Source: Pelobacter sp.
GTDB lineage: Bacteria > Desulfobacterota > Desulfuromonadia > Geobacterales > Pseudopelobacteraceae
Assembly: GCA_030824515.1 (NCBI GenBank)
Contig: JAVBXN010000008.1
Coordinates: 1-64,000 of the forward strand
DNA length: 64,000 nt
Reading direction: 5' to 3'
A program made the position numbers and the translations under genes. Numbering within the stretch: the stretch's first letter is position 1; each line of letters opens with the position of its first letter. Below the pieces are notes generated by a model that was not told the DNA's origin, did no database searches, and worked only from the letters and a program-made list of their open reading frames with translations. This document shows positions 1-64,000 of this stretch, piece by piece.

Positions 1-120
1 TGGTGTCAACAACTATTTTCCGAACACCAACTTTTTCCAGACCCGATCAGGAAAACTGCCGCCCTGAAAGGAAACGATCTTCTATCATAAATAAATCTCA
101 AGTGTCAAATGAAAAGTTGT

Positions 121-154
121 CAGCAATCGAATAATTATTATTACTCGATTGCTG
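121..154. terminator. Stem-loop upstream of the L,D-transpeptidase
   Basis: A perfect 10-bp inverted repeat (121-130 CAGCAATCGA against 145-154 TCGATTGCTG) encloses an AT-rich 14-base loop and is followed by TTTAAT. It could end a gene lying left of the window or be a structured leader. The T-run is weak. Bases 1-120 show no gene. Confidence 0.35.
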
Positions 155-259
155 TTTAATATTATTACCCAACTATGGTGCAACTCTTTAGGCAACTTCA
201 AATTCGACCGGAAATTAATGTTTGCATTCGTAGCGCTTGATACTGTAAATAACTCCGCC

Positions 260-1501
260 ATGATTTTTTTTGATCGTATATACTTACTAAAATTCACCAC
301 CATCCTGACAGTTGCTGCCGCAATTGCGTCTGCAGCCAATTTTGCTTCTGCAGATGTACGGGACGATGCAATCATTGCGGTCTCAAGACTGCATAAGGCC
401 GGCGCCGCCCGCCATTTGCCTGATGACATGAAGAGCCTTGACTCAACATTGGCTGACGCGGAACAGTATAACGAGCAAGCAGACCTGTCCGGAGCCAAGA
501 AACTCTACATGCTGACCCTACAAAAAGCGCAAATCATCGAACTATCATTGACAACCCCACAAACTTCTCCACCCGATGTTCTGCCACAGGTTACTTCAGA
601 GACTATTCCGCCAGTTCCACCAACCGCTACTTCGCCCCCAGATGTTGATCCTGTGTCCGATGTCTTTCCCGAAGAAGCAACTTCCTCAAAGCTTGTCGGC
701 GGGGTCGGCACCTATACCGTAACCAGCGGAGACACAATACGCCTGGTAGCAGCCAGACTGGGCGTCACCCGCCAACACCTGATAAAGCTTAATAGACTGG
801 ACACAACCTCTTACCTTAAGATTGGACAAAAACTGACTTATAATAATCGCAAGATCATTCCCAAGCGCATGCAGGACGGCATTGTTGTAAACATTCCCGA
901 CCGCACGCTATATTTCTTCCAACAGGGGAAGCTATTGAAATCACTGCCAGTGGCTCTTGGAACATCGGTAAAGAGCCCTAAATATGTATGGCAGACGCCG
1001 GTTGGCAAATTCAAGATTATCGCCAAACAAAAAGACCCCACCTGGTTTATTCCTCCTTCGATAAAGTCGGAAATGGAAGAATCCGGAAAAGAGGTTATTT
1101 CCAGCGTCCCCCCCGGACCCCAAAACCCACTTGGTAAATACGCTATGAAAACATCGATTCCAGGGATTCTGATCCATAGCACCACAAAGCCATGGTCGAT
1201 TTACAGTTATGCCAGTCACGGCTGTATCCGTGTCTACCCTGCTGACATGGTTAATTTTTTCAAGGAGGTTAAGATCAATACGCCTGGAGAGATTATTTAC
1301 AAACCAGTCAAGCTTGCAATAACCGAGTCGGGCAGGATTTTCCTTGAAGTTCACAATGATGTGTACCGAAAAGGAACGAATGTTATCGAAGAAGCCAAGA
1401 GGATGATCTTAAATCAGAACCTCTCGGATAGGGTTGACTGGAAAAAGTTTGAAACGGTTACACGTCAGAAATTCGGAGTCGCCGAAGACATAACAATGTA
1501 A
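260..1501 (+). CDS. LysM-domain L,D-transpeptidase (YkuD family)
   Basis: Predicted periplasmic cell-wall enzyme that forms 3-3 peptidoglycan cross-links or anchors proteins to peptidoglycan. From the ATG at 260 the protein has a signal peptide (hydrophobic stretch ending near ANFASA), a proline-rich linker, a LysM peptidoglycan-binding domain at about residues 149-195 and a YkuD catalytic domain from about 206. The catalytic motif SHGCIRV places the active cysteine near residue 322, and IHSTTKPWS lies just before it. Earlier in-frame starts exist: 218 (ATG, weak GGAA upstream) and a TTG at 149 that sits inside a stem-loop. I prefer 260 because it gives a normal signal peptide, but no start has a strong ribosome site. 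It converges on the PBP gene with a 20-bp gap. Confidence 0.85.
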   Translation: MIFFDRIYLLKFTTILTVAAAIASAANFASADVRDDAIIAVSRLHKAGAARHLPDDMKSLDSTLADAEQYNEQADLSGAKKLYMLTLQKAQIIELSLTTPQTSPPDVLPQVTSETIPPVPPTATSPPDVDPVSDVFPEEATSSKLVGGVGTYTVTSGDTIRLVAARLGVTRQHLIKLNRLDTTSYLKIGQKLTYNNRKIIPKRMQDGIVVNIPDRTLYFFQQGKLLKSLPVALGTSVKSPKYVWQTPVGKFKIIAKQKDPTWFIPPSIKSEMEESGKEVISSVPPGPQNPLGKYAMKTSIPGILIHSTTKPWSIYSYASHGCIRVYPADMVNFFKEVKINTPGEIIYKPVKLAITESGRIFLEVHNDVYRKGTNVIEEAKRMILNQNLSDRVDWKKFETVTRQKFGVAEDITM

Positions 1502-1521
1502 CAAAACTTGAAAAGCAATAA

Positions 1522-3834
1522 CTAGTCGTAAGACGTCGGTTCCGTGCCTTTTATAAAACACTCCATGACAGCCCCCGGAGTGCCCTCTTTCGCCAACTTG
1601 CCGGTGCGTGGATTTATAAGTACAAATGTCACGTTTTCAGGGGCTTCAAAATCCTCAGATGGTAGCTGAGCTACAGCCTTCTGCATAAAGTCCCCCCAAA
1701 TAGGCGCGGCCGCCTGGCCACCTGACCCGCCAGCCCCCAAAGAACGCTCTTGATCATAACCAACCCAGACACCAGTGACCAATTGCGGGATAAACCCAAT
1801 GAACCATGCATCCTTTGCTTCGTTGGTGGTACCGGTTTTTCCTGCCACCGGGCGCCCTATAACGGAAGCCCTGTGCCCGGTACCGCTGGCAACAACGCTT
1901 TGCATAAGGTTGGTGATTACGTATGCATTTTCTGGAGAAATAACCGGAACCGGCACTGGCGGCTGAGTTTCCTGAAGCACTGTTCCTTCAGCGTCCGTGA
2001 CCTTGGAGATGAAATATTGCGGGGTCAATAAGCCCTTATTGGCAAAAACCGTATAAGCAGCAGTCAGTTCGAATGGCGAAATTGTTGCGGCCCCCAAAGC
2101 AAGTGCGAGATTATCCGGGATCGGGGAAACGAAGCCGAATTTCCTGGCGTATTCGGCGGCATATTGCGCACCGATCTGTTCCATAATCTTGACACTGACA
2201 ATATTAATGGAATACGTCAGCGCCTCCCGCATCGTCACCGGCCCACGAAAGGTGTTGTCGTAGTTTTTCGGTTTCCAGGTACCACCTGAGCCATCGGGAT
2301 ACTCAACTTCCGCATCTTCAATTATGGTAGCCGGTGAAAAGCCCTTATCCAGTGCGGCTGAATAGATGATTGGTTTAAAGGCGGAGCCGGCGTTTCGCTT
2401 GGCCTGAATGGCACGATTGAACTGGCTTTTCTTGAAATCATAGCCACCGACCATGGCCTTGACACCACCGGTCCGGGGATCTATCGAAACCAGTGCGGCC
2501 TGAACATCCGGAGTCTGATCAAGAGCGAACTGGGCACCGTCCTTACTAACCTCCGGCGAAACGACAGAGACATCAATCACCGAACCAAGAGTCAGGCTTT
2601 TGCCCCCCTTATCCGGCTTGCCGTAGTGATCTATCATCCCAATCTTGCCGGCCCAGGACATATTTTTCCGTGCCAGGATTCCCCTCCGGTCCCCCACCCT
2701 GACGAGAATCTCACCCTTTTGCGGATTGAATCCGACAACTACCCCCTGATAGGTTTCCCCGGTCTTGAGAACGGCTGAATCGATACCCTCTTCAACCTTG
2801 CTGCAAAAAGTTTCAACATCGGCATCGTTGAGATATTTGGTCGCTCCACGGAAGCCCTGGCGCTTGTCAACCTCTTTCAGCCCTTTGCGGAGACTTTCGA
2901 AGGCTGCCCGCTGCATAGCGGCATTCATGGTTGTGTATATCTTGAGACCGCCTTTATAAAGCTGGTCCTCACCATACTTCTGTTCCAGCTGTATTCTCAG
3001 ATATTCGAGAAAATAAGCCGACTGTTCGTTGTTAACCTTTTTCATCGATTGAATAACAATGGGCGTTTTTCTGGCATGCTCAGCTTCGACCGGCGTAATG
3101 TAACCTTCCTTGACCATCCGATCGAGCACATACCCCTGTCTTTCTCGCGCTTTCTCCATATGTTTGATCGGTGAATACGCATTAGGAGCTTTGGGGAGAC
3201 CAGCCAGCATCGCCATTTCAGCCAGGTTAAGTTGATCGACGTTTTTGCCGAAATAGGTTTCGGCGGCGGCCTGAACTCCGTACGAGCCGCCTCCCAGATA
3301 GATCTGGTTCAGATAGAGATAGAGGATCTCATCCTTGGAAAGCCTTTCTTCCATTCGAGTGGCCAAAACAGCTTCCTTGATCTTGCGGGAAAATTTCTTT
3401 TCGGGCGTAAGAAGCATGGACTTGGTCACCTGCTGGGTAATGGTCGAAGCCCCCTCCTTTTTACGCATCGAGATGATGTTTTTGATCGCCGCGCGAACAA
3501 TGCCGAAATAATCAATGCCCTTGTGTGAATAGAAGTTGGCATCCTCGGCGGCAACAAAAGCCTGGATAAGCTTTCTAGGCATTTTGTTGACCGGCACCAC
3601 AATTCGTCGTTCCAGATAAAACTCGCCTACAAGACTGCCGTCATCGCCAAAAACCTGGGAGACGATAGGCGGTTTGTAATCAGCCAGACGATCTACCCTG
3701 GGCAACTTTGCCAGCAGAAAAAATATATATCCGGAAACACCCAACAAGGCGACAACCCCCAGTGTAACAACACACAACAGCAGGGTAGATATGAAGCCCC
3801 TGTTCCCTTGGGCCACCGGTGCTTTCCTATGCAT
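1522..3834 (-). CDS. mrcA: Penicillin-binding protein 1A (class A, bifunctional)
   Basis: Inner-membrane peptidoglycan polymerase and cross-linker. A single N-terminal membrane anchor (about residues 15-42) is followed by a glycosyltransferase domain with the EDANFYSHKGID and GASTITQQ motifs (about 97-140). The transpeptidase domain shows all three penicilloyl-transferase motifs: SAFK (about 482), YSIN and KTGTT (about 665). The 770-residue length is normal for PBP1A. An AGGAAGG ribosome site precedes the ATG. It is divergent from the heme sensor to its right and convergent with an L,D-transpeptidase, so two different cross-linking enzymes sit side by side. No key residue appears missing. Confidence 0.93.
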   Translation of the reverse strand: MHRKAPVAQGNRGFISTLLLCVVTLGVVALLGVSGYIFFLLAKLPRVDRLADYKPPIVSQVFGDDGSLVGEFYLERRIVVPVNKMPRKLIQAFVAAEDANFYSHKGIDYFGIVRAAIKNIISMRKKEGASTITQQVTKSMLLTPEKKFSRKIKEAVLATRMEERLSKDEILYLYLNQIYLGGGSYGVQAAAETYFGKNVDQLNLAEMAMLAGLPKAPNAYSPIKHMEKARERQGYVLDRMVKEGYITPVEAEHARKTPIVIQSMKKVNNEQSAYFLEYLRIQLEQKYGEDQLYKGGLKIYTTMNAAMQRAAFESLRKGLKEVDKRQGFRGATKYLNDADVETFCSKVEEGIDSAVLKTGETYQGVVVGFNPQKGEILVRVGDRRGILARKNMSWAGKIGMIDHYGKPDKGGKSLTLGSVIDVSVVSPEVSKDGAQFALDQTPDVQAALVSIDPRTGGVKAMVGGYDFKKSQFNRAIQAKRNAGSAFKPIIYSAALDKGFSPATIIEDAEVEYPDGSGGTWKPKNYDNTFRGPVTMREALTYSINIVSVKIMEQIGAQYAAEYARKFGFVSPIPDNLALALGAATISPFELTAAYTVFANKGLLTPQYFISKVTDAEGTVLQETQPPVPVPVISPENAYVITNLMQSVVASGTGHRASVIGRPVAGKTGTTNEAKDAWFIGFIPQLVTGVWVGYDQERSLGAGGSGGQAAAPIWGDFMQKAVAQLPSEDFEAPENVTFVLINPRTGKLAKEGTPGAVMECFIKGTEPTSYD

Positions 3835-3958
3835 ACTGGAAACCTTCCTGACAAAAATTAATTTGCCTGATTACCTGCCAACTCAGGCCGGTTCTAGGCC
3901 CGAGCAAAATAACATATCATTTCAGGAATTCAAGCTTAATCAGAAAATGACATAATCC

Positions 3959-3986
3959 TTGCCATCAGGTGATGAGCGCATATAAT
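3959..3986 (+). promoter_or_regulatory. Sigma70-type promoter for the heme-c sensor gene
   Basis: TTGCCA at 3959-3964, a 16-bp spacer and a perfect TATAAT at 3981-3986. The expected start of transcription, near 3993, leaves a 50-base leader before the ATG at 4043. Confidence 0.6.
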
Positions 3987-4042
3987 CGTGGATGAACGGG
4001 GCCTGACATTACAACACCGGCACCAACAACGTGGAGCGCCCA

Positions 4043-5257
4043 ATGAAGATTTTTTCCGGCAGCAGCGTTTCAACCACCTTTAATCTTATTTCATCCCTGC
4101 TTCTGATCACACTTTTCCTGGCTTTGGCACTTAGCAGCTATCGACGCGAACAGGAATTGATCATAAAGGGAGCCGTAGACAATGCCCGCACCATTTCGCG
4201 GCAGATCATTGAAACTCGCGACTACCTGTCCAGGAACGTCACAAAAGAGCCTGAACAAAACCCCAATCTGATTCCACAGGTGGCCGCCACCAGCATAGCC
4301 AAACAGTTGACCAGCGGTTCGAATTTTTATGTGCGTCAGGTTTCGCTGCGTTATCGCAACCCGGATAATCGTCCCGACAGTTTCGAGAAAGAATTGCTTA
4401 ACGCATTCAAGGGCCCCGGCCAGAAGGAGGTCTGGCAGGTTTCCGACGTAGCTGGAAAGAAATCCCTGCGCTACCTCCTGCCTATGATTGCAGACAAATC
4501 ATGCCTGACCTGCCATGGCAGCTATGAAACGGCGCCGGGGTTCATTCAGGAGCGCTTCCCCAAAGATCATTTTTCATACGGATATCAAGTCGGCGAGATC
4601 ATCGGAGCCGTTTCGGTGGCCGTTCCGATGGAAAGCCTTTACAGCCAGATCAGGCACAACCTGAAGCGGGACGTGATTTACGATGGAATCGTAATGACCA
4701 TTTTCATCATCATTACCGGCTGGATCCTGCACAGGACCATAATTACCCCGGTAAAGAAAGTTGCTGCAAGCATTTCCGAAGTTGCTCTAACCGGCAACTT
4801 CAGCCAGAGAATAGAGCTTAAGCGCAATGATGAGATCGGCGAACTGATCCATTCCTACAACATACTGATGTCCGAATTGGATCACAAGACACAACAACGG
4901 ATGGAGTCGGAAGAACGCTACCGAAACTTCATCGAAATAGCCCAGTCACCTATCGTAACATTTATGTCAGATGGCAAGATACTTATCTCGAACCAGAAAG
5001 CGGAAAAGCTCTTCGGACTGACCAAGGAGGAGTTGCTCGGACAGTGCCTTTTCGAATTCATGGTCAACGGGGATGATCTTAAAAATGCGATCAACGATTA
5101 TTTCACAGCTGGAACCAGTGATCTGATCGGCACCACAACCAGACAGAAGATACGGGATGTCTGTGGCAGGCTTTTTGATGTAGACATGGTAATATCGGTA
5201 TCCCAATCCGACCAGAACCAGATGTTCAGTGCAATTTTACGGGCAGTTAAGGAATAG
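4043..5257 (+). CDS. Membrane heme-c sensor protein (DUF3365/Tll0287-like, HAMP, PAS), no output domain
   Basis: Predicted inner-membrane redox or ligand sensor. An N-terminal membrane helix (about residues 15-35) leads into a periplasmic DUF3365-type domain with one c-type heme motif, SCLTCHGS (about residue 155). A second helix (about 215-235), a HAMP segment with DEIGEL, and a cytoplasmic PAS domain (about 295-400) follow. The protein then stops: there is no kinase, GGDEF, EAL or methyl-accepting domain. It could signal through a partner or be a receptor lacking its effector. A GTG at 4031 would add four residues; the ATG at 4043 is preferred because GGAG lies about seven bases upstream. 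The histidine kinase at 38263-40320 carries the same kind of heme domain. Confidence 0.82.
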   Translation: MKIFSGSSVSTTFNLISSLLLITLFLALALSSYRREQELIIKGAVDNARTISRQIIETRDYLSRNVTKEPEQNPNLIPQVAATSIAKQLTSGSNFYVRQVSLRYRNPDNRPDSFEKELLNAFKGPGQKEVWQVSDVAGKKSLRYLLPMIADKSCLTCHGSYETAPGFIQERFPKDHFSYGYQVGEIIGAVSVAVPMESLYSQIRHNLKRDVIYDGIVMTIFIIITGWILHRTIITPVKKVAASISEVALTGNFSQRIELKRNDEIGELIHSYNILMSELDHKTQQRMESEERYRNFIEIAQSPIVTFMSDGKILISNQKAEKLFGLTKEELLGQCLFEFMVNGDDLKNAINDYFTAGTSDLIGTTTRQKIRDVCGRLFDVDMVISVSQSDQNQMFSAILRAVKE

Positions 5258-5339
5258 ATCGCGATTTTTGCGTGCCGTCAGCATCGAGATGTGATAGTAG
5301 AGTCAAGTTTATATTAAATATTTTTCGGAGGAAATTCGA

Positions 5340-7169
5340 ATGTGCGGCATTGTAGGCTATATAGGAGAACAACAGGCGACACCCGTGATACTGGAAGGGT
5401 TGAAAAAGCTGGAGTATCGTGGTTATGATTCCGCCGGCATCGCCACCCTCTCATCCGGTGAATCCGCGATTCGCCGCAGCGAGGGCAAACTGGTCAACCT
5501 GGAAAACCTTTTGCGCGAGCACCCGCTCTCCGGCGTGATCGGCATCGGACATACCCGTTGGGCTACACACGGCAGGCCTTCCGAGATCAACGCCCATCCT
5601 CACAAGGCCGGGCCGGTCATCGTGGTACATAACGGCATCATAGAAAACTATCTGCAGCTTAAAGAACAGCTCAAACAGACCGGTCATATTTTCAAGAGCG
5701 AAACCGACACCGAAGTTATCGCCCACCTTATCGAAGAAAAACTCAAGACCGAAACCAGCTTTGAAAAAGCCGTACGACGGGCGCTGATGGAACTGCATGG
5801 CGCCTACGCGGTTTGCATCCTAAACGAAAAAGAGCCGGCTACACTGATCGCGGCCAAGCTCGGCTCACCGATGGTAATCGGCCTGGGAACGGGTGAATAC
5901 TTCGTTGCTTCGGACATACCTGCCATACTGGCCCACACCCGTGAGATGGTCTTCATGGAGGATGGTGAAATGGCTGTTTTCAGCAATGGCGAAGTCTCTT
6001 TTTCAACAATAGCAGGAGAAAAGTTGAATAAAGCGGCCCGTCATATCGATTGGTCCCCACTTATGGCTGAAAAGGGGGGCTACCGGCACTTCATGCTCAA
6101 GGAAATCCACGAACAACCACGTGCCGTGCGCGACACCATTGCCGGACGTCTTCTGGAGAGCGATGGAGATGTCTATCTGGAGGATCTGCCGTTCAGCGAT
6201 CGCCAGTTGGCTGCCGTAAAGCGGATCGTGATCATCGCCTGCGGCACCTCCTGGCACGCGGCCCTGGTCGGCAAATTCTACATCGAGGGCTACTGCCGCA
6301 TACCGGTTGAAGTCGATATAGCGTCCGAATTCCGCTACCGTAACCCGGTCATCAACGAAAGCACTCTGGCAATCGTGATATCCCAATCCGGTGAAACCGC
6401 CGACACCCTGGCGGCACTGCGCGAAGCCAAGTCCCGCGGAGCAATGAACATGGCCATTTGCAATGTGGTCGATTCTTCGATCGCCCGTGAATCCTCCGGC
6501 GTGATCTATACCCACGCCGGCCCGGAAATCGGCGTAGCCTCCACCAAAGCCTTCGTCACGCAACTGACCGCACTGTACCTGTTCACAATCCGGCTGGGCC
6601 GGGCCACCTGCTCAATCGACTCGCCGTCCGGCCAACGCATGATCGCCGCACTTAAAAAGGTTCCGGCACTGCTGGAAGAGACTCTTAAACTGAACGACCA
6701 CGTCGAAAAGCTGGCCAAAAAGTATATGAACGCACGCGATTTCCTCTACCTCGGACGCGGTAAAAACTTCCCGATCGCGCTGGAAGGGGCGCTCAAGCTG
6801 AAGGAGATTTCCTACATTCATGCAGAAGGCTATCCTGCCGGTGAGATGAAGCATGGCCCGATCGCATTGATCGACGAGGAAGTGCCGGTGGTTGTCCTGG
6901 TGCCCAAGAACAGCGCTTTTGACAAAACCCTGTCGAACATGGAAGAAGTTATAGCCCGCGGCGGCCGAGTGATAGCCCTGTGCAGTGAAGGGGACCAGGA
7001 GGTGAAGGGCAGGGCCGAAGCAACCATCGAGATACCAAACCTGAACGAAGATCTCGACCCTCTGCTGCTGTCGGTACCGCTGCAACTGTTGGCCTACCAC
7101 ATATCGGTACTGAAGGGCACCGATGTAGACCAGCCACGCAACCTGGCAAAAAGCGTTACGGTGGAGTAA
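5340..7169 (+). CDS. glmS: Glutamine--fructose-6-phosphate aminotransferase (isomerizing)
   Basis: Makes glucosamine 6-phosphate from fructose 6-phosphate and glutamine, the first committed step to UDP-GlcNAc for peptidoglycan and LPS. The N-terminal glutaminase domain begins MCGIVGYIG, so Cys1 of the mature protein is the nucleophile. Two SIS sugar-isomerase domains follow (about residues 285-420 and 455-590), with the SQSGETADT motif and a C-terminal end in KSVTVE that is typical of the family. Length (609) is normal. A strong CGGAGG site precedes the ATG. A good terminator follows at 7223-7256. The next step, glmU, lies at 24034-25407. No glmS ribozyme is evident in the 80-bp upstream gap. 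Confidence 0.97.
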
Positions 7170-7222
7170 CTTCGAACATTGACAAACATTGCATAATGGC
7201 AATGGCTATTTTGAACATAGAA

Positions 7223-7256
7223 AATCTCCGAGGTTGCAAAACCGAGGAGATTTTTT
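7223..7256 (+). terminator. Rho-independent terminator after glmS
   Basis: Stem AATCTCC/GGAGATT continues past a tandem G-A internal loop into GGTT/AACC closed by a GCAA tetraloop, followed by six T. It separates glmS from the hydrogenase operon. Confidence 0.85.
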
Positions 7257-7292
7257 GTTTGCTGATTACACATCCAACCGCCACCGGGACAT

Positions 7293-7320
7293 TTGCCATT
7301 AGATGAGAAACTGTTATACT
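7293..7320 (+). promoter_or_regulatory. Sigma70-type promoter for the hydrogenase operon
   Basis: TTGCCA at 7293-7298, a 16-bp spacer and TATACT at 7315-7320. Transcription would start near 7327, about 28 bases before the ATG at 7355. Confidence 0.55.
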
Positions 7321-7354
7321 TGACCTGCCGGCCAGATAACCCGGGAGGAGCGGC

Positions 7355-8341
7355 ATGTCAGTTCATTTCATTACTGCAAACAGATTGTTACAACTGCTGC
7401 ACCTGCTGCGTCAACGCGGTGAACTGCATGCTCCCTTGAGGGGTGCAGACGACGTTGTGCGCTTCGCCCCGCTTGCAGCCGGCATCCTTCCCGACCTTGA
7501 TGCTCTCCGCACCCTGCTGCCGCCGAAAAAATATCTGCTGCCCCCCAGGGAAACCATTCTGACCTATCGGGACGACACGAACTACCAGGAACCTCAGGTC
7601 ACGACCATTCCCCTGATCCTCTTTGGCCTGCATCCTTGCGACCTGGCTGGCATCGGCTACCTGGACCGGATTTTCCTCGGAGAAGACCCTGATCCGGTCT
7701 ACGCCTCCCGACGGGCGGCGCTGACGTTGATCGGCACCAGCTGTTCACCCGACCAATTTTGCTCATGCCATCTGCAGCCGTCCTCTTTGTCAGCCTCCCA
7801 CGACCTTTTTCTGCAAAAGACTGACGACGGTTTCGCCGTCAGCAGCGGTTCACCAGGCGGTGATGAACTACTGGGAACGCTGGCGGAACTGATCGAAGAA
7901 CGTGAGTTGGCTGCCGACGATACGCGTCGCTACTTCGGCAACCAACGCAAACTACCACCACAGTCCGAACTGGATCCATCTCTGCCCGACTGGCAGGAAC
8001 TGGCAGAGCATTGCCTGGGATGCGGAGCCTGTTCCATCTGCTGTCCGACCTGTTACTGCTTCGACGTGCTGGAATTCGGCGGATTGGACGGCAGGTCCGC
8101 TGAACGACTGCGGCACTGGGACAACTGCCTGTTCAAGAGCCACGCCCAGGTGGCCGGCGGCGCCAGTTTTCAGAAAGACCGGGCACAGCGTTTCCGTTAT
8201 CGTTACCGCCACAAATATCGTGGTTTCGGCCAGCTGAAGGGGATTCCCAGCTGTGTCGGATGCGGCCGTTGCCGGGAAGTATGCCCCGCCGGACTGGACC
8301 TGCGACCATTGGCTGAGCGACTGGAGCGAGGTGCATCATGA
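7355..8341 (+). CDS. hydB: NiFe hydrogenase beta subunit (HydB/AsrA-like Fe-S protein)
   Basis: Electron-transfer subunit of a soluble sulfhydrogenase-type complex. The N-terminal two thirds match the HydB/AsrA pattern (LFGLHPCDLAG, then a cysteine-rich SCSPDQFCSCH segment). The C-terminal third carries two 4Fe-4S motifs, CLGCGACSICCPTCYC and CVGCGRCREVCP. It is the first gene of a four-gene operon in which each junction is an ATGA overlap (8338, 9177, 9917), so the subunits are translationally coupled. The order beta-gamma-delta-alpha is that of the Pyrococcus hydBGDA (group 3b) operon. GGGAGGAG lies just upstream of the start. The anaerobic sulfite reductase subunit A is the closest alternative, but the hydrogenase neighbours decide the call. 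Confidence 0.85.
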   Translation: MSVHFITANRLLQLLHLLRQRGELHAPLRGADDVVRFAPLAAGILPDLDALRTLLPPKKYLLPPRETILTYRDDTNYQEPQVTTIPLILFGLHPCDLAGIGYLDRIFLGEDPDPVYASRRAALTLIGTSCSPDQFCSCHLQPSSLSASHDLFLQKTDDGFAVSSGSPGGDELLGTLAELIEERELAADDTRRYFGNQRKLPPQSELDPSLPDWQELAEHCLGCGACSICCPTCYCFDVLEFGGLDGRSAERLRHWDNCLFKSHAQVAGGASFQKDRAQRFRYRYRHKYRGFGQLKGIPSCVGCGRCREVCPAGLDLRPLAERLERGAS

Positions 8342-9180
8342 ACGCCAGCCACCCCACTGCAGCAACCATTACCGGTGTCCGCAGCCTGAGCGCCGACACG
8401 ACCCTGTTCACTCTGACCTGCAACGATCGTGCTGCCGCAGGCAAAGTAGCTTCGTTCCTTCCCGGACAATTTCTGGAGCTGTCTCTCCCCGGCATCGGCG
8501 AGATTCCGGTCTCCTACTGCGGACTACCCTCAGCTGAAGGTATGATCGAATTATGCATCCGCCACGTGGGCCATGTCACCTCGCCTCTGCACAGGGCGGC
8601 GCCTGGCGAAGCGGTGGGTGTTCGCGGCCCGTTCGGTCATGGTTTCCCGTTGGACAGCTATGAAAACCAGGATCTGCTGTTGATTGCCGGTGGACTCGGC
8701 ATGGCTCCGCTACGCTCACTGCTGCTGGCGCTGCTTAAGCAGCGCCGTCGCTGGGGTGAGCTAACCCTGCTCTATGGCGCGCGGGAAATGGGTGCGCTGC
8801 TTTTTCTGGATGAATTGCGGCAACTGGCTCTACGAGGCGACATCACGGTCCAACTGGCGGTTGACCATCGTACGCATTGCCTGGAAGGCCCACCAAACTG
8901 CAGGGTCGCGCTGCTGCCGGCCCTGCTGGACCAACTTACTATCAGGGCGGAACGGACCTGCGCCGCATTATGCGGCCCGCCGGTAGTTTACCCCTATCTG
9001 GTAACAGGGCTAAAGCGTATCGGGCTGTCCGACGAGCGGATTCACCTGTCGCTGGAAAGACACATGAAATGCGGACTGGGACGTTGCGGCCATTGCGCCG
9101 TCGGAACCCTGCTCTGCTGCTGTGACGGTCCAGTCTTCAGCCACGCGCGCCTGCGTGGAGTCGAAGGAGCCCTGGCATGA
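8338..9180 (+). CDS. hydG: NiFe hydrogenase gamma subunit (FAD/NAD(P)-binding, 2Fe-2S)
   Basis: Flavoprotein that links the hydrogenase to NAD(P)(H). A ferredoxin-reductase FAD domain (about residues 1-105) is followed by a nucleotide-binding domain with LLLIAGGLGMAPLRS (about 115-130). A C-terminal 2Fe-2S domain of the dihydroorotate-dehydrogenase electron-transfer type has CGLGRCGHC and a later CCC cluster. Length (280) is usual for HydG/AsrB. It overlaps hydB by four bases and hydD by four bases. NAD versus NADP preference cannot be read with confidence. Confidence 0.86.
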   Translation: MNASHPTAATITGVRSLSADTTLFTLTCNDRAAAGKVASFLPGQFLELSLPGIGEIPVSYCGLPSAEGMIELCIRHVGHVTSPLHRAAPGEAVGVRGPFGHGFPLDSYENQDLLLIAGGLGMAPLRSLLLALLKQRRRWGELTLLYGAREMGALLFLDELRQLALRGDITVQLAVDHRTHCLEGPPNCRVALLPALLDQLTIRAERTCAALCGPPVVYPYLVTGLKRIGLSDERIHLSLERHMKCGLGRCGHCAVGTLLCCCDGPVFSHARLRGVEGALA

Positions 9181-9920
9181 AACGCCTGCGCCTGGCCATA
9201 GCGGGACTAACCGCCTGTTCCGGATGTCAGCTCTCGCTGTTGAACTGTGAAGCGGAGTTGCCGCAACTGATCGAGGTGGTAGATTTCCACTACTTTCCGA
9301 TGGCCTGTTCACCCGCCTTACTTGAAGGTGAATATGATGCCGCGCTGGTGGAAGGCTGCCTGTCGATGCCGCACGAAAATGTATTGCTTCTCTCACTGCG
9401 CAAGAGGAGTCGCCTGTTGATCGCGATCGGCACTTGTGCCGCCTGGGGCGGAGTGGCGGCGCTGAAAAACGGAGAAAGCAGGAAAGAGCTGCTGCAGGCG
9501 ATCCATGTCTGCGACCGGATAAGTAGTAGCGGCTATTCACCCCAACCATTGCATGCCTTTGTCAAGGTTGATGCCGTAATTAGCGGCTGTCCCCCGGAAA
9601 AGGAAGAGTTGCTCAGACTATTGGCCGGACTGCTGCGCGGCGCACTTCCGGCTCCCATCGCTTATCCGGTCTGCACGGACTGCCGCATGCGCGAGAACCT
9701 GTGCCTGTTGACGGAACAATCCAGGCTCTGCCTAGGCGTACTGACCCTGGGTGGCTGCGGCGCCCGCTGCCCAAGCATGGGAGTGGGCTGCGAGGGATGC
9801 CGCGGACCGGTACCGGAGGCCAACCTGGAGGAAGCCCTGGATATCTGCCAACAAAAGGGATATGACCGGCAAACAGTTATCGACAGACTGAGACGGTTCT
9901 GTCCGGAGTGGAAATCATGA
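9177..9920 (+). CDS. hydD: NiFe hydrogenase delta (small) subunit
   Basis: Small subunit that carries the Fe-S relay from the NiFe site. The N-terminal motif ACSGCQLSLLNCE holds the proximal-cluster cysteines, joined by GTCAAWGG and SGCPP further on. The C-terminal half has a dense cysteine set (CTDCRMRENLC, GGCGARCPS, GCEGCRGP) able to hold two more clusters. There is no twin-arginine signal peptide, so the enzyme is predicted to be cytoplasmic. Length (247) fits group 3 small subunits. It is coupled to its neighbours by overlaps at both ends. Confidence 0.88.
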   Translation: MKRLRLAIAGLTACSGCQLSLLNCEAELPQLIEVVDFHYFPMACSPALLEGEYDAALVEGCLSMPHENVLLLSLRKRSRLLIAIGTCAAWGGVAALKNGESRKELLQAIHVCDRISSSGYSPQPLHAFVKVDAVISGCPPEKEELLRLLAGLLRGALPAPIAYPVCTDCRMRENLCLLTEQSRLCLGVLTLGGCGARCPSMGVGCEGCRGPVPEANLEEALDICQQKGYDRQTVIDRLRRFCPEWKS

Positions 9921-11152
9921 GCAGACCGGGCAAGATCGATATCCTGACAAGGGTTGAGGGACACGGAAGAGTGGAATTGGTTCGCAAAGGCAAGCGGATT
10001 GTCGATGCCCGCCTGAATCTGCACGAGTCGCCACGTCTGTTCGAGGCGCTGCTGGTCGGCAGGCGCTTCGACGAGGTGGCTGAAATCGCCTGCAGGATCT
10101 GCTCAATCTGCTCAACAGTCCACAAGGTGGCGGCACTGCAGGCTCTTGAACAGGCGCTGAATGTCCGGATATCTCAACAGACCAACCTGCTGCGGCAACT
10201 GGCTGTCCAGGGAGGCCAGATCGAAAGCCATGCCCTGCACATCTTTTGCCTGGCTCTGCCGGACTATCTGGGTGTCGGAGGATTTCCGGCACTGGCATCC
10301 GTGGCGCCGCTTGAACTGCAACACGGGTTGAAAATCAAGGCTCTGGGAAACCTGATTCAGGAGACGGTCGGCGGGCGGGCGATCCATCCGTTCAACCTGT
10401 TGCCCGGCGGTTTGGGTTCGGTGCCTGATGCTCAACAACTGCAGCGACTTGCCGATCAACTGTCAGCAATCCGTGATAGCGTCACCGCGATGATAACCTT
10501 CGTATCCTCTCTGAATGAAACCCTGCCAAAACTCCCGGCACTCAGCGCCTGCGCCGTAAGCGGCGGACCGCCACTGTTCGGGGATCGCCTGGCGACATCC
10601 ACCGGAGTCACCGTTCCGGCCGGCTCGGCGGCAGCCTGGCTGAACGAACGAAACGAAAACAATACTCACGCCAAGGTCAGCCGCTTTGACGGCAAATCGG
10701 TCTTCATGGTGGGGCCACTGGCACGCCTCAACCTGTCAATGCCGACTGAATATGGAAAACTGCTTGATGCCACCTCCATCACGGATTCCCTGAAGGCCAG
10801 AATTATCGAACTTCATCAGGCCGTGGAGCGAGCCATATCACTAATTTCGCAACTGCTTAATGAAGGTTTGCGCAAGGAGACACCAAGCACTATTACTCCT
10901 CACGCCGGAGAAGGGACGGCATTGATTGAAGCGCCGCGCGGGATCCTGCTGCACAACTACCGCTTCGACGAACGCGGCATCTGCAGTGCCGCCAACATTA
11001 TCACACCCACCGCGATCAATCAGGCCGCAATCGAGATGTCACTCAAATCCCTGATCGCTGTGAACAGCGACGCCGGCTATAAAAACATCAAACTATCCTG
11101 TGAACGACTGATCCGCTGCTTCGACCCCTGCATATCCTGCGCTGTGCACTGA
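9917..11152 (+). CDS. hydA: NiFe hydrogenase alpha (large, catalytic) subunit without C-terminal extension
   Basis: Catalytic subunit that binds the NiFe(CN)2CO centre through two CxxC motifs. The N-terminal motif is RICSICSTVH (about residues 60-70), with serine where glycine is usual. The C-terminal motif is DPCISCAVH, and the stop codon follows directly after the histidine. Most large subunits have a further 10-25 residues that an endopeptidase removes after nickel insertion; this one has none. The ATG at 9917 overlaps the hydD stop as ATGA, like the other joints in the operon, so it is preferred to a GTG at 9908. No hyp maturation or protease genes are in the window. A long-loop stem follows at 11164-11230. 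Confidence 0.88.
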   Translation: MSRPGKIDILTRVEGHGRVELVRKGKRIVDARLNLHESPRLFEALLVGRRFDEVAEIACRICSICSTVHKVAALQALEQALNVRISQQTNLLRQLAVQGGQIESHALHIFCLALPDYLGVGGFPALASVAPLELQHGLKIKALGNLIQETVGGRAIHPFNLLPGGLGSVPDAQQLQRLADQLSAIRDSVTAMITFVSSLNETLPKLPALSACAVSGGPPLFGDRLATSTGVTVPAGSAAAWLNERNENNTHAKVSRFDGKSVFMVGPLARLNLSMPTEYGKLLDATSITDSLKARIIELHQAVERAISLISQLLNEGLRKETPSTITPHAGEGTALIEAPRGILLHNYRFDERGICSAANIITPTAINQAAIEMSLKSLIAVNSDAGYKNIKLSCERLIRCFDPCISCAVH

Positions 11153-11163
11153 ATACAACCTAT

Positions 11164-11230
11164 AAAACCGATGTTTTAATTTGATTATGCGAATAACACA
11201 ATATTCACCGAATCGGTTTTTATATTTTTT
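11164..11230 (+). terminator. Possible long-loop terminator after the hydrogenase operon
   Basis: AAAACCGAT (11164-11172) pairs perfectly with ATCGGTTTT (11212-11220), and a T-rich run follows. The loop is about 39 bases, so this is weak. The rest of the 250-bp gap to the lipoprotein is AT-rich and probably holds that gene's promoter, but I see no convincing -35/-10 pair. Confidence 0.3.
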
Positions 11231-11402
11231 TAAGCACATATCCCTAACCACTCTAACGCGCTAAATTCATTAAAAATAGGATGTTTATTTTACATCCCTA
11301 CCGATTTAGTATTGTTTTTTATACTTCAGGGACTTGCGCCACGGCAGATATGTTGATACACTGCCATTAGCTGTTTCAAAATATGGTACAGAGGAGGGTC
11401 TT

Positions 11403-13667
11403 ATGAAGAAATTGTTTAAAACATTGTTTCTCTGGTCCGTCGTAATGTCTCTGTTTGGATGCTCGGATTCGTCCTGGTTCAGTTCCTCAGGTGACAGTGG
11501 CAACACCAATACCAGCACTGGCAGCGCCGCCTATACAACAACCGATGCAGCAACCAGCGTCAACTTCGCTGTTCCGGAAGGAGCATATGCGGAAACCAGC
11601 CCTCAACCAACATTTACCGTCACGAAAAATGTAGCTCCGGTGCCGGCAGGCAATCCGATTGCAGCTAACGGAGGAGCCGTTGGTGACGTGTATGCCATTA
11701 CAACCAACTATCCCGACGACTTCCTTCAGCCGGTCGAAGTAACTGTACCGTACAATCCGGCCAGCAACGCGCTGCCAACCGTCGTCTACTATGACTCGAC
11801 AAACGGCGTATACGTGCCGGTTGATGTGCTAAGCATCGGGGCCAACACCGTCACGTTCTCGACGGTACACTTCTCGACATATGTTTCCGCCACCCACAGC
11901 GGCATGAATACCGCTACAGCAGACATCTCCAGCTTCGCTGTTGACTCCGGCTTCGTCCCGGTTAACGACGGCTTTGATGTGGCAAACTTCGGCAACTTTG
12001 TTTCTCCGGACGGCAGTGGACTGAGTATGTCCAATTTTGCCGCCTGGTATTACAGCTACAAAAAGATACTGAATGGCCTGCCCCAGTTGTACAACAAGTA
12101 CACTCCTACCGTTGAAAGGGCCCTGATTGCCAGCATCCAGTCTTCGGCTTCGAACATCTGGAAGAGAGCCTGGAACTCATCAAACAACTCTCTCAGCAAC
12201 AAGCAGGTCGGCATGCTGATGCTGATGAACATGAAGCTCACCAATACACCGCAAATTTTCATCCTGAAGTCCGTAGACGCCAACAACAAAACTGACTTCG
12301 CACACGTCACGCTGGCCTATAAATTCGTACCCGACCCCAATGCGGTCGATGCCGGTACGTTCTACCTCTATGACCCCAACTTCCCGGGTGAGGTTGTCAC
12401 CATCTACTTCAGCCTGGCAAACGGCTTCACAGGTTATTCCAAAGCCGGCGCTTTCAGCCAGACATTCACAAAATATGTCTACAGCTCTCCTTCGAACATA
12501 GGCAGCTACAGACAATTCCAGGCGGCTTACCAGGCTGCCGAGAACGGCCTTGGCAACATCGCCCTGACCGCACCAACCGTCAACGCCTCTGATGTAGCCA
12601 ACATAACAGTGACTTCAACCACACTGCCGGACGTAACCGTTACCGGAACTGTTACCGGAGCACCGACAATGCAGGGCCTGTTCTACACGCTGAACGGCGG
12701 CACACCGGTTGCGCTGGGCAGCTCGGCCAGCTTCAACTTCACATTGCCTGGCGCTCAGCTGACCAACCCCAGCACCGTGGCAATCTACGGGTTGTCAAAC
12801 ACAGCCAATCCGTGGTCGATCGTTGCCTATCGCCAGATATCCCTGAACTTCACCGGAACGACAATCACCTCCTTCGGCAACCTCGGTTTTGAAAGCGGTG
12901 ACATGTCCAATTGGACTATTGAGACACGCCTGGACAGTCAGTTGGTTCCATACGCATATACCATGGGATCGCTCATAGGGCTAATGGACGATATAAACAA
13001 GAGCCCCTTTGCCAAAATTTCTGCAACGACTACAGACTCCGCCTGGACATATCCTGGCTACTCAGTCTGCCCCGGTGGATTTTCTGATGGTAAGGGCCAC
13101 TGCTATGATGCAAATGGTACGGTAAATCCAGACTACGATCCCTACTGGGGAATGCTTACCGCCTTTAATGGTACGCCTTACACTCCCGGAAAGAGTGCCA
13201 TCACGCAGCGCACAGATACAGACATTTATGTCGGCACACTGTTCCCGTTGGTAAACAATGGCAACTATTCAATGCGCATCAATAATTACGATCCATCCGA
13301 TCATGTCAGCACAGCAACACAGACAGCAACCATTCCGGCAGTCGCTCTGCCGACGCTCAAGTTTGCCTGGGCTGCTGTTCTTGAAGACGCAGGACATTCG
13401 ATCCCGGAGCAACCGTATGTTCAGGTTATGGTCAAGGATATTACCGCCAACAAGATCCTCTACTACAAACGTTTTGCCAACAATGATCCTACCTATAGCG
13501 GTTGGATAAAATCCGTAAACTACTCTAGTTGGAGCATGATACCCTGGCAGTCAGTCGTGCTGGATGTAAGCAACTCCAAGGGTAATCAGGTCATGATCCA
13601 GGTCACCGGCGGTGACTGTACGCAAAGTGGTCATGGCGGCTATGTTTATCTGGATGATTCTCCATAA
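11403..13667 (+). CDS. Large secreted lipoprotein of unknown function
   Basis: I do not recognise a family. The protein starts MKKLFKTLFL and has a lipobox, LFGC, at about residue 18, so it is a predicted lipoprotein. A Ser/Thr/Asn-rich linker follows, then beta-rich sequence of the kind seen in ZU5- or Ig-like surface domains (about 40-160), and a mid-protein region (about 190-400) with many aromatic residues. The C-terminal part after about 500 begins NLGFESGDMSNWT, a start typical of jelly-roll modules in secreted proteins. The ATG at 11403 has GAGGAGG upstream and gives the signal sequence directly; the open frame extends 23 codons further upstream. It stands alone between the hydrogenase operon and uvrA. 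Surface attachment or adhesion is only a guess. Confidence 0.72.
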   Translation: MKKLFKTLFLWSVVMSLFGCSDSSWFSSSGDSGNTNTSTGSAAYTTTDAATSVNFAVPEGAYAETSPQPTFTVTKNVAPVPAGNPIAANGGAVGDVYAITTNYPDDFLQPVEVTVPYNPASNALPTVVYYDSTNGVYVPVDVLSIGANTVTFSTVHFSTYVSATHSGMNTATADISSFAVDSGFVPVNDGFDVANFGNFVSPDGSGLSMSNFAAWYYSYKKILNGLPQLYNKYTPTVERALIASIQSSASNIWKRAWNSSNNSLSNKQVGMLMLMNMKLTNTPQIFILKSVDANNKTDFAHVTLAYKFVPDPNAVDAGTFYLYDPNFPGEVVTIYFSLANGFTGYSKAGAFSQTFTKYVYSSPSNIGSYRQFQAAYQAAENGLGNIALTAPTVNASDVANITVTSTTLPDVTVTGTVTGAPTMQGLFYTLNGGTPVALGSSASFNFTLPGAQLTNPSTVAIYGLSNTANPWSIVAYRQISLNFTGTTITSFGNLGFESGDMSNWTIETRLDSQLVPYAYTMGSLIGLMDDINKSPFAKISATTTDSAWTYPGYSVCPGGFSDGKGHCYDANGTVNPDYDPYWGMLTAFNGTPYTPGKSAITQRTDTDIYVGTLFPLVNNGNYSMRINNYDPSDHVSTATQTATIPAVALPTLKFAWAAVLEDAGHSIPEQPYVQVMVKDITANKILYYKRFANNDPTYSGWIKSVNYSSWSMIPWQSVVLDVSNSKGNQVMIQVTGGDCTQSGHGGYVYLDDSP

Positions 13668-13713
13668 TGAAAAACAAACTGAATTATGTAATAAACTTGT
13701 AGTCTTTTAACAG

Positions 13714-13744
13714 AAACGGCCCGCAGCGTAGCTCCGGGCCGTTT
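13714..13744. terminator. Hairpin between convergent genes
   Basis: AAACGGCCCG/CGGGCCGTTT forms a perfect 10-bp stem with an 11-base loop, placed between the lipoprotein gene and the minus-strand DUF3820 gene. The T-runs on both sides are short, but the position fits a shared terminator. Confidence 0.6.
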
Positions 13745-13765
13745 CAATTTTACCGCCATCTATAT

Positions 13766-14035
13766 TCACCTCAACCGGTCAAACAGGAACTCCAGGCCAT
13801 TAACCTTGATTTCGCAGACCGTCCTTAGCATGTCTCCCAGTTCTCCGGCAGGAAAGCCCTCCTGGGCGAACCAGACCACATATCCTTCCGGCAGATCCAC
13901 CAGGCGGGTCCCCTTGTGTTTGCCGAAGGGCATGCGCGTTGCGGCCAGTTCCAGCAGTTTTTGATGATCGAAGGGAGCATCGGGGTCGATCGCCCCGGCG
14001 GCCGGATTGAATTCGCCGGTTTTAGAAGCCATCAC
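13766..14035 (-). CDS. DUF3820 family small protein
   Basis: Small cytoplasmic protein of 89 residues. The motif [19 protein letters not shown] and the following VWFAQEGFP are characteristic of DUF3820, a family with no settled role that is sometimes labelled a virulence-factor-like or nuclease-associated fold. Its ATG overlaps the uvrA stop as ATGA, so it is translated together with uvrA. A link to DNA repair is suggested by position only. Confidence 0.75.
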
Positions 14036-16926
14036 AACAACTTCCGCAAATACTGACCGGTATAGGATTTCTCAACCCTGGCCACCTGTTCCGGAGTGCC
14101 GACCGCGATGATCTCGCCCCCCCGGTCACCACCTTCCGGACCCAGGTCGATGATCCAATCGGCGGTCTTGATCACGTCCAGGTTGTGCTCGATGATCACG
14201 ATCGTGTTGCCTGCATCCACCAGACGCTGAATCACCTCCAGCAGTTTGGCGATATCGTGGAAATGCAGACCGGTGGTCGGCTCATCCAGAATGTAGATCG
14301 TGCGCCCGGTGGCGCGCTTGGAGAGTTCCTTGGCCAGCTTGACCCGCTGGGCCTCGCCCCCCGAGAGGGTCGTGGCCGACTGCCCCAGCTTGATGTAGCC
14401 GAGTCCGACCTCCTCCAGCGTGGCCAGCTTGTTCCTTATTTTGGGGATGGCTCCCATGAACTCCAGCGCCTGGGAGACTGTCATATCCAGCACGTCGGCA
14501 ATCGACCTGCCCTTGTAATGCACCTCCAGCGTCTCGCGATTGTAGCGCGCCCCCTTGCAGACCTCGCATTCCACATACACATCCGGCAAAAAGTGCATCT
14601 CGATCTTGATGATGCCGTCACCGGAACAGGCCTCGCAGCGCCCCCCCTTGACATTAAACGAGTAGCGTCCCGGCTTGTAGCCGCGCAGCTTGGATTCGGG
14701 CAGGTTCGAGAACAGGTCGCGAATGTCGCCGAAGACCGCGGTGTAGGTGGCCGGATTAGAGCGGGGGGTGCGGCCGATCGGGGACTGGTCGATGTTGATG
14801 ACCTTGTCCAGATGCTCCAGTCCCAGCACATCTTTTACAGCCCCGGCCTTCTCGCGGCTGCGGTAGAGGCGCTGCCCCAGCACCTTGTGCAGCGTGTCGA
14901 TCACCAGCGTGGATTTCCCGGAACCTGAGACGCCGGTCACGCAGGTCATCACCCCTAGTGGAATATCCACGTTGACGTTCTTGAGATTGTTCTCGCTGGC
15001 CCCGACTATGCGCATGGACTTCTCAGCCTTGCGGCGTTTTTTGGGCACCGGGATGTTCAACTCACCCGACAGGTATCTGCCGGTCAGTGAGGCGGGATCA
15101 CGCATGACTTCGGCCGGCGTTCCCTGGGCCACCACTTCGCCGCCATGCACTCCGGCTCCCGGCCCCATGTCGATCAGATGGTCGGCCTCCAGGATGGTTT
15201 CCTCGTCATGCTCAACCACCAGCACGGTATTTCCCAGGTCACGCAAACGCTTCAGGGTCTCCAGCAAGCGGGAGTTGTCGCGCTGATGCAGTCCGATCGA
15301 GGGCTCGTCCAGGATATACAGCACTCCCACCAGCGATGAACCGATCTGGGTTGCCAGACGGATACGCTGCCCTTCGCCTCCGGAGAGGGTGCCGGAGGTG
15401 CGGTCCAGCGAAAGGTAATCCAATCCGACGTTGATCAGGAAGGAGAGCCGTTCACGAACTTCCTTCAGTATTCTACGAGCAATTTCCTGTTCCTTGTCGG
15501 TCAGCGCCAGCGCCTCGAAGAACTGAAGACAATCACGAATCGAAAGGGAAGTGACTTCGCGAATAGTACGACCGGCCACCAGCACATGCAGCGCCTCTGG
15601 TCGCAGGCGGGCCCCCTGGCAGGTCGGGCAGGGCATCACGTTCATGTACTTTTCCAGATCTTCCCGGGCGGCGTCGGATTCGGTTTCACGCCAGCGCCGC
15701 TGCAGATTGTTCAGCACCCCTTCGAATTCCTTCTGATAGGTGTGGCGGCGATCGCCGTCCTCCTCCCACCAGAACTCGATCTTCTCCCCCTTTGATCCGT
15801 TCAGGATCACGTCTCGCACCTGCGGCGACAGCTCCTTGAACGGTGTGTTCATGTCAAAATGGTAGGCCTTGGCCAACGCCTCCAGAATCAGGTGAAACCA
15901 GCCCGAAAGCCGTTTCTCCCAGGGTGCGATCGCCCCCTCCCGCAGCGACAGATCATGATTGGGGACAACCAGCTCGGCATCGAAATACATGCGGGTGCCC
16001 AGACCGGTACATTCCGGGCAGGCGCCGTGGGGATTGTTGAACGAGAACAGGCGCGGCGTGATTTCCTGGTAGGAGATGCCGCAATCAACACAGGCCAGTT
16101 TCTCGGAGAAGATCAGGGTCTGTAGAGGCGATCCTTGTGATCGCCCTTCTTTTGGTGATTGTCCACCATTCCGGGCGAATTCAAGATTCGCCCCTACCTC
16201 GGACGGCGTTACCACCTCGACCTTGACCACCCCCTCGGCGTGGTGCAGAGCGGTTTCCAGCGAATCCGCCAGACGGCGCTGGATGCCATCCTTGACCACG
16301 ATCCGGTCAACCACGATGTCGATGTCGTGCTTCTTCTTCTTGTCCAGTTCGATCTCGTCCGCCAGCTCCCGCAGGGTGCCATCGACCACAACCCGTGTGA
16401 AACCCTCCTTGCGCAACTGGTTAAGCTCTTTTTTATACTCCCCCTTGCGGCCGCGGATCATCGGCGCCAGCAGGGTCAGCTTGGTCCCGGCCGGCAGGGT
16501 CATGATCTGGTCCACCATCTGGGAAACGGTCTGGGAGGTGATTTCCTTGTTGCAGGAGGTGCAGTGCGGATGCCCGATCCGGGCAAACAGCAGTCGCAGG
16601 TAATCGTAGATCTCGGTCACTGTGCCGACCGTGGAGCGCGGATTCTTGCTGGTGGTCTTCTGCTCGATCGAAATGGCCGGGGAGAGCCCCTCGATCGACT
16701 CCACATCCGGTTTTTCCATCTGCTCCAGGAACTGGCGGGCATAGGCCGAGAGCGACTCCACATATCGGCGCTGCCCCTCGGCGTAGATCGTGTCGAAGGC
16801 CAGTGTAGACTTGCCGGAGCCGGAGATACCGGTAATAACAACTAGTTGATCGCGGGGGATTTCGACGTCGATGCACTTGAGATTGTGCTCGCAGGCGCCT
16901 TTGACGATGATGCTGGTGTGGGCCAT
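14032..16926 (-). CDS. uvrA: Excinuclease ABC subunit A, with a repeat-encoded insert
   Basis: DNA-damage recognition ATPase of nucleotide excision repair. Both ATP-binding halves are intact: GISGSGKST near residue 31 and GVSGSGKST near 660, each with its own LSGGE signature ([10 protein letters not shown] and [10 protein letters not shown]). Zinc-binding CxxC pairs are present ([25 protein letters not shown]). Length is 964 against about 940 for E. coli. The excess is explained by about 25 residues (about 244-268) encoded by a palindromic repeat at 16122-16197 that stays in frame, between the first ATPase segment and the zinc segment. AGAAGGAATATC precedes the ATG. Confidence 0.96.
16122..16197. 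repeat. Two-hairpin palindromic repeat inserted in frame in uvrA
   Basis: The element runs from GTAG to CTAC and holds two hairpins. The first is GGCGATC/GATCGCC at 16127-16145 and the second GGGCGAAT/ATTCGCCC at 16173-16193. They are joined by a 27-base spacer (16146-16172). The form is that of REP/BIME-like dispersed repeats seen in many genomes. It reads through uvrA without a stop. I saw no second full copy in the window. Confidence 0.8.
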
Positions 16927-17051
16927 GATATTCCTTCTGTCATAAATTGACTTCCAGATATATCACAGATCGGCTTATCTATGAAGCTACTTTGAAACAG
17001 AAAACAGTTCAAAGCTACGGCCGGACATGATAGCTAGATAGCTATGGCAGA

Positions 17052-17762
17052 TTACATAGCATGGCAGGCACTGCAGTCAGGTGTCACCAAAGTAAAAGTG
17101 ACCATATTGAACGTATGGCAACCGTAAGGTAGCGGTCCGAGACATCCCATATTCAAACTGTTCATAACCTCAACATGGTGTCTTTCCCCGCGGTCATTTT
17201 TCTCTCCGTGGCATGCGGCGCATTTGTCGGATGTGATGTCGCCGGTAGTGTCAATTAAAACCGCGTCATGCTTGAGATGGATGGCGGGTGTGCTTCTGAC
17301 ACGACCGATGAACGCAGTGTCCAGGGGCAGAAGGGGACGCCTGGGAACAGTCGTAGAATACTGATTTTGCGGGGCGCTCACCACGGTCGAATACCATGAC
17401 TGCGGATTCATCACCTTAATGGGATAACCGCCATGACAGGAGTAGCACATGGTCGGATATCTGACCGGGTCAAGCACATGGCAATTAAGGCAGGCGGGAA
17501 CGGAGTTGACTCCCATCAATCCGTCTCCATGGCACACCCGGCACTGGAACACATGTTCACTTATCAGCACTCCGTCAACGACAGCGGAGGTTGCGGCGGC
17601 ACTTGCAGCAATCGCCCTGGCATTGACAATATCATTGCGATGATATGTCACCCATGTGGATTCATGCGGCGCCGTGGATACCGGTGCATTCGTGTTCCCG
17701 GAACTGCCACACCCGGCCAGATTGAGAATCAGGGGTATAACAACCGCCCAAAACCACCTCAT
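17052..17762 (-). CDS. Outer-membrane multiheme c-type cytochrome lipoprotein
   Basis: Predicted lipoprotein (lipobox LAGC near residue 18) at the distal end of the cytochrome conduit operon. It has five standard heme-c motifs, CRVCH, CLNCH, CYSCH, CAACH and CSACH, plus a CX7CH arrangement (CLGPLPYGCH, about residue 210) that could bind a sixth heme or be an unused remnant. Extra histidines could serve as distal ligands. It is the last gene of the minus-strand set 19629-20513, 18299-19585, 17793-18263, 17052-17762, with about 30 bp to its upstream neighbour. It probably sits on the outer face, receiving electrons through the barrel. No close named homologue can be assigned by eye. Confidence 0.82.
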   Translation of the reverse strand: MRWFWAVVIPLILNLAGCGSSGNTNAPVSTAPHESTWVTYHRNDIVNARAIAASAAATSAVVDGVLISEHVFQCRVCHGDGLMGVNSVPACLNCHVLDPVRYPTMCYSCHGGYPIKVMNPQSWYSTVVSAPQNQYSTTVPRRPLLPLDTAFIGRVRSTPAIHLKHDAVLIDTTGDITSDKCAACHGEKNDRGERHHVEVMNSLNMGCLGPLPYGCHTFNMVTFTLVTPDCSACHAM

Positions 17763-17792
17763 GCTTTTTCTCCTCTATTCCGGCCGCTGACG

Positions 17793-18263
17793 CTATCCAT
17801 GGCAGGACTGGCAGGTTTGAGCCGATTTCGGGTTGCCGTGGCAACGGAAGCAGGAGGTCGGATCGATACGCGCCTCAATCCGGTGCCGCGCAAGGAAATC
17901 ACCCCGGTGCTGCACACGACGATAGTTCTCGGTCGGATTTTTAATCGATGGCTTAAGCTCGACCCGCGTGGCATGGCAATCGCTGCAAAAACTCTGGCTG
18001 TGACAGATCGAACAGACCCTCTCATCCTGATAGGCGACCAGACGGTGCGAATCGGTAAAAAGCGACGTATGGTTGTAACGTTCGAAATCCACCGGCTCCT
18101 TATTGAAGCCATGGCATTTGGTGCAGAACTCCCTTCTCTCCCCCAGTTCATGAAGAGCGGGATGAGTTTCAGGCAATCGGTATCCGCGTTGCGCCGCGCA
18201 TGAGACCAGCAGTACCGGCAATAATACCGCCGTTAAAAAAACTGTATATCTAAGAAAATTCAA
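17793..18263 (-). CDS. Small 5-heme c-type cytochrome lipoprotein
   Basis: A 156-residue lipoprotein (lipobox LVSC, about residue 22) with five heme-c motifs: CTKCH, CSICH, CSDCH, CFRCH and CQSCH, the last two residues before the C-terminus. High heme density and many spare histidines suit an electron wire. It lies between the barrel gene and the second lipoprotein cytochrome in one minus-strand operon. Small 5-heme lipoproteins are also found in Ext-type conduits of Geobacter. Which side of the outer membrane it occupies is not shown by the sequence. Confidence 0.83.
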   Translation of the reverse strand: MNFLRYTVFLTAVLLPVLLVSCAAQRGYRLPETHPALHELGERREFCTKCHGFNKEPVDFERYNHTSLFTDSHRLVAYQDERVCSICHSQSFCSDCHATRVELKPSIKNPTENYRRVQHRGDFLARHRIEARIDPTSCFRCHGNPKSAQTCQSCHG

Positions 18264-18298
18264 GACGGTTCTCCATCTGTATCGCTAGCTGATAATTT

Positions 18299-19585
18299 TC
18301 AGTTTTTCCGGGCAGCGCCGGCAAATTTTTTGTCCAGCAGATAGTTCAGCTTCAGCATCCAGCGGTAATCACGGTCGAAATAGGGATCGTTGCTGTAGTC
18401 GAACGACAACTTGACACTGAGCGCATCCTTTAAAAACTTTACTCCACCACCTACAGAAGTAAACAGGGAACTGTTTTTGGTGTAGATCGCTTCATCATAG
18501 TTTACATACATTACGTCACCGGTTACAAAACCGGGTGAAATATTCCAGTAAAAATATCCCCGGCCCTGGTAATACCTGTTCTCAGAATCGCTCCCCTGCA
18601 TGCGGCCAAACTCCGCGCCAACCTCCGAGAGTATCTTCCACTTCCAGATAGCCAGGAGAGTGTACAACTGGGAACCACCGAAGCGCTGGTCATATTCGTA
18701 GTTTTTAAATTTCAACACACATTCCGCATGCTCGGAGGGATACCAGAACGCTTCTGTGCCAACCACGGTCAAAACATTATCGGTTCCCTGCAGGAAACGA
18801 AACGGGGTAGCGCTGTTGCTGCGCTTGCTGAAATAATCCTCGTAACGGTAATACTGCAGAAATGGCTGAAATACGAATTGTTTAAAGGGCAGTCGCAGTT
18901 CGTAGGAGTGTTCCCGCCAGTCGCTTGTCATCAGATTTAACGCGGAATGACCCAGCAGGGATACGTTTCCCGGCAGCTGCAGCATGACATCGGTTCCGAG
19001 ACTCTCTTCGTGACGGGAACCATTGTCGGATATGTATTTGTGCGAAATGCCCGCATCATAACGTCCTGCTTTGGAATAGGTGAGTTTACCCCCGAACATC
19101 AAATCACCCTGGCGACCATTTGATGTATCGAGGGCAACCGGCGAACCGGCAAACATTGAAAGCGTTACGGCCGGAGTCAGGTACGCCTTGCCGTAAATCC
19201 CGTCCAGGCTGTCGCGCGCCACCCCTTCGAAAATGTACTGCCGCCCTGCACGCAAGAGGTAGTCGCGACTTGCAGGAATATATTGAAGATATGCATGCAG
19301 GAGCTGGCCGGCAGTGTCGTCACTGTTGAAATTATCACCCAGGTTGCCCCTGCCCCAACCGTTGGCGTGCAGGGACAGGCCGGAAAGGCCGATATCGCGA
19401 TAATCAATCTGCAGATACTCATAGGCCGGCACGGCGCTGAGTTTTTTGCCATTCTCCACCTGGCGGTCAAAGCCGCGTAAGATCGTCTCGGAGGTTACCA
19501 GAAGATCAGCACCCCAACACGTTATCGGTGGAAGAAGCAGCAATCCGAAGACAAAGATCAGTAAATAACGGCAGCAACCAGGCAC
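18299..19585 (-). CDS. Outer-membrane beta-barrel of a porin-cytochrome conduit
   Basis: A 428-residue protein with a signal peptide (hydrophobic run ending in TCWGA) followed by alternating hydrophobic/polar segments rich in Tyr, Phe and Gly, typical of transmembrane beta strands. It contains no heme motif. It sits directly between a 12-heme cytochrome and two lipoprotein cytochromes, which is the gene content of porin-cytochrome complexes (MtrCAB, OmbB-OmaB-OmcB, Ext). It would form the sheath that lets the periplasmic cytochrome contact the outer ones. Strand number cannot be counted reliably by eye. Confidence 0.78.
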   Translation of the reverse strand: MPGCCRYLLIFVFGLLLLPPITCWGADLLVTSETILRGFDRQVENGKKLSAVPAYEYLQIDYRDIGLSGLSLHANGWGRGNLGDNFNSDDTAGQLLHAYLQYIPASRDYLLRAGRQYIFEGVARDSLDGIYGKAYLTPAVTLSMFAGSPVALDTSNGRQGDLMFGGKLTYSKAGRYDAGISHKYISDNGSRHEESLGTDVMLQLPGNVSLLGHSALNLMTSDWREHSYELRLPFKQFVFQPFLQYYRYEDYFSKRSNSATPFRFLQGTDNVLTVVGTEAFWYPSEHAECVLKFKNYEYDQRFGGSQLYTLLAIWKWKILSEVGAEFGRMQGSDSENRYYQGRGYFYWNISPGFVTGDVMYVNYDEAIYTKNSSLFTSVGGGVKFLKDALSVKLSFDYSNDPYFDRDYRWMLKLNYLLDKKFAGAARKN

Positions 19586-19628
19586 GAATAGGGTTTCTCC
19601 TTTTAAGTGGATACTTGTCCGCTTAATA

Positions 19629-20513
19629 TTACTTGCTGTGCTGCTTGATCGGCAGATCGTGCGGATTCTGGTGGCAGGTCAGACATTTCGGGAACCGTTC
19701 ATGCAGCTGTTTGCTGTGCGGCCCGACGTGGCAGACGCTGCATTCCGGACTATAACCATGCTTGCTGTGGCAGCTGGCACAATTGACCTTGGAATGCTTG
19801 CTCGGTGATTTACTCCACTTTACATATACCTTTTCGTGGCAAGCGCCGCAGGTGCGTGCATCCGCGTCTTTTTTATAGCTGATATTGCGCGGTTGGTGCA
19901 CAGGATGGCATTCACTGTTGCAGGTTTTGAACTCCTGACCTTCAAAATGCGCTTTATGGCAGGCGTTGCAGGCAGGAACATAGGCATGCGAAGTATGGCA
20001 ATTGTCGCAAGTCAACTTGGTATGCTTGCTGGGAAATTTCTGCAGCTGATCAAAAGGACCGCCGTGGCAGGCCGCGCAGGATTTCACAAGCGTGGTTGAC
20101 ATCGGTATTCTGGTTGCGGCATGGGGATTATTGTGGCAGGAGGAACAGTCGATAATTTTTTCACCGTGCGGCAGCAGATGACAATCCCGACATTTGGGCA
20201 TCAGTTCCGGCCAGTTGTTTTTCACCGGGCTATAGGCATGAAAACTCTTGTGACATTTCTGACACTCAAACTTGTGACGCCCTCCAGCGGTCTTTATATC
20301 TGAATAAAGCGAGCTGTGGCACTGGCCGCACTGCACCGGGGTCAGTTGCAGCGGCTCTGAGGAATAAAGATCCGCCGTTTGTGGAACAGGTTTCACGCTA
20401 GACTTTCCAGTTCCTTTTTCCATCGCAAACAGGCAACCTGCGCCAACCAGAGCGATTATTCCCGACAAGCACAACACCTGCAGCATTTTTAAACATCTGC
20501 CTTGAAGTTTCAT
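19629..20513 (-). CDS. Periplasmic 12-heme c-type cytochrome
   Basis: First gene of the conduit operon, 294 residues with an N-terminal signal sequence. It has eleven CxxCH motifs (the first is CGQCH near residue 62, the last CLTCH near 278) and one CX3CH, CNSECH, near residue 190, giving twelve possible hemes. Repeated HK/SKH segments between motifs would provide distal histidine ligands. By position it is the periplasmic, barrel-inserted electron carrier, comparable to ExtA or MtrA; I do not assign a name. AGAGGAGGA precedes the ATG. Transcription probably starts near 20808, leaving a leader of about 295 bases with terminator-like folds. Confidence 0.85.
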   Translation of the reverse strand: MKLQGRCLKMLQVLCLSGIIALVGAGCLFAMEKGTGKSSVKPVPQTADLYSSEPLQLTPVQCGQCHSSLYSDIKTAGGRHKFECQKCHKSFHAYSPVKNNWPELMPKCRDCHLLPHGEKIIDCSSCHNNPHAATRIPMSTTLVKSCAACHGGPFDQLQKFPSKHTKLTCDNCHTSHAYVPACNACHKAHFEGQEFKTCNSECHPVHQPRNISYKKDADARTCGACHEKVYVKWSKSPSKHSKVNCASCHSKHGYSPECSVCHVGPHSKQLHERFPKCLTCHQNPHDLPIKQHSK

Positions 20514-20677
20514 ATATTCTTCCTCCTCTAAAATTTGCCGTGTAAAGACTACTCGGAGTGCAGTCGTCCTCTCTTGACGCGCTGCAACGCGAATATGGAA
20601 ACGATCGTGATGGCACAGAAACCCGAAAAAAATTCCAGATCAAACGGTGGAATGGACTAATGGGGCTTCTTTTCTTG

Positions 20678-20753
20678 AAAAACCCGGCAGGACCGCCAGG
20701 CAGACAGCGGCGGTTAATTCTGATCAGACGTCTTACCCGCTTGCAGCGGCAAG
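20678..20753 (-). promoter_or_regulatory. Structured leader with terminator and competing stem
   Basis: On the minus strand a bulged hairpin (20753-20732) is followed by ACCGCC (20714-20709), which can pair with GGCGGT (20697-20692). The same GGC is needed for a terminator stem, CCTGGC/GCCGGG (20700-20683), that is followed by TTTTT. The two folds exclude each other, as in an attenuator. It may instead simply terminate the lipid kinase gene upstream. The rest of the 420-bp gap at 20514-20933 shows no credible gene. Confidence 0.5.
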
Positions 20754-20814
20754 CACAGTCACACGGGGCGCAATCTGTTACATCGAAATTTTATTGGTCT
20801 ATCTCAATAAAACG

Positions 20815-20843
20815 TTCATAACATTAGTTCAAAATAATGTCAA
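20815..20843 (-). promoter_or_regulatory. Sigma70-type promoter for the cytochrome conduit operon
   Basis: Perfect TTGACA (20843-20838), a 17-bp spacer and TATGAA (20820-20815) on the minus strand. It points toward the 12-heme cytochrome gene. Confidence 0.55.
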
Positions 20844-20933
20844 CAATACAGATTCGGATCAAATCGGCGTATTCAGATGCATAATGTGTTGAAAAGTCAG
20901 AAAGGGCTTGAACAGGGTTCCGGGAGAGGAGCT

Positions 20934-21806
20934 TCAGGGGGTAAGAATTCCGGCGAAATTTGCCAGCACTCCGACTGTTACCGGCGCTCGGCCGCAGCTG
21001 TCGCCGTCCAGCTGAATCGGCCTGTCACCGCCGGCAGTTATCCGCGAGGCACGCAGCCGCTTCACGTCATTTCTTTCACCGGAGCGTCCCGATAATACGG
21101 CGGCAATGATTCCAAGATAGGAATGGCGGCTTTCGGAGGTAATGCAGAAAAGATCCAGCAAAGGCTCGGAAATATCGGCTTCCGGAACCAATTCCAGATT
21201 GCCGCCGTAGCGGGCGCCATTGCATATTATCACCGAATGGCATTCCAGCCGGCATCCATCCGCCACCAGCGAAAACTTGCCACGCGGCCATTTCAGCAGG
21301 ATGCGCAGGGCCGAGAGCAGATAGGCCCCTTTTTTCAGGAAACGCTTTTCCTGGGGACGCACCCCATGGACGATGCTGCCATCCAGTCCGATACCGGCCA
21401 TCAGCACAAAACGCCGGCTGAATCCGGCGTCATTTTCCAGCAGACCGACCGCCAGTGGCCGGCTATTGCCGGCGGCAATACACTTAATGGCAGCCTCCAC
21501 GCTGCCGACTCCCAGTTCGTGGGCCAGCACGTTTGCCGTCCCCACCGGAAGTATCCCGAGAGTGCTGCGTCCCGGTGCCAGCGCATTGATGACGGCATTT
21601 ATGGTTCCGTCGCCACCCGCTACAAGTATAACCGGATTTTCAACGGAATCCTCGATCAGCGCACAGACCCGCCGGGCGTCTTCCGGTCCGGTAACGGTCA
21701 TCACCTCCGGGGTAATGCCGGCGGACTCAAGCTGTGTCAGAAGATTGTTGCGCAGCGACGGTGAATAGGAGCCGGAGAGCGGGTTTATCAGGAGAAAAGG
21801 GGGCAT
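20934..21806 (-). CDS. Diacylglycerol/lipid kinase family protein (YegS-like)
   Basis: Predicted ATP-dependent lipid kinase. The N-terminal DAGKc domain shows NPLSGS near residue 8 and the ATP-binding motif GGDGTINAVINAL near residue 63. A C-terminal beta-sandwich domain follows, with NGARYGGNLELVPEADISE (about 200-220), which is usual in YegS and DgkB-type proteins. Length (290) is normal. It may phosphorylate diacylglycerol or phosphatidylglycerol at the inner membrane; the true substrate cannot be told. It lies 78 bp downstream of the GGDEF-EAL gene on the same strand. Confidence 0.88.
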   Translation of the reverse strand: MPPFLLINPLSGSYSPSLRNNLLTQLESAGITPEVMTVTGPEDARRVCALIEDSVENPVILVAGGDGTINAVINALAPGRSTLGILPVGTANVLAHELGVGSVEAAIKCIAAGNSRPLAVGLLENDAGFSRRFVLMAGIGLDGSIVHGVRPQEKRFLKKGAYLLSALRILLKWPRGKFSLVADGCRLECHSVIICNGARYGGNLELVPEADISEPLLDLFCITSESRHSYLGIIAAVLSGRSGERNDVKRLRASRITAGGDRPIQLDGDSCGRAPVTVGVLANFAGILTP

Positions 21807-21884
21807 GAGCTCGTTTCACTCTTGGCAGAGATCATAATACGGCGAGCGGTCAAAGGCAAACCAGAAGGTCACCAAGATCCACCG

Positions 21885-24026
21885 TCAGTATTTCAGGCCG
21901 TTTTTAAGCTGCCTGGCAAATTCATCGGCACGGACCGGGCGGCTGAAGAGATAGCCCTGCATCTCGACGCAGTTGTTGAACGAGAGAAACTGCATCTGGG
22001 CACGGGTTTCGACACCTTCGGCGATTACATTCAGCTTGAGAGTGCGGGCTATGTCTATGATGATCTCGGCAATGGCGGCGTCATCGGTATTGGTGGTAAT
22101 ATCCCTGACAAAAGAGCGGTCGATCTTCAGGCGGCTGATCGGAAAATGTTTGAGGTAGGAGAGCGAGGAATAGCCGGTTCCAAAGTCGTCAATAGCCAGG
22201 GAGACGCCCATGTCCTTGAGTTTTTGCAGGATCACCGTGTTTTGCTCCGCATCCTTCATGATCGTGCTTTCGGTGATCTCCAGCTCCAGGTATTCCGCTT
22301 CCAAGCCTGTTTCCAGAAGTGTGGAAGCGATGACCTGGTCAAGATGGTACTGCCCGAACTGTTTTGCGGAAAGATTCACCGCGATCCGGACGGACGGCAG
22401 CCCCTGGTTCTGCCAGGCCTTGTTCTGGCGGCAAGCGGTGCGCAGCACCCACTCTCCCAGAGGAATGATAAAATTGTTCTCCTCCGCCAGATAGATGAAC
22501 TTGTCCGGCGACAGCAGACCCAGATCAGGATGCTGCCAGCGCAGCAGCGCCTCCATTCCGGTGATTCTCCCGCTGCGACTGTCCACTTGCGGCTGGTAGA
22601 CCAGAAAAAACTCTTCGCGCTCCAGAGCCTTGCGCATCGAGTTTTCCAGCATCATCCGCTCCAGCACCTTGATATTCATGTCACGCGAAAAAAACTGGAA
22701 GTTGTTGCGGTCCTGCTCCTTGGCCTGGTACATGGCCAGGTCGGCATGTTTCAACAGGGTGTGGCTGTCCTCACCATCCATGGGATAGACCGCGATGCCG
22801 ATGCTGCAGGTGGAGTAGATCTCGTGCCCCTCGATATAGACCGGTTCCGAAACGATCGTCAGAATCTTTTTGGCGACTTTGGTAATTCCTTCCGCATTTG
22901 AGACTCCCACCAGTATGGCGACAAACTCGTCCCCCCCCAAACGCGCCAAAGTATCGGTCTCACGGACACAGGCTCCAAGGCGGTTGGCAACCAACTTGAG
23001 CAGCTTGTCGCCGGCACGGTGTCCCAGGGCGTCGTTGATCCCCTTGAAACGGTCCAGGTCCAGGATCAGAACCCCCAGCAGGTGTTTTTCACGGGCGGCC
23101 TGGGCGATTGCCAGATGTAGACGATCGTGCAACAGACTGCGGTTGGGGAGCCCGGTCAGGGTGTCGTAATTGATCAGCTGCTGGATTTCGCTCTCGGCGC
23201 GGATGCGGGCGGTTATATCAAGCGTGGTTCCGGATAGCAGGCAGGCGCGGCCGGACTCGTCGCACTCGACCTCGCCCTGGCTGCTGACGACTATTTCTCC
23301 GAAGTCCTTGCTGATAATGCGGTAGTTGATGTTGAGGGGTTGGCAGGTTTTTACCGAGTTGAGCATTGCCTTCTTGAATGCAGGCAGATCCAGCGGACTA
23401 ACGACGGAGTAAATCCACTCCATACTGATTTCACGCGGTTCTCCCGGCTTCAGTCCGAAGATATTGTACAACTCGTCCGACCAGTAGATTTCGCCACTGA
23501 CAATATTCCACTCCCAGCTGCCCATGCGCGCGATTTTTTGAGCCCGGGCCAGGCGGGCCTCGCTGAGCCGCAGGCACATCTCGGCTTTTTCCAGTTTAAT
23601 GCGGGTTTCCACCTCGTGCAGAGCGCGCGAAATCACCGCCGGCAACCTGTCAAGAAAGGTGGTGTCCTTGATCATGAAATCACAGGCGCCGGTTTTCATC
23701 ATCTCGACCGCCAGCAGGGCATCATCACGACCGGTGACCATCACAAAGGGAATCGACAGACCGATTTTACGCATCCGGTCCACAAATGCGGCCCCGGTCA
23801 TATCCGGAAGCGAGTAATCAAGGATGATCAAGGAGACCGAATTGGATGCCAGCCAGCCGAAAGCGGTGTCTCCACGGGTAAAACAGTGGCAGCCATGCCC
23901 CGCTTCCGCAAGGCTTGCGGACATCAGCTCGGCAAAGCCGGCATCATCTTCGATGATCAAGATGGTTTCAGTTGTGGTTGTATCCCGAGGCATGTCTGGC
24001 ATGGTAGTCTTCCCGACTGCGTTCAT
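21885..24026 (-). CDS. Response regulator with PAS, GGDEF and EAL domains
   Basis: Cytoplasmic c-di-GMP enzyme under phosphorelay control. A receiver domain (about residues 20-135) has the acidic pair in IIEDD, the phospho-acceptor in IILDYSLPDM and the lysine in MIKD. A PAS/PAC segment follows (about 165-275). The GGDEF domain keeps its active site, LGGDEF, with an inhibitory RETD site five residues before. The EAL domain keeps GMEALLRW and DDFGTGYSS. Both synthesis and hydrolysis sites therefore look intact. It follows glmU by seven bases and is probably co-transcribed with it. A start at 24002 (ATG) is possible. The cognate kinase is unknown; two orphan kinases lie at 37-40 kb. Confidence 0.92.
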   Translation of the reverse strand: MNAVGKTTMPDMPRDTTTTETILIIEDDAGFAELMSASLAEAGHGCHCFTRGDTAFGWLASNSVSLIILDYSLPDMTGAAFVDRMRKIGLSIPFVMVTGRDDALLAVEMMKTGACDFMIKDTTFLDRLPAVISRALHEVETRIKLEKAEMCLRLSEARLARAQKIARMGSWEWNIVSGEIYWSDELYNIFGLKPGEPREISMEWIYSVVSPLDLPAFKKAMLNSVKTCQPLNINYRIISKDFGEIVVSSQGEVECDESGRACLLSGTTLDITARIRAESEIQQLINYDTLTGLPNRSLLHDRLHLAIAQAAREKHLLGVLILDLDRFKGINDALGHRAGDKLLKLVANRLGACVRETDTLARLGGDEFVAILVGVSNAEGITKVAKKILTIVSEPVYIEGHEIYSTCSIGIAVYPMDGEDSHTLLKHADLAMYQAKEQDRNNFQFFSRDMNIKVLERMMLENSMRKALEREEFFLVYQPQVDSRSGRITGMEALLRWQHPDLGLLSPDKFIYLAEENNFIIPLGEWVLRTACRQNKAWQNQGLPSVRIAVNLSAKQFGQYHLDQVIASTLLETGLEAEYLELEITESTIMKDAEQNTVILQKLKDMGVSLAIDDFGTGYSSLSYLKHFPISRLKIDRSFVRDITTNTDDAAIAEIIIDIARTLKLNVIAEGVETRAQMQFLSFNNCVEMQGYLFSRPVRADEFARQLKNGLKY

Positions 24027-24033
24027 TCGACGG

Positions 24034-25407
24034 CTATTTCTTCTTCAAGCGCCAGCCGACCTTGTTGACCTGTGGGACACGGGCAATTGCCAGCGAATCC
24101 GGCTCCACATCGATTGTTACTGTTGTGCCGGCCGCCACCAGTGAATTTCGACCAACCGTGACCGGCGCCACCAGCTGCACATCGCTGCCAATGAAAACTC
24201 CGTCCCCGATTACCGTGCGGTGCTTGTTGACACCGTCATAGTTGCAAGTGATTGTTCCACAGCCGATATTGACATCCCGGCCGATCTCGGCATCCCCCAG
24301 ATAGGTCAGGTGAGAGGCCTTGGACCCCTCACCCATCACAGCTTTTTTGGTTTCGACGAAATTTCCGATCTTGACGTGGCTGTGCAGCACCGTACCCGGA
24401 CGCAGATGCGCCATCGGGCCAACCGCTACATCTTCACGCAACTCCGACCCTTCCAGCACGGAACCGGCCTTGATATGGCAACCGTCACCGATACTGCAAC
24501 CGGAGATGCTGGCCCCCTGTTCGATTTCGCAGCCGCAACCGATCACGGTTTCACCACCGATATGACAGTTCGGATGAACCACTGTATCAGCGCCGATACG
24601 GACTCCCTGGTCGATATAGGTCTGTTCCGGATCAACCAGCGTCACTCCGGAGAGCATCAGTTCACGATTAATGCGCCGCCGCAGTATGCGGGCCGCCTCG
24701 GCCAGCTGGACGCGGTCGTTGATCCCCATGATTTCGTCGGCGTCAGCGGTCGGCATCGCCAGGCATTTCAATCCCTTGCGAACAGCAATCGCCACCAGAT
24801 CGGTCAGATAGTATTCCTGTTGTGCATTATTGTTGCCGATGGAGCGGATATTCTCGAACAGGAAATCTGATTCCATGCAGTAGATGCCACTGTTGATCTC
24901 ACGAATATCCTGTTCTTCCGGGTCGGCGTCCTTCTGTTCGACAATGCGCATCACCCGGCCGTCTTCGTCACGAACCACCCGGCCATAACCGTGGGGGTCG
25001 TCCATTACCGCCGTCAGCACCGTGACCACGGCCGCATGCTCAGCATGGAATTTCAGCAGGTCACCCAACGTCTCCGGACGCAGCAGCGGGGTATCTCCGC
25101 ACAGGATCAGCACTGTCCCCCTGAAACCCGACAGCGCATCCAGGGCGCAGGCCACCGCGTGCCCGGTGCCGAGCTGTTGTTCCTGCATGGCGCAGAGGAC
25201 ACCTCCATCACCGCGAAACAGCCCCTGAACCGCATTAGCCTGATGCCCGATCACCAGCACAATCGGTGTGGCCCCCGCTTCGCGAGCCGCAGAAACCGGC
25301 CAGGAAAGCATCGGCAAACCCGCAACCGGATGCAGCACCTTGATAACACCTGACTTCATGCGGGTGCCCTTCCCGGCGGCAAGTACAACGGCGGCACATG
25401 GTTTCAT
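24034..25407 (-). CDS. glmU: Bifunctional GlmU (GlcN-1-P acetyltransferase / GlcNAc-1-P uridyltransferase)
   Basis: Makes UDP-GlcNAc for peptidoglycan and LPS. The uridyltransferase half starts AAVVLAAGKGTRMKS and the acetyltransferase half is a left-handed beta-helix with hexapeptide repeats (about residues 255-440). The ATG at 25407 is chosen over one at 25422 because GGAG lies just upstream of it and it gives 457 residues, the normal length; the longer version has no ribosome site. It is divergent from the gene at 25632 and probably drives the downstream signalling gene. Confidence 0.96.
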   Translation of the reverse strand: MKPCAAVVLAAGKGTRMKSGVIKVLHPVAGLPMLSWPVSAAREAGATPIVLVIGHQANAVQGLFRGDGGVLCAMQEQQLGTGHAVACALDALSGFRGTVLILCGDTPLLRPETLGDLLKFHAEHAAVVTVLTAVMDDPHGYGRVVRDEDGRVMRIVEQKDADPEEQDIREINSGIYCMESDFLFENIRSIGNNNAQQEYYLTDLVAIAVRKGLKCLAMPTADADEIMGINDRVQLAEAARILRRRINRELMLSGVTLVDPEQTYIDQGVRIGADTVVHPNCHIGGETVIGCGCEIEQGASISGCSIGDGCHIKAGSVLEGSELREDVAVGPMAHLRPGTVLHSHVKIGNFVETKKAVMGEGSKASHLTYLGDAEIGRDVNIGCGTITCNYDGVNKHRTVIGDGVFIGSDVQLVAPVTVGRNSLVAAGTTVTIDVEPDSLAIARVPQVNKVGWRLKKK

Positions 25408-25563
25408 AAATTGCAGCTCCATATTAAAAGAATATTAACAGGTCCAGCGCCATCACGCTACCAGGGCTGGCTGCCTTTGCAAGTGAGGCATATTATTTGA
25501 TAAAGCGTTTAGCGTCAAGTTATTAGCGCCAAATATGGACAGATATGAATGACATCTTTAATC

Positions 25564-25591
25564 TTTACTTATTTGACCATTCCGATATAGT
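25564..25591 (+). promoter_or_regulatory. Possible promoter for the MXAN_5187-like gene
   Basis: TTTACT, a 16-bp spacer, then TATAGT at 25586-25591, about 40 bases before the ATG at 25632. The -10 box is good; the -35 box is weak. Confidence 0.35.
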
Positions 25592-25631
25592 AGACTGCTG
25601 TTTTTGACGCACCACCTGAAAAGGTTTCCAC

Positions 25632-26192
25632 ATGGCAATTGCCGATGACATTGCAAAACTTGACCAGCAGCTGGGTGAACTGATTTTAAAGTATGAACAG
25701 TACTTCATCGGCCTTGAAAAACGTGAACCGCTGCCGTTGCTTTCCGAAGTCGAAAAGATGGTTCGTCGCTATACCGGTGTGCCTATCAATAATACCATGC
25801 ATAAGCATCGCTTCAACATGCTGGTGGCCCGCCTCAACACCTACCGTGAACATTGGAACAGGATTCTCAAGTTAATGGAAGAGGGTCGGTATTCCCGTGA
25901 CCGTTTCATCAGCGACCTGCATTTGCGCCAGCGAAGCAAACCGGAAAAAAATATTTCGGAAACAGGCGCCTCCCACACAGCGAATGATCTGGACCGTATC
26001 GTTCACGAGTTCCGTGAGGCCAGAAAGGCCTGCAACCTGCCGGTGGACAAGATAACCCGTGATCTGGTCGCAGCAACCATTGAAAAGCAGAGGCCGCTGC
26101 TTGCGGCCAAGCTGGGTACAGAAAATTTTACGTTCAGGGTAGTTATCGAGGACGGCAAACCCAAGCTCAAGGCCGGCCTGCGGAAACATTGA
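25632..26192 (+). CDS. Conserved protein resembling the MXAN_5187 C-terminal domain
   Basis: A 186-residue cytoplasmic protein, largely alpha-helical and charged. The stretches TMHKHRFNMLVARLNTY and HWNRILKLMEEG, and the C-terminal TFRVVIEDGKPKLKA, resemble the domain named after Myxococcus MXAN_5187, found in delta-proteobacteria with no known function. No signal peptide or membrane segment is seen. It lies 58 bp upstream of mfd on the same strand, so they may be co-transcribed. Confidence 0.68.
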   Translation: MAIADDIAKLDQQLGELILKYEQYFIGLEKREPLPLLSEVEKMVRRYTGVPINNTMHKHRFNMLVARLNTYREHWNRILKLMEEGRYSRDRFISDLHLRQRSKPEKNISETGASHTANDLDRIVHEFREARKACNLPVDKITRDLVAATIEKQRPLLAAKLGTENFTFRVVIEDGKPKLKAGLRKH

Positions 26193-26250
26193 TGCGATTG
26201 CCCCCGTCCTTGAATTTTCCAATATACAACACTGCAACCGATCTGCGTAA

Positions 26251-29200
26251 GTGATGCTGACAAAGACCCCCATGACTCCCCTTATTCCAGAAATAATCGA
26301 CGTTATCGCCGCGATCAGGCGCGGAGAACAACGCATCGCCCTGCCCGGCCTGAAAGGTTCGTCACCGGCTCTGACAGTTGCGGAATTGCTGCGTGCCGGC
26401 CTCGACCGTGCGCTGGTGATAACCGCCAGCCAGGAAGCAGCGGAAGAATTCTGCCGGGAGCTGGCATTCTTTTCAGGCGGAGAATCCCAACCGCTCCTTT
26501 TTCCGGCCTGGGACGCAGCCCCTTTCTCGGCGTCATCGCCACACCCCGACATTTCAGGCGCCAGGCTGGACACGCTGTTCCGGCTGCAAAACGGCCTTAC
26601 AAGGATAACGATAATCCCGGTGGCGGCTGCACTGCAGCGGGTTCTGGCCGCTGCGACACTGAACGACTCGTCCTGCTATCTGGTGACCGGAGAAGAATTC
26701 GAACGGGACGACCTGCTGGCAAGACTTGTCAGGATGGGTTACGCCAATGTGCCGCTGGTCGAGGATCGCGGTACCTTTGCTGTGCGGGGCGGCATTCTGG
26801 ATATTTTCCCACCCAACATGCCGACCCCGGTCAGAATCGAGTTCTTCGGAGACATCGCCGAAACCATCCGCGCCTTTGATCCGCTGACGCAACGCTCCCT
26901 GCAAGTGGTGGAAGAGCTGGTCCTGCTCCCATCAAGGGAACTGCTGCTGACCGACCAGGTACTGGAGAACATCGCACCGCGCCTGAAACAGCTCTGCGAC
27001 AACCTGGACATACCGGCCAATCGTCGCCGCCTGATACTTGAGGACCTGCAAAACGCGGTCTACTTCCAGGGTGTAGATTTTCTGCAGCCGCTGCTGCACC
27101 CCGGCCTTGAAACGATCTTTGACCATGCGCCCGGAATTCCGCTGATCCTGCTGGACGCGGAATCGATCCGTTCCACCTGCCAGAGTTTCAGCGAAGAGAT
27201 CTCCTCCGGTGCGGCCAAGGCACTTGCCACCGGCTTTGCCCATTCCCCGGCCGAACAGCTGTACCTCTCCCAAACAGAACTGGATTCCCTGATAGCCGGA
27301 CGCAGCCGCATCGAACTTTCCGGACTGCATCTCGACGCTCATGCCGGCACTACCACGATCGACATACCCTGTCAGGACAACAGCGATCTGCGGGTAAACG
27401 TTTCCAAGGAGAGCAGCCATGCCCTGGCGCCACTGGCCGGCACGCTGCGCAATTGGCTCGACCGGGGTTGGCGCGTGCTGGTGGCCTGTCACCAGCTGCC
27501 CCAGGCGGAACGCCTGAAACAGCTGTTGGCGCCCTACGAGATAAACTGCGGCATCAGCGAAACCGGGTTTGACGATGAACTTGCCGCAGTTCACCGCAAT
27601 TCCGTCACACTGCTGCTGGGTGAAGTTTCGCGCGGGTTCCGACTCCCCTCATCGCAACTGGCGCTGGTCGCAGAGGAGGAGCTTTTCGGCAAGCGGGTCA
27701 GGCGGCGCGGCGTATCCGAGGTTCGCAAAAAGCAGATCCTGTCGTCGCTGGCCGAACTCAAGCCGGGCGACCACATGGTGCATATCGACCACGGCATCGG
27801 CCTTTACCGCGGCCTGCAGCACATCAGCGTCGGTGGTGTCGGCGGTGACTTCCTGCTGCTGGAATACGCCGGTTCCGACAAGCTCTACCTGCCAGTTGAC
27901 CGCCTGGGGCTGGTTCAACGCTATGTCGGCCCGGAAGGTTCACAGCCGTCGCTGGACAAACTGGGCGGGGTCAGCTGGGAGAAATCCAAGGGCAAGGCCC
28001 GCAAGAACATCGAGGAACTGGCCGGCGAGCTGCTGGAAATCTATGCCAAACGACAGATCTGCGAAGGCTTCGCCTTTTCTCCGCCGGATGAGATGTACCG
28101 CGAGTTCGAGGCTTCCTTCGCCTGGGAGGAAACTCCGGATCAGCTGTCGGCAATCCAGGACGTGCTGGCCGACATGCAGAATTCAAAACCGATGGACCGT
28201 CTGGTATGCGGCGATGTCGGCTACGGCAAGACCGAGGTCGCCTTGAGGGGCGCCTTCAAGGCCGCGCTGGACGGCAAGCAGGTCGGCATCCTGGTTCCCA
28301 CCACGATCCTGGCCCAGCAGCACTACGAAACTTTCCATGAACGGCTCAAGGAGTACCCGGTCACAGTCGAGGTCATCTCCCGCTTCCGCACCGCCAAGGA
28401 GCAGAAGGATATCCTGGAGCGACTCAAGAAAGGCAACATCGACATCATCATCGGCACCCACCGGCTGTTGCAAAAGGATGTGCTCTTCAAGGATCTGGGG
28501 CTGCTGATCATCGACGAGGAACAGCGTTTCGGGGTCAAGGACAAGGAGCGTCTCAAGTCTTTCCGGGCCGTGGTGGACATCATGACCCTGACCGCCACCC
28601 CGATCCCGCGCACGCTTTACATGTCGATGATGGGCATTCGCGACCTGTCGATCATCGACACCCCGCCGGTGGACCGTCTGGCGGTCAAGACCTTTGTATC
28701 CCGTTTTTCCGAGGAGCTGATCCGCGAGGCGGTCCTGCGCGAACTGCGCCGCGGCGGCCAGATTTTCTTCGTCCACAACCGGGTCCAGACCATTGCCAAG
28801 CGGGCCGAACTGCTGGCCCAGCTGATACCGGAAGCCAGAATCGCCGTCGGTCACGGCCAGATGGGGGAGCACGAACTGGAGAAGGTCATGCTCGGTTTCA
28901 TGCATGGCGAGACCAACCTGCTGCTCTGCACCACGATCATCGAATCCGGACTGGACATCCCCAATGCCAACACGCTGATCGTTGATCATGCCGACAAGTT
29001 CGGGCTTTCGCAGCTCTACCAACTGCGGGGCCGGGTCGGGCGTTCCAGCCAGCGCGGCTACACCTATCTGCTGATACCGGGTGAAAGCGCCATAACCGCG
29101 GATGCCCGCGAACGGCTGCGCATCCTGCAGGACATCTCCGAGCTGGGCGCCGGCTTCCGCATCGCCACCCACGACATGGAGATTCGCGGCGCCGGCGACA

Positions 29201-29760
29201 TGCTCGGCGACCGCCAGTCCGGCACCGTCACGGAAATCGGCTTCGAGCTCTACAACCAGATGCTGGAGGAGACCATCTGCCGCATGCGGGGCGAAGAGAT
29301 GATTGAACATGTCGAGCCGGAGATCAACCTGAAGGTGCCGGCCTTCATCCCCGAGGCCTACGTCAAGGACGCCGGACAGCGTCTGGTGATCTACAAGAAA
29401 CTGACCCAGGCCGAATGCGAGGATGATGTGCTGGATGTACAGAACGAGGTCAGCGACCGCTTCGGCAAATATCCGCTGGCAACCGCGTACCTGTTCGAGA
29501 TCATGAAGCTGCGGGTGATGCTGAAGAAGCTGCTGGTACGCCAGATAGACCACAGCGGCAAAACCGTGGTGATCTCCTTTCACCCCCGCACACCGGCCTC
29601 TCCCGACACGATCATCGGCATGATGCGCAGTGAGCCGAAGAACTATCAGTTCACTCCCGACCACAAGCTGGTCTGCACTCTGAAGGGAACTTCGTTCGAG
29701 GACGTCCTTGAAACCGCCGGAAAGGTATTGAAACGGCTGATGCCGGAAAAATCGCCGTAA
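26251..29760 (+). CDS. mfd: Transcription-repair coupling factor
   Basis: ATP-driven DNA translocase that removes stalled RNA polymerase and recruits UvrA. The N-terminal UvrB-like region (about residues 1-350), the RNA-polymerase interaction domain (HMVHIDHGIGLYRGL, about 500-520) and the superfamily 2 helicase core are all present. Walker A is GDVGYGKTEVA, and the DEAH-class box reads DEEQRFG. The TRG region follows (about 890-960). Length (1169) is slightly above E. coli. The start is uncertain: GTG 26251, ATG 26254 and ATG 26272 are in frame and none has a good ribosome site. It shares the window with uvrA. Confidence 0.95.
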   Translation: MMLTKTPMTPLIPEIIDVIAAIRRGEQRIALPGLKGSSPALTVAELLRAGLDRALVITASQEAAEEFCRELAFFSGGESQPLLFPAWDAAPFSASSPHPDISGARLDTLFRLQNGLTRITIIPVAAALQRVLAAATLNDSSCYLVTGEEFERDDLLARLVRMGYANVPLVEDRGTFAVRGGILDIFPPNMPTPVRIEFFGDIAETIRAFDPLTQRSLQVVEELVLLPSRELLLTDQVLENIAPRLKQLCDNLDIPANRRRLILEDLQNAVYFQGVDFLQPLLHPGLETIFDHAPGIPLILLDAESIRSTCQSFSEEISSGAAKALATGFAHSPAEQLYLSQTELDSLIAGRSRIELSGLHLDAHAGTTTIDIPCQDNSDLRVNVSKESSHALAPLAGTLRNWLDRGWRVLVACHQLPQAERLKQLLAPYEINCGISETGFDDELAAVHRNSVTLLLGEVSRGFRLPSSQLALVAEEELFGKRVRRRGVSEVRKKQILSSLAELKPGDHMVHIDHGIGLYRGLQHISVGGVGGDFLLLEYAGSDKLYLPVDRLGLVQRYVGPEGSQPSLDKLGGVSWEKSKGKARKNIEELAGELLEIYAKRQICEGFAFSPPDEMYREFEASFAWEETPDQLSAIQDVLADMQNSKPMDRLVCGDVGYGKTEVALRGAFKAALDGKQVGILVPTTILAQQHYETFHERLKEYPVTVEVISRFRTAKEQKDILERLKKGNIDIIIGTHRLLQKDVLFKDLGLLIIDEEQRFGVKDKERLKSFRAVVDIMTLTATPIPRTLYMSMMGIRDLSIIDTPPVDRLAVKTFVSRFSEELIREAVLRELRRGGQIFFVHNRVQTIAKRAELLAQLIPEARIAVGHGQMGEHELEKVMLGFMHGETNLLLCTTIIESGLDIPNANTLIVDHADKFGLSQLYQLRGRVGRSSQRGYTYLLIPGESAITADARERLRILQDISELGAGFRIATHDMEIRGAGDMLGDRQSGTVTEIGFELYNQMLEETICRMRGEEMIEHVEPEINLKVPAFIPEAYVKDAGQRLVIYKKLTQAECEDDVLDVQNEVSDRFGKYPLATAYLFEIMKLRVMLKKLLVRQIDHSGKTVVISFHPRTPASPDTIIGMMRSEPKNYQFTPDHKLVCTLKGTSFEDVLETAGKVLKRLMPEKSP

Positions 29761-29896
29761 ATCCCTGCTGACGGCAGCATCAGACTTGGGTCCGGGCTCC
29801 GCAACCAGGCGGAATAATCTTGCATCTGCCACCCTTTATATGCTAGTTTTTTAAAGTTTTTGATCATACTTAATCGCAATAAAAAAGGAGCGTTAC

Positions 29897-30838
29897 GTGA
29901 AAACCATTACCACCGTTAAACTGCTGACCACCGCCCTCTGCGCGGTTGCACTATTTGGCTGCAAAGGCGGCTCACCTACCGGCGAAACCGGTTCGGCCGG
30001 CAAAAAAACAGGCAAGGTCATGGCCGAAGTCAATGGCGGCACCATCACTACCGGCGACTTCGAGCGCGAGCTCAAGAATCTGCCGGAATATCTGAAGGCA
30101 ATGGCGGACACCCCCCAGGGGCGCAAGGAGATGCTGGACACGATGGTAATCCGTGAGCTAATCCTGCAGCAGGCTTCCAAAGATGGCATCGACAAGGGGC
30201 CGGAAATCGAGGAGAAACTCCAGGATCTCAAGAAACGACTGATCGTCGAGGCGTTCCTCAAGAAAAAGGTCGAGACCGAATCCAATGTATCGGATGAGGA
30301 CCTCAAAAAGTTCTACGAGCAGAACAAGGACAAGTTCAAGACCGGCGAGCAGATCAAGGCCAGCCATATCCTGGTAAAGACCGAGAAGGAAGCCAAGGAC
30401 ATCCTGGCACAGATAAAAGCCGGCGGCAATTTTGAGGAACTGGCCAAGAAGAGCTCGGTTGATTCCTCTTCAGCAAAGGGTGGCGATCTGGGGTGGTTCG
30501 GCAAGGGCAGCATGGTGCCGGCCTTCGAAAAGGCCGCCTTGGCTCTCAAGGAAGGCCAGGTATCGGATGTGGTCAAGTCTGACTTCGGATTCCACATCAT
30601 CAAGCTGACCGGTAAACGCCCCGCCGGTATTCGTCCGCTCGAAGAGGTGAAAGACCAGATCAAGGGAGCAATCATGCCGTCCAGGCAGCAGGAAGTGTTC
30701 CAGAAGATCAAGGAAGAGCTGAAAAAGACCGCCAAGGTCACCATCAAGGAAGATGTTTTGAACGAGACCGGTGGCAAACCTGGTGAGAACAAGCCTGCAG
30801 AAGCAGCCAAACCGGCCGCCGCACCTGAAAAGAAGTAA
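29897..30838 (+). CDS. Parvulin-type peptidyl-prolyl isomerase lipoprotein
   Basis: Predicted lipid-anchored periplasmic folding factor. The GTG start at 29897, with AAGGAG upstream, gives a signal peptide with lipobox LFGC (about residue 22). A SurA-N-like helical chaperone region (about 35-145) is followed by a PpiC domain (about 155-250) with ASHILVKT, GGDLGWFG and DFGFHIIKL. The C-terminus is Ala/Pro/Lys-rich. A strong hairpin separates it from a second, related isomerase gene, so expression of the second may be lower or separate. Confidence 0.88.
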   Translation: MKTITTVKLLTTALCAVALFGCKGGSPTGETGSAGKKTGKVMAEVNGGTITTGDFERELKNLPEYLKAMADTPQGRKEMLDTMVIRELILQQASKDGIDKGPEIEEKLQDLKKRLIVEAFLKKKVETESNVSDEDLKKFYEQNKDKFKTGEQIKASHILVKTEKEAKDILAQIKAGGNFEELAKKSSVDSSSAKGGDLGWFGKGSMVPAFEKAALALKEGQVSDVVKSDFGFHIIKLTGKRPAGIRPLEEVKDQIKGAIMPSRQQEVFQKIKEELKKTAKVTIKEDVLNETGGKPGENKPAEAAKPAAAPEKK

Positions 30839-30865
30839 TTTCGATTTCGAACAGGCAGCATAACC

Positions 30866-30902
30866 GAGAGGGTGGGCATCAAGTCCACCCTCCTGTTTTT
30901 TA
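30866..30902 (+). terminator. Terminator between the two isomerase genes
   Basis: Perfect stem GAGGGTGG/CCACCCTC (30868-30892) with a 9-base loop, then CTG and six or more T. It lies 18 bases before the next start codon, so it may work as a partial terminator. Confidence 0.75.
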
Positions 30903-30920
30903 AATGGAACGGATGATACT

Positions 30921-31904
30921 ATGAAGAACATTACCCTGCCCCTGCTTTTGGCAACACTGCTGCTTCTGGCGCCCGGCCATGCCAAGGCCGCCGTGATCAA
31001 CGCGATAGCGGCAATAGTAAACGATGAAGTTGTCACGCTGTACGAAGTCAACCGCGAAGCCCAACCGGTCATCAATGAGGCCGAAAAGCGGTCGACAATT
31101 GACAGTGCCACCCGCAGCCAGATCAGGCGTGTTGCGCTTGACCGACTGGTTGAGAAGAAACTTGTCGAGCAGAAGGTCCGCGAGCTGAACATCAAGGTTT
31201 CCGAGGAAGAGGTCCGGCAGGCCATCGAGGACGTCAAGAAGCAGAACAACATGCCAAACCAGGAAGCGTTGGTCTCGGCGCTCGCCAACCAGGGCCTTTC
31301 ATTTGACCAGTATCGCACCCAGCTGCAGGAACAGATCGAAAAGCTGAAACTGATCAGCATGGAGGTACGCGCCAAGATCCATGTCAGTGACACCGAGATG
31401 CGCGAATACTATGACGCCAACAGCACGAAATACACCGAGGACGAGACTTTCCGGGCCAGGCATATCTTCTTCAAAACCAGCGAAAAAGCTCCCGCTGACG
31501 AAATCAAGCGCACCATGACCACTGCGCTAATGGTGCTGGCCGAGGCCAAGAGCGGCAAGGATTTTGCCGAACTGGCCAAAAGCTATTCCGAGGACCCGGC
31601 CGCGCGCAAGGATGGCGGGGATCTGGGAACATTCAAGAAGGCTGACATGCAGGCGGAACTGGGCAATGCGATTTTGACCATGAAGCCCGGCGATGTCAGC
31701 GAGCTGGTATATACTCCGGCCGGATTCCACATCATAAAGCTTGAAGAGCGTATCAGCGGCAAACTGAAGCCCTTCGAGGGGCTTAAAAACGAGATCGAGG
31801 AAGCGATTTACCGCAAGAAATCAGAGGAGCGCTACAGCCAATGGGCCAAGGACCTGCGCGCCAAAGCGAGCGTGGAGTTGAAGGATCTGAACGGTTTGCT
31901 GTAA
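30921..31904 (+). CDS. SurA-like periplasmic peptidyl-prolyl isomerase
   Basis: Periplasmic chaperone and prolyl isomerase, probably for outer-membrane proteins. A cleavable signal peptide ends near HAKA, followed by a SurA-N domain with the typical start VINAIAAIVNDEVVT. One PpiC domain (about residues 170-275) has ARHIFFKT, GGDLGTFK and AGFHIIKLEE. E. coli SurA has two PpiC domains; this has one, as is common in delta-proteobacteria. It is the likely tandem relative of the lipoprotein isomerase upstream. A very strong terminator follows. Confidence 0.88.
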   Translation: MKNITLPLLLATLLLLAPGHAKAAVINAIAAIVNDEVVTLYEVNREAQPVINEAEKRSTIDSATRSQIRRVALDRLVEKKLVEQKVRELNIKVSEEEVRQAIEDVKKQNNMPNQEALVSALANQGLSFDQYRTQLQEQIEKLKLISMEVRAKIHVSDTEMREYYDANSTKYTEDETFRARHIFFKTSEKAPADEIKRTMTTALMVLAEAKSGKDFAELAKSYSEDPAARKDGGDLGTFKKADMQAELGNAILTMKPGDVSELVYTPAGFHIIKLEERISGKLKPFEGLKNEIEEAIYRKKSEERYSQWAKDLRAKASVELKDLNGLL

Positions 31905-31921
31905 CGGCTCTGCCAGATACG

Positions 31922-31967
31922 AACAAAAACAGCCGCTGCCCCGATCGGGACAGCGGCTGTTTTTGTT
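31922..31967. terminator. Strong bidirectional terminator
   Basis: A 17-bp perfect stem, with AACAAAAACAGCCGCTG at 31922-31938 and its complement at 31951-31967, has A-rich and T-rich ends so it can work on both strands. It lies between convergent genes. Confidence 0.92.
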
Positions 31968-31989
31968 AACAGTCATTTCAATATCCGGC

Positions 31990-32730
31990 TTAATCCCGCC
32001 GACGCAGGTGAGCCAGAAATTCATCGCAGGTAAGCTGCTTTTTGCTTACCAGGTGAGCGACTTCGCGACTCATGGCAAGTTTTTCACCGGACTTCATCTC
32101 ATCTTTCAAAAGCACGAAGATCGGCGTGTTGCTGCTGTAGGGATACAGCCTGAACTTCTCCAGCAGTTCAAATGCGGACATGTCCGGCAACATGTGGGTG
32201 CAGAAAGCCATGTATTTGGGATGGATCGAAGTGAGCGCCAGCGCTTCCTTGCCGGTATACCCCTTGACGACTTCGAATCCTATTGATTCAATCGCTTTGG
32301 ACAGCTTCTCCTCGCCGGTCCGGGACACCACCAGCGCCTGAAGATCCCAGGTTTCGGCCTCCTCGGTCAGTCCATATACCGCCAATCGCTCAAGCAGGTA
32401 TTGATCATCCACCGGGAGCATGAAAAAACCGGCCACCGGAAAGACACCTCCGACCTTGCCCATCTCACTCAAAAACACAGGCAGAACCGGGATATTGCGG
32501 GTTGCCGGAGAACCTTTTATCCTCAGCAGCAGTCCCCAGCCATCGTCGGAAAACGGCGATATATCCAGCACGATTCCAAGTGGCCGCCCCTGTTCCAGAT
32601 TGTCAAACTGTTCCTGCCGACAGCTGTAGCCGCCCGCTTCCAGGTATGACGTAAGAATAGCTGCACGCCCGTCACCGGGTTGTACACCAAGTATCCAGAG
32701 TTCCCTGCGTGGTTCGCTTTTCTGTACCAT
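31990..32730 (-). CDS. Tandem degenerate receiver-like protein
   Basis: About 246 residues with two regions that read like response-regulator receiver folds. The first (about 10-110) keeps an aspartate in IVLDISPFSDDGW. The second (about 115-235) has ALVVSRTGEEK at its start, but the phospho-acceptor position reads MAFCTHMLPDM with no aspartate in place. Acidic-pocket residues are also poor in both halves, so phosphorylation is doubtful. No DNA-binding or enzymatic domain is present. The ATG at 32730 has GGGAG upstream; a GTG at 32745 is possible. It may act by protein contacts in a signalling system. Neighbouring hldE gives no clear clue. Confidence 0.6.
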   Translation of the reverse strand: MVQKSEPRRELWILGVQPGDGRAAILTSYLEAGGYSCRQEQFDNLEQGRPLGIVLDISPFSDDGWGLLLRIKGSPATRNIPVLPVFLSEMGKVGGVFPVAGFFMLPVDDQYLLERLAVYGLTEEAETWDLQALVVSRTGEEKLSKAIESIGFEVVKGYTGKEALALTSIHPKYMAFCTHMLPDMSAFELLEKFRLYPYSSNTPIFVLLKDEMKSGEKLAMSREVAHLVSKKQLTCDEFLAHLRRRD

Positions 32731-32814
32731 GGCCGCTCCCGTCACATATCAATATTCATGGAATGCCTTCTCATACCAGAAAACAGTCCCTAAAACCAGA
32801 TTAATCAGAAGAGA

Positions 32815-34287
32815 TTATTCAATCGAATAACGTTCCAACACCTTGTCGATTATGTTGGAGGTTGATTTCCCGTCAACAAACGAAACCAGTTCCACCCTTC
32901 CGCCGTACTGTTCCACGACATCCCGGCCCACAACACCATCAAGCGAATAGTCGCCGCCCTTGACCAGTATCTGCGGCTTCAGAACCTTGATCAGCTCAAG
33001 CGGGGTATCCTCGTCAAAGATCGTGACATAATCGATGCAATACAGTGCCGCCAGGATGTGAGCCCGCTCGTCCTCGCTTATCAGGGGGCGCTTTGCCCCT
33101 TTAAGACGTCGTACCGAAGCATCGCTGTTGAGCCCCAGCACCAGCAGGTCACCCAGGCCGCGGGCCTTCTGCAGGTATTTCACATGTCCGGCATGCAAAA
33201 GGTCAAAGCAGCCGTTGGTGAAGACTACCTGCTTACCTTTGGCCTGTTCCGCGGCAATCAGCAGGGCCAGAACGTCCAGGCTCTTTATTTTCGAGTCACT
33301 GTCATGGTGGCTTAAGGCCACCACCTCGATGATTTCCTGCGGTGTAACGATCGAAGTGCCAAGCTTGCCAACTGCAATTCCGGCGGCAACGTTGGCAAGC
33401 TTCGCAGCTTCCGCCATACCGCAACCGGATGCGATGCCTACCGCCAGCGCCGCCAATACCGTATCACCGGCTCCGGAAACATCGAACACTTCACGGGCAA
33501 CTGTCGGGATATGTACCGCCTCCTCCCCCTTCGAAAAGAGCGACATCCCCTCCTCACTGCGGGTTATCAGAAGGTGCCGTAATCCAACCGTCTCCATGAT
33601 CGCGTTCGCGGCCTGTGTCAGCGATACGGCATCCCGAATCGCGATACCGGATGCCGCCTCGGCCTCCTTGCGATTGGGGGTCAGCAAAGTCGCCCCGCTG
33701 TAACGGACATAGTCGTTTCCTTTCGGATCCACCAGCACCGCTATTCCGGTTTCAGCGGCCAACGATACGATCGCGGCTATCACCGCCGGCGTCAGCACGC
33801 CCTTGCTGTAATCCGACAGCACTATCACCTTGAATTCACTGATATGGGCTGCAATCCAATCGCAGATCTGTTTTTCAAAAGCGGCAGGTAACGCCTCGCG
33901 TGATTCACGGTCTATGCGCACTATCTGCTGATTGGCCGCAACCACGCGTGTTTTGCGGCTGGTACGACGTCCGGGGTCGAGGAATATGGCATCGGTAGCC
34001 ACATTCCGCCGGCCGAACTCCTTCAGCAGCGACCAGCCGTTCTGATCGTCGCCGATCACCGAACAGACCGCTACCTGTGCCCCCAGTGCCACCAGGTTAT
34101 TTACCACGTTGCCGGCTCCACCCAGGCGCAGCTCCTCGCGCAGCACATCGACGACCTGTACCGGGGCCTCCGGAGATATGCGTTCGGCCTTGCCCCACAG
34201 GTATTCATCCAGCATCAGGTCGCCAACCACCAGGCAACGAATCTCGGCAACATGTGAAAAAAGCGATTCAACCGCTTTGCGATCCAT
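32815..34287 (-). CDS. hldE: Bifunctional heptose-7-phosphate kinase / heptose-1-phosphate adenylyltransferase
   Basis: Two steps of ADP-heptose synthesis for the LPS inner core. The N-terminal PfkB-type kinase (about residues 1-320) has GGAGNVVNNLVALGA and the catalytic DVSGAGDTV. The C-terminal nucleotidyltransferase (about 350-490) has TNGCFDLLHAGHV. Fusion of the two activities is the usual E. coli-type arrangement. GGAGGAATA precedes the ATG. It lies 29 bp after gmhA in one operon, so three of the pathway activities are together. hldD is not in the window. Confidence 0.95.
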   Translation of the reverse strand: MDRKAVESLFSHVAEIRCLVVGDLMLDEYLWGKAERISPEAPVQVVDVLREELRLGGAGNVVNNLVALGAQVAVCSVIGDDQNGWSLLKEFGRRNVATDAIFLDPGRRTSRKTRVVAANQQIVRIDRESREALPAAFEKQICDWIAAHISEFKVIVLSDYSKGVLTPAVIAAIVSLAAETGIAVLVDPKGNDYVRYSGATLLTPNRKEAEAASGIAIRDAVSLTQAANAIMETVGLRHLLITRSEEGMSLFSKGEEAVHIPTVAREVFDVSGAGDTVLAALAVGIASGCGMAEAAKLANVAAGIAVGKLGTSIVTPQEIIEVVALSHHDSDSKIKSLDVLALLIAAEQAKGKQVVFTNGCFDLLHAGHVKYLQKARGLGDLLVLGLNSDASVRRLKGAKRPLISEDERAHILAALYCIDYVTIFDEDTPLELIKVLKPQILVKGGDYSLDGVVGRDVVEQYGGRVELVSFVDGKSTSNIIDKVLERYSIE

Positions 34288-34316
34288 TATTCCTCCGATT
34301 ACACGAGATCTGTCCG

Positions 34317-34886
34317 TTAAGCGAACATGCTTCTTTCGACCAGGTCGCAGACGATATGGATGATGATTCCGTGCCCTTCCTGAATACGGGGAGTGTCATT
34401 GCTGGGAACGATCAGGGGCAGGTCGCAGAAACCCTTGATGCTACCGCCATCCTTTCCCAGCAGTCCTGCCGTGCGGCACCCCTTTTCACGGGCCAGCTCA
34501 AGAGCATTTTTCACGTTGGCTGAATTGCCGCTGGTCGAGATACCGATCACCATGTCGCCGGCTACAGCCAGAGCATCAACCTGACGCCGGAATACCAGAT
34601 CGAAACCGTAGTCGTTGCCGATGGCGGTCAGGATAGATGTATCCGTAGATAGCGCAATGGCCGGCAGGCCGCGGCGCTCCATTTTGAAGCGACCGACGAT
34701 TTCAGCGACAAAGTGCTGTGAATCAGCCGCCGAACCTCCATTCCCCATCACCAGCAGCTTTCCGCCACGCCTGAAGGTATCGACCAGCAAAATGGCAAGC
34801 TCGGCGATCGCCGGAGTCATTTCATTATCGATGCGTTCGATCAGATTGCGATGGGCCTGCAATTGAGCACTGATTTCCGGAATCAT
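34317..34886 (-). CDS. gmhA: Sedoheptulose-7-phosphate isomerase
   Basis: First enzyme of ADP-heptose synthesis, converting sedoheptulose 7-phosphate to manno-heptose 7-phosphate. It is a single SIS domain of 189 residues with GNGGSAADSQHFVAEIVGRF (about 55-75) and GISTSGNSANV (about 115). Its ATG overlaps the stop of the glycosyltransferase gene (ATGA), which indicates coupling. hldE follows. Confidence 0.94.
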   Translation of the reverse strand: MIPEISAQLQAHRNLIERIDNEMTPAIAELAILLVDTFRRGGKLLVMGNGGSAADSQHFVAEIVGRFKMERRGLPAIALSTDTSILTAIGNDYGFDLVFRRQVDALAVAGDMVIGISTSGNSANVKNALELAREKGCRTAGLLGKDGGSIKGFCDLPLIVPSNDTPRIQEGHGIIIHIVCDLVERSMFA

Positions 34887-35950
34887 TCCGGCACCTCCTT
34901 GCTTTGGGTTTGTTTTTTTGTAGATCGCTCAGAGATTGATCCCAAAAGCGTGCCGATCGGAATAGCGTTGTTTGCTCCCGGGAAGGTCACGCCATCGCAG
35001 CCGCGCACCTCCACCACCTCGGGCAAATCCTTGACAAGCGCTGCCAACCTCTTCTGCAAATCCCTTTGCGGAAAGAGCATCGACAAACCGCAGAGTTCGA
35101 TGCCGGCATGCAGACCGTTCCACCCCATGCGCCGGAAATCCGAGTACTGGCGGTTGTGCAGCAGCAGGGTAAAATGATGCCCCTGTCGGGCACCGTCCAG
35201 AATCGCTTCCACTGTGTCGCTCAATGATCCGGCTTCGGATTCCTTACCGAAATAAACGACATAGTTACGCGCAGGCCCCCAGCTGGCAAGATAGGTGATA
35301 CGGCTGCTGTTAATCATCTCGGCACGACGCGCCGCGGACCCGAACGATGCTTCTTCGCCGCAGGCCACAACCGACCGACTGGTGATAAAGGTCCGGTAGC
35401 CCTTGTCGGAGGTCCGCCGCACATACTCCCTGAGGCACCACTCTCCGCCATCCAGATGTTCATCAAAACAGCCGGTCAGAATCCGCATCTCGCCACGCAG
35501 CAGTAAAACCGAAAACGAGACCGTGCAGCTTTCCATCAACGAGCAGCCCGGAACCAATGCGGGAATAGCCGGAGCGTTCTTACCGGTAAACATAGGCGAC
35601 AGTATTCCGGCATTGACTTTTTCGGCATCGTCAAGCAGCGCAGTGAGCCAACCAGGCCCGACCATCACATGCGGACGTACGATGACGGCGAAATCGCTGT
35701 CGGAACGGGCCAGTCCCATGTTGATGGCCGGCACCAGGCCGATATTGCGTTCTGACTTGATAAACAGGCCGGCATCGCCGAGCGGCTCGGAGAACTCCTC
35801 CAGCATCAGCTCGGTCTCACGACTGCTGCCGTTATCCACGATAATCAGGCGCGCATCCGCTGAATGTTCAAGTAAGGCCGCCAGGCAGGCACGGGTCTCA
35901 AAAGGGTTATTCCAGACCGGAACGACTATGTCAACGGAGGGAGATGTCAT
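34883..35950 (-). CDS. Family 2-like glycosyltransferase
   Basis: A GT-A fold protein with VDIVVPVWNNPFETRACL near the N-terminus and LIIVDNGS following, both typical of GT2 enzymes. A DXD-like motif is not clear, so the donor and metal use are unknown. It overlaps gmhA and lies in a heptose/LPS cluster, so a role in LPS core assembly is likely. The ATG at 35950 is preferred; a TTG at 35989 would add 13 residues but has no ribosome site. About 80 bp separate it from mreB. Confidence 0.8.
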   Translation of the reverse strand: MTSPSVDIVVPVWNNPFETRACLAALLEHSADARLIIVDNGSSRETELMLEEFSEPLGDAGLFIKSERNIGLVPAINMGLARSDSDFAVIVRPHVMVGPGWLTALLDDAEKVNAGILSPMFTGKNAPAIPALVPGCSLMESCTVSFSVLLLRGEMRILTGCFDEHLDGGEWCLREYVRRTSDKGYRTFITSRSVVACGEEASFGSAARRAEMINSSRITYLASWGPARNYVVYFGKESEAGSLSDTVEAILDGARQGHHFTLLLHNRQYSDFRRMGWNGLHAGIELCGLSMLFPQRDLQKRLAALVKDLPEVVEVRGCDGVTFPGANNAIPIGTLLGSISERSTKKQTQSKEVPE

Positions 35951-36031
35951 AAGAAACCAGGGGAGAAAAATAATAACGGGGGACGACAATCGGATCGCAC
36001 CGTTTACCGTCCCCCGTGTTTTATCGCGAAA

Positions 36032-37102
<1,071 letters not shown>

Positions 37103-37182
37103 TCAGGTGGGTAAAATGGCGCAAAAGAATAGCAGAGTCGTGAGGGTTAAGCAAGCTGGAATATGCCGGGCCTGTGCCGCCG

Positions 37183-38259
37183 TCATATGGTTATTTTGAA
37201 CTCGGCGCCTCCTTCAATATTCATCGCGCTGATCACCCCGCTGAAAGACCGTTCGATGATACTGCGCGACATATGCAGCCCGATGCCGGAGCCATTCGGC
37301 TTCGAGGACACATATGCGTCGAAGATTCGATCAAGCATGTCAGCAGCGATCCCGCCGGCATTATCACGGATTCTGACCACGGCCCTTTCCTGTTCACGGG
37401 CAACTAATACCTCAACTTTCGGGTCTTCGATTTCTTTCCCCTGAAAGGCGTCACTCGCATTCTGAAGGATATTCATGAAAACCTGGGTAAGCTCATTCGG
37501 CGGACCGATCAGTCGTGAGTTTTCCTCGACATGGCTTGTAAGTGTTATCCCGCTGCGGAGATAGGAGTGCGCCACAAAGGAGAGTGCCCGTTCAACTTCG
37601 GCCGCCAATGAAAAGCAGCGGATCGGCTTGCGTGGTGAAAAGAAATTTTTGAAGTCGTCGATCGTATGGGACATGAAACTGATCAACTCCATGGAACGGG
37701 CCGTTCCCCGTTCCATGTCTTCATTTGTCAAGGGCTTGATTTTGTGGGAATACTGCATTTCCTGGATATTGAGGGCAAGATTGTTGAGCGGCTGCTTCCA
37801 CTGATGGGCAACATTACCGATCATCTCGCCCATGACCGCCTCACGGGCCTGCAACATCATCATGCGATCCTTTTCAAGATTGGCCTTGACTTCACATTCG
37901 ACACGACTGGCAAGCGTCTGATTGATTTCCTGCAGTTGGAGCTGGTTGGCGAGCAGATTTTCCCGCGACTGGATCAACTGGACAAAAAGCGGTTTGATGC
38001 GATATATGCCGATAACCATTAACAATGAAATCGACAGTCCAAGCAATTCGACCGTCATGTCGCCCCGGGTGTAGCCGTTCAAGATATGCAGCAACGCGAC
38101 AGCCCGTCGTATTCCCATTATCAGCAGTCCGCCAGCCACCAGGCTCCAGGCAGCTACCACGCCACTGAGGCGTATCAGGCGCAATGCCAGAATCGCCGCG
38201 GCAAACTGGAAGACAATCGAAAACAGCATGACGATATGAATGACATTCAATTGATCCAC
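37183..38259 (-). CDS. Membrane sensor histidine kinase
   Basis: An orphan two-component kinase of 358 residues. The first 100 residues hold three or so hydrophobic helices with almost no periplasmic domain, then a coiled coil. The H-box reads NVAHQWKQPLNNLAL, of the HisKA type with the HxWxQPL pattern. The N-box is NILQNASDAF, and the G boxes RDNAGGIAAD and SGIGLHMS are intact. It is separated by three bases from the second kinase (38263-40320), so both are co-transcribed. No response regulator is next to them. Confidence 0.86.
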   Translation of the reverse strand: MDQLNVIHIVMLFSIVFQFAAAILALRLIRLSGVVAAWSLVAGGLLIMGIRRAVALLHILNGYTRGDMTVELLGLSISLLMVIGIYRIKPLFVQLIQSRENLLANQLQLQEINQTLASRVECEVKANLEKDRMMMLQAREAVMGEMIGNVAHQWKQPLNNLALNIQEMQYSHKIKPLTNEDMERGTARSMELISFMSHTIDDFKNFFSPRKPIRCFSLAAEVERALSFVAHSYLRSGITLTSHVEENSRLIGPPNELTQVFMNILQNASDAFQGKEIEDPKVEVLVAREQERAVVRIRDNAGGIAADMLDRIFDAYVSSKPNGSGIGLHMSRSIIERSFSGVISAMNIEGGAEFKITI

Positions 38260-38262
38260 CCG

Positions 38263-40320
38263 TCAGACCTCTATCCTGAACTCCGCCCCGCCATTTAAAT
38301 TGCGGGCTGTCAGGCTTCCCCCCATGTTCAGTTCGATTATCACCTTGGACATATAGAGACCGATGCCGGAACCCTTGTCCGGTTCCCGTGTAGTAAAGTA
38401 CGGATCAAATATTTTCGGCATGATTTCATCCGGGATGCCACCGCAGTTGTCGCGTACGAATACCACCGAACGACCGTTTTCGCTGGTTATGATTATATCA
38501 ATGCGCGGATCGGAAACGCAGCGTTCGGAACAGGCCTCGCATGCATTGGCGATTACATTCAGCAGTACCTGGGAATACTCACCGGGATAACCGGTTACAA
38601 CGACGTCCTGTTCGGTTTCGATCATAACACGTATGCCACGGCTCTCCAAAGAGGCCGAAACAAACTCCAAGGCGCGCTTGACGGCACTGGTGATGTAAAA
38701 GCCCTGTCTTTCCTTATCCTCCCTGAAAAAGTTGCGAAAATCGTCAATGGTGCGGGACATGTGCATGATGACCGCCATCGCCTTGCGGGTTTCAGCCTCC
38801 ATCTCTTCAGCGCTGATAGTTCCGGAATCGTATGAAAGCTGAAGATTCTGGATGATCAGACCGATATTGTTGAGCGGCTGCCGCCACTGGTGGGCGATAT
38901 TGTTGATCATCTCCCCCATCGCGGCCAGACGGCTCTGCTGAATCAGCATCTGATCCTTGCGTCGCAGTTCGTTTACCGTCGTGCTTACGCGTTCCTCCAG
39001 AGAATGATTCAGGCGTTCAAGTTCATCCTGCGACGCCTCACGCTCAGTCACCTCATCCTTAAGCTGTTTGGTCTGCTCGAACAGTTCAAACTCGATCTGT
39101 TTGCGATCTGTGATATCCTGGTTACTGGCCCGCCACCCCCAGGAGCGGCCATCACGGGTATGCACCTGCCGGCAGGTGTGCCCGACCCAACGTGTCTCAC
39201 CATTTTTTTTCACAATCCTGATCTCGATCGGCAGTATTCGGCCTTTTTCATCGATCTGGTGAGTGTGGTGCCTGAAATTTTCCCGATCGTCGGGATGGAT
39301 GACTCGATATAACAATTCTCGGTCATCGATGAATTCTTCCGCTTCATATCCGGTGAAGTCGGCGGCGGAAGGAGACACATATTCGAAGGAACCATCGGGC
39401 AAGCGCCAGTACTCCCAGTCCGAAGCAAAATCGGCCACTATTCGCAGGCGGGCTTCGCTTTCCTGCTGAGCCTCCTGCGCCACCTGTCGTTCGGCCATTT
39501 CCTGTTCCAGCTGTTGGTTCGACAGATGCAGCTCATTCTCAATCCGCTTCTGGGCACGGGCGCTGCGGGAAAGCTGCTCGGAGCCCAGACCGATGACGCC
39601 CAATCCCAGCAGCAGCATCAGACCATGACCAGCGGCGCTGCCCTGAAGCCCGCGGTGCGCCGCGGCTTCCAGGCCGGCCAGCGGAATTGAAATACTAAGG
39701 CCGCCACGAATCTCGCCAATTTTGTATCCATAAAATGCGTGACATTTGAGGCAGGACTCGTCAGTGACAAGCGGGCGCATCAACCGCATGAAGCGTTCTC
39801 CACCCGACTCCTGGATCTCGCTGACCTCTTTGGCGCCCTTTTCGAGAGTAAGCAGGCTTGATCGTTCCCAGGGATCCGGACCGTTTTCCGGTCGAATCGG
39901 CTTCAGACTGGTCAAGTGACCGCGCCCTACAAACTTGCTCTCGCGAGCCATTTCGTAGACCTGACGAGTCATATAAGCCGGATTCAGCATGGTCAGCTTG
40001 CGACCGGTCGTGGTGGTGATATCCCGATCCGGTACATGGGACAGGCCGGGGTTGGGGGGATGTTTCTCGGAACTTTCAACATACAGGCCGCTCTGCAAGG
40101 ACGCCCAGCGACGATACATGATATCCCTCTCGATCGCCGCCCTGGCCTCGGCACGACCGAATTCGACTATTTCGTGGTCATGCTGACAATACGACCACCA
40201 AAATGAACTGGCTATCACCAGCGTCCAACCGACCGCCAGAATCCAGACATAATTTCTGATTCTTTTAGCGTGAGCCCCATTCAGCTCACTCAAGTATATC
40301 TGTTCAGTCGAGGACCGCAT
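38263..40320 (-). CDS. Heme-c sensor histidine kinase (DUF3365, PAS)
   Basis: A membrane kinase of 685 residues with an N-terminal helix (about 22-45) and a periplasmic DUF3365-type domain carrying one heme-c motif, CLKCHAFYG (about residue 195). A second helix, a coiled coil and a PAS/PAC domain (about 290-410) follow. The kinase core has [25 protein letters not shown] and SGIGLYMS. The heme suggests that redox state or a gas is sensed in the periplasm. GGGGAG precedes the ATG. The same heme domain occurs without a kinase at 4043-5257. Confidence 0.88.
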
Positions 40321-40430
40321 GTAACTCCCCTGTTATCGGCAGCTGATTGACTATAAAGTTATCACAGATTAACAGTTTGACAATCTCAAATATAATGGCG
40401 CCGCGGGCGAGCATGACCGGCCCCGATTCC

Positions 40431-40459
40431 TTGACATTCAGGGTTGATATCTGTAGTTT
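40431..40459 (+). promoter_or_regulatory. Possible promoter for ileS
   Basis: Perfect TTGACA (40431-40436), 17-bp spacer, weak TAGTTT at 40454-40459, giving a leader of about 33 bases. Confidence 0.4.
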
Positions 40460-40498
40460 ATGACAGTTTTTATGAATTATGAGCGGAGGCAGTATCCC

Positions 40499-43273
40499 AT
40501 GGAGTATAAAGACACACTCAACCTACCACAGACAGATTTTCCGATGAAAGCCAACCTGAATCAACGCGAACCGGAAATGCTCGCAAAATGGGAGAAGATC
40601 GGACTCTACGCCAAGCTGGAGCAAGCAGCGCCAAACAAGCCGAGCTATATCCTGCACGATGGCCCCCCCTACGCCAACGGTCACATACACATCGGCCACG
40701 CCCTGAACAAGACCCTCAAGGACATCGTCCTCAAAGTCAAGCGCATGGAAGGGTTCCATGCCCCATATGTACCGGGCTGGGACTGCCACGGACTTCCGAT
40801 CGAACTGCAAGTCGAGAAAAACCTGGGCTCCAGGAAGAACCAGATCAGCAAGTTGGAGATGCGCCGCGAATGCCGTTCGTACGCAGCCAAATTCGTTGAC
40901 ATCCAGCGCGAGGAATTCAAGCGGCTCGGCATCCTGGGCGACTGGGAGAATCCCTACCTGACCATGAACTATGAGTACGAGGGTCTGACCGCGGCCGAAC
41001 TTGCCCGTTTTGCCCACAACGGCGGACTGTACCGCGGCCGCAAGCCGGTACACTGGTGTTCCTCCTGCGTAACCGCTCTGGCCGAAGCCGAGGTCGAATA
41101 TGCCGACCACACCTCGCCGTCGATCTTCGTCCGCTTCGCTCTGCAGGATGATGTTTCGGCCGCTATCCCGGCCCTGGCCGGCAAGCAGGCCTATGTGGTG
41201 ATCTGGACCACGACCCCCTGGACGATCCCGGCCAACCTGGCGGTGGCCATGCACCCCGAGTTCGACTATGTGGCGCTGGAAACCGAAAAAGGCGTGCTGA
41301 TCGTGGCCGAGGGGCTCAAGGATTCTTTCCTGGCAACCACAGGGCTGAGCGGCCAGGTCATTGCCACCTTCCAGGCCGGACTGCTGGAGCGCAAGCGTTG
41401 CAAACACCCTTTTTATGATCGTGACTCGATCGTGCTGCTGGGTGAGCACGTCACGCTGGAAGCCGGCACCGGCTGCGTCCACACCGCTCCCGGGCATGGC
41501 CAGGAAGACTACGAACTGGCACTTAAAGAGGGACTGGAGATTTACAATCCGGTCGATAACCACGGCAAGTACCTCTCCACGGTCGAGTTTTTTGGAGGCC
41601 AGCAGGTATTCGCCGCCAACCAGAGCGTGATCGACAAGCTGACCGAGGTGGGGGCGCTGTTGCAGACATCCAAGATCAGCCACTCCTACCCGCACTGCTG
41701 GCGCTGCAAGAAACCGATTATCTTCCGCGCCACCGAGCAGTGGTTCATCAGCATGAAGGCCAACGACCTGCGCGCAAAGGCACTGGAAGCCATCGACCAG
41801 GTGCAATGGATTCCGAAATGGGGACGTGAGCGCATCTACGGCATGATCGAAAACCGCCCCGACTGGTGTGTCTCGCGCCAGCGCTCCTGGGGCGTGCCGA
41901 TCACCGCCTTCTCCTGCACCACCTGCGGCGAATATATCGCCGATGGAAACATCATGGACCACGTGGCGCAAATCTTCAAAAAAGAGAGTTCGGACGTCTG
42001 GTTCGACTGGAGCGCGGAAAAGCTGTTGCCCGAAGGCGCAGTCTGCCCAAAATGCGGCGCTTCAACTTTTGAAAAGGAGAACGACATCCTCGATGTCTGG
42101 TTTGATTCGGGCGTTTCCCACGCCGCCGTGCTTGAGCCGAATCCCGGACTGCGATCCCCGGCGGACCTGTACCTGGAAGGGAGCGACCAGCACCGCGGCT
42201 GGTTCCATTCATCACTTTTGGAGAGCGTAGGCACACGCGGCACGGCCCCTTACAAGAGCGTCCTGACCCACGGCTTCGTTTTGGACGGCCAAGGGCGCAA
42301 GATGAGTAAATCCATGGGCAACGTGACCGCTCCCGAGGATGTGATCAAAAAGTTCGGAGCCGACGTGCTACGACTGTGGGTGGCGGCCCAGGACTACCGT
42401 GACGACAATCGAATCTCTCAAGAGATTCTGACACGTGTGGCAGAGTCCTATCGGCGCATACGTAACACCTGCCGCTACATACTAGGCAATATTTTTGATT
42501 TTGATCCCGCCACCCAAAGCGTGGCGTTCGTAGACATGCCCGAGATCGACCGTTGGGGGCTGCACCAGTTGGAACTGCTCAAGGAGCGGGTATTAACCGC
42601 CTATCAGGATCTGGAATTCCATGTCATCTACCAGGATGTCAATGCTTTCTGCACGGTCGAAATGAGCGCCTTCTACCTGGATATCCTCAAGGACCGCATG
42701 TACACCAGCAAGGCCGATTCACTGCAGCGGCTGAGCGCCCAGACCGTGATGTACAACATCCTGGACACACTGGTGCGCATCATGGCGCCGGTGCTTTCCT
42801 TCACCTCGGATGAGGTCTGGCAGTACATGCCGGGCAGCCGCGAGGAGAGCGTCCACCTGGCGGAATTCCCCGCTCTCATCCCTGAATGGAAAGACGACCA
42901 GCTGGTCTCCCGCTGGGAACGGATCATCAAGGTGCGCTCGGACGTTTCCAAGGCGCTGGAACTGGCCCGGGTTTCCAAGACCATCGGCCATTCACTGGAC
43001 GCCGCTGTAACTATCTCGGCCCAAACCGAGCTTTTAGAGTTCCTGCGCGAATACGAAAACGAGCTCTCCGGCATTTTCATCGTATCCGAAGTTGTACTGG
43101 TTGATGACTTGACCGACGACTGCTGGTCATCGGAAAACATCGAAGGACTGAAAGTCCGGGTAAGCGCCGCGCCGGGAGACAAATGCGAGCGTTGCTGGTA
43201 TTACAGCGAAGAGTTGGGAACCGATGCCGCGCACCCCGCCATCTGCCCCAAGTGTACTGCGGCGGTCGCATAG
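40499..43273 (+). CDS. ileS: Isoleucyl-tRNA synthetase
   Basis: Charges tRNA-Ile. The class I signatures are present: GHIHIGHALNK (HIGH) and KMSKSMGN (KMSKS). The editing domain lies between (about residues 190-400). The C-terminus has a zinc motif, CERCWYY and CPKC. The ATG at 40499 is preferred because CGGAGG lies nine bases upstream and it gives 924 residues, the usual length; the ATG at 40460 has no ribosome site. It is followed by a CBS-GGDEF gene and lspA on the same strand; ileS-lspA linkage is widely conserved, with the CBS-GGDEF gene inserted here. Confidence 0.96.
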   Translation: MEYKDTLNLPQTDFPMKANLNQREPEMLAKWEKIGLYAKLEQAAPNKPSYILHDGPPYANGHIHIGHALNKTLKDIVLKVKRMEGFHAPYVPGWDCHGLPIELQVEKNLGSRKNQISKLEMRRECRSYAAKFVDIQREEFKRLGILGDWENPYLTMNYEYEGLTAAELARFAHNGGLYRGRKPVHWCSSCVTALAEAEVEYADHTSPSIFVRFALQDDVSAAIPALAGKQAYVVIWTTTPWTIPANLAVAMHPEFDYVALETEKGVLIVAEGLKDSFLATTGLSGQVIATFQAGLLERKRCKHPFYDRDSIVLLGEHVTLEAGTGCVHTAPGHGQEDYELALKEGLEIYNPVDNHGKYLSTVEFFGGQQVFAANQSVIDKLTEVGALLQTSKISHSYPHCWRCKKPIIFRATEQWFISMKANDLRAKALEAIDQVQWIPKWGRERIYGMIENRPDWCVSRQRSWGVPITAFSCTTCGEYIADGNIMDHVAQIFKKESSDVWFDWSAEKLLPEGAVCPKCGASTFEKENDILDVWFDSGVSHAAVLEPNPGLRSPADLYLEGSDQHRGWFHSSLLESVGTRGTAPYKSVLTHGFVLDGQGRKMSKSMGNVTAPEDVIKKFGADVLRLWVAAQDYRDDNRISQEILTRVAESYRRIRNTCRYILGNIFDFDPATQSVAFVDMPEIDRWGLHQLELLKERVLTAYQDLEFHVIYQDVNAFCTVEMSAFYLDILKDRMYTSKADSLQRLSAQTVMYNILDTLVRIMAPVLSFTSDEVWQYMPGSREESVHLAEFPALIPEWKDDQLVSRWERIIKVRSDVSKALELARVSKTIGHSLDAAVTISAQTELLEFLREYENELSGIFIVSEVVLVDDLTDDCWSSENIEGLKVRVSAAPGDKCERCWYYSEELGTDAAHPAICPKCTAAVA

Positions 43274-43292
43274 AGATCTGAACGGAGCGGAT

Positions 43293-44324
43293 ATGAACGT
43301 GGAAATACTAGCAAAAGACATGATGACAACCAACGTCATCAACACTTCACCGGACGCGATCCTGATGGATGTGATCCAGCAGATGATTGACCACCGTTAT
43401 TCCTGCATCATTGTAGTGGATAACCAGCGGCCGATCGGAATCATCACGGAACGGGACATTGTGCGCCTGATGGCGCAGTACATGACCAGCAAGCCGCAAT
43501 GCCCGGTCAGGGTGGTGGATGTGATGTCGGTGCCGGTGGCTACCATTACCGAGGAAACCAATCTGTTCGAAGCGCTGGTAATTTCCACGGCCCAGAAGAT
43601 CCGCCACCTTCCGGTAGTAAATGAAACCGGACAGCTGCTTGGTCTTGTGACCCAATCCGACCTGGCCAAGGTTCATTTTCAGATTTTTGAAAAACAACGC
43701 GAAGTCATCGAACATTCCGTGATTGAAAGAACCCAGGAGCTGCAAAAGGCCAATGAACAGCTCAAGTCGCTTTCTATGCTGGACTCACTGACCACTCTCG
43801 GCAACCGCCGCGCAATGGAAGTCGATCTGGAGCATACCCATTCACAGGCCATGCGCTATAATCGTTCATATTCAGTAGCGTTGTTCGACATCGATTTCTT
43901 CAAGCTTTTCAACGACTCCTACGGACACAAGGCTGGCGATAACGCTCTCAGAACCGTCTCTGGCCACCTGTTGTCAAGCATCCGCAAATGTGACCGGCTC
44001 TACCGCTATGGCGGCGAGGAGATTCTGTTGCTGATGCCCGAGACATCACTGTACGGGGCACTGATTCTGGCGGACCGTATCCTGGCCAGCTTTGCCGGAC
44101 TGAACATACCACATGAAAAAAGCAAGTTCGGGTTTTTGACCATGAGTTGCGGGGTGGCCTGCCAGGTGGAAGAGAACGGGTATGACTGTTGGGAAAGCCT
44201 GGTTGATCTGGCGGACCGCGGTCTGTATGCTTCCAAGAACAACGGCCGCAACCAGGTTACCATTATTCCACCCGAAGACGCCAACGACGACAGCGTCCCG
44301 AGACTGCACGGAAACCAACCATGA
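43293..44324 (+). CDS. Diguanylate cyclase with paired CBS domains
   Basis: Predicted c-di-GMP synthase regulated by nucleotide binding. Two CBS domains (about residues 5-130) include VVDNQRPIGIITERDIVRL and MSVPVATITEETN. A coiled coil and a GGDEF domain follow (about 175-335), with DIDFFKLFNDSYGHKAGD. The signature reads GGEEI rather than GGEEF, and an RKCD inhibitory site sits five residues before. The catalytic residues are kept, so activity is likely. The ATG at 43293 has CGGAGCGG upstream. It overlaps lspA as ATGA. Confidence 0.9.
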   Translation: MNVEILAKDMMTTNVINTSPDAILMDVIQQMIDHRYSCIIVVDNQRPIGIITERDIVRLMAQYMTSKPQCPVRVVDVMSVPVATITEETNLFEALVISTAQKIRHLPVVNETGQLLGLVTQSDLAKVHFQIFEKQREVIEHSVIERTQELQKANEQLKSLSMLDSLTTLGNRRAMEVDLEHTHSQAMRYNRSYSVALFDIDFFKLFNDSYGHKAGDNALRTVSGHLLSSIRKCDRLYRYGGEEILLLMPETSLYGALILADRILASFAGLNIPHEKSKFGFLTMSCGVACQVEENGYDCWESLVDLADRGLYASKNNGRNQVTIIPPEDANDDSVPRLHGNQP

Positions 44325-44806
44325 ATAATCGCTACACGCTGTTTGCCGCCATTTCCACGATTGGAATCATTATCGACCAGATCACCAAGGTCTACATCGA
44401 CCGCAGCATGCAGCTGTTCGACTCGATTACGATCGTCGAAAACTTTTTCCATATAACCTATGTCCGCAACAAGGGAGCCGCTTTCAGCTTCCTTTCCAAT
44501 GCATCCTGGAGGCTGCCGTTTTTCATCACGGTTTCCATAATCGCCGCGCTGGTGATACTGATTGCCTTCCGAAAACTGCGCGACGACCAGCGCCTGGCCC
44601 AGATATCGCTAGCCATGATCTTTTCCGGCGCTGTCGGCAACCTGATTGACCGGATACGGCTGGGCGAAGTGATCGACTTTCTGGATGCACATTGGTACCG
44701 GCACCACTGGCCGGCCTTCAACGTGGCCGATTCGCTGATCTGCGTGGGGGTTTTTCTGCTGGCGATCGACATGCTGCTGGAGGAAAAACGCCTGAAAGCA
44801 GCCTGA
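44321..44806 (+). CDS. lspA: Lipoprotein signal peptidase II
   Basis: Aspartic protease of the inner membrane that removes lipoprotein signal peptides. Four hydrophobic segments are visible. The catalytic aspartates lie in GNLIDRIRLGEVIDFLD and FNVADSLI. Length (161) is normal. Translation is coupled to the CBS-GGDEF gene. Likely substrates in this window are the isomerase, cytochrome and Slp lipoproteins. Confidence 0.96.
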   Translation: MNNRYTLFAAISTIGIIIDQITKVYIDRSMQLFDSITIVENFFHITYVRNKGAAFSFLSNASWRLPFFITVSIIAALVILIAFRKLRDDQRLAQISLAMIFSGAVGNLIDRIRLGEVIDFLDAHWYRHHWPAFNVADSLICVGVFLLAIDMLLEEKRLKAA

Positions 44807-44875
44807 CCTGAACAAATAGACCCCGCCGGAATTTGATCCAGCGGGGCCCCTGCAACAAATCTTTTGCTACCGCAT

Positions 44876-46129
44876 TCATCCAATAAAATGCTCACCGCCG
44901 GCATAGACATCCTGAACAAGCCCGCCTTGAACGATGCGCTCCAACAATCCTTTTTCTCCAGTATCAGATATTTTTACCACCTGAAAATCAGCCCGCATGC
45001 CGGCGTGTAAAGAACCGTGGCTGTCAGATATTTTCAGGGCCGAAGCGGCGCCAATGGTAACCATGTGCAGCACATCCAGCGCCGAAAGGTCATTGGGGAA
45101 AGTCTCCAGCGCATAGCGCATCTCGTCCCACAGGGAAAGAGAGTCGTTGCTGGCCAGCGAATCTGTGCCGAGCACGAGCGGAATGCCGAGTTTCCTGAAC
45201 AGCGCGACCGGCGCGCGCCCCACATCCAGTTTGTCGTTGCTGCGCGGACAGAGCGCGATGCAGACTCCGCGCTCTTTCAATATGCGGGCATCAGCCAGAT
45301 TGACGTGGACGCAATGCACCGCCAACGTATCCGGCGTCAGCAGGCCATGGCGGTCGAGCAGTTCCGTCGAACTGCAGCGGCGTGGGTGAGCCAGATAGCG
45401 CTCCCAACCTACAAAAGGGTAAAAATCCCGGGTCAGGGGACCACTGGAATCGAAGATGAAATCGGTCTCGGCGGCGGACTCGGAGAGATGGATTGTCAGC
45501 GGCAACCCTTGCGCCCGTGCCGCTTTACTGATCGTTGACAGATGCTCCTCTCCGATCGTATAGGGTGAATGAGGCGAAAGGCCGGCCGCCATTGAACCGC
45601 CGGCCGCCGATGCGGCAGCGGCCAGCGCGCCTGACAGTTTGTCGTTGAACCGCCCCTGCTCCTGACCCAGCACTTCGAAATATAGCCGGCCGCTCAATCG
45701 GGATTCGCCGTATATCCCGGCCAGAGCCGGGTTGGTGACGATCTCGCCTACCGCAGTAGTGCCGGATTCAAGGCACATCCGTATCCCCTCCCGCAAGGAG
45801 GGGGGATAATCGTCTGGAGTCAAGCCGCGGGCAATCTTGATCAGCTGGATGATCCAGTCCGTAAAGCTGCGCGGGTTGTAATCGATATTGGTTCGCATCC
45901 GCCAGGAAGAAAAATGGGTCAGCTCAAGATGGGTATGGGCGTTGATAAAACCGGGCAGAATGGCGCAGCCGGGGTGATCGATCACCGGTTCGGAATACTT
46001 GCGTTTCAAATCGGCCAATGTCCCGGCGGCTGCAACCCGGCCATCACGGACCAGGATTGCTCCCCCCGCCACCGGCGGCTCGTCGGGATTTATCAGCCAG
46101 GAAGCTGCATGAATTAAATAATCGGACAT
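44876..46129 (-). CDS. Amidohydrolase (possible aminodeoxyfutalosine deaminase / MtaD-like)
   Basis: A metal-dependent deaminase or hydrolase of the amidohydrolase superfamily, 417 residues. The metal ligands are visible: HTHLE (about residue 65), the histidine in LTIHLSES, VHCVHVN and the aspartate in LGTDSLASND. The N-terminal and C-terminal segments form the usual composite beta domain. This group includes S-adenosylhomocysteine deaminase and the aminodeoxyfutalosine deaminase of the alternative menaquinone route; choosing needs a phylogeny. It ends facing lspA, with only a weak CCCCGC/GCGGGG hairpin between. Confidence 0.75.
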   Translation of the reverse strand: MSDYLIHAASWLINPDEPPVAGGAILVRDGRVAAAGTLADLKRKYSEPVIDHPGCAILPGFINAHTHLELTHFSSWRMRTNIDYNPRSFTDWIIQLIKIARGLTPDDYPPSLREGIRMCLESGTTAVGEIVTNPALAGIYGESRLSGRLYFEVLGQEQGRFNDKLSGALAAAASAAGGSMAAGLSPHSPYTIGEEHLSTISKAARAQGLPLTIHLSESAAETDFIFDSSGPLTRDFYPFVGWERYLAHPRRCSSTELLDRHGLLTPDTLAVHCVHVNLADARILKERGVCIALCPRSNDKLDVGRAPVALFRKLGIPLVLGTDSLASNDSLSLWDEMRYALETFPNDLSALDVLHMVTIGAASALKISDSHGSLHAGMRADFQVVKISDTGEKGLLERIVQGGLVQDVYAGGEHFIG

Positions 46130-46224
46130 GGTTTCCCCCGCATCTTAGTCACGCTGCAATGATACCGGAAAACCGGCAAAATGAAAGCATTGTCTGACGC
46201 ATAAAACATGCAGGCACCAAACTG

Positions 46225-46259
46225 AATCAGGCGGAAAACTTGTAGTCTTCCGCCTGATT
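46225..46259. terminator. Stem-loop downstream of panD
   Basis: Perfect 12-bp stem AATCAGGCGGAA/TTCCGCCTGATT with an 11-base loop, 26 bp after the panD stop. It lacks a clear T-run on the minus strand, so termination may be incomplete or the stem may protect the transcript end. Confidence 0.55.
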
Positions 46260-46284
46260 ATATACTTTACAGGTGAAACGGTAT

Positions 46285-46680
46285 CTAGTGCACAACCTTC
46301 AGCTTGGCCTGTCCGGCCTCTTCCTTGCGGGTCGGCAGCATGCGGTTCTGTTCATCGACGAAAACCAGCTTGGGCTCGTGTTTGATCGCGGCCTCATTCT
46401 CCATGTTGACGAAGCTGGCAATAATAACCAGATCCTTGGGCGCCACCAAGCGTGCGGCGGCTCCATTCAGACAGATAACTCCGGAACCGCGCTGCCCCTC
46501 GATGGCATAGGTCTCCAGGCGACTGCCGTTGGTTACGTTCCATACGGCGACTTTTTCATAGGATACGATGTCGGCCGCGTCCATCAGATCGCGGTCTATG
46601 GTGACGCTCCCCTCGTAGTGCAGGTCGGCGCCGGTGACAGTGGCACGATGAATTTTACTCTTCAGCATGATTCTTTGCAT
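46285..46680 (-). CDS. panD: Aspartate 1-decarboxylase
   Basis: Makes beta-alanine for pantothenate. The pro-enzyme cleaves itself at the Gly-Ser bond in LHYEGSVTI (about residue 25) to form the pyruvoyl cofactor. The ATG at 46680 has GAGAGGAG upstream and gives 131 residues, close to the family norm; the open frame extends six codons further. It starts one base after the panC stop. It ends the panBCD operon. Confidence 0.96.
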
Positions 46681-46681
46681 G

Positions 46682-47533
46682 TTACAACTCCTCTCCAAGT
46701 ACGGTGTTATCTATTAATCTGGTCTGCCCTGTTTTCACAGCCAGCGCCAGCAGCGTGGCATTATCCACGATTTCCTGTTCCTCAAGTGAATTTCCGTCGC
46801 GTAACTCGATGTACTCGACCATAATCAACGATTCCTGCCCGATTGTTTCCAGCACCGCCTTTTTAATTGCATCAGCGCTGCGTTCTCCATCGGAAAACAG
46901 TTTCCGCGCAATCACTATGCTACGGTGCAGGCAGAGGGCACTTTGACGCTGTTCCTCCGACAGGTAGGCGTTGCGCGAACTCATCGCCAAACCATCTGCT
47001 TCACGCACGATCGGCATCCCGACAATTTCCATCGGCATGCTCAGATCCGTAACCATACGGCGGATAACCGCCAGTTGCTGGTAATCCTTGCGACCGAACA
47101 GAGCCACATCCGGCTGGACGATATTGAACAGCTTGGTGACAACGGTTGCAACTCCGTCGAAATGCCCAGGGCGGCTGGCGCCGCAGAGCGGCAGCGAAAT
47201 ATCCCTTACCGTCACCCCGGTCTGGAACCCCGGCGGATACATGCCAACTGCATCGGGAGTAAAGACCACATCGACTCCGCATTCAGCGGCAATCCTGCAA
47301 TCACGTTCCATGTCGCGGGGATAGCGGTCCAGATCTTCATTTATGCCGAACTGGATCGGATTCACAAAGATGGAGAGCACCAGTATATCACCCTGCCGAC
47401 GACCTTCCCGCAGCAGAGAAGCGTGCCCCTGATGAAGAAAGCCCATGGTCGGTACAAAGGCGATACGCTTGCCTTCCCGTTTGAGAGTAATTGCCAGCGC
47501 CTGCATCTGCTGTATATTGCTGATTATCCGCAT
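46682..47533 (-). CDS. panC: Pantothenate synthetase
   Basis: Joins pantoate and beta-alanine using [15 protein letters not shown] contains the nucleotide-binding histidines and [10 protein letters not shown] is the KMSKS-like loop. The ATG at 47533 (AGGA upstream) gives 283 residues, the same as E. coli; a longer frame reaches 47614 and overlaps panB, so it is not used. It lies 25 bp after panB. Confidence 0.96.
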
Positions 47534-47558
47534 ATTCTTCCTGATGGCCGTAATCAGC

Positions 47559-48359
47559 TCAGCTGAATGAATGTTCTTCGGTCGGGAAATCACCGGACCG
47601 CACTTCGTCAACATACTGCTTGACCGCGCCGGAAATCAGCGGCGCCAGATCGGTATAACGCTTGACGAACTTGGGCGAATATTTTTCGCACAACCCCAGA
47701 ATGTCGTGGATCACCAGCACCTGGCCGTCGCAGGCCGGACCGGCTCCGATACCGATGGTGGGGATGGTCAGCTCTGCGGAAATCTCTGCGGCCAGCTTGG
47801 CCGGTATCCCCTCCAGAACCACTGCAAAGGCACCCGCGTTTTGAACCGCCAGCGCATCCTCCCTGATCCGTTCGGCCTGTTCCTTCCTCCCCTGGACCTT
47901 GTATCCTCCCATGCGATGCACAGACTGCGGAGTCAATCCGATGTGGGCCATAACCGGGATATCTATCGAGGAAACCGCCCGGATGATGTGGGCCATGTTG
48001 CTGCCCCCCTCAATCTTGACCGCCTCGGCGCCACCTTCCTTGATCATGCGCCCGCAGTTGCGGCAGGCATCCTCGATGCCGGTCTGGCAAGACATGAAGG
48101 GCATGTCGGCAACCACCAGTGCTCTTGGGTCGGCCCGCCGCACCGCTTTTACATGATAGAGCATTTCGTCCATCGTAACCGGCAGGGTGGTATCGTGACC
48201 GGCAAAGACAACACCGGCGGAATCACCCACCAGGATGATGTCAATCCCTCCGCCATCGATCAGACGCGTAAAGGGAAAGTCGTATGAAGTCAAAACGGTT
48301 ATGCGGCGTCCGGCCGGTTTCATCTGGAGTACATCCGGAATTGTAATCTTTTTTCGCAT
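47559..48359 (-). CDS. panB: Ketopantoate hydroxymethyltransferase
   Basis: First step of pantoate synthesis, from 2-oxoisovalerate and methylene-tetrahydrofolate. The metal site and substrate region are seen in [16 protein letters not shown] and the motif VKIEGG. Length (266) is normal. It is the first gene of panBCD. Its upstream region (48400-48590) holds a structured, terminator-ended sequence, so the operon may be controlled by attenuation. AAGGAAGCTG precedes the ATG. Confidence 0.96.
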
Positions 48360-48399
48360 TCAGCTTCCTTTTAGTCCGCTCTGCAGATCGGAGTGCGTC

Positions 48400-48590
48400 A
48401 AAAAAAAACGCGCCGGAAGGCGCGCTGTGAACGGACAGGCCTGCACATGTCACACATGCAGTCCTGACGGGTTATCCCCTTCCGTCCCGGTTCGCCATCG
48501 AATCCGTGCGGTATGTGTTTTTATTCTCCTGCCGATTATTGATCAACTCCCGAAATCGGGTAGCCGTCACGGCATCTTGTATACAATATC
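48400..48590 (-). ncRNA. Candidate structured leader or small RNA before panB
   Basis: Read on the minus strand, the sequence contains several short hairpins (for example GCCG/CGGC, CCCG/CGGG, GACGG/CCGUC) and seven GGA triplets in about 130 bases. It ends in CGCGCC-TTCC-GGCGCG followed by eight T (48424-48401), 41 bases before the panB start. A perfect palindrome TTGTATACAA (48577-48586) lies at the 5' side. It may be the panB attenuator, a trailer of the MCP gene, or a separate RNA. I cannot match it to a known family. Confidence 0.5.
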
Positions 48591-48649
48591 AGAGACTGGT
48601 TTTTTTATCCATATATTTTTAAGCTTTAATCTGGAATCCCTGTATTTTT

Positions 48650-50626
48650 TCAGAGTTGGCAGGTCAGACTCTTCATAGACTCAAGTTCTTTGATGACTTC
48701 GGCGCTCTGTTTTCTGCGCATCTCCATGTTGTCAAACATCTCGGTTACCATGTCGCTGACCGACTCGACCGTGCGGCGAATCATCTTGCCGTCATCCACC
48801 TGGCGTGAGGTGGAGTTAACCATCTCATGGGTCATATCCTTGATGGTTTCTATGGAGCGCGCGATGCTTCTGGTCGCATTGGCCTGGTCCGTGGACGCAA
48901 TGAAGATCTGCGACGTCATCGAACTGATATCCTCCATCGAACGTGCGACTAGCTGAACGCTGGAGACCTGCTCCTGGGTGGCCTGCTTGATCTGCTGGGT
49001 CATGTCGAGCGAACAGGCCGACCGGTCATAGATTGCCTTCAGCGATTCACCGGTGGTATGCCCCAGCTCAACGCCGCGATGGACCAGATCCTTGGTCGCG
49101 GTAATGTTGTTGGCGGCGGTTTTGGACTCGCTCATGATCTCTTCGATGATCGATGTTATCTCACCGGTTGAATGACCGGTCTGGAGCGAGAGGTTACGAA
49201 TCTCGTCAGCAACGACTCCGAAGCTCTTTCCGTATTCACCGGCCTGGGCAGCGATGATCGAGGCGTTCAGAGCCAACAGGTTGGTACGCTTGGTGATGTC
49301 ATTGATAACGCTGACGATATTTTCAATCCTGGTGCTGTTCTCGGCCAGACGCTTGATGGCATCATAGGAGACACCGACCGAGCGCTGGATTTCTTCAAGC
49401 GAGCTGATCGTCTCGGCAACCACTGCCCAACTCTCCTCAGCCTGCAGTTTGACCTGGTTTGAAACTTCGTGGGAGATGGCGGCGTTTTGCTCCACATTGC
49501 CGATGGTGCTGTTGATCTGTTCCATCGCCGCGGCCGACTGGTGAACAATCCCCGCCAGATGGTCCAGATTGCGCGTTACCTGTTCGATAGCCACCGAGAT
49601 TTCATTGACTGCGGTGCTGGTTTCGTCCACAGAGGCCATCACACCTTCTGAAGCGGAGGCGATCACCGAGGTTCCATCGGCTACGGAATCAACACTCTCC
49701 TTCAGATGAATCACATTGCGGGAGTACTGATCCCGGCTGCCCAGAAGAAATCTGAATGAGCTCTCCATCTCGGACGTGAGAGTATCGATCGAGGTCAACA
49801 GATTGATGCGGGTTATGGCCGAAGCGACCTGGTCCGCGAAAAGCATGATCGTATCGACGTCGGAGTCGTTGAGAGCCCGGTGACTGCTCTTGTTGTCAAT
49901 GCCGAAGGCTCCGATGGTCTCCCCCTTGACGATTACCGGACAGAGGATGAAACTCCTTGAGCGCAGCGGAGCCAGGTTGTTGTGGGGAGGCTGCAGATGA
50001 TACTCGGCCGGATACTTTGACATATCATCGATCAGATAAACCTTGCGGTCGGCAAAACATTTATAGATCACACCGATGCTCGGATCGAGCGGCAGTACGA
50101 CATCAGAGGCATCAAAATCATCGGTGCCGATATGGGTCACAAAGCGCAGGCTCTTGCCCCCCTCGGCCATCAGGATATTGACCCGTTCATAACCCAGCAC
50201 CTCGTGAAGTCCTTCTCCGCACAGCAGCAGTATCTCTTCCAGGTTGAGCGACATCTGGATTTTGCTGCTGATATGGTGAAAGTTCTTGATGTTTCTGTCC
50301 AGCACCTTGTAACGGTTTTCAAACACTTCCTTCTGTTCGGCGACCTCCTGGTGCAGCACATCCAGCTCAGCAGCCCTTTCATGCAATTCATCACCGTTTT
50401 TGCCGATCATGTAGCCAAGTACCGACATGACGATCGCAGTTCCGGCTCCAATGTAGTTATACAGGGCAAAGTGTTCACCGTCCATGACGATGTCGGAAAT
50501 TATCTGCCCGAAAAAAGTCTGTTTGTGATCATAAAAAAATATGATCCGGATCATGATCCAGCCCAGGGGAGCATTCACGCCCAGCAGAAATCCGCCGACA
50601 GAAAACAGTGTCGCTCTTTTTTTCAT
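48650..50626 (-). CDS. Methyl-accepting chemotaxis protein with GAF domain
   Basis: A chemoreceptor of 658 residues. Two hydrophobic segments near the N-terminus (about 5-30 and 57-75) are followed by a coiled coil, a GAF domain (about 125-265) and a long MCP signalling domain. The CheA/CheW contact hairpin reads [16 protein letters not shown], a recognisable variant. The sensing domain is cytoplasmic, so an internal signal is likely. It lies 28 bp after a PilZ gene, which may link c-di-GMP to its signalling. Bases 48360-48649 downstream hold the panB leader. Confidence 0.92.
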
Positions 50627-50654
50627 CGTGTAACCCTCATGCCGGTCTCCTTAA

Positions 50655-51029
50655 TCACTTCTCCTGGGCAAGTTTTTCATCAATGGAATGACAGATCTCT
50701 TCCATGACCTTATCCGAATCATCAATATTGTAGGCAACAATATTCTTCAGATGCATGTATGAATCCAGATCGATCTTGTCAAACACGAAAGCCATGCCGG
50801 TTTCGACTATGCGGGCTACCTTGCCGCTGAAACTGATCTTAATCTCCGGGAGCGAGCCGGTCAGGACCATGGTTATTTCGACCTCTTCTCCTTCAGCCAG
50901 GCGTTCACCGGTAACCAGGAACATGCCGGTCATGCTCAGGTTTTCCACGACCCCCTGGAAGCGACGTTCGGCAGACCTGATGGTGGCCTCGACATTGAAA
51001 AACACTCTGGAGAACTTACGGGTACTCAT
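50655..51029 (-). CDS. PilZ-domain c-di-GMP-binding protein
   Basis: A single PilZ domain, 124 residues. Both c-di-GMP binding elements are present: the RxxxR start (RKFSR, residues 4-8) and NLSMTG (about 30). No other domain. It lies between fba and the MCP gene, with short gaps, so the three may be co-transcribed. It would act as a c-di-GMP responsive adaptor, possibly for the downstream receptor. Confidence 0.88.
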   Translation of the reverse strand: MSTRKFSRVFFNVEATIRSAERRFQGVVENLSMTGMFLVTGERLAEGEEVEITMVLTGSLPEIKISFSGKVARIVETGMAFVFDKIDLDSYMHLKNIVAYNIDDSDKVMEEICHSIDEKLAQEK

Positions 51030-51077
51030 CCGGCACCTCCTGGAATGATCAAGAAAACAGCTGGATATGAATCGCTG

Positions 51078-52055
51078 CTACGCTTTGCCGGCCGAACCGA
51101 GCACCGCCTCGTTCTTGTGTTTGACCAGCTTGACCAGCTCCTTGCGTGCCTCGCCCAAGTACTTGCGCGGATCGAATTCCTTAGGATCCTTGGCAAAATA
51201 TTCCCGGATTTTCGCGGTCACGGCCAACCGGCCGTCGGAGTCGATATTGATCTTGCAGACCGCACTGGCGGCGGCCCTGCGCAGCTGTTCTTCCGGAATT
51301 CCAACCGCCCCTTCCAGCTTGCCGCCATACTGGTTGATCAGCTCAACATATTCCTGCACTACCGAAGATGCGCCATGCAGCACGATCGGAAAGCCGGGAA
51401 TGCGTTTCTCGCACTCTTCCAGAATGTCGAAACGTAGTGGCGGCACCGGCTGGCCGGCCTTGAACTTGTATGCCCCGTGGCTGGTTCCGATTGAAATTGC
51501 CAGTGAGTCAACGCCGGTTTTCTTGACGAAATCCTCCACCTCTTCCGGCTTGGTATAGGTGGAATGCTCGGCAGAGACCTCATCCTCGATGCCGGCCAGA
51601 ACGCCCAGTTCGGCTTCCACGGTAACATCGAACTGATGGGCATATTCGGCAACTTTTTTGGCAAGGGCCACGTTCTCTTCGTAGGGCAGATGGGAACCAT
51701 CGATCATCACCGATGAAAAACCGCTGTCGATACAGGACTTGCACAACTCGAACGTATCTCCGTGATCGAGATGCAGGCAGATCGGAATGGACGAGCCGGC
51801 TTCGCGAGCCATTTGTACCGCTCCCATCGCCATGCAGCGCAGCATGGTCTCGTTGGCATAGCTGCGAGCGCCCTTGGAAACCTGGATAATGACAGGGGAA
51901 TTGGTTTCGGTACAGGCGGTAATGATCGCCTGAAGCTGTTCAAGATTGTTGAAGTTATAGGCAGGAATCGCATATTTGCCGGCCATTGCCTTGGCAAACA
52001 TCTCCCTGGTGTTGGACAGCCCCAAGTCACTGTAATGCACTTTCTGCTTTTCCAT
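51078..52055 (-). CDS. fba: Class II fructose-1,6-bisphosphate aldolase
   Basis: Zinc-dependent aldolase of glycolysis and gluconeogenesis. HLDHGDTFELCKSCID and ISIGTSHGAYK contain the expected metal and phosphate-binding residues. The ATG at 52055 is chosen because GGGAGGGG lies just upstream and MEKQKVHYSDLG is a normal N-terminus; a longer frame reaches 52118. Length is 325. It is divergent from mnmH. Confidence 0.93.
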   Translation of the reverse strand: MEKQKVHYSDLGLSNTREMFAKAMAGKYAIPAYNFNNLEQLQAIITACTETNSPVIIQVSKGARSYANETMLRCMAMGAVQMAREAGSSIPICLHLDHGDTFELCKSCIDSGFSSVMIDGSHLPYEENVALAKKVAEYAHQFDVTVEAELGVLAGIEDEVSAEHSTYTKPEEVEDFVKKTGVDSLAISIGTSHGAYKFKAGQPVPPLRFDILEECEKRIPGFPIVLHGASSVVQEYVELINQYGGKLEGAVGIPEEQLRRAAASAVCKINIDSDGRLAVTAKIREYFAKDPKEFDPRKYLGEARKELVKLVKHKNEAVLGSAGKA

Positions 52056-52185
52056 TTTCCCCTCCCGATCATTGTATTTGATATGCCTGCGACATGACGT
52101 CCAGCCACAAGAAAGCATCCTCTGCGACAGATATAAATACCATGCAAACCGTGCATAATCAAGGTGTAAACACCAAGAGTTTCTG

Positions 52186-52214
52186 TTGCCAGAAACAGGC
52201 GCGTCACCTATAAT
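52186..52214 (+). promoter_or_regulatory. Sigma70-type promoter for mnmH
   Basis: TTGCCA (52186-52191), a 17-bp spacer and perfect TATAAT (52209-52214). The ATG is at 52239. Confidence 0.7.
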
Positions 52215-52238
52215 GCGCTTTGCGGAGAAAAGAATACC

Positions 52239-53267
52239 ATGCCCGAAAAAGTTGCATTCACCCCCTCATTACTGGACAGCCACTGCGTAATCGACGTCCG
52301 GACTCCACTTGAATTCGCTGAAGACCACCTGCCCGGCGCATACAATGTCCCGATTCTGTCCAATGAGGAGCGGGTCGAAATCGGTACCATTTACAAACAG
52401 CAGGGTTCCCAGCGAGCCCGAATCCGCGGGATGGAACTGACTTGCGGCAGATTCTCGGACATGACCCGCGAAGCGGCCGCCCATGCCGACGGCCGGCCGA
52501 TCCTGGCATACTGCTGGCGCGGCGGAATGCGCAGTTCGTCGATGGCCATCCTGATCGAGGCCTGCGGCTATCCGGTCGCGCAGCTGCGGGGAGGGTACAA
52601 GGCCTTCCGCAATCACGTGACAGCATATTTTGAAAATTTCACCCCACCGGAGCCGTTGATCGTGATTCACGGCATGACCGGCAGCGGCAAAACGACCTTC
52701 ATCAACGGCCTGGACCTCACAAACTGGACGGTTATCGACCTGGAGGGACTGGCGCGCCACCGCGGTTCCGCCTTTGGCTCGCTGGGACTTGGAGAACAGC
52801 CGACCCAAAAGAGTTTCGACACCATGCTCTGGGACGCGCTACGCCAGGCCTCCTCCGGCAAGCCGATCGTCTTGGAAGGAGAAAGCCAGCGTATCGGCCG
52901 GATAACGTTGCCGGGCAACTTCTATGACGTCATGGCCGCGAGCTGCAAAATCTGGTGCAACGTATCGGTCGATACCCGGGTAGCCCGGCTGGCCGAGGAA
53001 TATGCCCACCCGGAATACCGCCAGCCGATGTCCGAGGCTCTGGAACGCATTCGAAAGAGACTGGGAGGCGTGCAATACGGCGAGCTGCAAGGGATGCTGG
53101 AGCGGTGGGATATAGCGGGTCTGGCGCGTGGCCTGGTTGAAAAATACTATGATAAACTCTATTACAAACACCGACCCTGGACTCCGGACGCAGAAATTGA
53201 CCTGGAGGATTTCCGCTATGGAGAGCAGGCTCTACGACTCTTTTGGAATAACCGTCCTTCCGCGTAA
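52239..53267 (+). CDS. mnmH: tRNA 2-selenouridine synthase
   Basis: Replaces sulfur with selenium at the wobble uridine of certain tRNAs, by way of a geranylated intermediate. The N-terminal rhodanese domain holds the catalytic cysteine in YCWRGGMRS (about residue 89). A P-loop domain follows, with GMTGSGKTTF (about 143). Length (342) is normal. It implies that the organism makes selenophosphate, but selD is not in the window. It has its own promoter. Confidence 0.94.
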   Translation: MPEKVAFTPSLLDSHCVIDVRTPLEFAEDHLPGAYNVPILSNEERVEIGTIYKQQGSQRARIRGMELTCGRFSDMTREAAAHADGRPILAYCWRGGMRSSSMAILIEACGYPVAQLRGGYKAFRNHVTAYFENFTPPEPLIVIHGMTGSGKTTFINGLDLTNWTVIDLEGLARHRGSAFGSLGLGEQPTQKSFDTMLWDALRQASSGKPIVLEGESQRIGRITLPGNFYDVMAASCKIWCNVSVDTRVARLAEEYAHPEYRQPMSEALERIRKRLGGVQYGELQGMLERWDIAGLARGLVEKYYDKLYYKHRPWTPDAEIDLEDFRYGEQALRLFWNNRPSA

Positions 53268-53427
53268 ACCTAGCCGGTTCACCTGAACTTTATGCAAACA
53301 ACTACCCCGCAACGCCAGCACTGTTGGTGCATGGCAATGAACTCTCGCAGTTGGCCTGTTCAATGCATGCAAAAAAACATATGAATTATGGGGGCAATTG
53401 CCAATTAAATAACGACGGGGGCGGATT

Positions 53428-53970
53428 ATGAGAATCATACTGTTGCTGGCTATGGGTATCCTACTGGGAGGCTGCGCCCATGTCATGAGCGAAACAAGAC
53501 TGAAGCATGTCGACCGTTCACTGGCATACTCCGATATCAGTAAGAATCCGGAAGCACTGGCCGGCAAGCAGGTTCTGGTAGGAGGTGTGATTGCGGGGAT
53601 AAAAAGCAGTGGCGACGTGATAGTGCTGGAAGTGGAGCAGCTGGAGCTGTTTAATAACGGAGTGCCCAACGAATCGTCCCCCTCCGGCGGAAGGTTTCTC
53701 GCTATCAGCAGCGAACTGCTGGACCCGGCCATATATCACCCGGGCAACCTGGTCTCAATCATTGGCGAGATCAAGGGCAAGAGAATTCAGAAGCTTGAAA
53801 ACGTTGATTACCCCTACCCGTTGATTTCAGTCAAAGAACTGCGCATGTTCAGGGCCTCCGAGCCCTTTACCACCTATCCGGGCAACCCCTATCAAAACCA
53901 GGTCGGTGATGGAAAGCTGATGCTGCGCCCCCCCGGACCGGTAGACGGGGAACCAAGAAAAGCATATTGA
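53428..53970 (+). CDS. slp: Slp-family outer-membrane lipoprotein
   Basis: A 180-residue lipoprotein (lipobox LGGC, about residue 16). The sequence after the cleavage site, including SDISKNPEALAGKQVLVGGVI and the later PGNLVSIIGEIKG, matches the Slp/YeaY pattern seen in starvation-induced outer-membrane lipoproteins. Molecular function is unknown. GGGGGCGGATT precedes the start. It ends facing gluQ. Confidence 0.85.
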   Translation: MRIILLLAMGILLGGCAHVMSETRLKHVDRSLAYSDISKNPEALAGKQVLVGGVIAGIKSSGDVIVLEVEQLELFNNGVPNESSPSGGRFLAISSELLDPAIYHPGNLVSIIGEIKGKRIQKLENVDYPYPLISVKELRMFRASEPFTTYPGNPYQNQVGDGKLMLRPPGPVDGEPRKAY

Positions 53971-53992
53971 GCAGGAAAGCGCGGTTCCAGAA

Positions 53993-54922
53993 TTAAACCG
54001 GCAACTCCCCTCCCCGCTCCGGTATGCGGGCGGCATCGAAACCGGCCACCCCCCATTCGAGGATAGCACGGCAACCCGCTCCAGAGAGTTCGGCGGGCGG
54101 GTTTTGCCCCAGAAAGCGCAGCACGGCCAGAAGCAGTTGCCCCTCCTGCCCCTTCAGGTTTCCCAATTGTTCCGAAACCAGGTTATCCCGCTTGCTCAGC
54201 TTCGAACCGCCTGGCCCGCTCACCAGCGGCAGATGGCAATATTCCGGCTGCGGCAGACCCAACATCCGCTGCAGGTAAACCTGTCGCGGAGTCGAGGAGA
54301 GCAGGTCATCCCCCCGCACCACCTGATTCACCCCCGCCAGCCGGTCATCGACAACCACCGCCAGTTGATACAGATAATCCGCGTCTCCCCTGCGAACGGC
54401 AAAATCTCCGCACACCAATGCCAGATCCTGGCAGATTTCCCCCAAACGCAGATCGCGAAAGCATACCTCCGCCTCAGGCACCCGGATCCGCCAGGAACGG
54501 ACCACACACCCGGCTTTCATGCCCCCCCGGCAGCTGCCGGGATAGGGGATGCAGTCGTCATCGGGATGAGGCGCCGAGGCGGCTAGCGCGATCTCCTTGC
54601 GGGAGCAGCCGCAGGGATAGAGCAGGCCGTTGTCCAGCAGCCGTTCAAAAGCCTGGCGGTAGTGATCCCCGTTCCTGCTCTGGTAGGCAACCTCACCATC
54701 CCAGAGCAGTCCGAACGATTCCAGCGTTCGCATCAGGTCATCGGCCATGCCGGCAACCTGGCGGGGAGCGTCCAGGTCGTCAATGCGCAACAGCCAGCTG
54801 CCGCCGGCCCGCTTTGCCATCAGATAACTGCCGACCGCCGCCACCAGTGAACCGGTGTGCAGGCGCCCGGTGGGCGACGGGGCAAAACGGCCGACTATCG
54901 CAGGGGATGCGGTTACTTCCAT
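53993..54922 (-). CDS. gluQ: Glutamyl-Q tRNA(Asp) synthetase
   Basis: A GluRS paralogue without the anticodon-binding domain that attaches glutamate to queuosine in tRNA-Asp. FAPSPTGRLHTGSL is the HIGH-like region and SKLSKRDN the KMSKS-like one. Zinc ligands are seen in CGCSRKEI and CIPYPGSC. Length (309) fits. ppnP lies upstream on the same strand, six bases away. Confidence 0.93.
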   Translation of the reverse strand: MEVTASPAIVGRFAPSPTGRLHTGSLVAAVGSYLMAKRAGGSWLLRIDDLDAPRQVAGMADDLMRTLESFGLLWDGEVAYQSRNGDHYRQAFERLLDNGLLYPCGCSRKEIALAASAPHPDDDCIPYPGSCRGGMKAGCVVRSWRIRVPEAEVCFRDLRLGEICQDLALVCGDFAVRRGDADYLYQLAVVVDDRLAGVNQVVRGDDLLSSTPRQVYLQRMLGLPQPEYCHLPLVSGPGGSKLSKRDNLVSEQLGNLKGQEGQLLLAVLRFLGQNPPAELSGAGCRAILEWGVAGFDAARIPERGGELPV

Positions 54923-54928
54923 TTAAGT

Positions 54929-55243
54929 TTATTCCACGAATGAGCAGCAGTAATCGGAAACCGTCGTCACCTTCATCAGGAAGGCGGAATTGGCCGGCAC
55001 GCTGAACGATTGCCCGCCAACGATCTTTTCCCAGGCTGTGGCCCCTTTGATCTGCCATTCCAGTTCACCGGAGAGGATCTCCATCACCTCCGCCGCAGCG
55101 GTGGAAAACTCGTACTCTCCCGCCTGCATCACACCCAGCGTTTTTTTGCTGCCATCGGCAAACAGAACAGTATGGCTGGCGACGTTCCCGCCGAAATAGA
55201 TGTTGGCCTTCTTGACAACCGTGACGTTTGTAAACTCCGACAT
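54929..55243 (-). CDS. ppnP: Pyrimidine/purine nucleoside phosphorylase PpnP
   Basis: A small cupin (104 residues) that phosphorolyses several nucleosides. MSEFTNVTVVKKANIYFGG and the segment GVMQAGEYEF are characteristic. The ATG at 55243 has GGAGG upstream; the open frame extends 36 codons further but without a ribosome site. It is probably co-transcribed with gluQ. Confidence 0.92.
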   Translation of the reverse strand: MSEFTNVTVVKKANIYFGGNVASHTVLFADGSKKTLGVMQAGEYEFSTAAAEVMEILSGELEWQIKGATAWEKIVGGQSFSVPANSAFLMKVTTVSDYCCSFVE

Positions 55244-55316
55244 GTGTATCCTCCGGTTTTGATGTTGGCATTTGCCGCGAATATATAAACGCACTCCGCG
55301 GCGCGAGGCAAATAAA

Positions 55317-55346
55317 AAAGCCCGCTGCGTTTCGGCAGCGGGCTTT
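55317..55346 (-). terminator. Terminator after the glycine-zipper gene
   Basis: Perfect 12-bp stem AAAGCCCGCTGC/GCAGCGGGCTTT with a 6-base loop, followed on the minus strand by TTTTTTATTT overlapping the end of the stem. Confidence 0.85.
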
Positions 55347-55356
55347 ATCACGATTT

Positions 55357-55481
55357 ATTCCGGTTTCAGATCAAAGATGATATCAAGGCGGCGAGGATTG
55401 AGGCTCCGAGGCGTACATTTAAGTACGTTGAGAAGCCGAAGACGAGCCAACGAAGATAGGGCTTTGATATGGAACCGGAAT
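55357..55481. repeat. 125-bp imperfect palindrome
   Basis: The first and last 20 bases (55357-55376 and 55462-55481) are inverted copies with 18 of 20 matches. The centre has CGTAC-6-GTACG, and the arms pair in part between. It fills the space between the stop of the glycine-zipper gene (55484) and the terminator. It resembles a dispersed small mobile palindrome, but I saw only this copy here. Confidence 0.7.
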
Positions 55482-55483
55482 GG

Positions 55484-55876
55484 TCAGTTGAACGTTCCCC
55501 GCAGCAGGCTGGCACTCCACATGACCGTGGTCTGCCGGCCGGCGGAAGACTCCACCAGGTTCGGCATGATGGTCGGCACGGCAATCCTGACCCGGCCGTT
55601 ATCGATTTCTGCCAGCGCCCGGGCCGACTTTGCCAGTCCATAGGCCGTACCGGCCAGCACACCGGTGGCGGCGCCATAACCGATATAATCCAGATGGTCA
55701 GCCGGCTTCTTGGTGAAGGCCAGGATGGCGCCCCCCACCAATGCCCCGATGCCGGCGCCGTAGAAGGCGTCTTCAAAAACCTCGCGCAGGGTACTGTCGG
55801 CTGCAATGGCGGACGATGACGCCGACAGCAGAGACATGCAGACCATCACGGCAACCATCAACTTGAATCTTCTCAT
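55484..55876 (-). CDS. Secreted glycine-zipper protein of unknown function
   Basis: I do not recognise a named family. The 130-residue protein has a signal peptide (MRRFKLMVAVMVCM to SSAIAA). Two glycine-rich hydrophobic segments follow, AGIGALVGGAILAF and GYGAATGVLAGTAYGLA, with the GxxxG spacing of glycine zippers, which insert in or cross membranes. A short polar C-terminus follows. The ATG at 55876 has GGGGT upstream. The palindrome begins three bases beyond the stop. Confidence 0.68.
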   Translation of the reverse strand: MRRFKLMVAVMVCMSLLSASSSAIAADSTLREVFEDAFYGAGIGALVGGAILAFTKKPADHLDYIGYGAATGVLAGTAYGLAKSARALAEIDNGRVRIAVPTIMPNLVESSAGRQTTVMWSASLLRGTFN

Positions 55877-56091
55877 ATATATCAACCCCGCAAAGCCGTT
55901 ATCTCCAAACTACGCAATATCATGAGCAAAAACCGGGCCAAGCGCTGACAACCGGATCAAATTGCGTAATAAAGCGCTCTGTTTCGGGGCATTAGGCGAT
56001 AATCCTGCCGCAGCCGGCAACAATCCCGACAGCTTCTGAAGCCAATCAGCATTCAAATGTGTTGCATTTACGACACAGTCGCTCGGCCGAA

Positions 56092-58728
56092 TCACGGAAC
56101 CAGCGTGCGCACCAGGGCCAGTTCGTCCTCCCGGCTTTGCACCTCGCCATCCAGCCTGGCCCTCATCAACCGCTCCTTGACGCGTCCAAAGCCGGGACCG
56201 GGCTGCAACCCGAGTTCCAACAGCGCCGTGCCGTCAAGCAGAGGAACAAGACCCCGCAAACGCGTCAGGTAGAACGAGACAAAGCGGCGCACCTGTTCGC
56301 TGCTAGCCCTGGATGCCAAATAAAGCAGCATCTCCAGCGAAAACACGCTGAACCAGGAGAACAGTTCGCTGTTACGAACATTCGCATGATTCTTCATACG
56401 CCGCTTGATGGCATCCAGCGTCTTGTGCACCAGACAGCGCTGGTTATGCAGCTGGGTAGCAAATCGCCCCGGCACCGAGAGTCGCCGGCAGGCGTCCGTG
56501 AATTCATCCGGCTTGAGCCCGTCAAACATCGCCAGGAAGTAGACCTGCCACTGTTCACAGGGATCGTCCAAGTACAACAGCCGGAACCAGGCCATCACCT
56601 GTCCGGCTTCGTTCAAAACCCGTTCGGTGGCCGGCGCCAGCTTGAGCGCCGGATGAATGAACGGCAACAGCCCCAGTGTCGCCATGCGCCCGATGGCAGC
56701 CGTCGGCTCCTTTTCACGCAGTATCTGCACCAGCTCACTGAACAGGCGCTCTCCACCCAGCTTGTCCAGCAGGTGCATCCGCACCGCGCTGCGGATCAGC
56801 TTTTCGGTATGCGGAGCGATATGAAAGCCGAGACGCTGCTCGAAGCGGATGGCGCGAAAAACGCGGGTAGGGTCTTCCACGAACGAAAGGTTGTGCAGCA
56901 CCCTGACCACCCGCTCCTGGATGTCCTGCTGCCCGCCGAAATGATCGGTCAGACGTCCGAAACGCTCGCCGTTGATACAGAGCGCCAGCGTGTTGATCGT
57001 GAAATCACGCCGGTAAAGGTCATGGCGCAGCGAAGCGCGCTCCACGGTCGGCAGCGCTCCGGGCGACTCATAGTATTCCAGCCGGGTGCTGGCCACGTCG
57101 ATCTTCTGCCCGTCCGGAAACACCAGCACCGCTGTGCCGAATTTCCTGTGGCTGCGCACCCGGCAACCGTAGCGCTCGGCAAAGCGCTCGGCAAAGAAGA
57201 TCCCGTCTCCATCAACGGTCACGTCGATATCCAGGTTATCGATCCCCAGCAGCAGGTCGCGCACGAAGCCCCCCACCGCATAGACCGCCAGCCCCAGATC
57301 GTCGCCGGTCTCGCCCAGTTTTTTCAACATCAGACGCCGCTCTTCTCCCAGACGCTTGCCGAGCAACCCCACCACCGAACGGCTGCGGGTCGGAACCTGC
57401 AGCGACTCGACATCATATAGCGACTCGCTCTTGCCGGCCCGCCCGCCATAGATATGACGCAAAAGGTCGGTGCGGGTCACCGCCCCCGCCAGCTTTTTGC
57501 CGTCGAAGATCGGCACGAAACGGCGATTGCCCCCCACCATGTACTCCTGGATATCCGTCAGCGGGGTCTCGGGAGCGGCCTGAAGATACTCGGTATGCAT
57601 GAAATCGGTGACCGGCGAAGCGCCCAGGCCATGATAGAGCGCCTTTTCCACGATCTTGCGCGAGATGATGCCGACCATCCGCTCTCCGGACATGACCGGC
57701 ATGGCATTGCAATTGTAGCGGGTCAGCAGCTCGCGCGCCTCGGCGATGTCGATCGAATCCGGCACGGTCTTGACCGGTGACGACATCAGATCCGAGGCCA
57801 GCACCTGTGAACTGACCGAAACCATCAGGTATTCCTCCAGCCGCTCCAGCACCTGCTGCAGCGACTGGTTGTGCACGGCGGCCGAAGCGGCCGTGGCATG
57901 CCCCCCGCCATGGAAGCGTTTCATGATCTCGCCGACGTTGACCTCGGGCACATGGCTGCGGGCCACCAGGTAGACATGCTCTTCCATCGCCACCACGACG
58001 AACAGCGCATCCAGGTTCTCCATGTCCCGCATCAGGTGCACCAACGAGGCGATATCACCGATATAGCGGTCGCAGGAGGCATGGGCGATCGAGATCACGA
58101 TTCCGTTGATCGAAGTCGTGCGGAGAGTGGTCAAAAGCTGCCTCAACAGCCCCATCTGGGCCTTGTTCAACTCCGGAGTCAGCGCCTCGGCCACCGTGCC
58201 GAGCCGGGCGCCCTGCCCCAGCAGCCAGGCCGCCGCACGGTAATCTTCCGGAGTCGTAGATACGAACAGCAGCCGCCCGGTGTCCTCGTGGATGCCGAGC
58301 ATGATCAGCGTGGCTTCTTCCGGCGTCAGCGTGATATCCCGCTCCATCAGCAGTGCCGTCAGCAGCGTCGAGGCCGAACCGCAGCCGGAGAGCTGCCCTC
58401 CGTCCGGTTGAATGCTGTCGGCCGTCACCGGATGGTGGTCGTAGATATGGACTTCCAGGCCCGGGCGGCCGAGAATCCCGGCAAAGCGGCCGATGCGAGA
58501 AGCGTGCTGGCAATCGACGATGATCAGCCGCCCGATCGCGTCCAGGTTGATTTCCCTGGCACGGGCAAGCGGCGGCAGATAGTCGGGGTGGCGCTCGATG
58601 AAATCACGCACACCCTTCTCCTGCGAACCGGGAAAAGAGATCAGAGCGCCGGGATAGAGACGGGCGGCGGCCACCATGGCCCCCAGGCAGTCGAAATCGG
58701 CGTTTATGTGAGTGGTGATCACATCCAT
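56092..58728 (-). CDS. tRNA nucleotidyltransferase (A-adding type) fused to DHH and CBS domains
   Basis: Adds the terminal A (or CCA) to tRNA 3' ends. Four parts are seen in order: a DHH phosphoesterase domain (about residues 1-170, with INADFDCLGAMVAA and IYDHHPV), a DHHA1 domain (about 220-300, FHGGGHATAASAA), two CBS domains (about 312-430) and a class II nucleotidyltransferase head and RNA-binding region (about 460-878). The catalytic region reads VGGFVRDLLLGIDNLDIDVTV. Geobacter sulfurreducens is known to have separate C- and A-adding enzymes, and this domain set is that of the A-adding one in several bacteria. The DHH part may trim RNA or oligonucleotides. Confidence 0.88.
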   Translation of the reverse strand: MDVITTHINADFDCLGAMVAAARLYPGALISFPGSQEKGVRDFIERHPDYLPPLARAREINLDAIGRLIIVDCQHASRIGRFAGILGRPGLEVHIYDHHPVTADSIQPDGGQLSGCGSASTLLTALLMERDITLTPEEATLIMLGIHEDTGRLLFVSTTPEDYRAAAWLLGQGARLGTVAEALTPELNKAQMGLLRQLLTTLRTTSINGIVISIAHASCDRYIGDIASLVHLMRDMENLDALFVVVAMEEHVYLVARSHVPEVNVGEIMKRFHGGGHATAASAAVHNQSLQQVLERLEEYLMVSVSSQVLASDLMSSPVKTVPDSIDIAEARELLTRYNCNAMPVMSGERMVGIISRKIVEKALYHGLGASPVTDFMHTEYLQAAPETPLTDIQEYMVGGNRRFVPIFDGKKLAGAVTRTDLLRHIYGGRAGKSESLYDVESLQVPTRSRSVVGLLGKRLGEERRLMLKKLGETGDDLGLAVYAVGGFVRDLLLGIDNLDIDVTVDGDGIFFAERFAERYGCRVRSHRKFGTAVLVFPDGQKIDVASTRLEYYESPGALPTVERASLRHDLYRRDFTINTLALCINGERFGRLTDHFGGQQDIQERVVRVLHNLSFVEDPTRVFRAIRFEQRLGFHIAPHTEKLIRSAVRMHLLDKLGGERLFSELVQILREKEPTAAIGRMATLGLLPFIHPALKLAPATERVLNEAGQVMAWFRLLYLDDPCEQWQVYFLAMFDGLKPDEFTDACRRLSVPGRFATQLHNQRCLVHKTLDAIKRRMKNHANVRNSELFSWFSVFSLEMLLYLASRASSEQVRRFVSFYLTRLRGLVPLLDGTALLELGLQPGPGFGRVKERLMRARLDGEVQSREDELALVRTLVP

Positions 58729-58760
58729 GGCTCAGCAGCGCCCCCTGGCAGAATCAATCT

Positions 58761-61268
58761 TTACTCCGAACCCTTGACCGTCATCGGTGCCAGGCGCCAG
58801 ATCTCCCGGTTGTACTCCTGGATGGTGCGGTCGGTTGAAAATTTGCCGCTGCGGGCGGTGTTCATGATGCTCATGCGGGTCCAGCGTTCCCGGTCGCGGT
58901 AGGCATCGGCCACGAGCTGCTGGGCATCGGCAAAGCTGCGGAAATCGGCGGCCACCATCCAGGGATCCTGGGGACTGCATATCGCGTTGATGACCGGATC
59001 GAACAGCCCCGCCTCGAACAGGTTGAAATGGCCACTCCGGAGCAGGTCCATAACCCGCTGCAGATCACTGTCCGCGGATATCACCTCTTCCGGATTGTAA
59101 TCTAGGCGCAACCGGTCCACCTCTTCGGTCGTCAGTCCGAACATGAAGAAGTTTTCGTCGCCGACCTCCTCACGGATCTCGATGTTGGCGCCGTCCAGGG
59201 TCCCGATCGTGATCGCTCCGTTCATCATGAACTTCATGTTGCCGGTGCCGGAAGCCTCCTTGCCGGCGGTGGAAAGCTGTTCCGACAGATCGGTGCCGGG
59301 ACAGATCACCTCCATGGCGGTCACGCTGTAATTGGGCAGGAACGCCACCTTGAGCTTTTCTCCGACAACCGGGTCGGCGTTGATCACCTGGGCCACGTTG
59401 TTGACCAGCTTGATGATCAGCTTGGCCATGGCGTAACCGGGCGCCGCCTTGCCGCCGATCAGCACGCAGCGGTTCGTCCAGCCATCGGTATCGCCGCGCT
59501 TGATGCGGTCGTAGAGATGGATCACATGCAGGATGTTAAGCAGCTGGCGCTTGTACTCGTGGATCCGCTTGACCTGCACGTCGAACAGCCCCTCCGGGTT
59601 GAACGCGACCCCGCATTTCGCCTGCACCAGCTCCGACAGGCGCTGCTTGTTGGATTGCTTGACCTCATGCCACTGCCGGCGGAACTCCGCATCATCGGCA
59701 TATCCGGCGATTTTGTCGATCTGCTGCAGGTCGGCCACCCACCCCTCGCCGATCCTGTCGCTGACCAGCCGGCTCAACTCCGGGTTGCAGCGCGCGATCC
59801 AGCGTCGCGGCGTGACCCCGTTGGTCTTGTTGTTGAACTTGTGCGGCCAGAGCTCGTAAAAATCGCGGAAAAGCCCCTGGGCCAGCAGCTGCGAATGCAG
59901 CGCCGCAACGCCGTTGACCGAAAAACTGCCCACGATCGCCAGATAGGCCATCCTGACCTGGGGGATCTCCCCCTCCTCGATGATCGACATGCGCCGCATG
60001 CGTTCGTTGTCGCCCGGCCAGCGGCTGGAGACCTCCTGCATGAAACGGGCGTTGATTTCGAGGATGATCTGCAGCAGCCGCGGCAGCAGCTGCCCGAACA
60101 GCGGCAAAGGCCAGCGTTCCAGCGCTTCCGGCAGCAGGGTGTGGTTGGTATAGGCCATGGTCCGGCAGGTTATCTGCCAGGCCTGCTCCCACCCCAGCCG
60201 CTGCTCGTCCACCAGAATGCGCATCAGCTCCGGCACCGCGCAGCTCGGGTGGGTATCGTTCAGCTGGAAGCAGTTGCTCTCGGCAAAGGCGCTGAAATCG
60301 CCCTTATTGATCACCACCCAGCGCTCGACCACGTCCTGCAGGCTGGCCGAAGCCAGGAAATACTGCTGGCGCAGGCGCAGAACCTTGCCGTTCTCGCTGG
60401 CATCGTTCGGATAGAGCACCATGGTGATATTTTCGGCCTCGTTCTTGGTGGCAACCGACTCGGCATAGTCGCCGGCATTGAACTCGCCCAGGTTGAAGGC
60501 GTCTGTCGCGACCGCCTTCCAGAGCCGCAGCGTATTGACTGTCCCGTTGCGATAGCCGGGAATCGGGATATCGTAAGGCACGGCCAGCACATCACGGGAA
60601 TCGACCCAGCGCACGCAATCTTCACCGTCCTGGTTATGGTAATGCTCGCTGCGGCCGCCGAAGCGCACGCGCTGGGCATATTCCGGGCGTTCCATCTCCC
60701 AGGGGTTGCCGTCCCTCAGCCAGTGATCCGGCTCTTCGATCTGGCGGCCGTTGACGATGCGCTGGCGGAACATGCCGTATTCATAGCGCAGGCCATAGCC
60801 CATCACCGGCAGCTGCAGCGTGGCGCAGCTGTCCAGGAAACAGGCCGCCAGCCGCCCCAGGCCGCCGTTGCCCAGCCCGGCGTCGGCCTCGGTTTCGGCC
60901 AGTTCCTCCAGCCTGATGCCAAGGTTGTTCAGCGCCTCGGTCGCCGTGTCGGTAATGCCCAGGTTCAGCATCGCATTGCCCAGCGAGCGCCCCATCAGGA
61001 ATTCCAGCGACAGGTAATAGCCCCGCTTGCTGTTGGTTTCCACATGGGCATAGCGGGTCTTCTTCCAGCGCTCCATCAGCCGGTCACGCACGGTCAGCGC
61101 CAGCGCCTTGTAATAGTAGTGGATCGAATTGCAGTACTTGTCCTGCCCCAGGTTATAGGTGAAATAATGCCTGAAATCGCTGATCAGGCTGGGAACGTCC
61201 ATCGGCAGCGGCGGCAGCTCGGTCAGGCCGGGCGAATGGATTGCTTTGCGTTTCTTTTTCTGCATCAT
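58761..61268 (-). CDS. glgP: Glycogen/maltodextrin phosphorylase
   Basis: PLP-dependent enzyme that releases glucose 1-phosphate from glycogen. The PLP-lysine region is EASGTGNMKFMMNGA (about residue 675), and the N-terminal half has the GGLGRLAACFLDS motif. Length (835) is that of GlgP. It lies 32 bp upstream of the tRNA nucleotidyltransferase on the same strand. It is the last core-type gene before the accessory end of the window. Confidence 0.95.
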   Translation of the reverse strand: MMQKKKRKAIHSPGLTELPPLPMDVPSLISDFRHYFTYNLGQDKYCNSIHYYYKALALTVRDRLMERWKKTRYAHVETNSKRGYYLSLEFLMGRSLGNAMLNLGITDTATEALNNLGIRLEELAETEADAGLGNGGLGRLAACFLDSCATLQLPVMGYGLRYEYGMFRQRIVNGRQIEEPDHWLRDGNPWEMERPEYAQRVRFGGRSEHYHNQDGEDCVRWVDSRDVLAVPYDIPIPGYRNGTVNTLRLWKAVATDAFNLGEFNAGDYAESVATKNEAENITMVLYPNDASENGKVLRLRQQYFLASASLQDVVERWVVINKGDFSAFAESNCFQLNDTHPSCAVPELMRILVDEQRLGWEQAWQITCRTMAYTNHTLLPEALERWPLPLFGQLLPRLLQIILEINARFMQEVSSRWPGDNERMRRMSIIEEGEIPQVRMAYLAIVGSFSVNGVAALHSQLLAQGLFRDFYELWPHKFNNKTNGVTPRRWIARCNPELSRLVSDRIGEGWVADLQQIDKIAGYADDAEFRRQWHEVKQSNKQRLSELVQAKCGVAFNPEGLFDVQVKRIHEYKRQLLNILHVIHLYDRIKRGDTDGWTNRCVLIGGKAAPGYAMAKLIIKLVNNVAQVINADPVVGEKLKVAFLPNYSVTAMEVICPGTDLSEQLSTAGKEASGTGNMKFMMNGAITIGTLDGANIEIREEVGDENFFMFGLTTEEVDRLRLDYNPEEVISADSDLQRVMDLLRSGHFNLFEAGLFDPVINAICSPQDPWMVAADFRSFADAQQLVADAYRDRERWTRMSIMNTARSGKFSTDRTIQEYNREIWRLAPMTVKGSE

Positions 61269-61328
61269 TTTTATTCCTTCCTTTGAAAACCCACACTGAA
61301 GATTTCTGTCATTTGTAACGTTGGAGAG

Positions 61329-61667
61329 CTAACCGGTGCGGAGTTTTTTCCTTCGACCGGTTGAGCGCGTAGTCAGGCATGTTTCCCATGTTTCGTGGAT
61401 AGCTTCGCGTACTACGTCTGAAAGTCTCAACCCCTGGGCAAACTGCTTCAAGGCATCATTCATCAGTGTTTGATAGTTACCACCAATCATCTCGGCCCGT
61501 GCCTTAAATGTTGCCAGTATGTCGTTATCAACGCGCATGGTAATTCTGGATTTTCCTCCTGCTTCTTCCTGCAATTTTGCAAGGTGCGGTGTTTCACGGA
61601 CAGGCTTTGCATCGGCAAAATCAAAGTCTTTGTATTTGTTGTGCATTTTGTCAGAACTGGTTTTCAT
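61329..61667 (-). CDS. brnA: BrnA-family antitoxin
   Basis: Antitoxin partner of BrnT, 112 residues. A charged N-terminal half that would contact the toxin is followed by a short ribbon-helix-helix-like part: SRITMRVDNDILATFKARAEMIGGNYQTLMNDAL. The ATG at 61667, with GGAGGCGCT upstream, overlaps the end of brnT by 17 bases; a longer frame to 61742 lies within brnT and is not used. Like other BrnA proteins it probably represses its own operon. Confidence 0.85.
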   Translation of the reverse strand: MKTSSDKMHNKYKDFDFADAKPVRETPHLAKLQEEAGGKSRITMRVDNDILATFKARAEMIGGNYQTLMNDALKQFAQGLRLSDVVREAIHETWETCLTTRSTGRRKKLRTG

Positions 61668-61926
61668 AGCGCCTCCGCTGCGGTTCATTAGCCTTCCAGG
61701 CCGAAATGATCCGAATTGTTTCGTCTCTGTAGGTATAGACAATGATCAGAATTCGATTCTTGCCACCCATGCCCAACGTTATAAAGCGTTGCTCATTTTC
61801 CGAGTCACTGTCTTCACGGGTCAAAGCATAAGGATCAAGCAAAACGTGCTGGGCTTCCTCAAAAGTTACCCCATCATGATTTTTCGGGTTTGCGGTTGCC
61901 TTTTTGGAATCCCAGATGATTTTCAT
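61651..61926 (-). CDS. brnT: BrnT-family ribonuclease toxin
   Basis: Small RNase of type II toxin-antitoxin systems, 91 residues. The order of motifs (IIWDSKKATANPKNHDGVTFEEA, then EQRFITLGMGGK, then IRIISAWKANEPQRRRYE) is that of BrnT, and the conserved His and Arg positions are kept. The toxin gene comes first, as is usual for BrnT/BrnA. Its ATG lies only seven bases after a predicted -10 box, so the mRNA may be leaderless. Such modules are common in integron cassettes, but no attC follows brnA. Confidence 0.88.
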   Translation of the reverse strand: MKIIWDSKKATANPKNHDGVTFEEAQHVLLDPYALTREDSDSENEQRFITLGMGGKNRILIIVYTYRDETIRIISAWKANEPQRRRYENQF

Positions 61927-61932
61927 GGTTTA

Positions 61933-61961
61933 ATTGTATGTACAATAGTATGCACTGTCAA
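61933..61961 (-). promoter_or_regulatory. brnTA promoter with overlapping dyad operator
   Basis: Perfect TTGACA (61961-61956), a 17-bp spacer and TACAAT (61938-61933). The -10 box forms half of a dyad, ATTGTA-TG-TACAAT (61933-61946), a likely BrnA operator. Transcription should begin near 61926, the first base of brnT. Confidence 0.7.
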
Positions 61962-62138
61962 GGGTGATAATATCTGACGGGAAATTATAAGGATGGAATA
62001 AACTTTCACTCAAGGCCCTTCTTTGAAGGTTTTTTAGCGGGGTTGTTAAACCCTCCGGGACGGTTATCTTCCCATTCAGCTATGAAGCCATTCACAATAA
62101 TGGCTGCAGGGATTAAGATTAGGCAATCCGCAATCTTT
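61962..62138. other. Non-coding junction between brnTA and the last attC-like site
   Basis: No gene is seen. A weak plus-strand hairpin CCTTC-TTT-GAAGG followed by six T (62017-62035) may stop transcription from the left. If the cassette array is real, its distal boundary lies in or near this stretch. Confidence 0.4.
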
Positions 62139-62212
62139 GGATAACGGTTGTGAGGCACACCGGCTCGGCGGGGGGCTTTTCCCCCGCTGACCGGTGTTGC
62201 CGATTGTTGGGC
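62139..62212 (-). other. attC-like recombination site 2
   Basis: On the minus strand the site starts GCCCAAC (matches RYYYAAC) and ends GTTATCC (matches GTTRRRY at the key GTT and final Y). The inner boxes are GGCAACACCGG and CCGGTGTGCC, which pair with a single extra A on the first arm. A central GC-rich hairpin (AGCGGGGG/CCCCCCG) fills the middle. Unpaired spacers separate inner and outer boxes. These are the hallmarks of a folded attC site. It lies 115 bp after the stop of the membrane-protein ORF. Confidence 0.78.
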
Positions 62213-62326
62213 GTCATCCTCTGCCGCAAGGTTTCTCCGGTGGCAAACTTTTTCTGCGACTACGCCCGCACCACCGTACTCCTCGGTTTGGCTGGACAGT
62301 GACTCCGAATTTCTCCGGATATTTTT

Positions 62327-62866
62327 CTATTTAGCAAGTTCCATGAAGCTAAAGGCATAAGCAGCAAATCCTGAAACTGCCGACATCGTAATTACAACAG
62401 ATGTTATCCATTTTGTTTTTATTTCATTGTCTGCTTGTAGTTGGTGCCAATGGCCTACCGCAATAATGCTGCTAGCAATTGCACCTGGAATTGCTCCTAT
62501 AATAATGAACAAAATTCTACGAGTTGAAATCGATTCTACTGGCTGGAACAAATAACTGATTTGCAACATTTTCAAAATTGAGGCTATAACGAAGTTAACT
62601 AACACGGTTGCAAGAGGCCACACTATACTTGCAATAACGTTAAATCCTACCCACTCTCCCTTTTTGCTGACTAAAGACTGGATAAATAGTAGCTGCATCA
62701 GTGAAGCGAAAAAACTTGTCATAGGCAGCACAGCTACCCAGAAAAACAGGTGTTTAGAAGCTATTGGATATATTGCGAAATACGAAACTACTGCTGCTAT
62801 TGCTATGGCAATGACGTTAATAATTAGAAATTTTACTGTCGCTAATTTGGTTAGATTTAATTCCAT
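62327..62866 (-). CDS. Cassette-borne membrane protein of unknown function
   Basis: I recognise no family. The 179-residue protein is strongly hydrophobic, with about five membrane helices (near 7-30, 37-58, 70-95, 117-140 and 155-173) and few charged residues. It is AT-rich compared with the core genes. The ATG at 62866 is preferred because CCGGAGAAATA precedes it; a TTG at 62881 lies inside the attC core box. It starts about ten bases after attC site 1 and is followed by attC site 2, so it is one complete gene cassette. Confidence 0.7.
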   Translation of the reverse strand: MELNLTKLATVKFLIINVIAIAIAAVVSYFAIYPIASKHLFFWVAVLPMTSFFASLMQLLFIQSLVSKKGEWVGFNVIASIVWPLATVLVNFVIASILKMLQISYLFQPVESISTRRILFIIIGAIPGAIASSIIAVGHWHQLQADNEIKTKWITSVVITMSAVSGFAAYAFSFMELAK

Positions 62867-62875
62867 TATTTCTCC

Positions 62876-62934
62876 GGCCAACGGTTGGGGAGAACAGCGG
62901 CGGTTTTTAGGCCGCTGCTTCTGCCTGGTTGGAC
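62876..62934 (-). other. attC-like recombination site 1
   Basis: On the minus strand the site starts GTCCAAC (full match to RYYYAAC) and ends GTTGGCC. The inner boxes, AGAAGCAGCGGC and GCCGCTGTTCT, pair with one extra G on the first arm, as in classical attC sites, around a CTAAAAACC-type loop. It is 59 bases long. It begins nine bases after the stop of the 62944-63975 ORF, as expected at a cassette 3' end. Confidence 0.82.
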
Positions 62935-62943
62935 ACTCGTCCT

Positions 62944-63975
62944 TTACTTTTGACTCGTCCTTGATTCCGCCTTACTAGGGTCATCTGTAAAGGTAATATT
63001 GCCTTCTTTATCAACGCTCTTATAGATTCCAGTTTCAGGACGTTTTGGTTGTAAATAGTTAGTTTTTGTAGGTGGTACAACAGGTTTTGTCTCTGTCTTG
63101 TCAATAATTGGTACTGTTTTAAGATAGTAATCCGAAGAGCCATCATAAATTCCATTTTGTTTTTTATACAAGGCATCACCAGTAATCATCACACCACCAC
63201 AATCAGGACAGACAAATTCAGTTGAGTTTTTCGGAGGCTTCGTAAGCAGGACTTTAGAGCATTTACTGCATCCATAATATTTGTTTGGGGTAACATACCA
63301 CTCTCTGTATTTTTGGTTCATGAGAACAGAAAACGGCTCATGATGCGGGTCGTCAGTAGTGTTTATTATTCCCAACCCTTCTGGATTATCAATTTCACCC
63401 CCAGACCAGTACGGGATTTCAGCCACCTTACCATTTGCCCGTATTATTCGGTCGTTGAATCGATCTCGTATAAATATTACCGGCTTCCCCCATGGATCGA
63501 TAATTTTGTCTTTTTTTACCTTGGCACCAAACTCCAGTATTTTTTTATGATTTGTGTCAACGTATTCAGCAAAGCCGTCTACGGTAATCTCGCAATCTGA
63601 ACCAACGTAATGAAATTTCTCCGGTGAAATTTTATAGTATGCATCTAATGCTTTAGCCATTTCGGTTTTGAATCTGTTGTTGGCTTCAATTTTGTCCATT
63701 TTTTTAAAGAAGGATTTGTCGTAGGCATGACTGGGATTATAAAGGCTGTAGGCAATCATGGGGGTGCATAAAAAGATAGGAAATATATATTTAAAGACTT
63801 GTCTGGTCGTTATAGCCTTTGCGACCAAAACCAAAAACACAATGGCGGTTACCAGAATTGTAGGGACGTATAGAATGGATACTAAAAATTCCAGGCTGTT
63901 TGGCCAACCTGGTGAATGCCTTGTGTTGTTGGCTACCGCTACGAAAAACAAGCTGTAAATGCTTATGGCATACAT
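62944..63975 (-). CDS. Cassette-borne mosaic membrane protein (DPWG motif, zinc ribbon)
   Basis: I do not recognise a named family. Two or three membrane helices in the first ~90 residues are followed by a soluble part. It contains DPWGKPVIFIRDRF (about residue 160), like the C-terminal motif of type II secretion pseudopilins. A zinc ribbon follows, CSKCSK and CPDCGG (about 240-265). The tail GIYKSVDKEGNITFTDDP resembles the start of DUF4124-type domains. Sequence is AT-rich. The start is uncertain: ATG 63975 is used, but TTG 63984 and 63993 are in frame and AGGAGG lies at 63995-64000. Its stop is nine bases from attC site 1. Confidence 0.62.
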   Translation of the reverse strand: MYAISIYSLFFVAVANNTRHSPGWPNSLEFLVSILYVPTILVTAIVFLVLVAKAITTRQVFKYIFPIFLCTPMIAYSLYNPSHAYDKSFFKKMDKIEANNRFKTEMAKALDAYYKISPEKFHYVGSDCEITVDGFAEYVDTNHKKILEFGAKVKKDKIIDPWGKPVIFIRDRFNDRIIRANGKVAEIPYWSGGEIDNPEGLGIINTTDDPHHEPFSVLMNQKYREWYVTPNKYYGCSKCSKVLLTKPPKNSTEFVCPDCGGVMITGDALYKKQNGIYDGSSDYYLKTVPIIDKTETKPVVPPTKTNYLQPKRPETGIYKSVDKEGNITFTDDPSKAESRTSQK

Positions 63976-64000
63976 CAGCGCCAACTTCAGCAATCCTCCT

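Follow-up and report, generated by a model that had tools for sequence, protein, structure and literature searches.

The joining of a folded attC site to an attI site by the integrase IntI is established for integrons generally. Arrays of attC sites without an integrase (CALINs) are usually explained by the decay of integrons or by insertion at scattered sites.

In its accessible text, PMC9024848 sets the threshold for a CALIN at at least two attC sites, counts 2961 CALINs against 2760 complete integrons and shows attI sites outside class 1 to be poorly described. In Xanthomonas, integrase-less arrays recur at certain loci of the chromosome, away from intI; the accessible text of PMC12444791 names seven such loci, describes these CALINs as mobilisable in trans and mentions no conserved head element. 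Insertion of cassettes at another type of site, attG, has also been described (as cited in the accessible parts of PMC11023631, PMC12901181 and PMC12444791). Earlier papers had already noted intI in Geobacter (PMC2426708; PMC3108266), and the term 'attI-like' occurs together with 'integron' in PMC10127599, the accessible part of which deals with off-target integron activity and plasmid evolution. In the literature searched (subscription papers were outside its scope), no report was found of a dispersed family of attI-like sites heading CALINs.

The window analysed here is a stretch of 64,000 nucleotides from a Pelobacter sp. genome (4.65 Mb in 62 contigs). It comprises bases 1-64000 of contig C16 (210,322 bases), and window and contig numbering are identical. 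The best named records for its glgP gene were MAGs recorded under Deltaproteobacteria (87%), Geobacter sp. (84%) and Geobacteraceae (82%), and Geomonas followed at 75%; the closest relative is genome G021 (glgP 97%). A short array lies between glgP (58761-61268) and an aminotransferase gene (64364-65536, minus strand). From right to left the order is the mraZ/rsmH/fts/mur cluster (plus strand, gene names assigned by eye), the aminotransferase gene, a vapC remnant, a head element, a 416-aa ORF, hairpin site 2, a 179-aa ORF, hairpin site 1, brnT and brnA, and glgP. In 9 of the 20 glgP regions of relatives (L032-L051), the glgP and aminotransferase matches are at most 200 bp apart, without an array. 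The G + C content of 61927-64000 is 41.5%, against 54.9% for the window, in agreement with an earlier sequence-only reading that had called this stretch AT-richer. The sole Rfam match in the window at gathering score was a pan motif (RF01749, 45.1 bits) at 48478-48569 on the minus strand.

The sequence-only reading had interpreted two minus-strand hairpins as sites of an integron cassette array, and direct inspection of the sequence bore out their positions, their boxes and the single extrahelical base. Site 1 (62139-62212) has outer boxes GCCCAAC...GTTATCC and inner arms GGCA(A)CACCGG / CCGGTGTGCC; site 2 (62876-62934) has outer boxes GTCCAAC...GTTGGCC and inner arms AGAA(G)CAGCGGC / GCCGCTGTTCT. 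In both, the one extra base is in the first arm. The folding energies of sites 1 and 2 (RNA parameters) were -37.3 and -22.4 kcal/mol, respectively. An ad hoc fold-and-box scan was dropped and covariance models were adopted, because the scan gave many false matches in coding DNA. Our home-made attC model, R1, was built from 13 attC-like hairpins in arrays adjoining intact intI genes of six other species of the genus; the training set excludes the window genome and G021. Pairing of the outer boxes and the inner boxes, with one bulge, was imposed on the model. Its alignment covaries, with 86.6% paired cells against 69.4% in shuffles, and 34 against 13.3 changed on both sides.

R1 was run on 164,785 bases, consisting of the window, five other stretches of the same genome (one overlapping the window) and one G021 locus. 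Site 1 scored 58.8 bits (E 3.5e-11) and site 2 scored 43.5 bits (E 1.5e-7), both far above chance; the next scores were 25.6 bits, on contig C55 beside a broken intI, and 17.0 bits. In 19 glgP-side regions of relatives (L033-L051), searched for comparison as a control, R1 matched nothing at E<=1. By blastn, sites 1 and 2 were 89% (57 nt) and 87% (55 nt) identical, respectively, to attC-like sites of an intI-linked array in genome G039. With AAC/GTT outer boxes, paired inner boxes carrying one extrahelical base and these model scores, both hairpins are confirmed, on sequence criteria, as attC sites, and the gene-cassette reading, with its order and polarity, holds.

Cassette 1 (62882-64219 on the contig, 62882-64000 within the window, minus strand) measures 1338 bp from G^TT to G^TT. 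It contains the 416-aa ORF (62944-64194), the start of which is beyond the window, and site 2 is its attC. Cassette 2 (62145-62881, 737 bp, minus strand) contains a membrane-like ORF of 179 residues (62327-62866) and has site 1 as its attC; this ORF starts 9 nt past site 2, where about ten bases had been estimated. A possible third cassette (61329-61926, minus strand) would consist of brnT (61651-61926) and brnA (61329-61664), both with Pfam matches above cut-off (BrnT_toxin, 83.8 bits; BrnA_antitoxin, 51.6 bits). At the brnA end, a possible decayed third attC (61318-61373, minus strand) scored 16.0 bits with R1 (E 0.52), which by itself is not significant.

Neither the 416-aa nor the 179-aa protein had a match in the 38 other genus genomes searched. 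The case that would have spoken against cassettes, namely hairpins with sub-threshold scores that are conserved without cassettes, was thus not encountered: scores are high, further attC sites are present elsewhere in the window genome, and each cassette gene is found in 1 of 39 genus genomes. The 416-aa ORF gave weak zinc-ribbon and DUF4124 matches below cut-off, and the 179-aa ORF no Pfam match above cut-off. In a large protein set, the 416-aa protein had, apart from its own entry, relatives of 81% and 69%, each on a contig shorter than 1.4 kb, and the 179-aa protein had relatives of 93%, 58% and 51%. The 81% relative (P0002) sits on a contig of 1338 bp, the same size as cassette 1 here; this contig may represent an amplicon or a cassette circle that was assembled, or the match in size may be due to chance.

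Integrase and attI had both been predicted beyond position 64000. That part of the contig contains the remainder of the first cassette gene, the aminotransferase gene and the mraZ/rsmH/fts/mur cluster. No ORF for a recombinase was found between this cluster and the array, so the prediction failed for the integrase. For attI it succeeded in part, as an attI-like site is present at 64214-64287, with no integrase accompanying it. Because there is no intI beyond 64000 and an attI-like site is found there, the locus is not the end of a long integron; it is a short array with an orphan attI-like site at its head and two, perhaps three, cassettes. As for a cassette promoter (Pc), the single promoter-like match in contig 64099-64599 is on the plus strand, opposed to the direction of the array.

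In the window genome, PF00589 gave eight matches, every one on other contigs; tyrosine recombinases elsewhere in the genome include those on C2, C61, C54, C12, C8, C13 and C60. TIGR02249 was above cut-off in 27 of the 58 genomes of the order searched, with nothing above cut-off in the window genome or G021. The sole intI trace found in the window genome was a remnant on C55, 74% identical to residues 294-366 of the IntI of genome G005 and adjoining cassette-like ORFs and a weak attC. An intact intI might be unassembled, since several attC sites of the 62-contig assembly are near contig ends. IntI proteins of this group have an N-terminal extension, most above-cut-off matches having open frames of some 410-500 aa; in the G005 IntI (477 aa, L090 4894-6327) two stretches match the phage-integrase SAM-like domain PF13495.

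With two good attC sites of the same polarity, cassette-like ORFs and no integron-integrase nearby, the locus qualifies as a CALIN. Of the parts of a complete integron, an intI adjoining the array is lacking, and the place of an attI with a GTTRRRY core at the head of the array would be taken by the attI-like element ending in GTTGAAC. The array differs from described CALINs in that it starts at a conserved attI-like element which is repeated in the genome; no conserved head site is mentioned in the accessible texts of PMC9024848 and PMC12444791.

Cassette 1 starts exactly at the GTT of this element, which is about 74 nt long (contig 64214-64287, minus strand, beyond the window) and consists of a left box, a 32-nt palindrome, 9 nt and a GTTRRRY core, here GTTGAAC (64214-64220). 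The element lies 19 bp beyond the start codon of the 416-aa ORF. In a comparison of the window genome with G021, homology upstream of the 416-aa gene ends at ...ATGTT, closely preceded by a perfect palindrome. Past this breakpoint, the window genome continues with GTTGAAC and the 416-aa ORF, and G021 with GTTAGAC and an unrelated ORF of 393 aa. The ORF upstream in G021 encodes a Pfam-confirmed PIN protein, and the window genome keeps only the 3' end of that vapC.

Searching with the palindrome alone (at most 3 mismatches) gave 41 copies in 16 of the 39 genus genomes, and none with a reversed-pattern control. The left box of these copies is close to GGATAAATGTTCCATTTGGGWAGATC. A GTT follows the palindrome after 9 nt in 31 copies and after 10 nt in 6; the remaining 4 have none at 8-11 nt. 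RRRY after the GTT is complete in 13 of the 37 copies and has one mismatch in 18 of them, and an ATG is found within 41 nt of the core start in 32. Of 41 loci examined for neighbouring ORFs, 32 have an ORF of at least 60 aa on the strand of the element that begins within 160 nt after it, and no fewer than 21 have one on this strand whose end is at most 80 nt upstream of the element. Two other roles were considered and rejected: there is no terminator-like match at the palindrome of the locus, and coding by the left box was set aside by eye (there is little variation at codon third positions, and a stop interrupts the frame in some copies). The ORFs directly upstream of several copies (L309, L339, L314, L318, L324, L141) look toxin-antitoxin-like by eye (PIN/VapC, MazF-like, antitoxin).

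Because an ungapped weight matrix overlooked copies whose loops differ in length, or scored them too low, a further model, R2, was built from 38 sequences. At E<=1e-4, R2 found the element in 8 of 9 genera and in 46 of 58 genomes of the order. The copy at the window locus, which belongs to the model alignment, scored 100 bits (E 6.5e-20 in its own genome). The window genome contains 11 distinct copies; R2 gave 16 rows there, of which five reverse-strand palindrome echoes were left out of the count.

Outside the window genome, the position of the element relative to attC sites was determined for the best 41 copies among the matches listed. These lie in 40 regions (two copies share one) of up to 5 kb per side, with at least 1.1 kb upstream in each and, in a few, nearly nothing downstream. 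R1 detected 40 attC sites at E<=0.5 (30 at E<0.01) in 24 of the 40 regions. All 40 are downstream of an element and on its strand; none was found upstream of an element or on the opposite strand in these regions. In the other 16 regions R1 found no attC. In the window genome, 7 of the 11 copies have an attC within 5 kb downstream, and 6 of the 14 strongest attC sites (E<=0.001) are within 5 kb behind a detected element. Genome G029, a single contig with no intI above cut-off, has elements and three attC sites.

What follows the GTT differs between species at the same place. We compared 48 sites in pairs from different genomes; pairs with at least 0.74 identity in the upstream 100 bp were taken to share a flank, and those below served as background. 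All 16 shared-flank pairs had an identity of 0.52-0.65 over 61-100 nt after the GTT; the background pairs (n=937) had a downstream identity of 0.588 (sd 0.032, maximum 0.71). The DNA after the GTT is thus unrelated behind shared flanks, and the same place carries different first cassettes across species. The 16 pairs fall in 7 site groups, one of which contains the site of the window together with those of G021 and G016; orthologous copies are included in the pairs and in the 40 regions, which are therefore not all independent. At the window locus of G021 a cassette start is present, R1 finds no attC, and a Y1 transposase gene is next. The nuoN-permease and nuoL-nuoH arrays of the window genome, compared to relatives, showed no clean GTT boundary on both sides. 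The starts of contigs C51 and C62 of the window genome (G000; L131, L133) match G021 contig C179 (L142) between helicase-like and thioesterase-like genes, a site that holds other cassettes in G021; the assembly of the window genome probably breaks inside an array at this site.

To relate the element to attI sites beside intI, a weight matrix of its last 21 nt (37 copies) was run from intI towards the array in 28 of 30 intI loci, two with less than 150 bp upstream being left out. The end motif was present at the attI position, on the array strand, in 20 of the 28 loci at p<=0.01 relative to shuffles (for 18 of them, none of 200 shuffles did as well), and was missing at this level from 8; the opposite-strand control gave 1 of 28. 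The 20 accepted motifs, which read CCGGTGAATAACGAGTTGAAC and similar, lie 231-938 nt away from where the stretch starts at intI. Element and intI-linked loci thus share the crossover end CCGGT-SAAYAACGAGTTRRRY, as in the attI of the chromosomal integrons of this order. The attI2 core AATAAAATGTTRRRY, given in the accessible text of PMC12901181, is also close to the element end on the window contig, AATAATATGTTGAAC. In the intI loci of G048 and G003, the motif comes after a short palindrome and a box reading GGATG or GAAGATG. However, the full element was not found by R2 at E<0.1 in the 30 intI loci (best 20.6 bits, E 0.14), and the long palindrome therefore marks the dispersed family. The element differs from attI in being away from intI, in having many copies per genome, and in its 32-nt palindrome and left box, which R2 does not recognise in intI loci.

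We consider it likely that a dispersed, attI-related landing site heads these short integrase-less arrays, which were filled in trans by an IntI encoded elsewhere and are probably frozen now. The usual explanation would be that a complete integron at each place lost its intI and left attI and cassettes behind. The intI remnant beside cassettes on C55 and the end motif common to the element and the attI position are what such decay would leave, but 11 distinct copies in a single genome and an extended-palindrome element that was not found (E<0.1) in the 30 intI loci fit it poorly. In addition, at the loci where the upstream ORF ends within 80 nt of the element there is little room for intI at its usual place, compared with the 231-938 nt that separate the motifs from the intI end. 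We regard decay as unlikely.

Cassettes might instead have inserted at scattered attG sites, the palindrome being an unrelated nearby repeat (REP-like or a transposon end). Besides the described attG insertions, many attC sites of the window genome have no detected element, and Y1-type (IS200/REP-like) transposase-looking genes are present near three arrays of G021 and the window genome (L032 6418-7377, with a Pfam Y1_Tnp match, L142 6885-7835 and L124 3801-4460). Like attG, the element lies outside an integron and has a cassette beginning at its GTT. However, attG is described, in the accessible text of PMC12901181 and by citation, as diverging from att sites in sequence and structure, with no conservation beyond the crossover, whereas the element is attI-like and its left box and palindrome are strongly conserved in 41 copies. 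A GTT at 9 or 10 nt in 37 of 41 copies chosen by palindrome alone, attC sites on one side and strand only around the best listed copies, and an end motif common with intI loci also speak against an unrelated repeat, which makes this explanation very improbable. We give equally little weight to the element being the 3' end of an unusual, delta-attI-type cassette derived from the upstream gene, and not a fixed chromosomal site. Such cassettes are described for integrons of classes 1 and 2 (PMC12901181, accessible text), and the toxin-antitoxin-like upstream ORFs (by eye; Pfam PIN for G021) would suit them. No attC lies upstream in the 40 regions around the best listed copies, however, each with at least 1.1 kb upstream, and it is the upstream flanks that species have in common while the downstream DNA varies, the opposite of the pattern expected for a mobile unit upstream.

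The sequences themselves show the identity and polarity of the attC sites, the element and its position at array heads, the different DNA after the GTT, and the motif that the element has in common with intI loci. For the favoured landing-site reading, we infer the following course from this anatomy and from the comparisons. A circular cassette would be joined, through its folded attC and by an IntI expressed elsewhere in the cell, to an orphan attI-like site in double-stranded form, at the G^TT of that site; cassette 1 would have been joined in this way at one of the 11 distinct sites of its genome. New cassettes would enter at the head; given such entry, site 1, or the possible decayed third attC near brnA, would be the oldest end of the array. 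With dispersed sites as targets, loading and exchange of cassettes would be possible at many chromosomal places. Loss of intI would freeze the arrays, and since the sole intI trace found is a remnant, those of the window genome are probably frozen unless an integrase is supplied.

With somewhat better than even confidence, this may extend to a distributed integron of the Geobacterales, in which each genome has its attI-derived landing sites dispersed, in numbers of up to about a dozen or more, and one integrase, gained and lost over time, serves them in trans. Turnover would then occur at many loci instead of in one array, and many CALINs of this order would be built in place rather than by decay. 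The element provides a sequence handle for array heads without an integrase, and the sister species offer natural cassette replacements with base-exact junctions. A large attI-like family would also be of use in working out which target features IntI requires, given how little description there is of attI outside class 1. For integrase-less arrays, an attI-like head that is conserved and repeated would be a third, directly testable origin.
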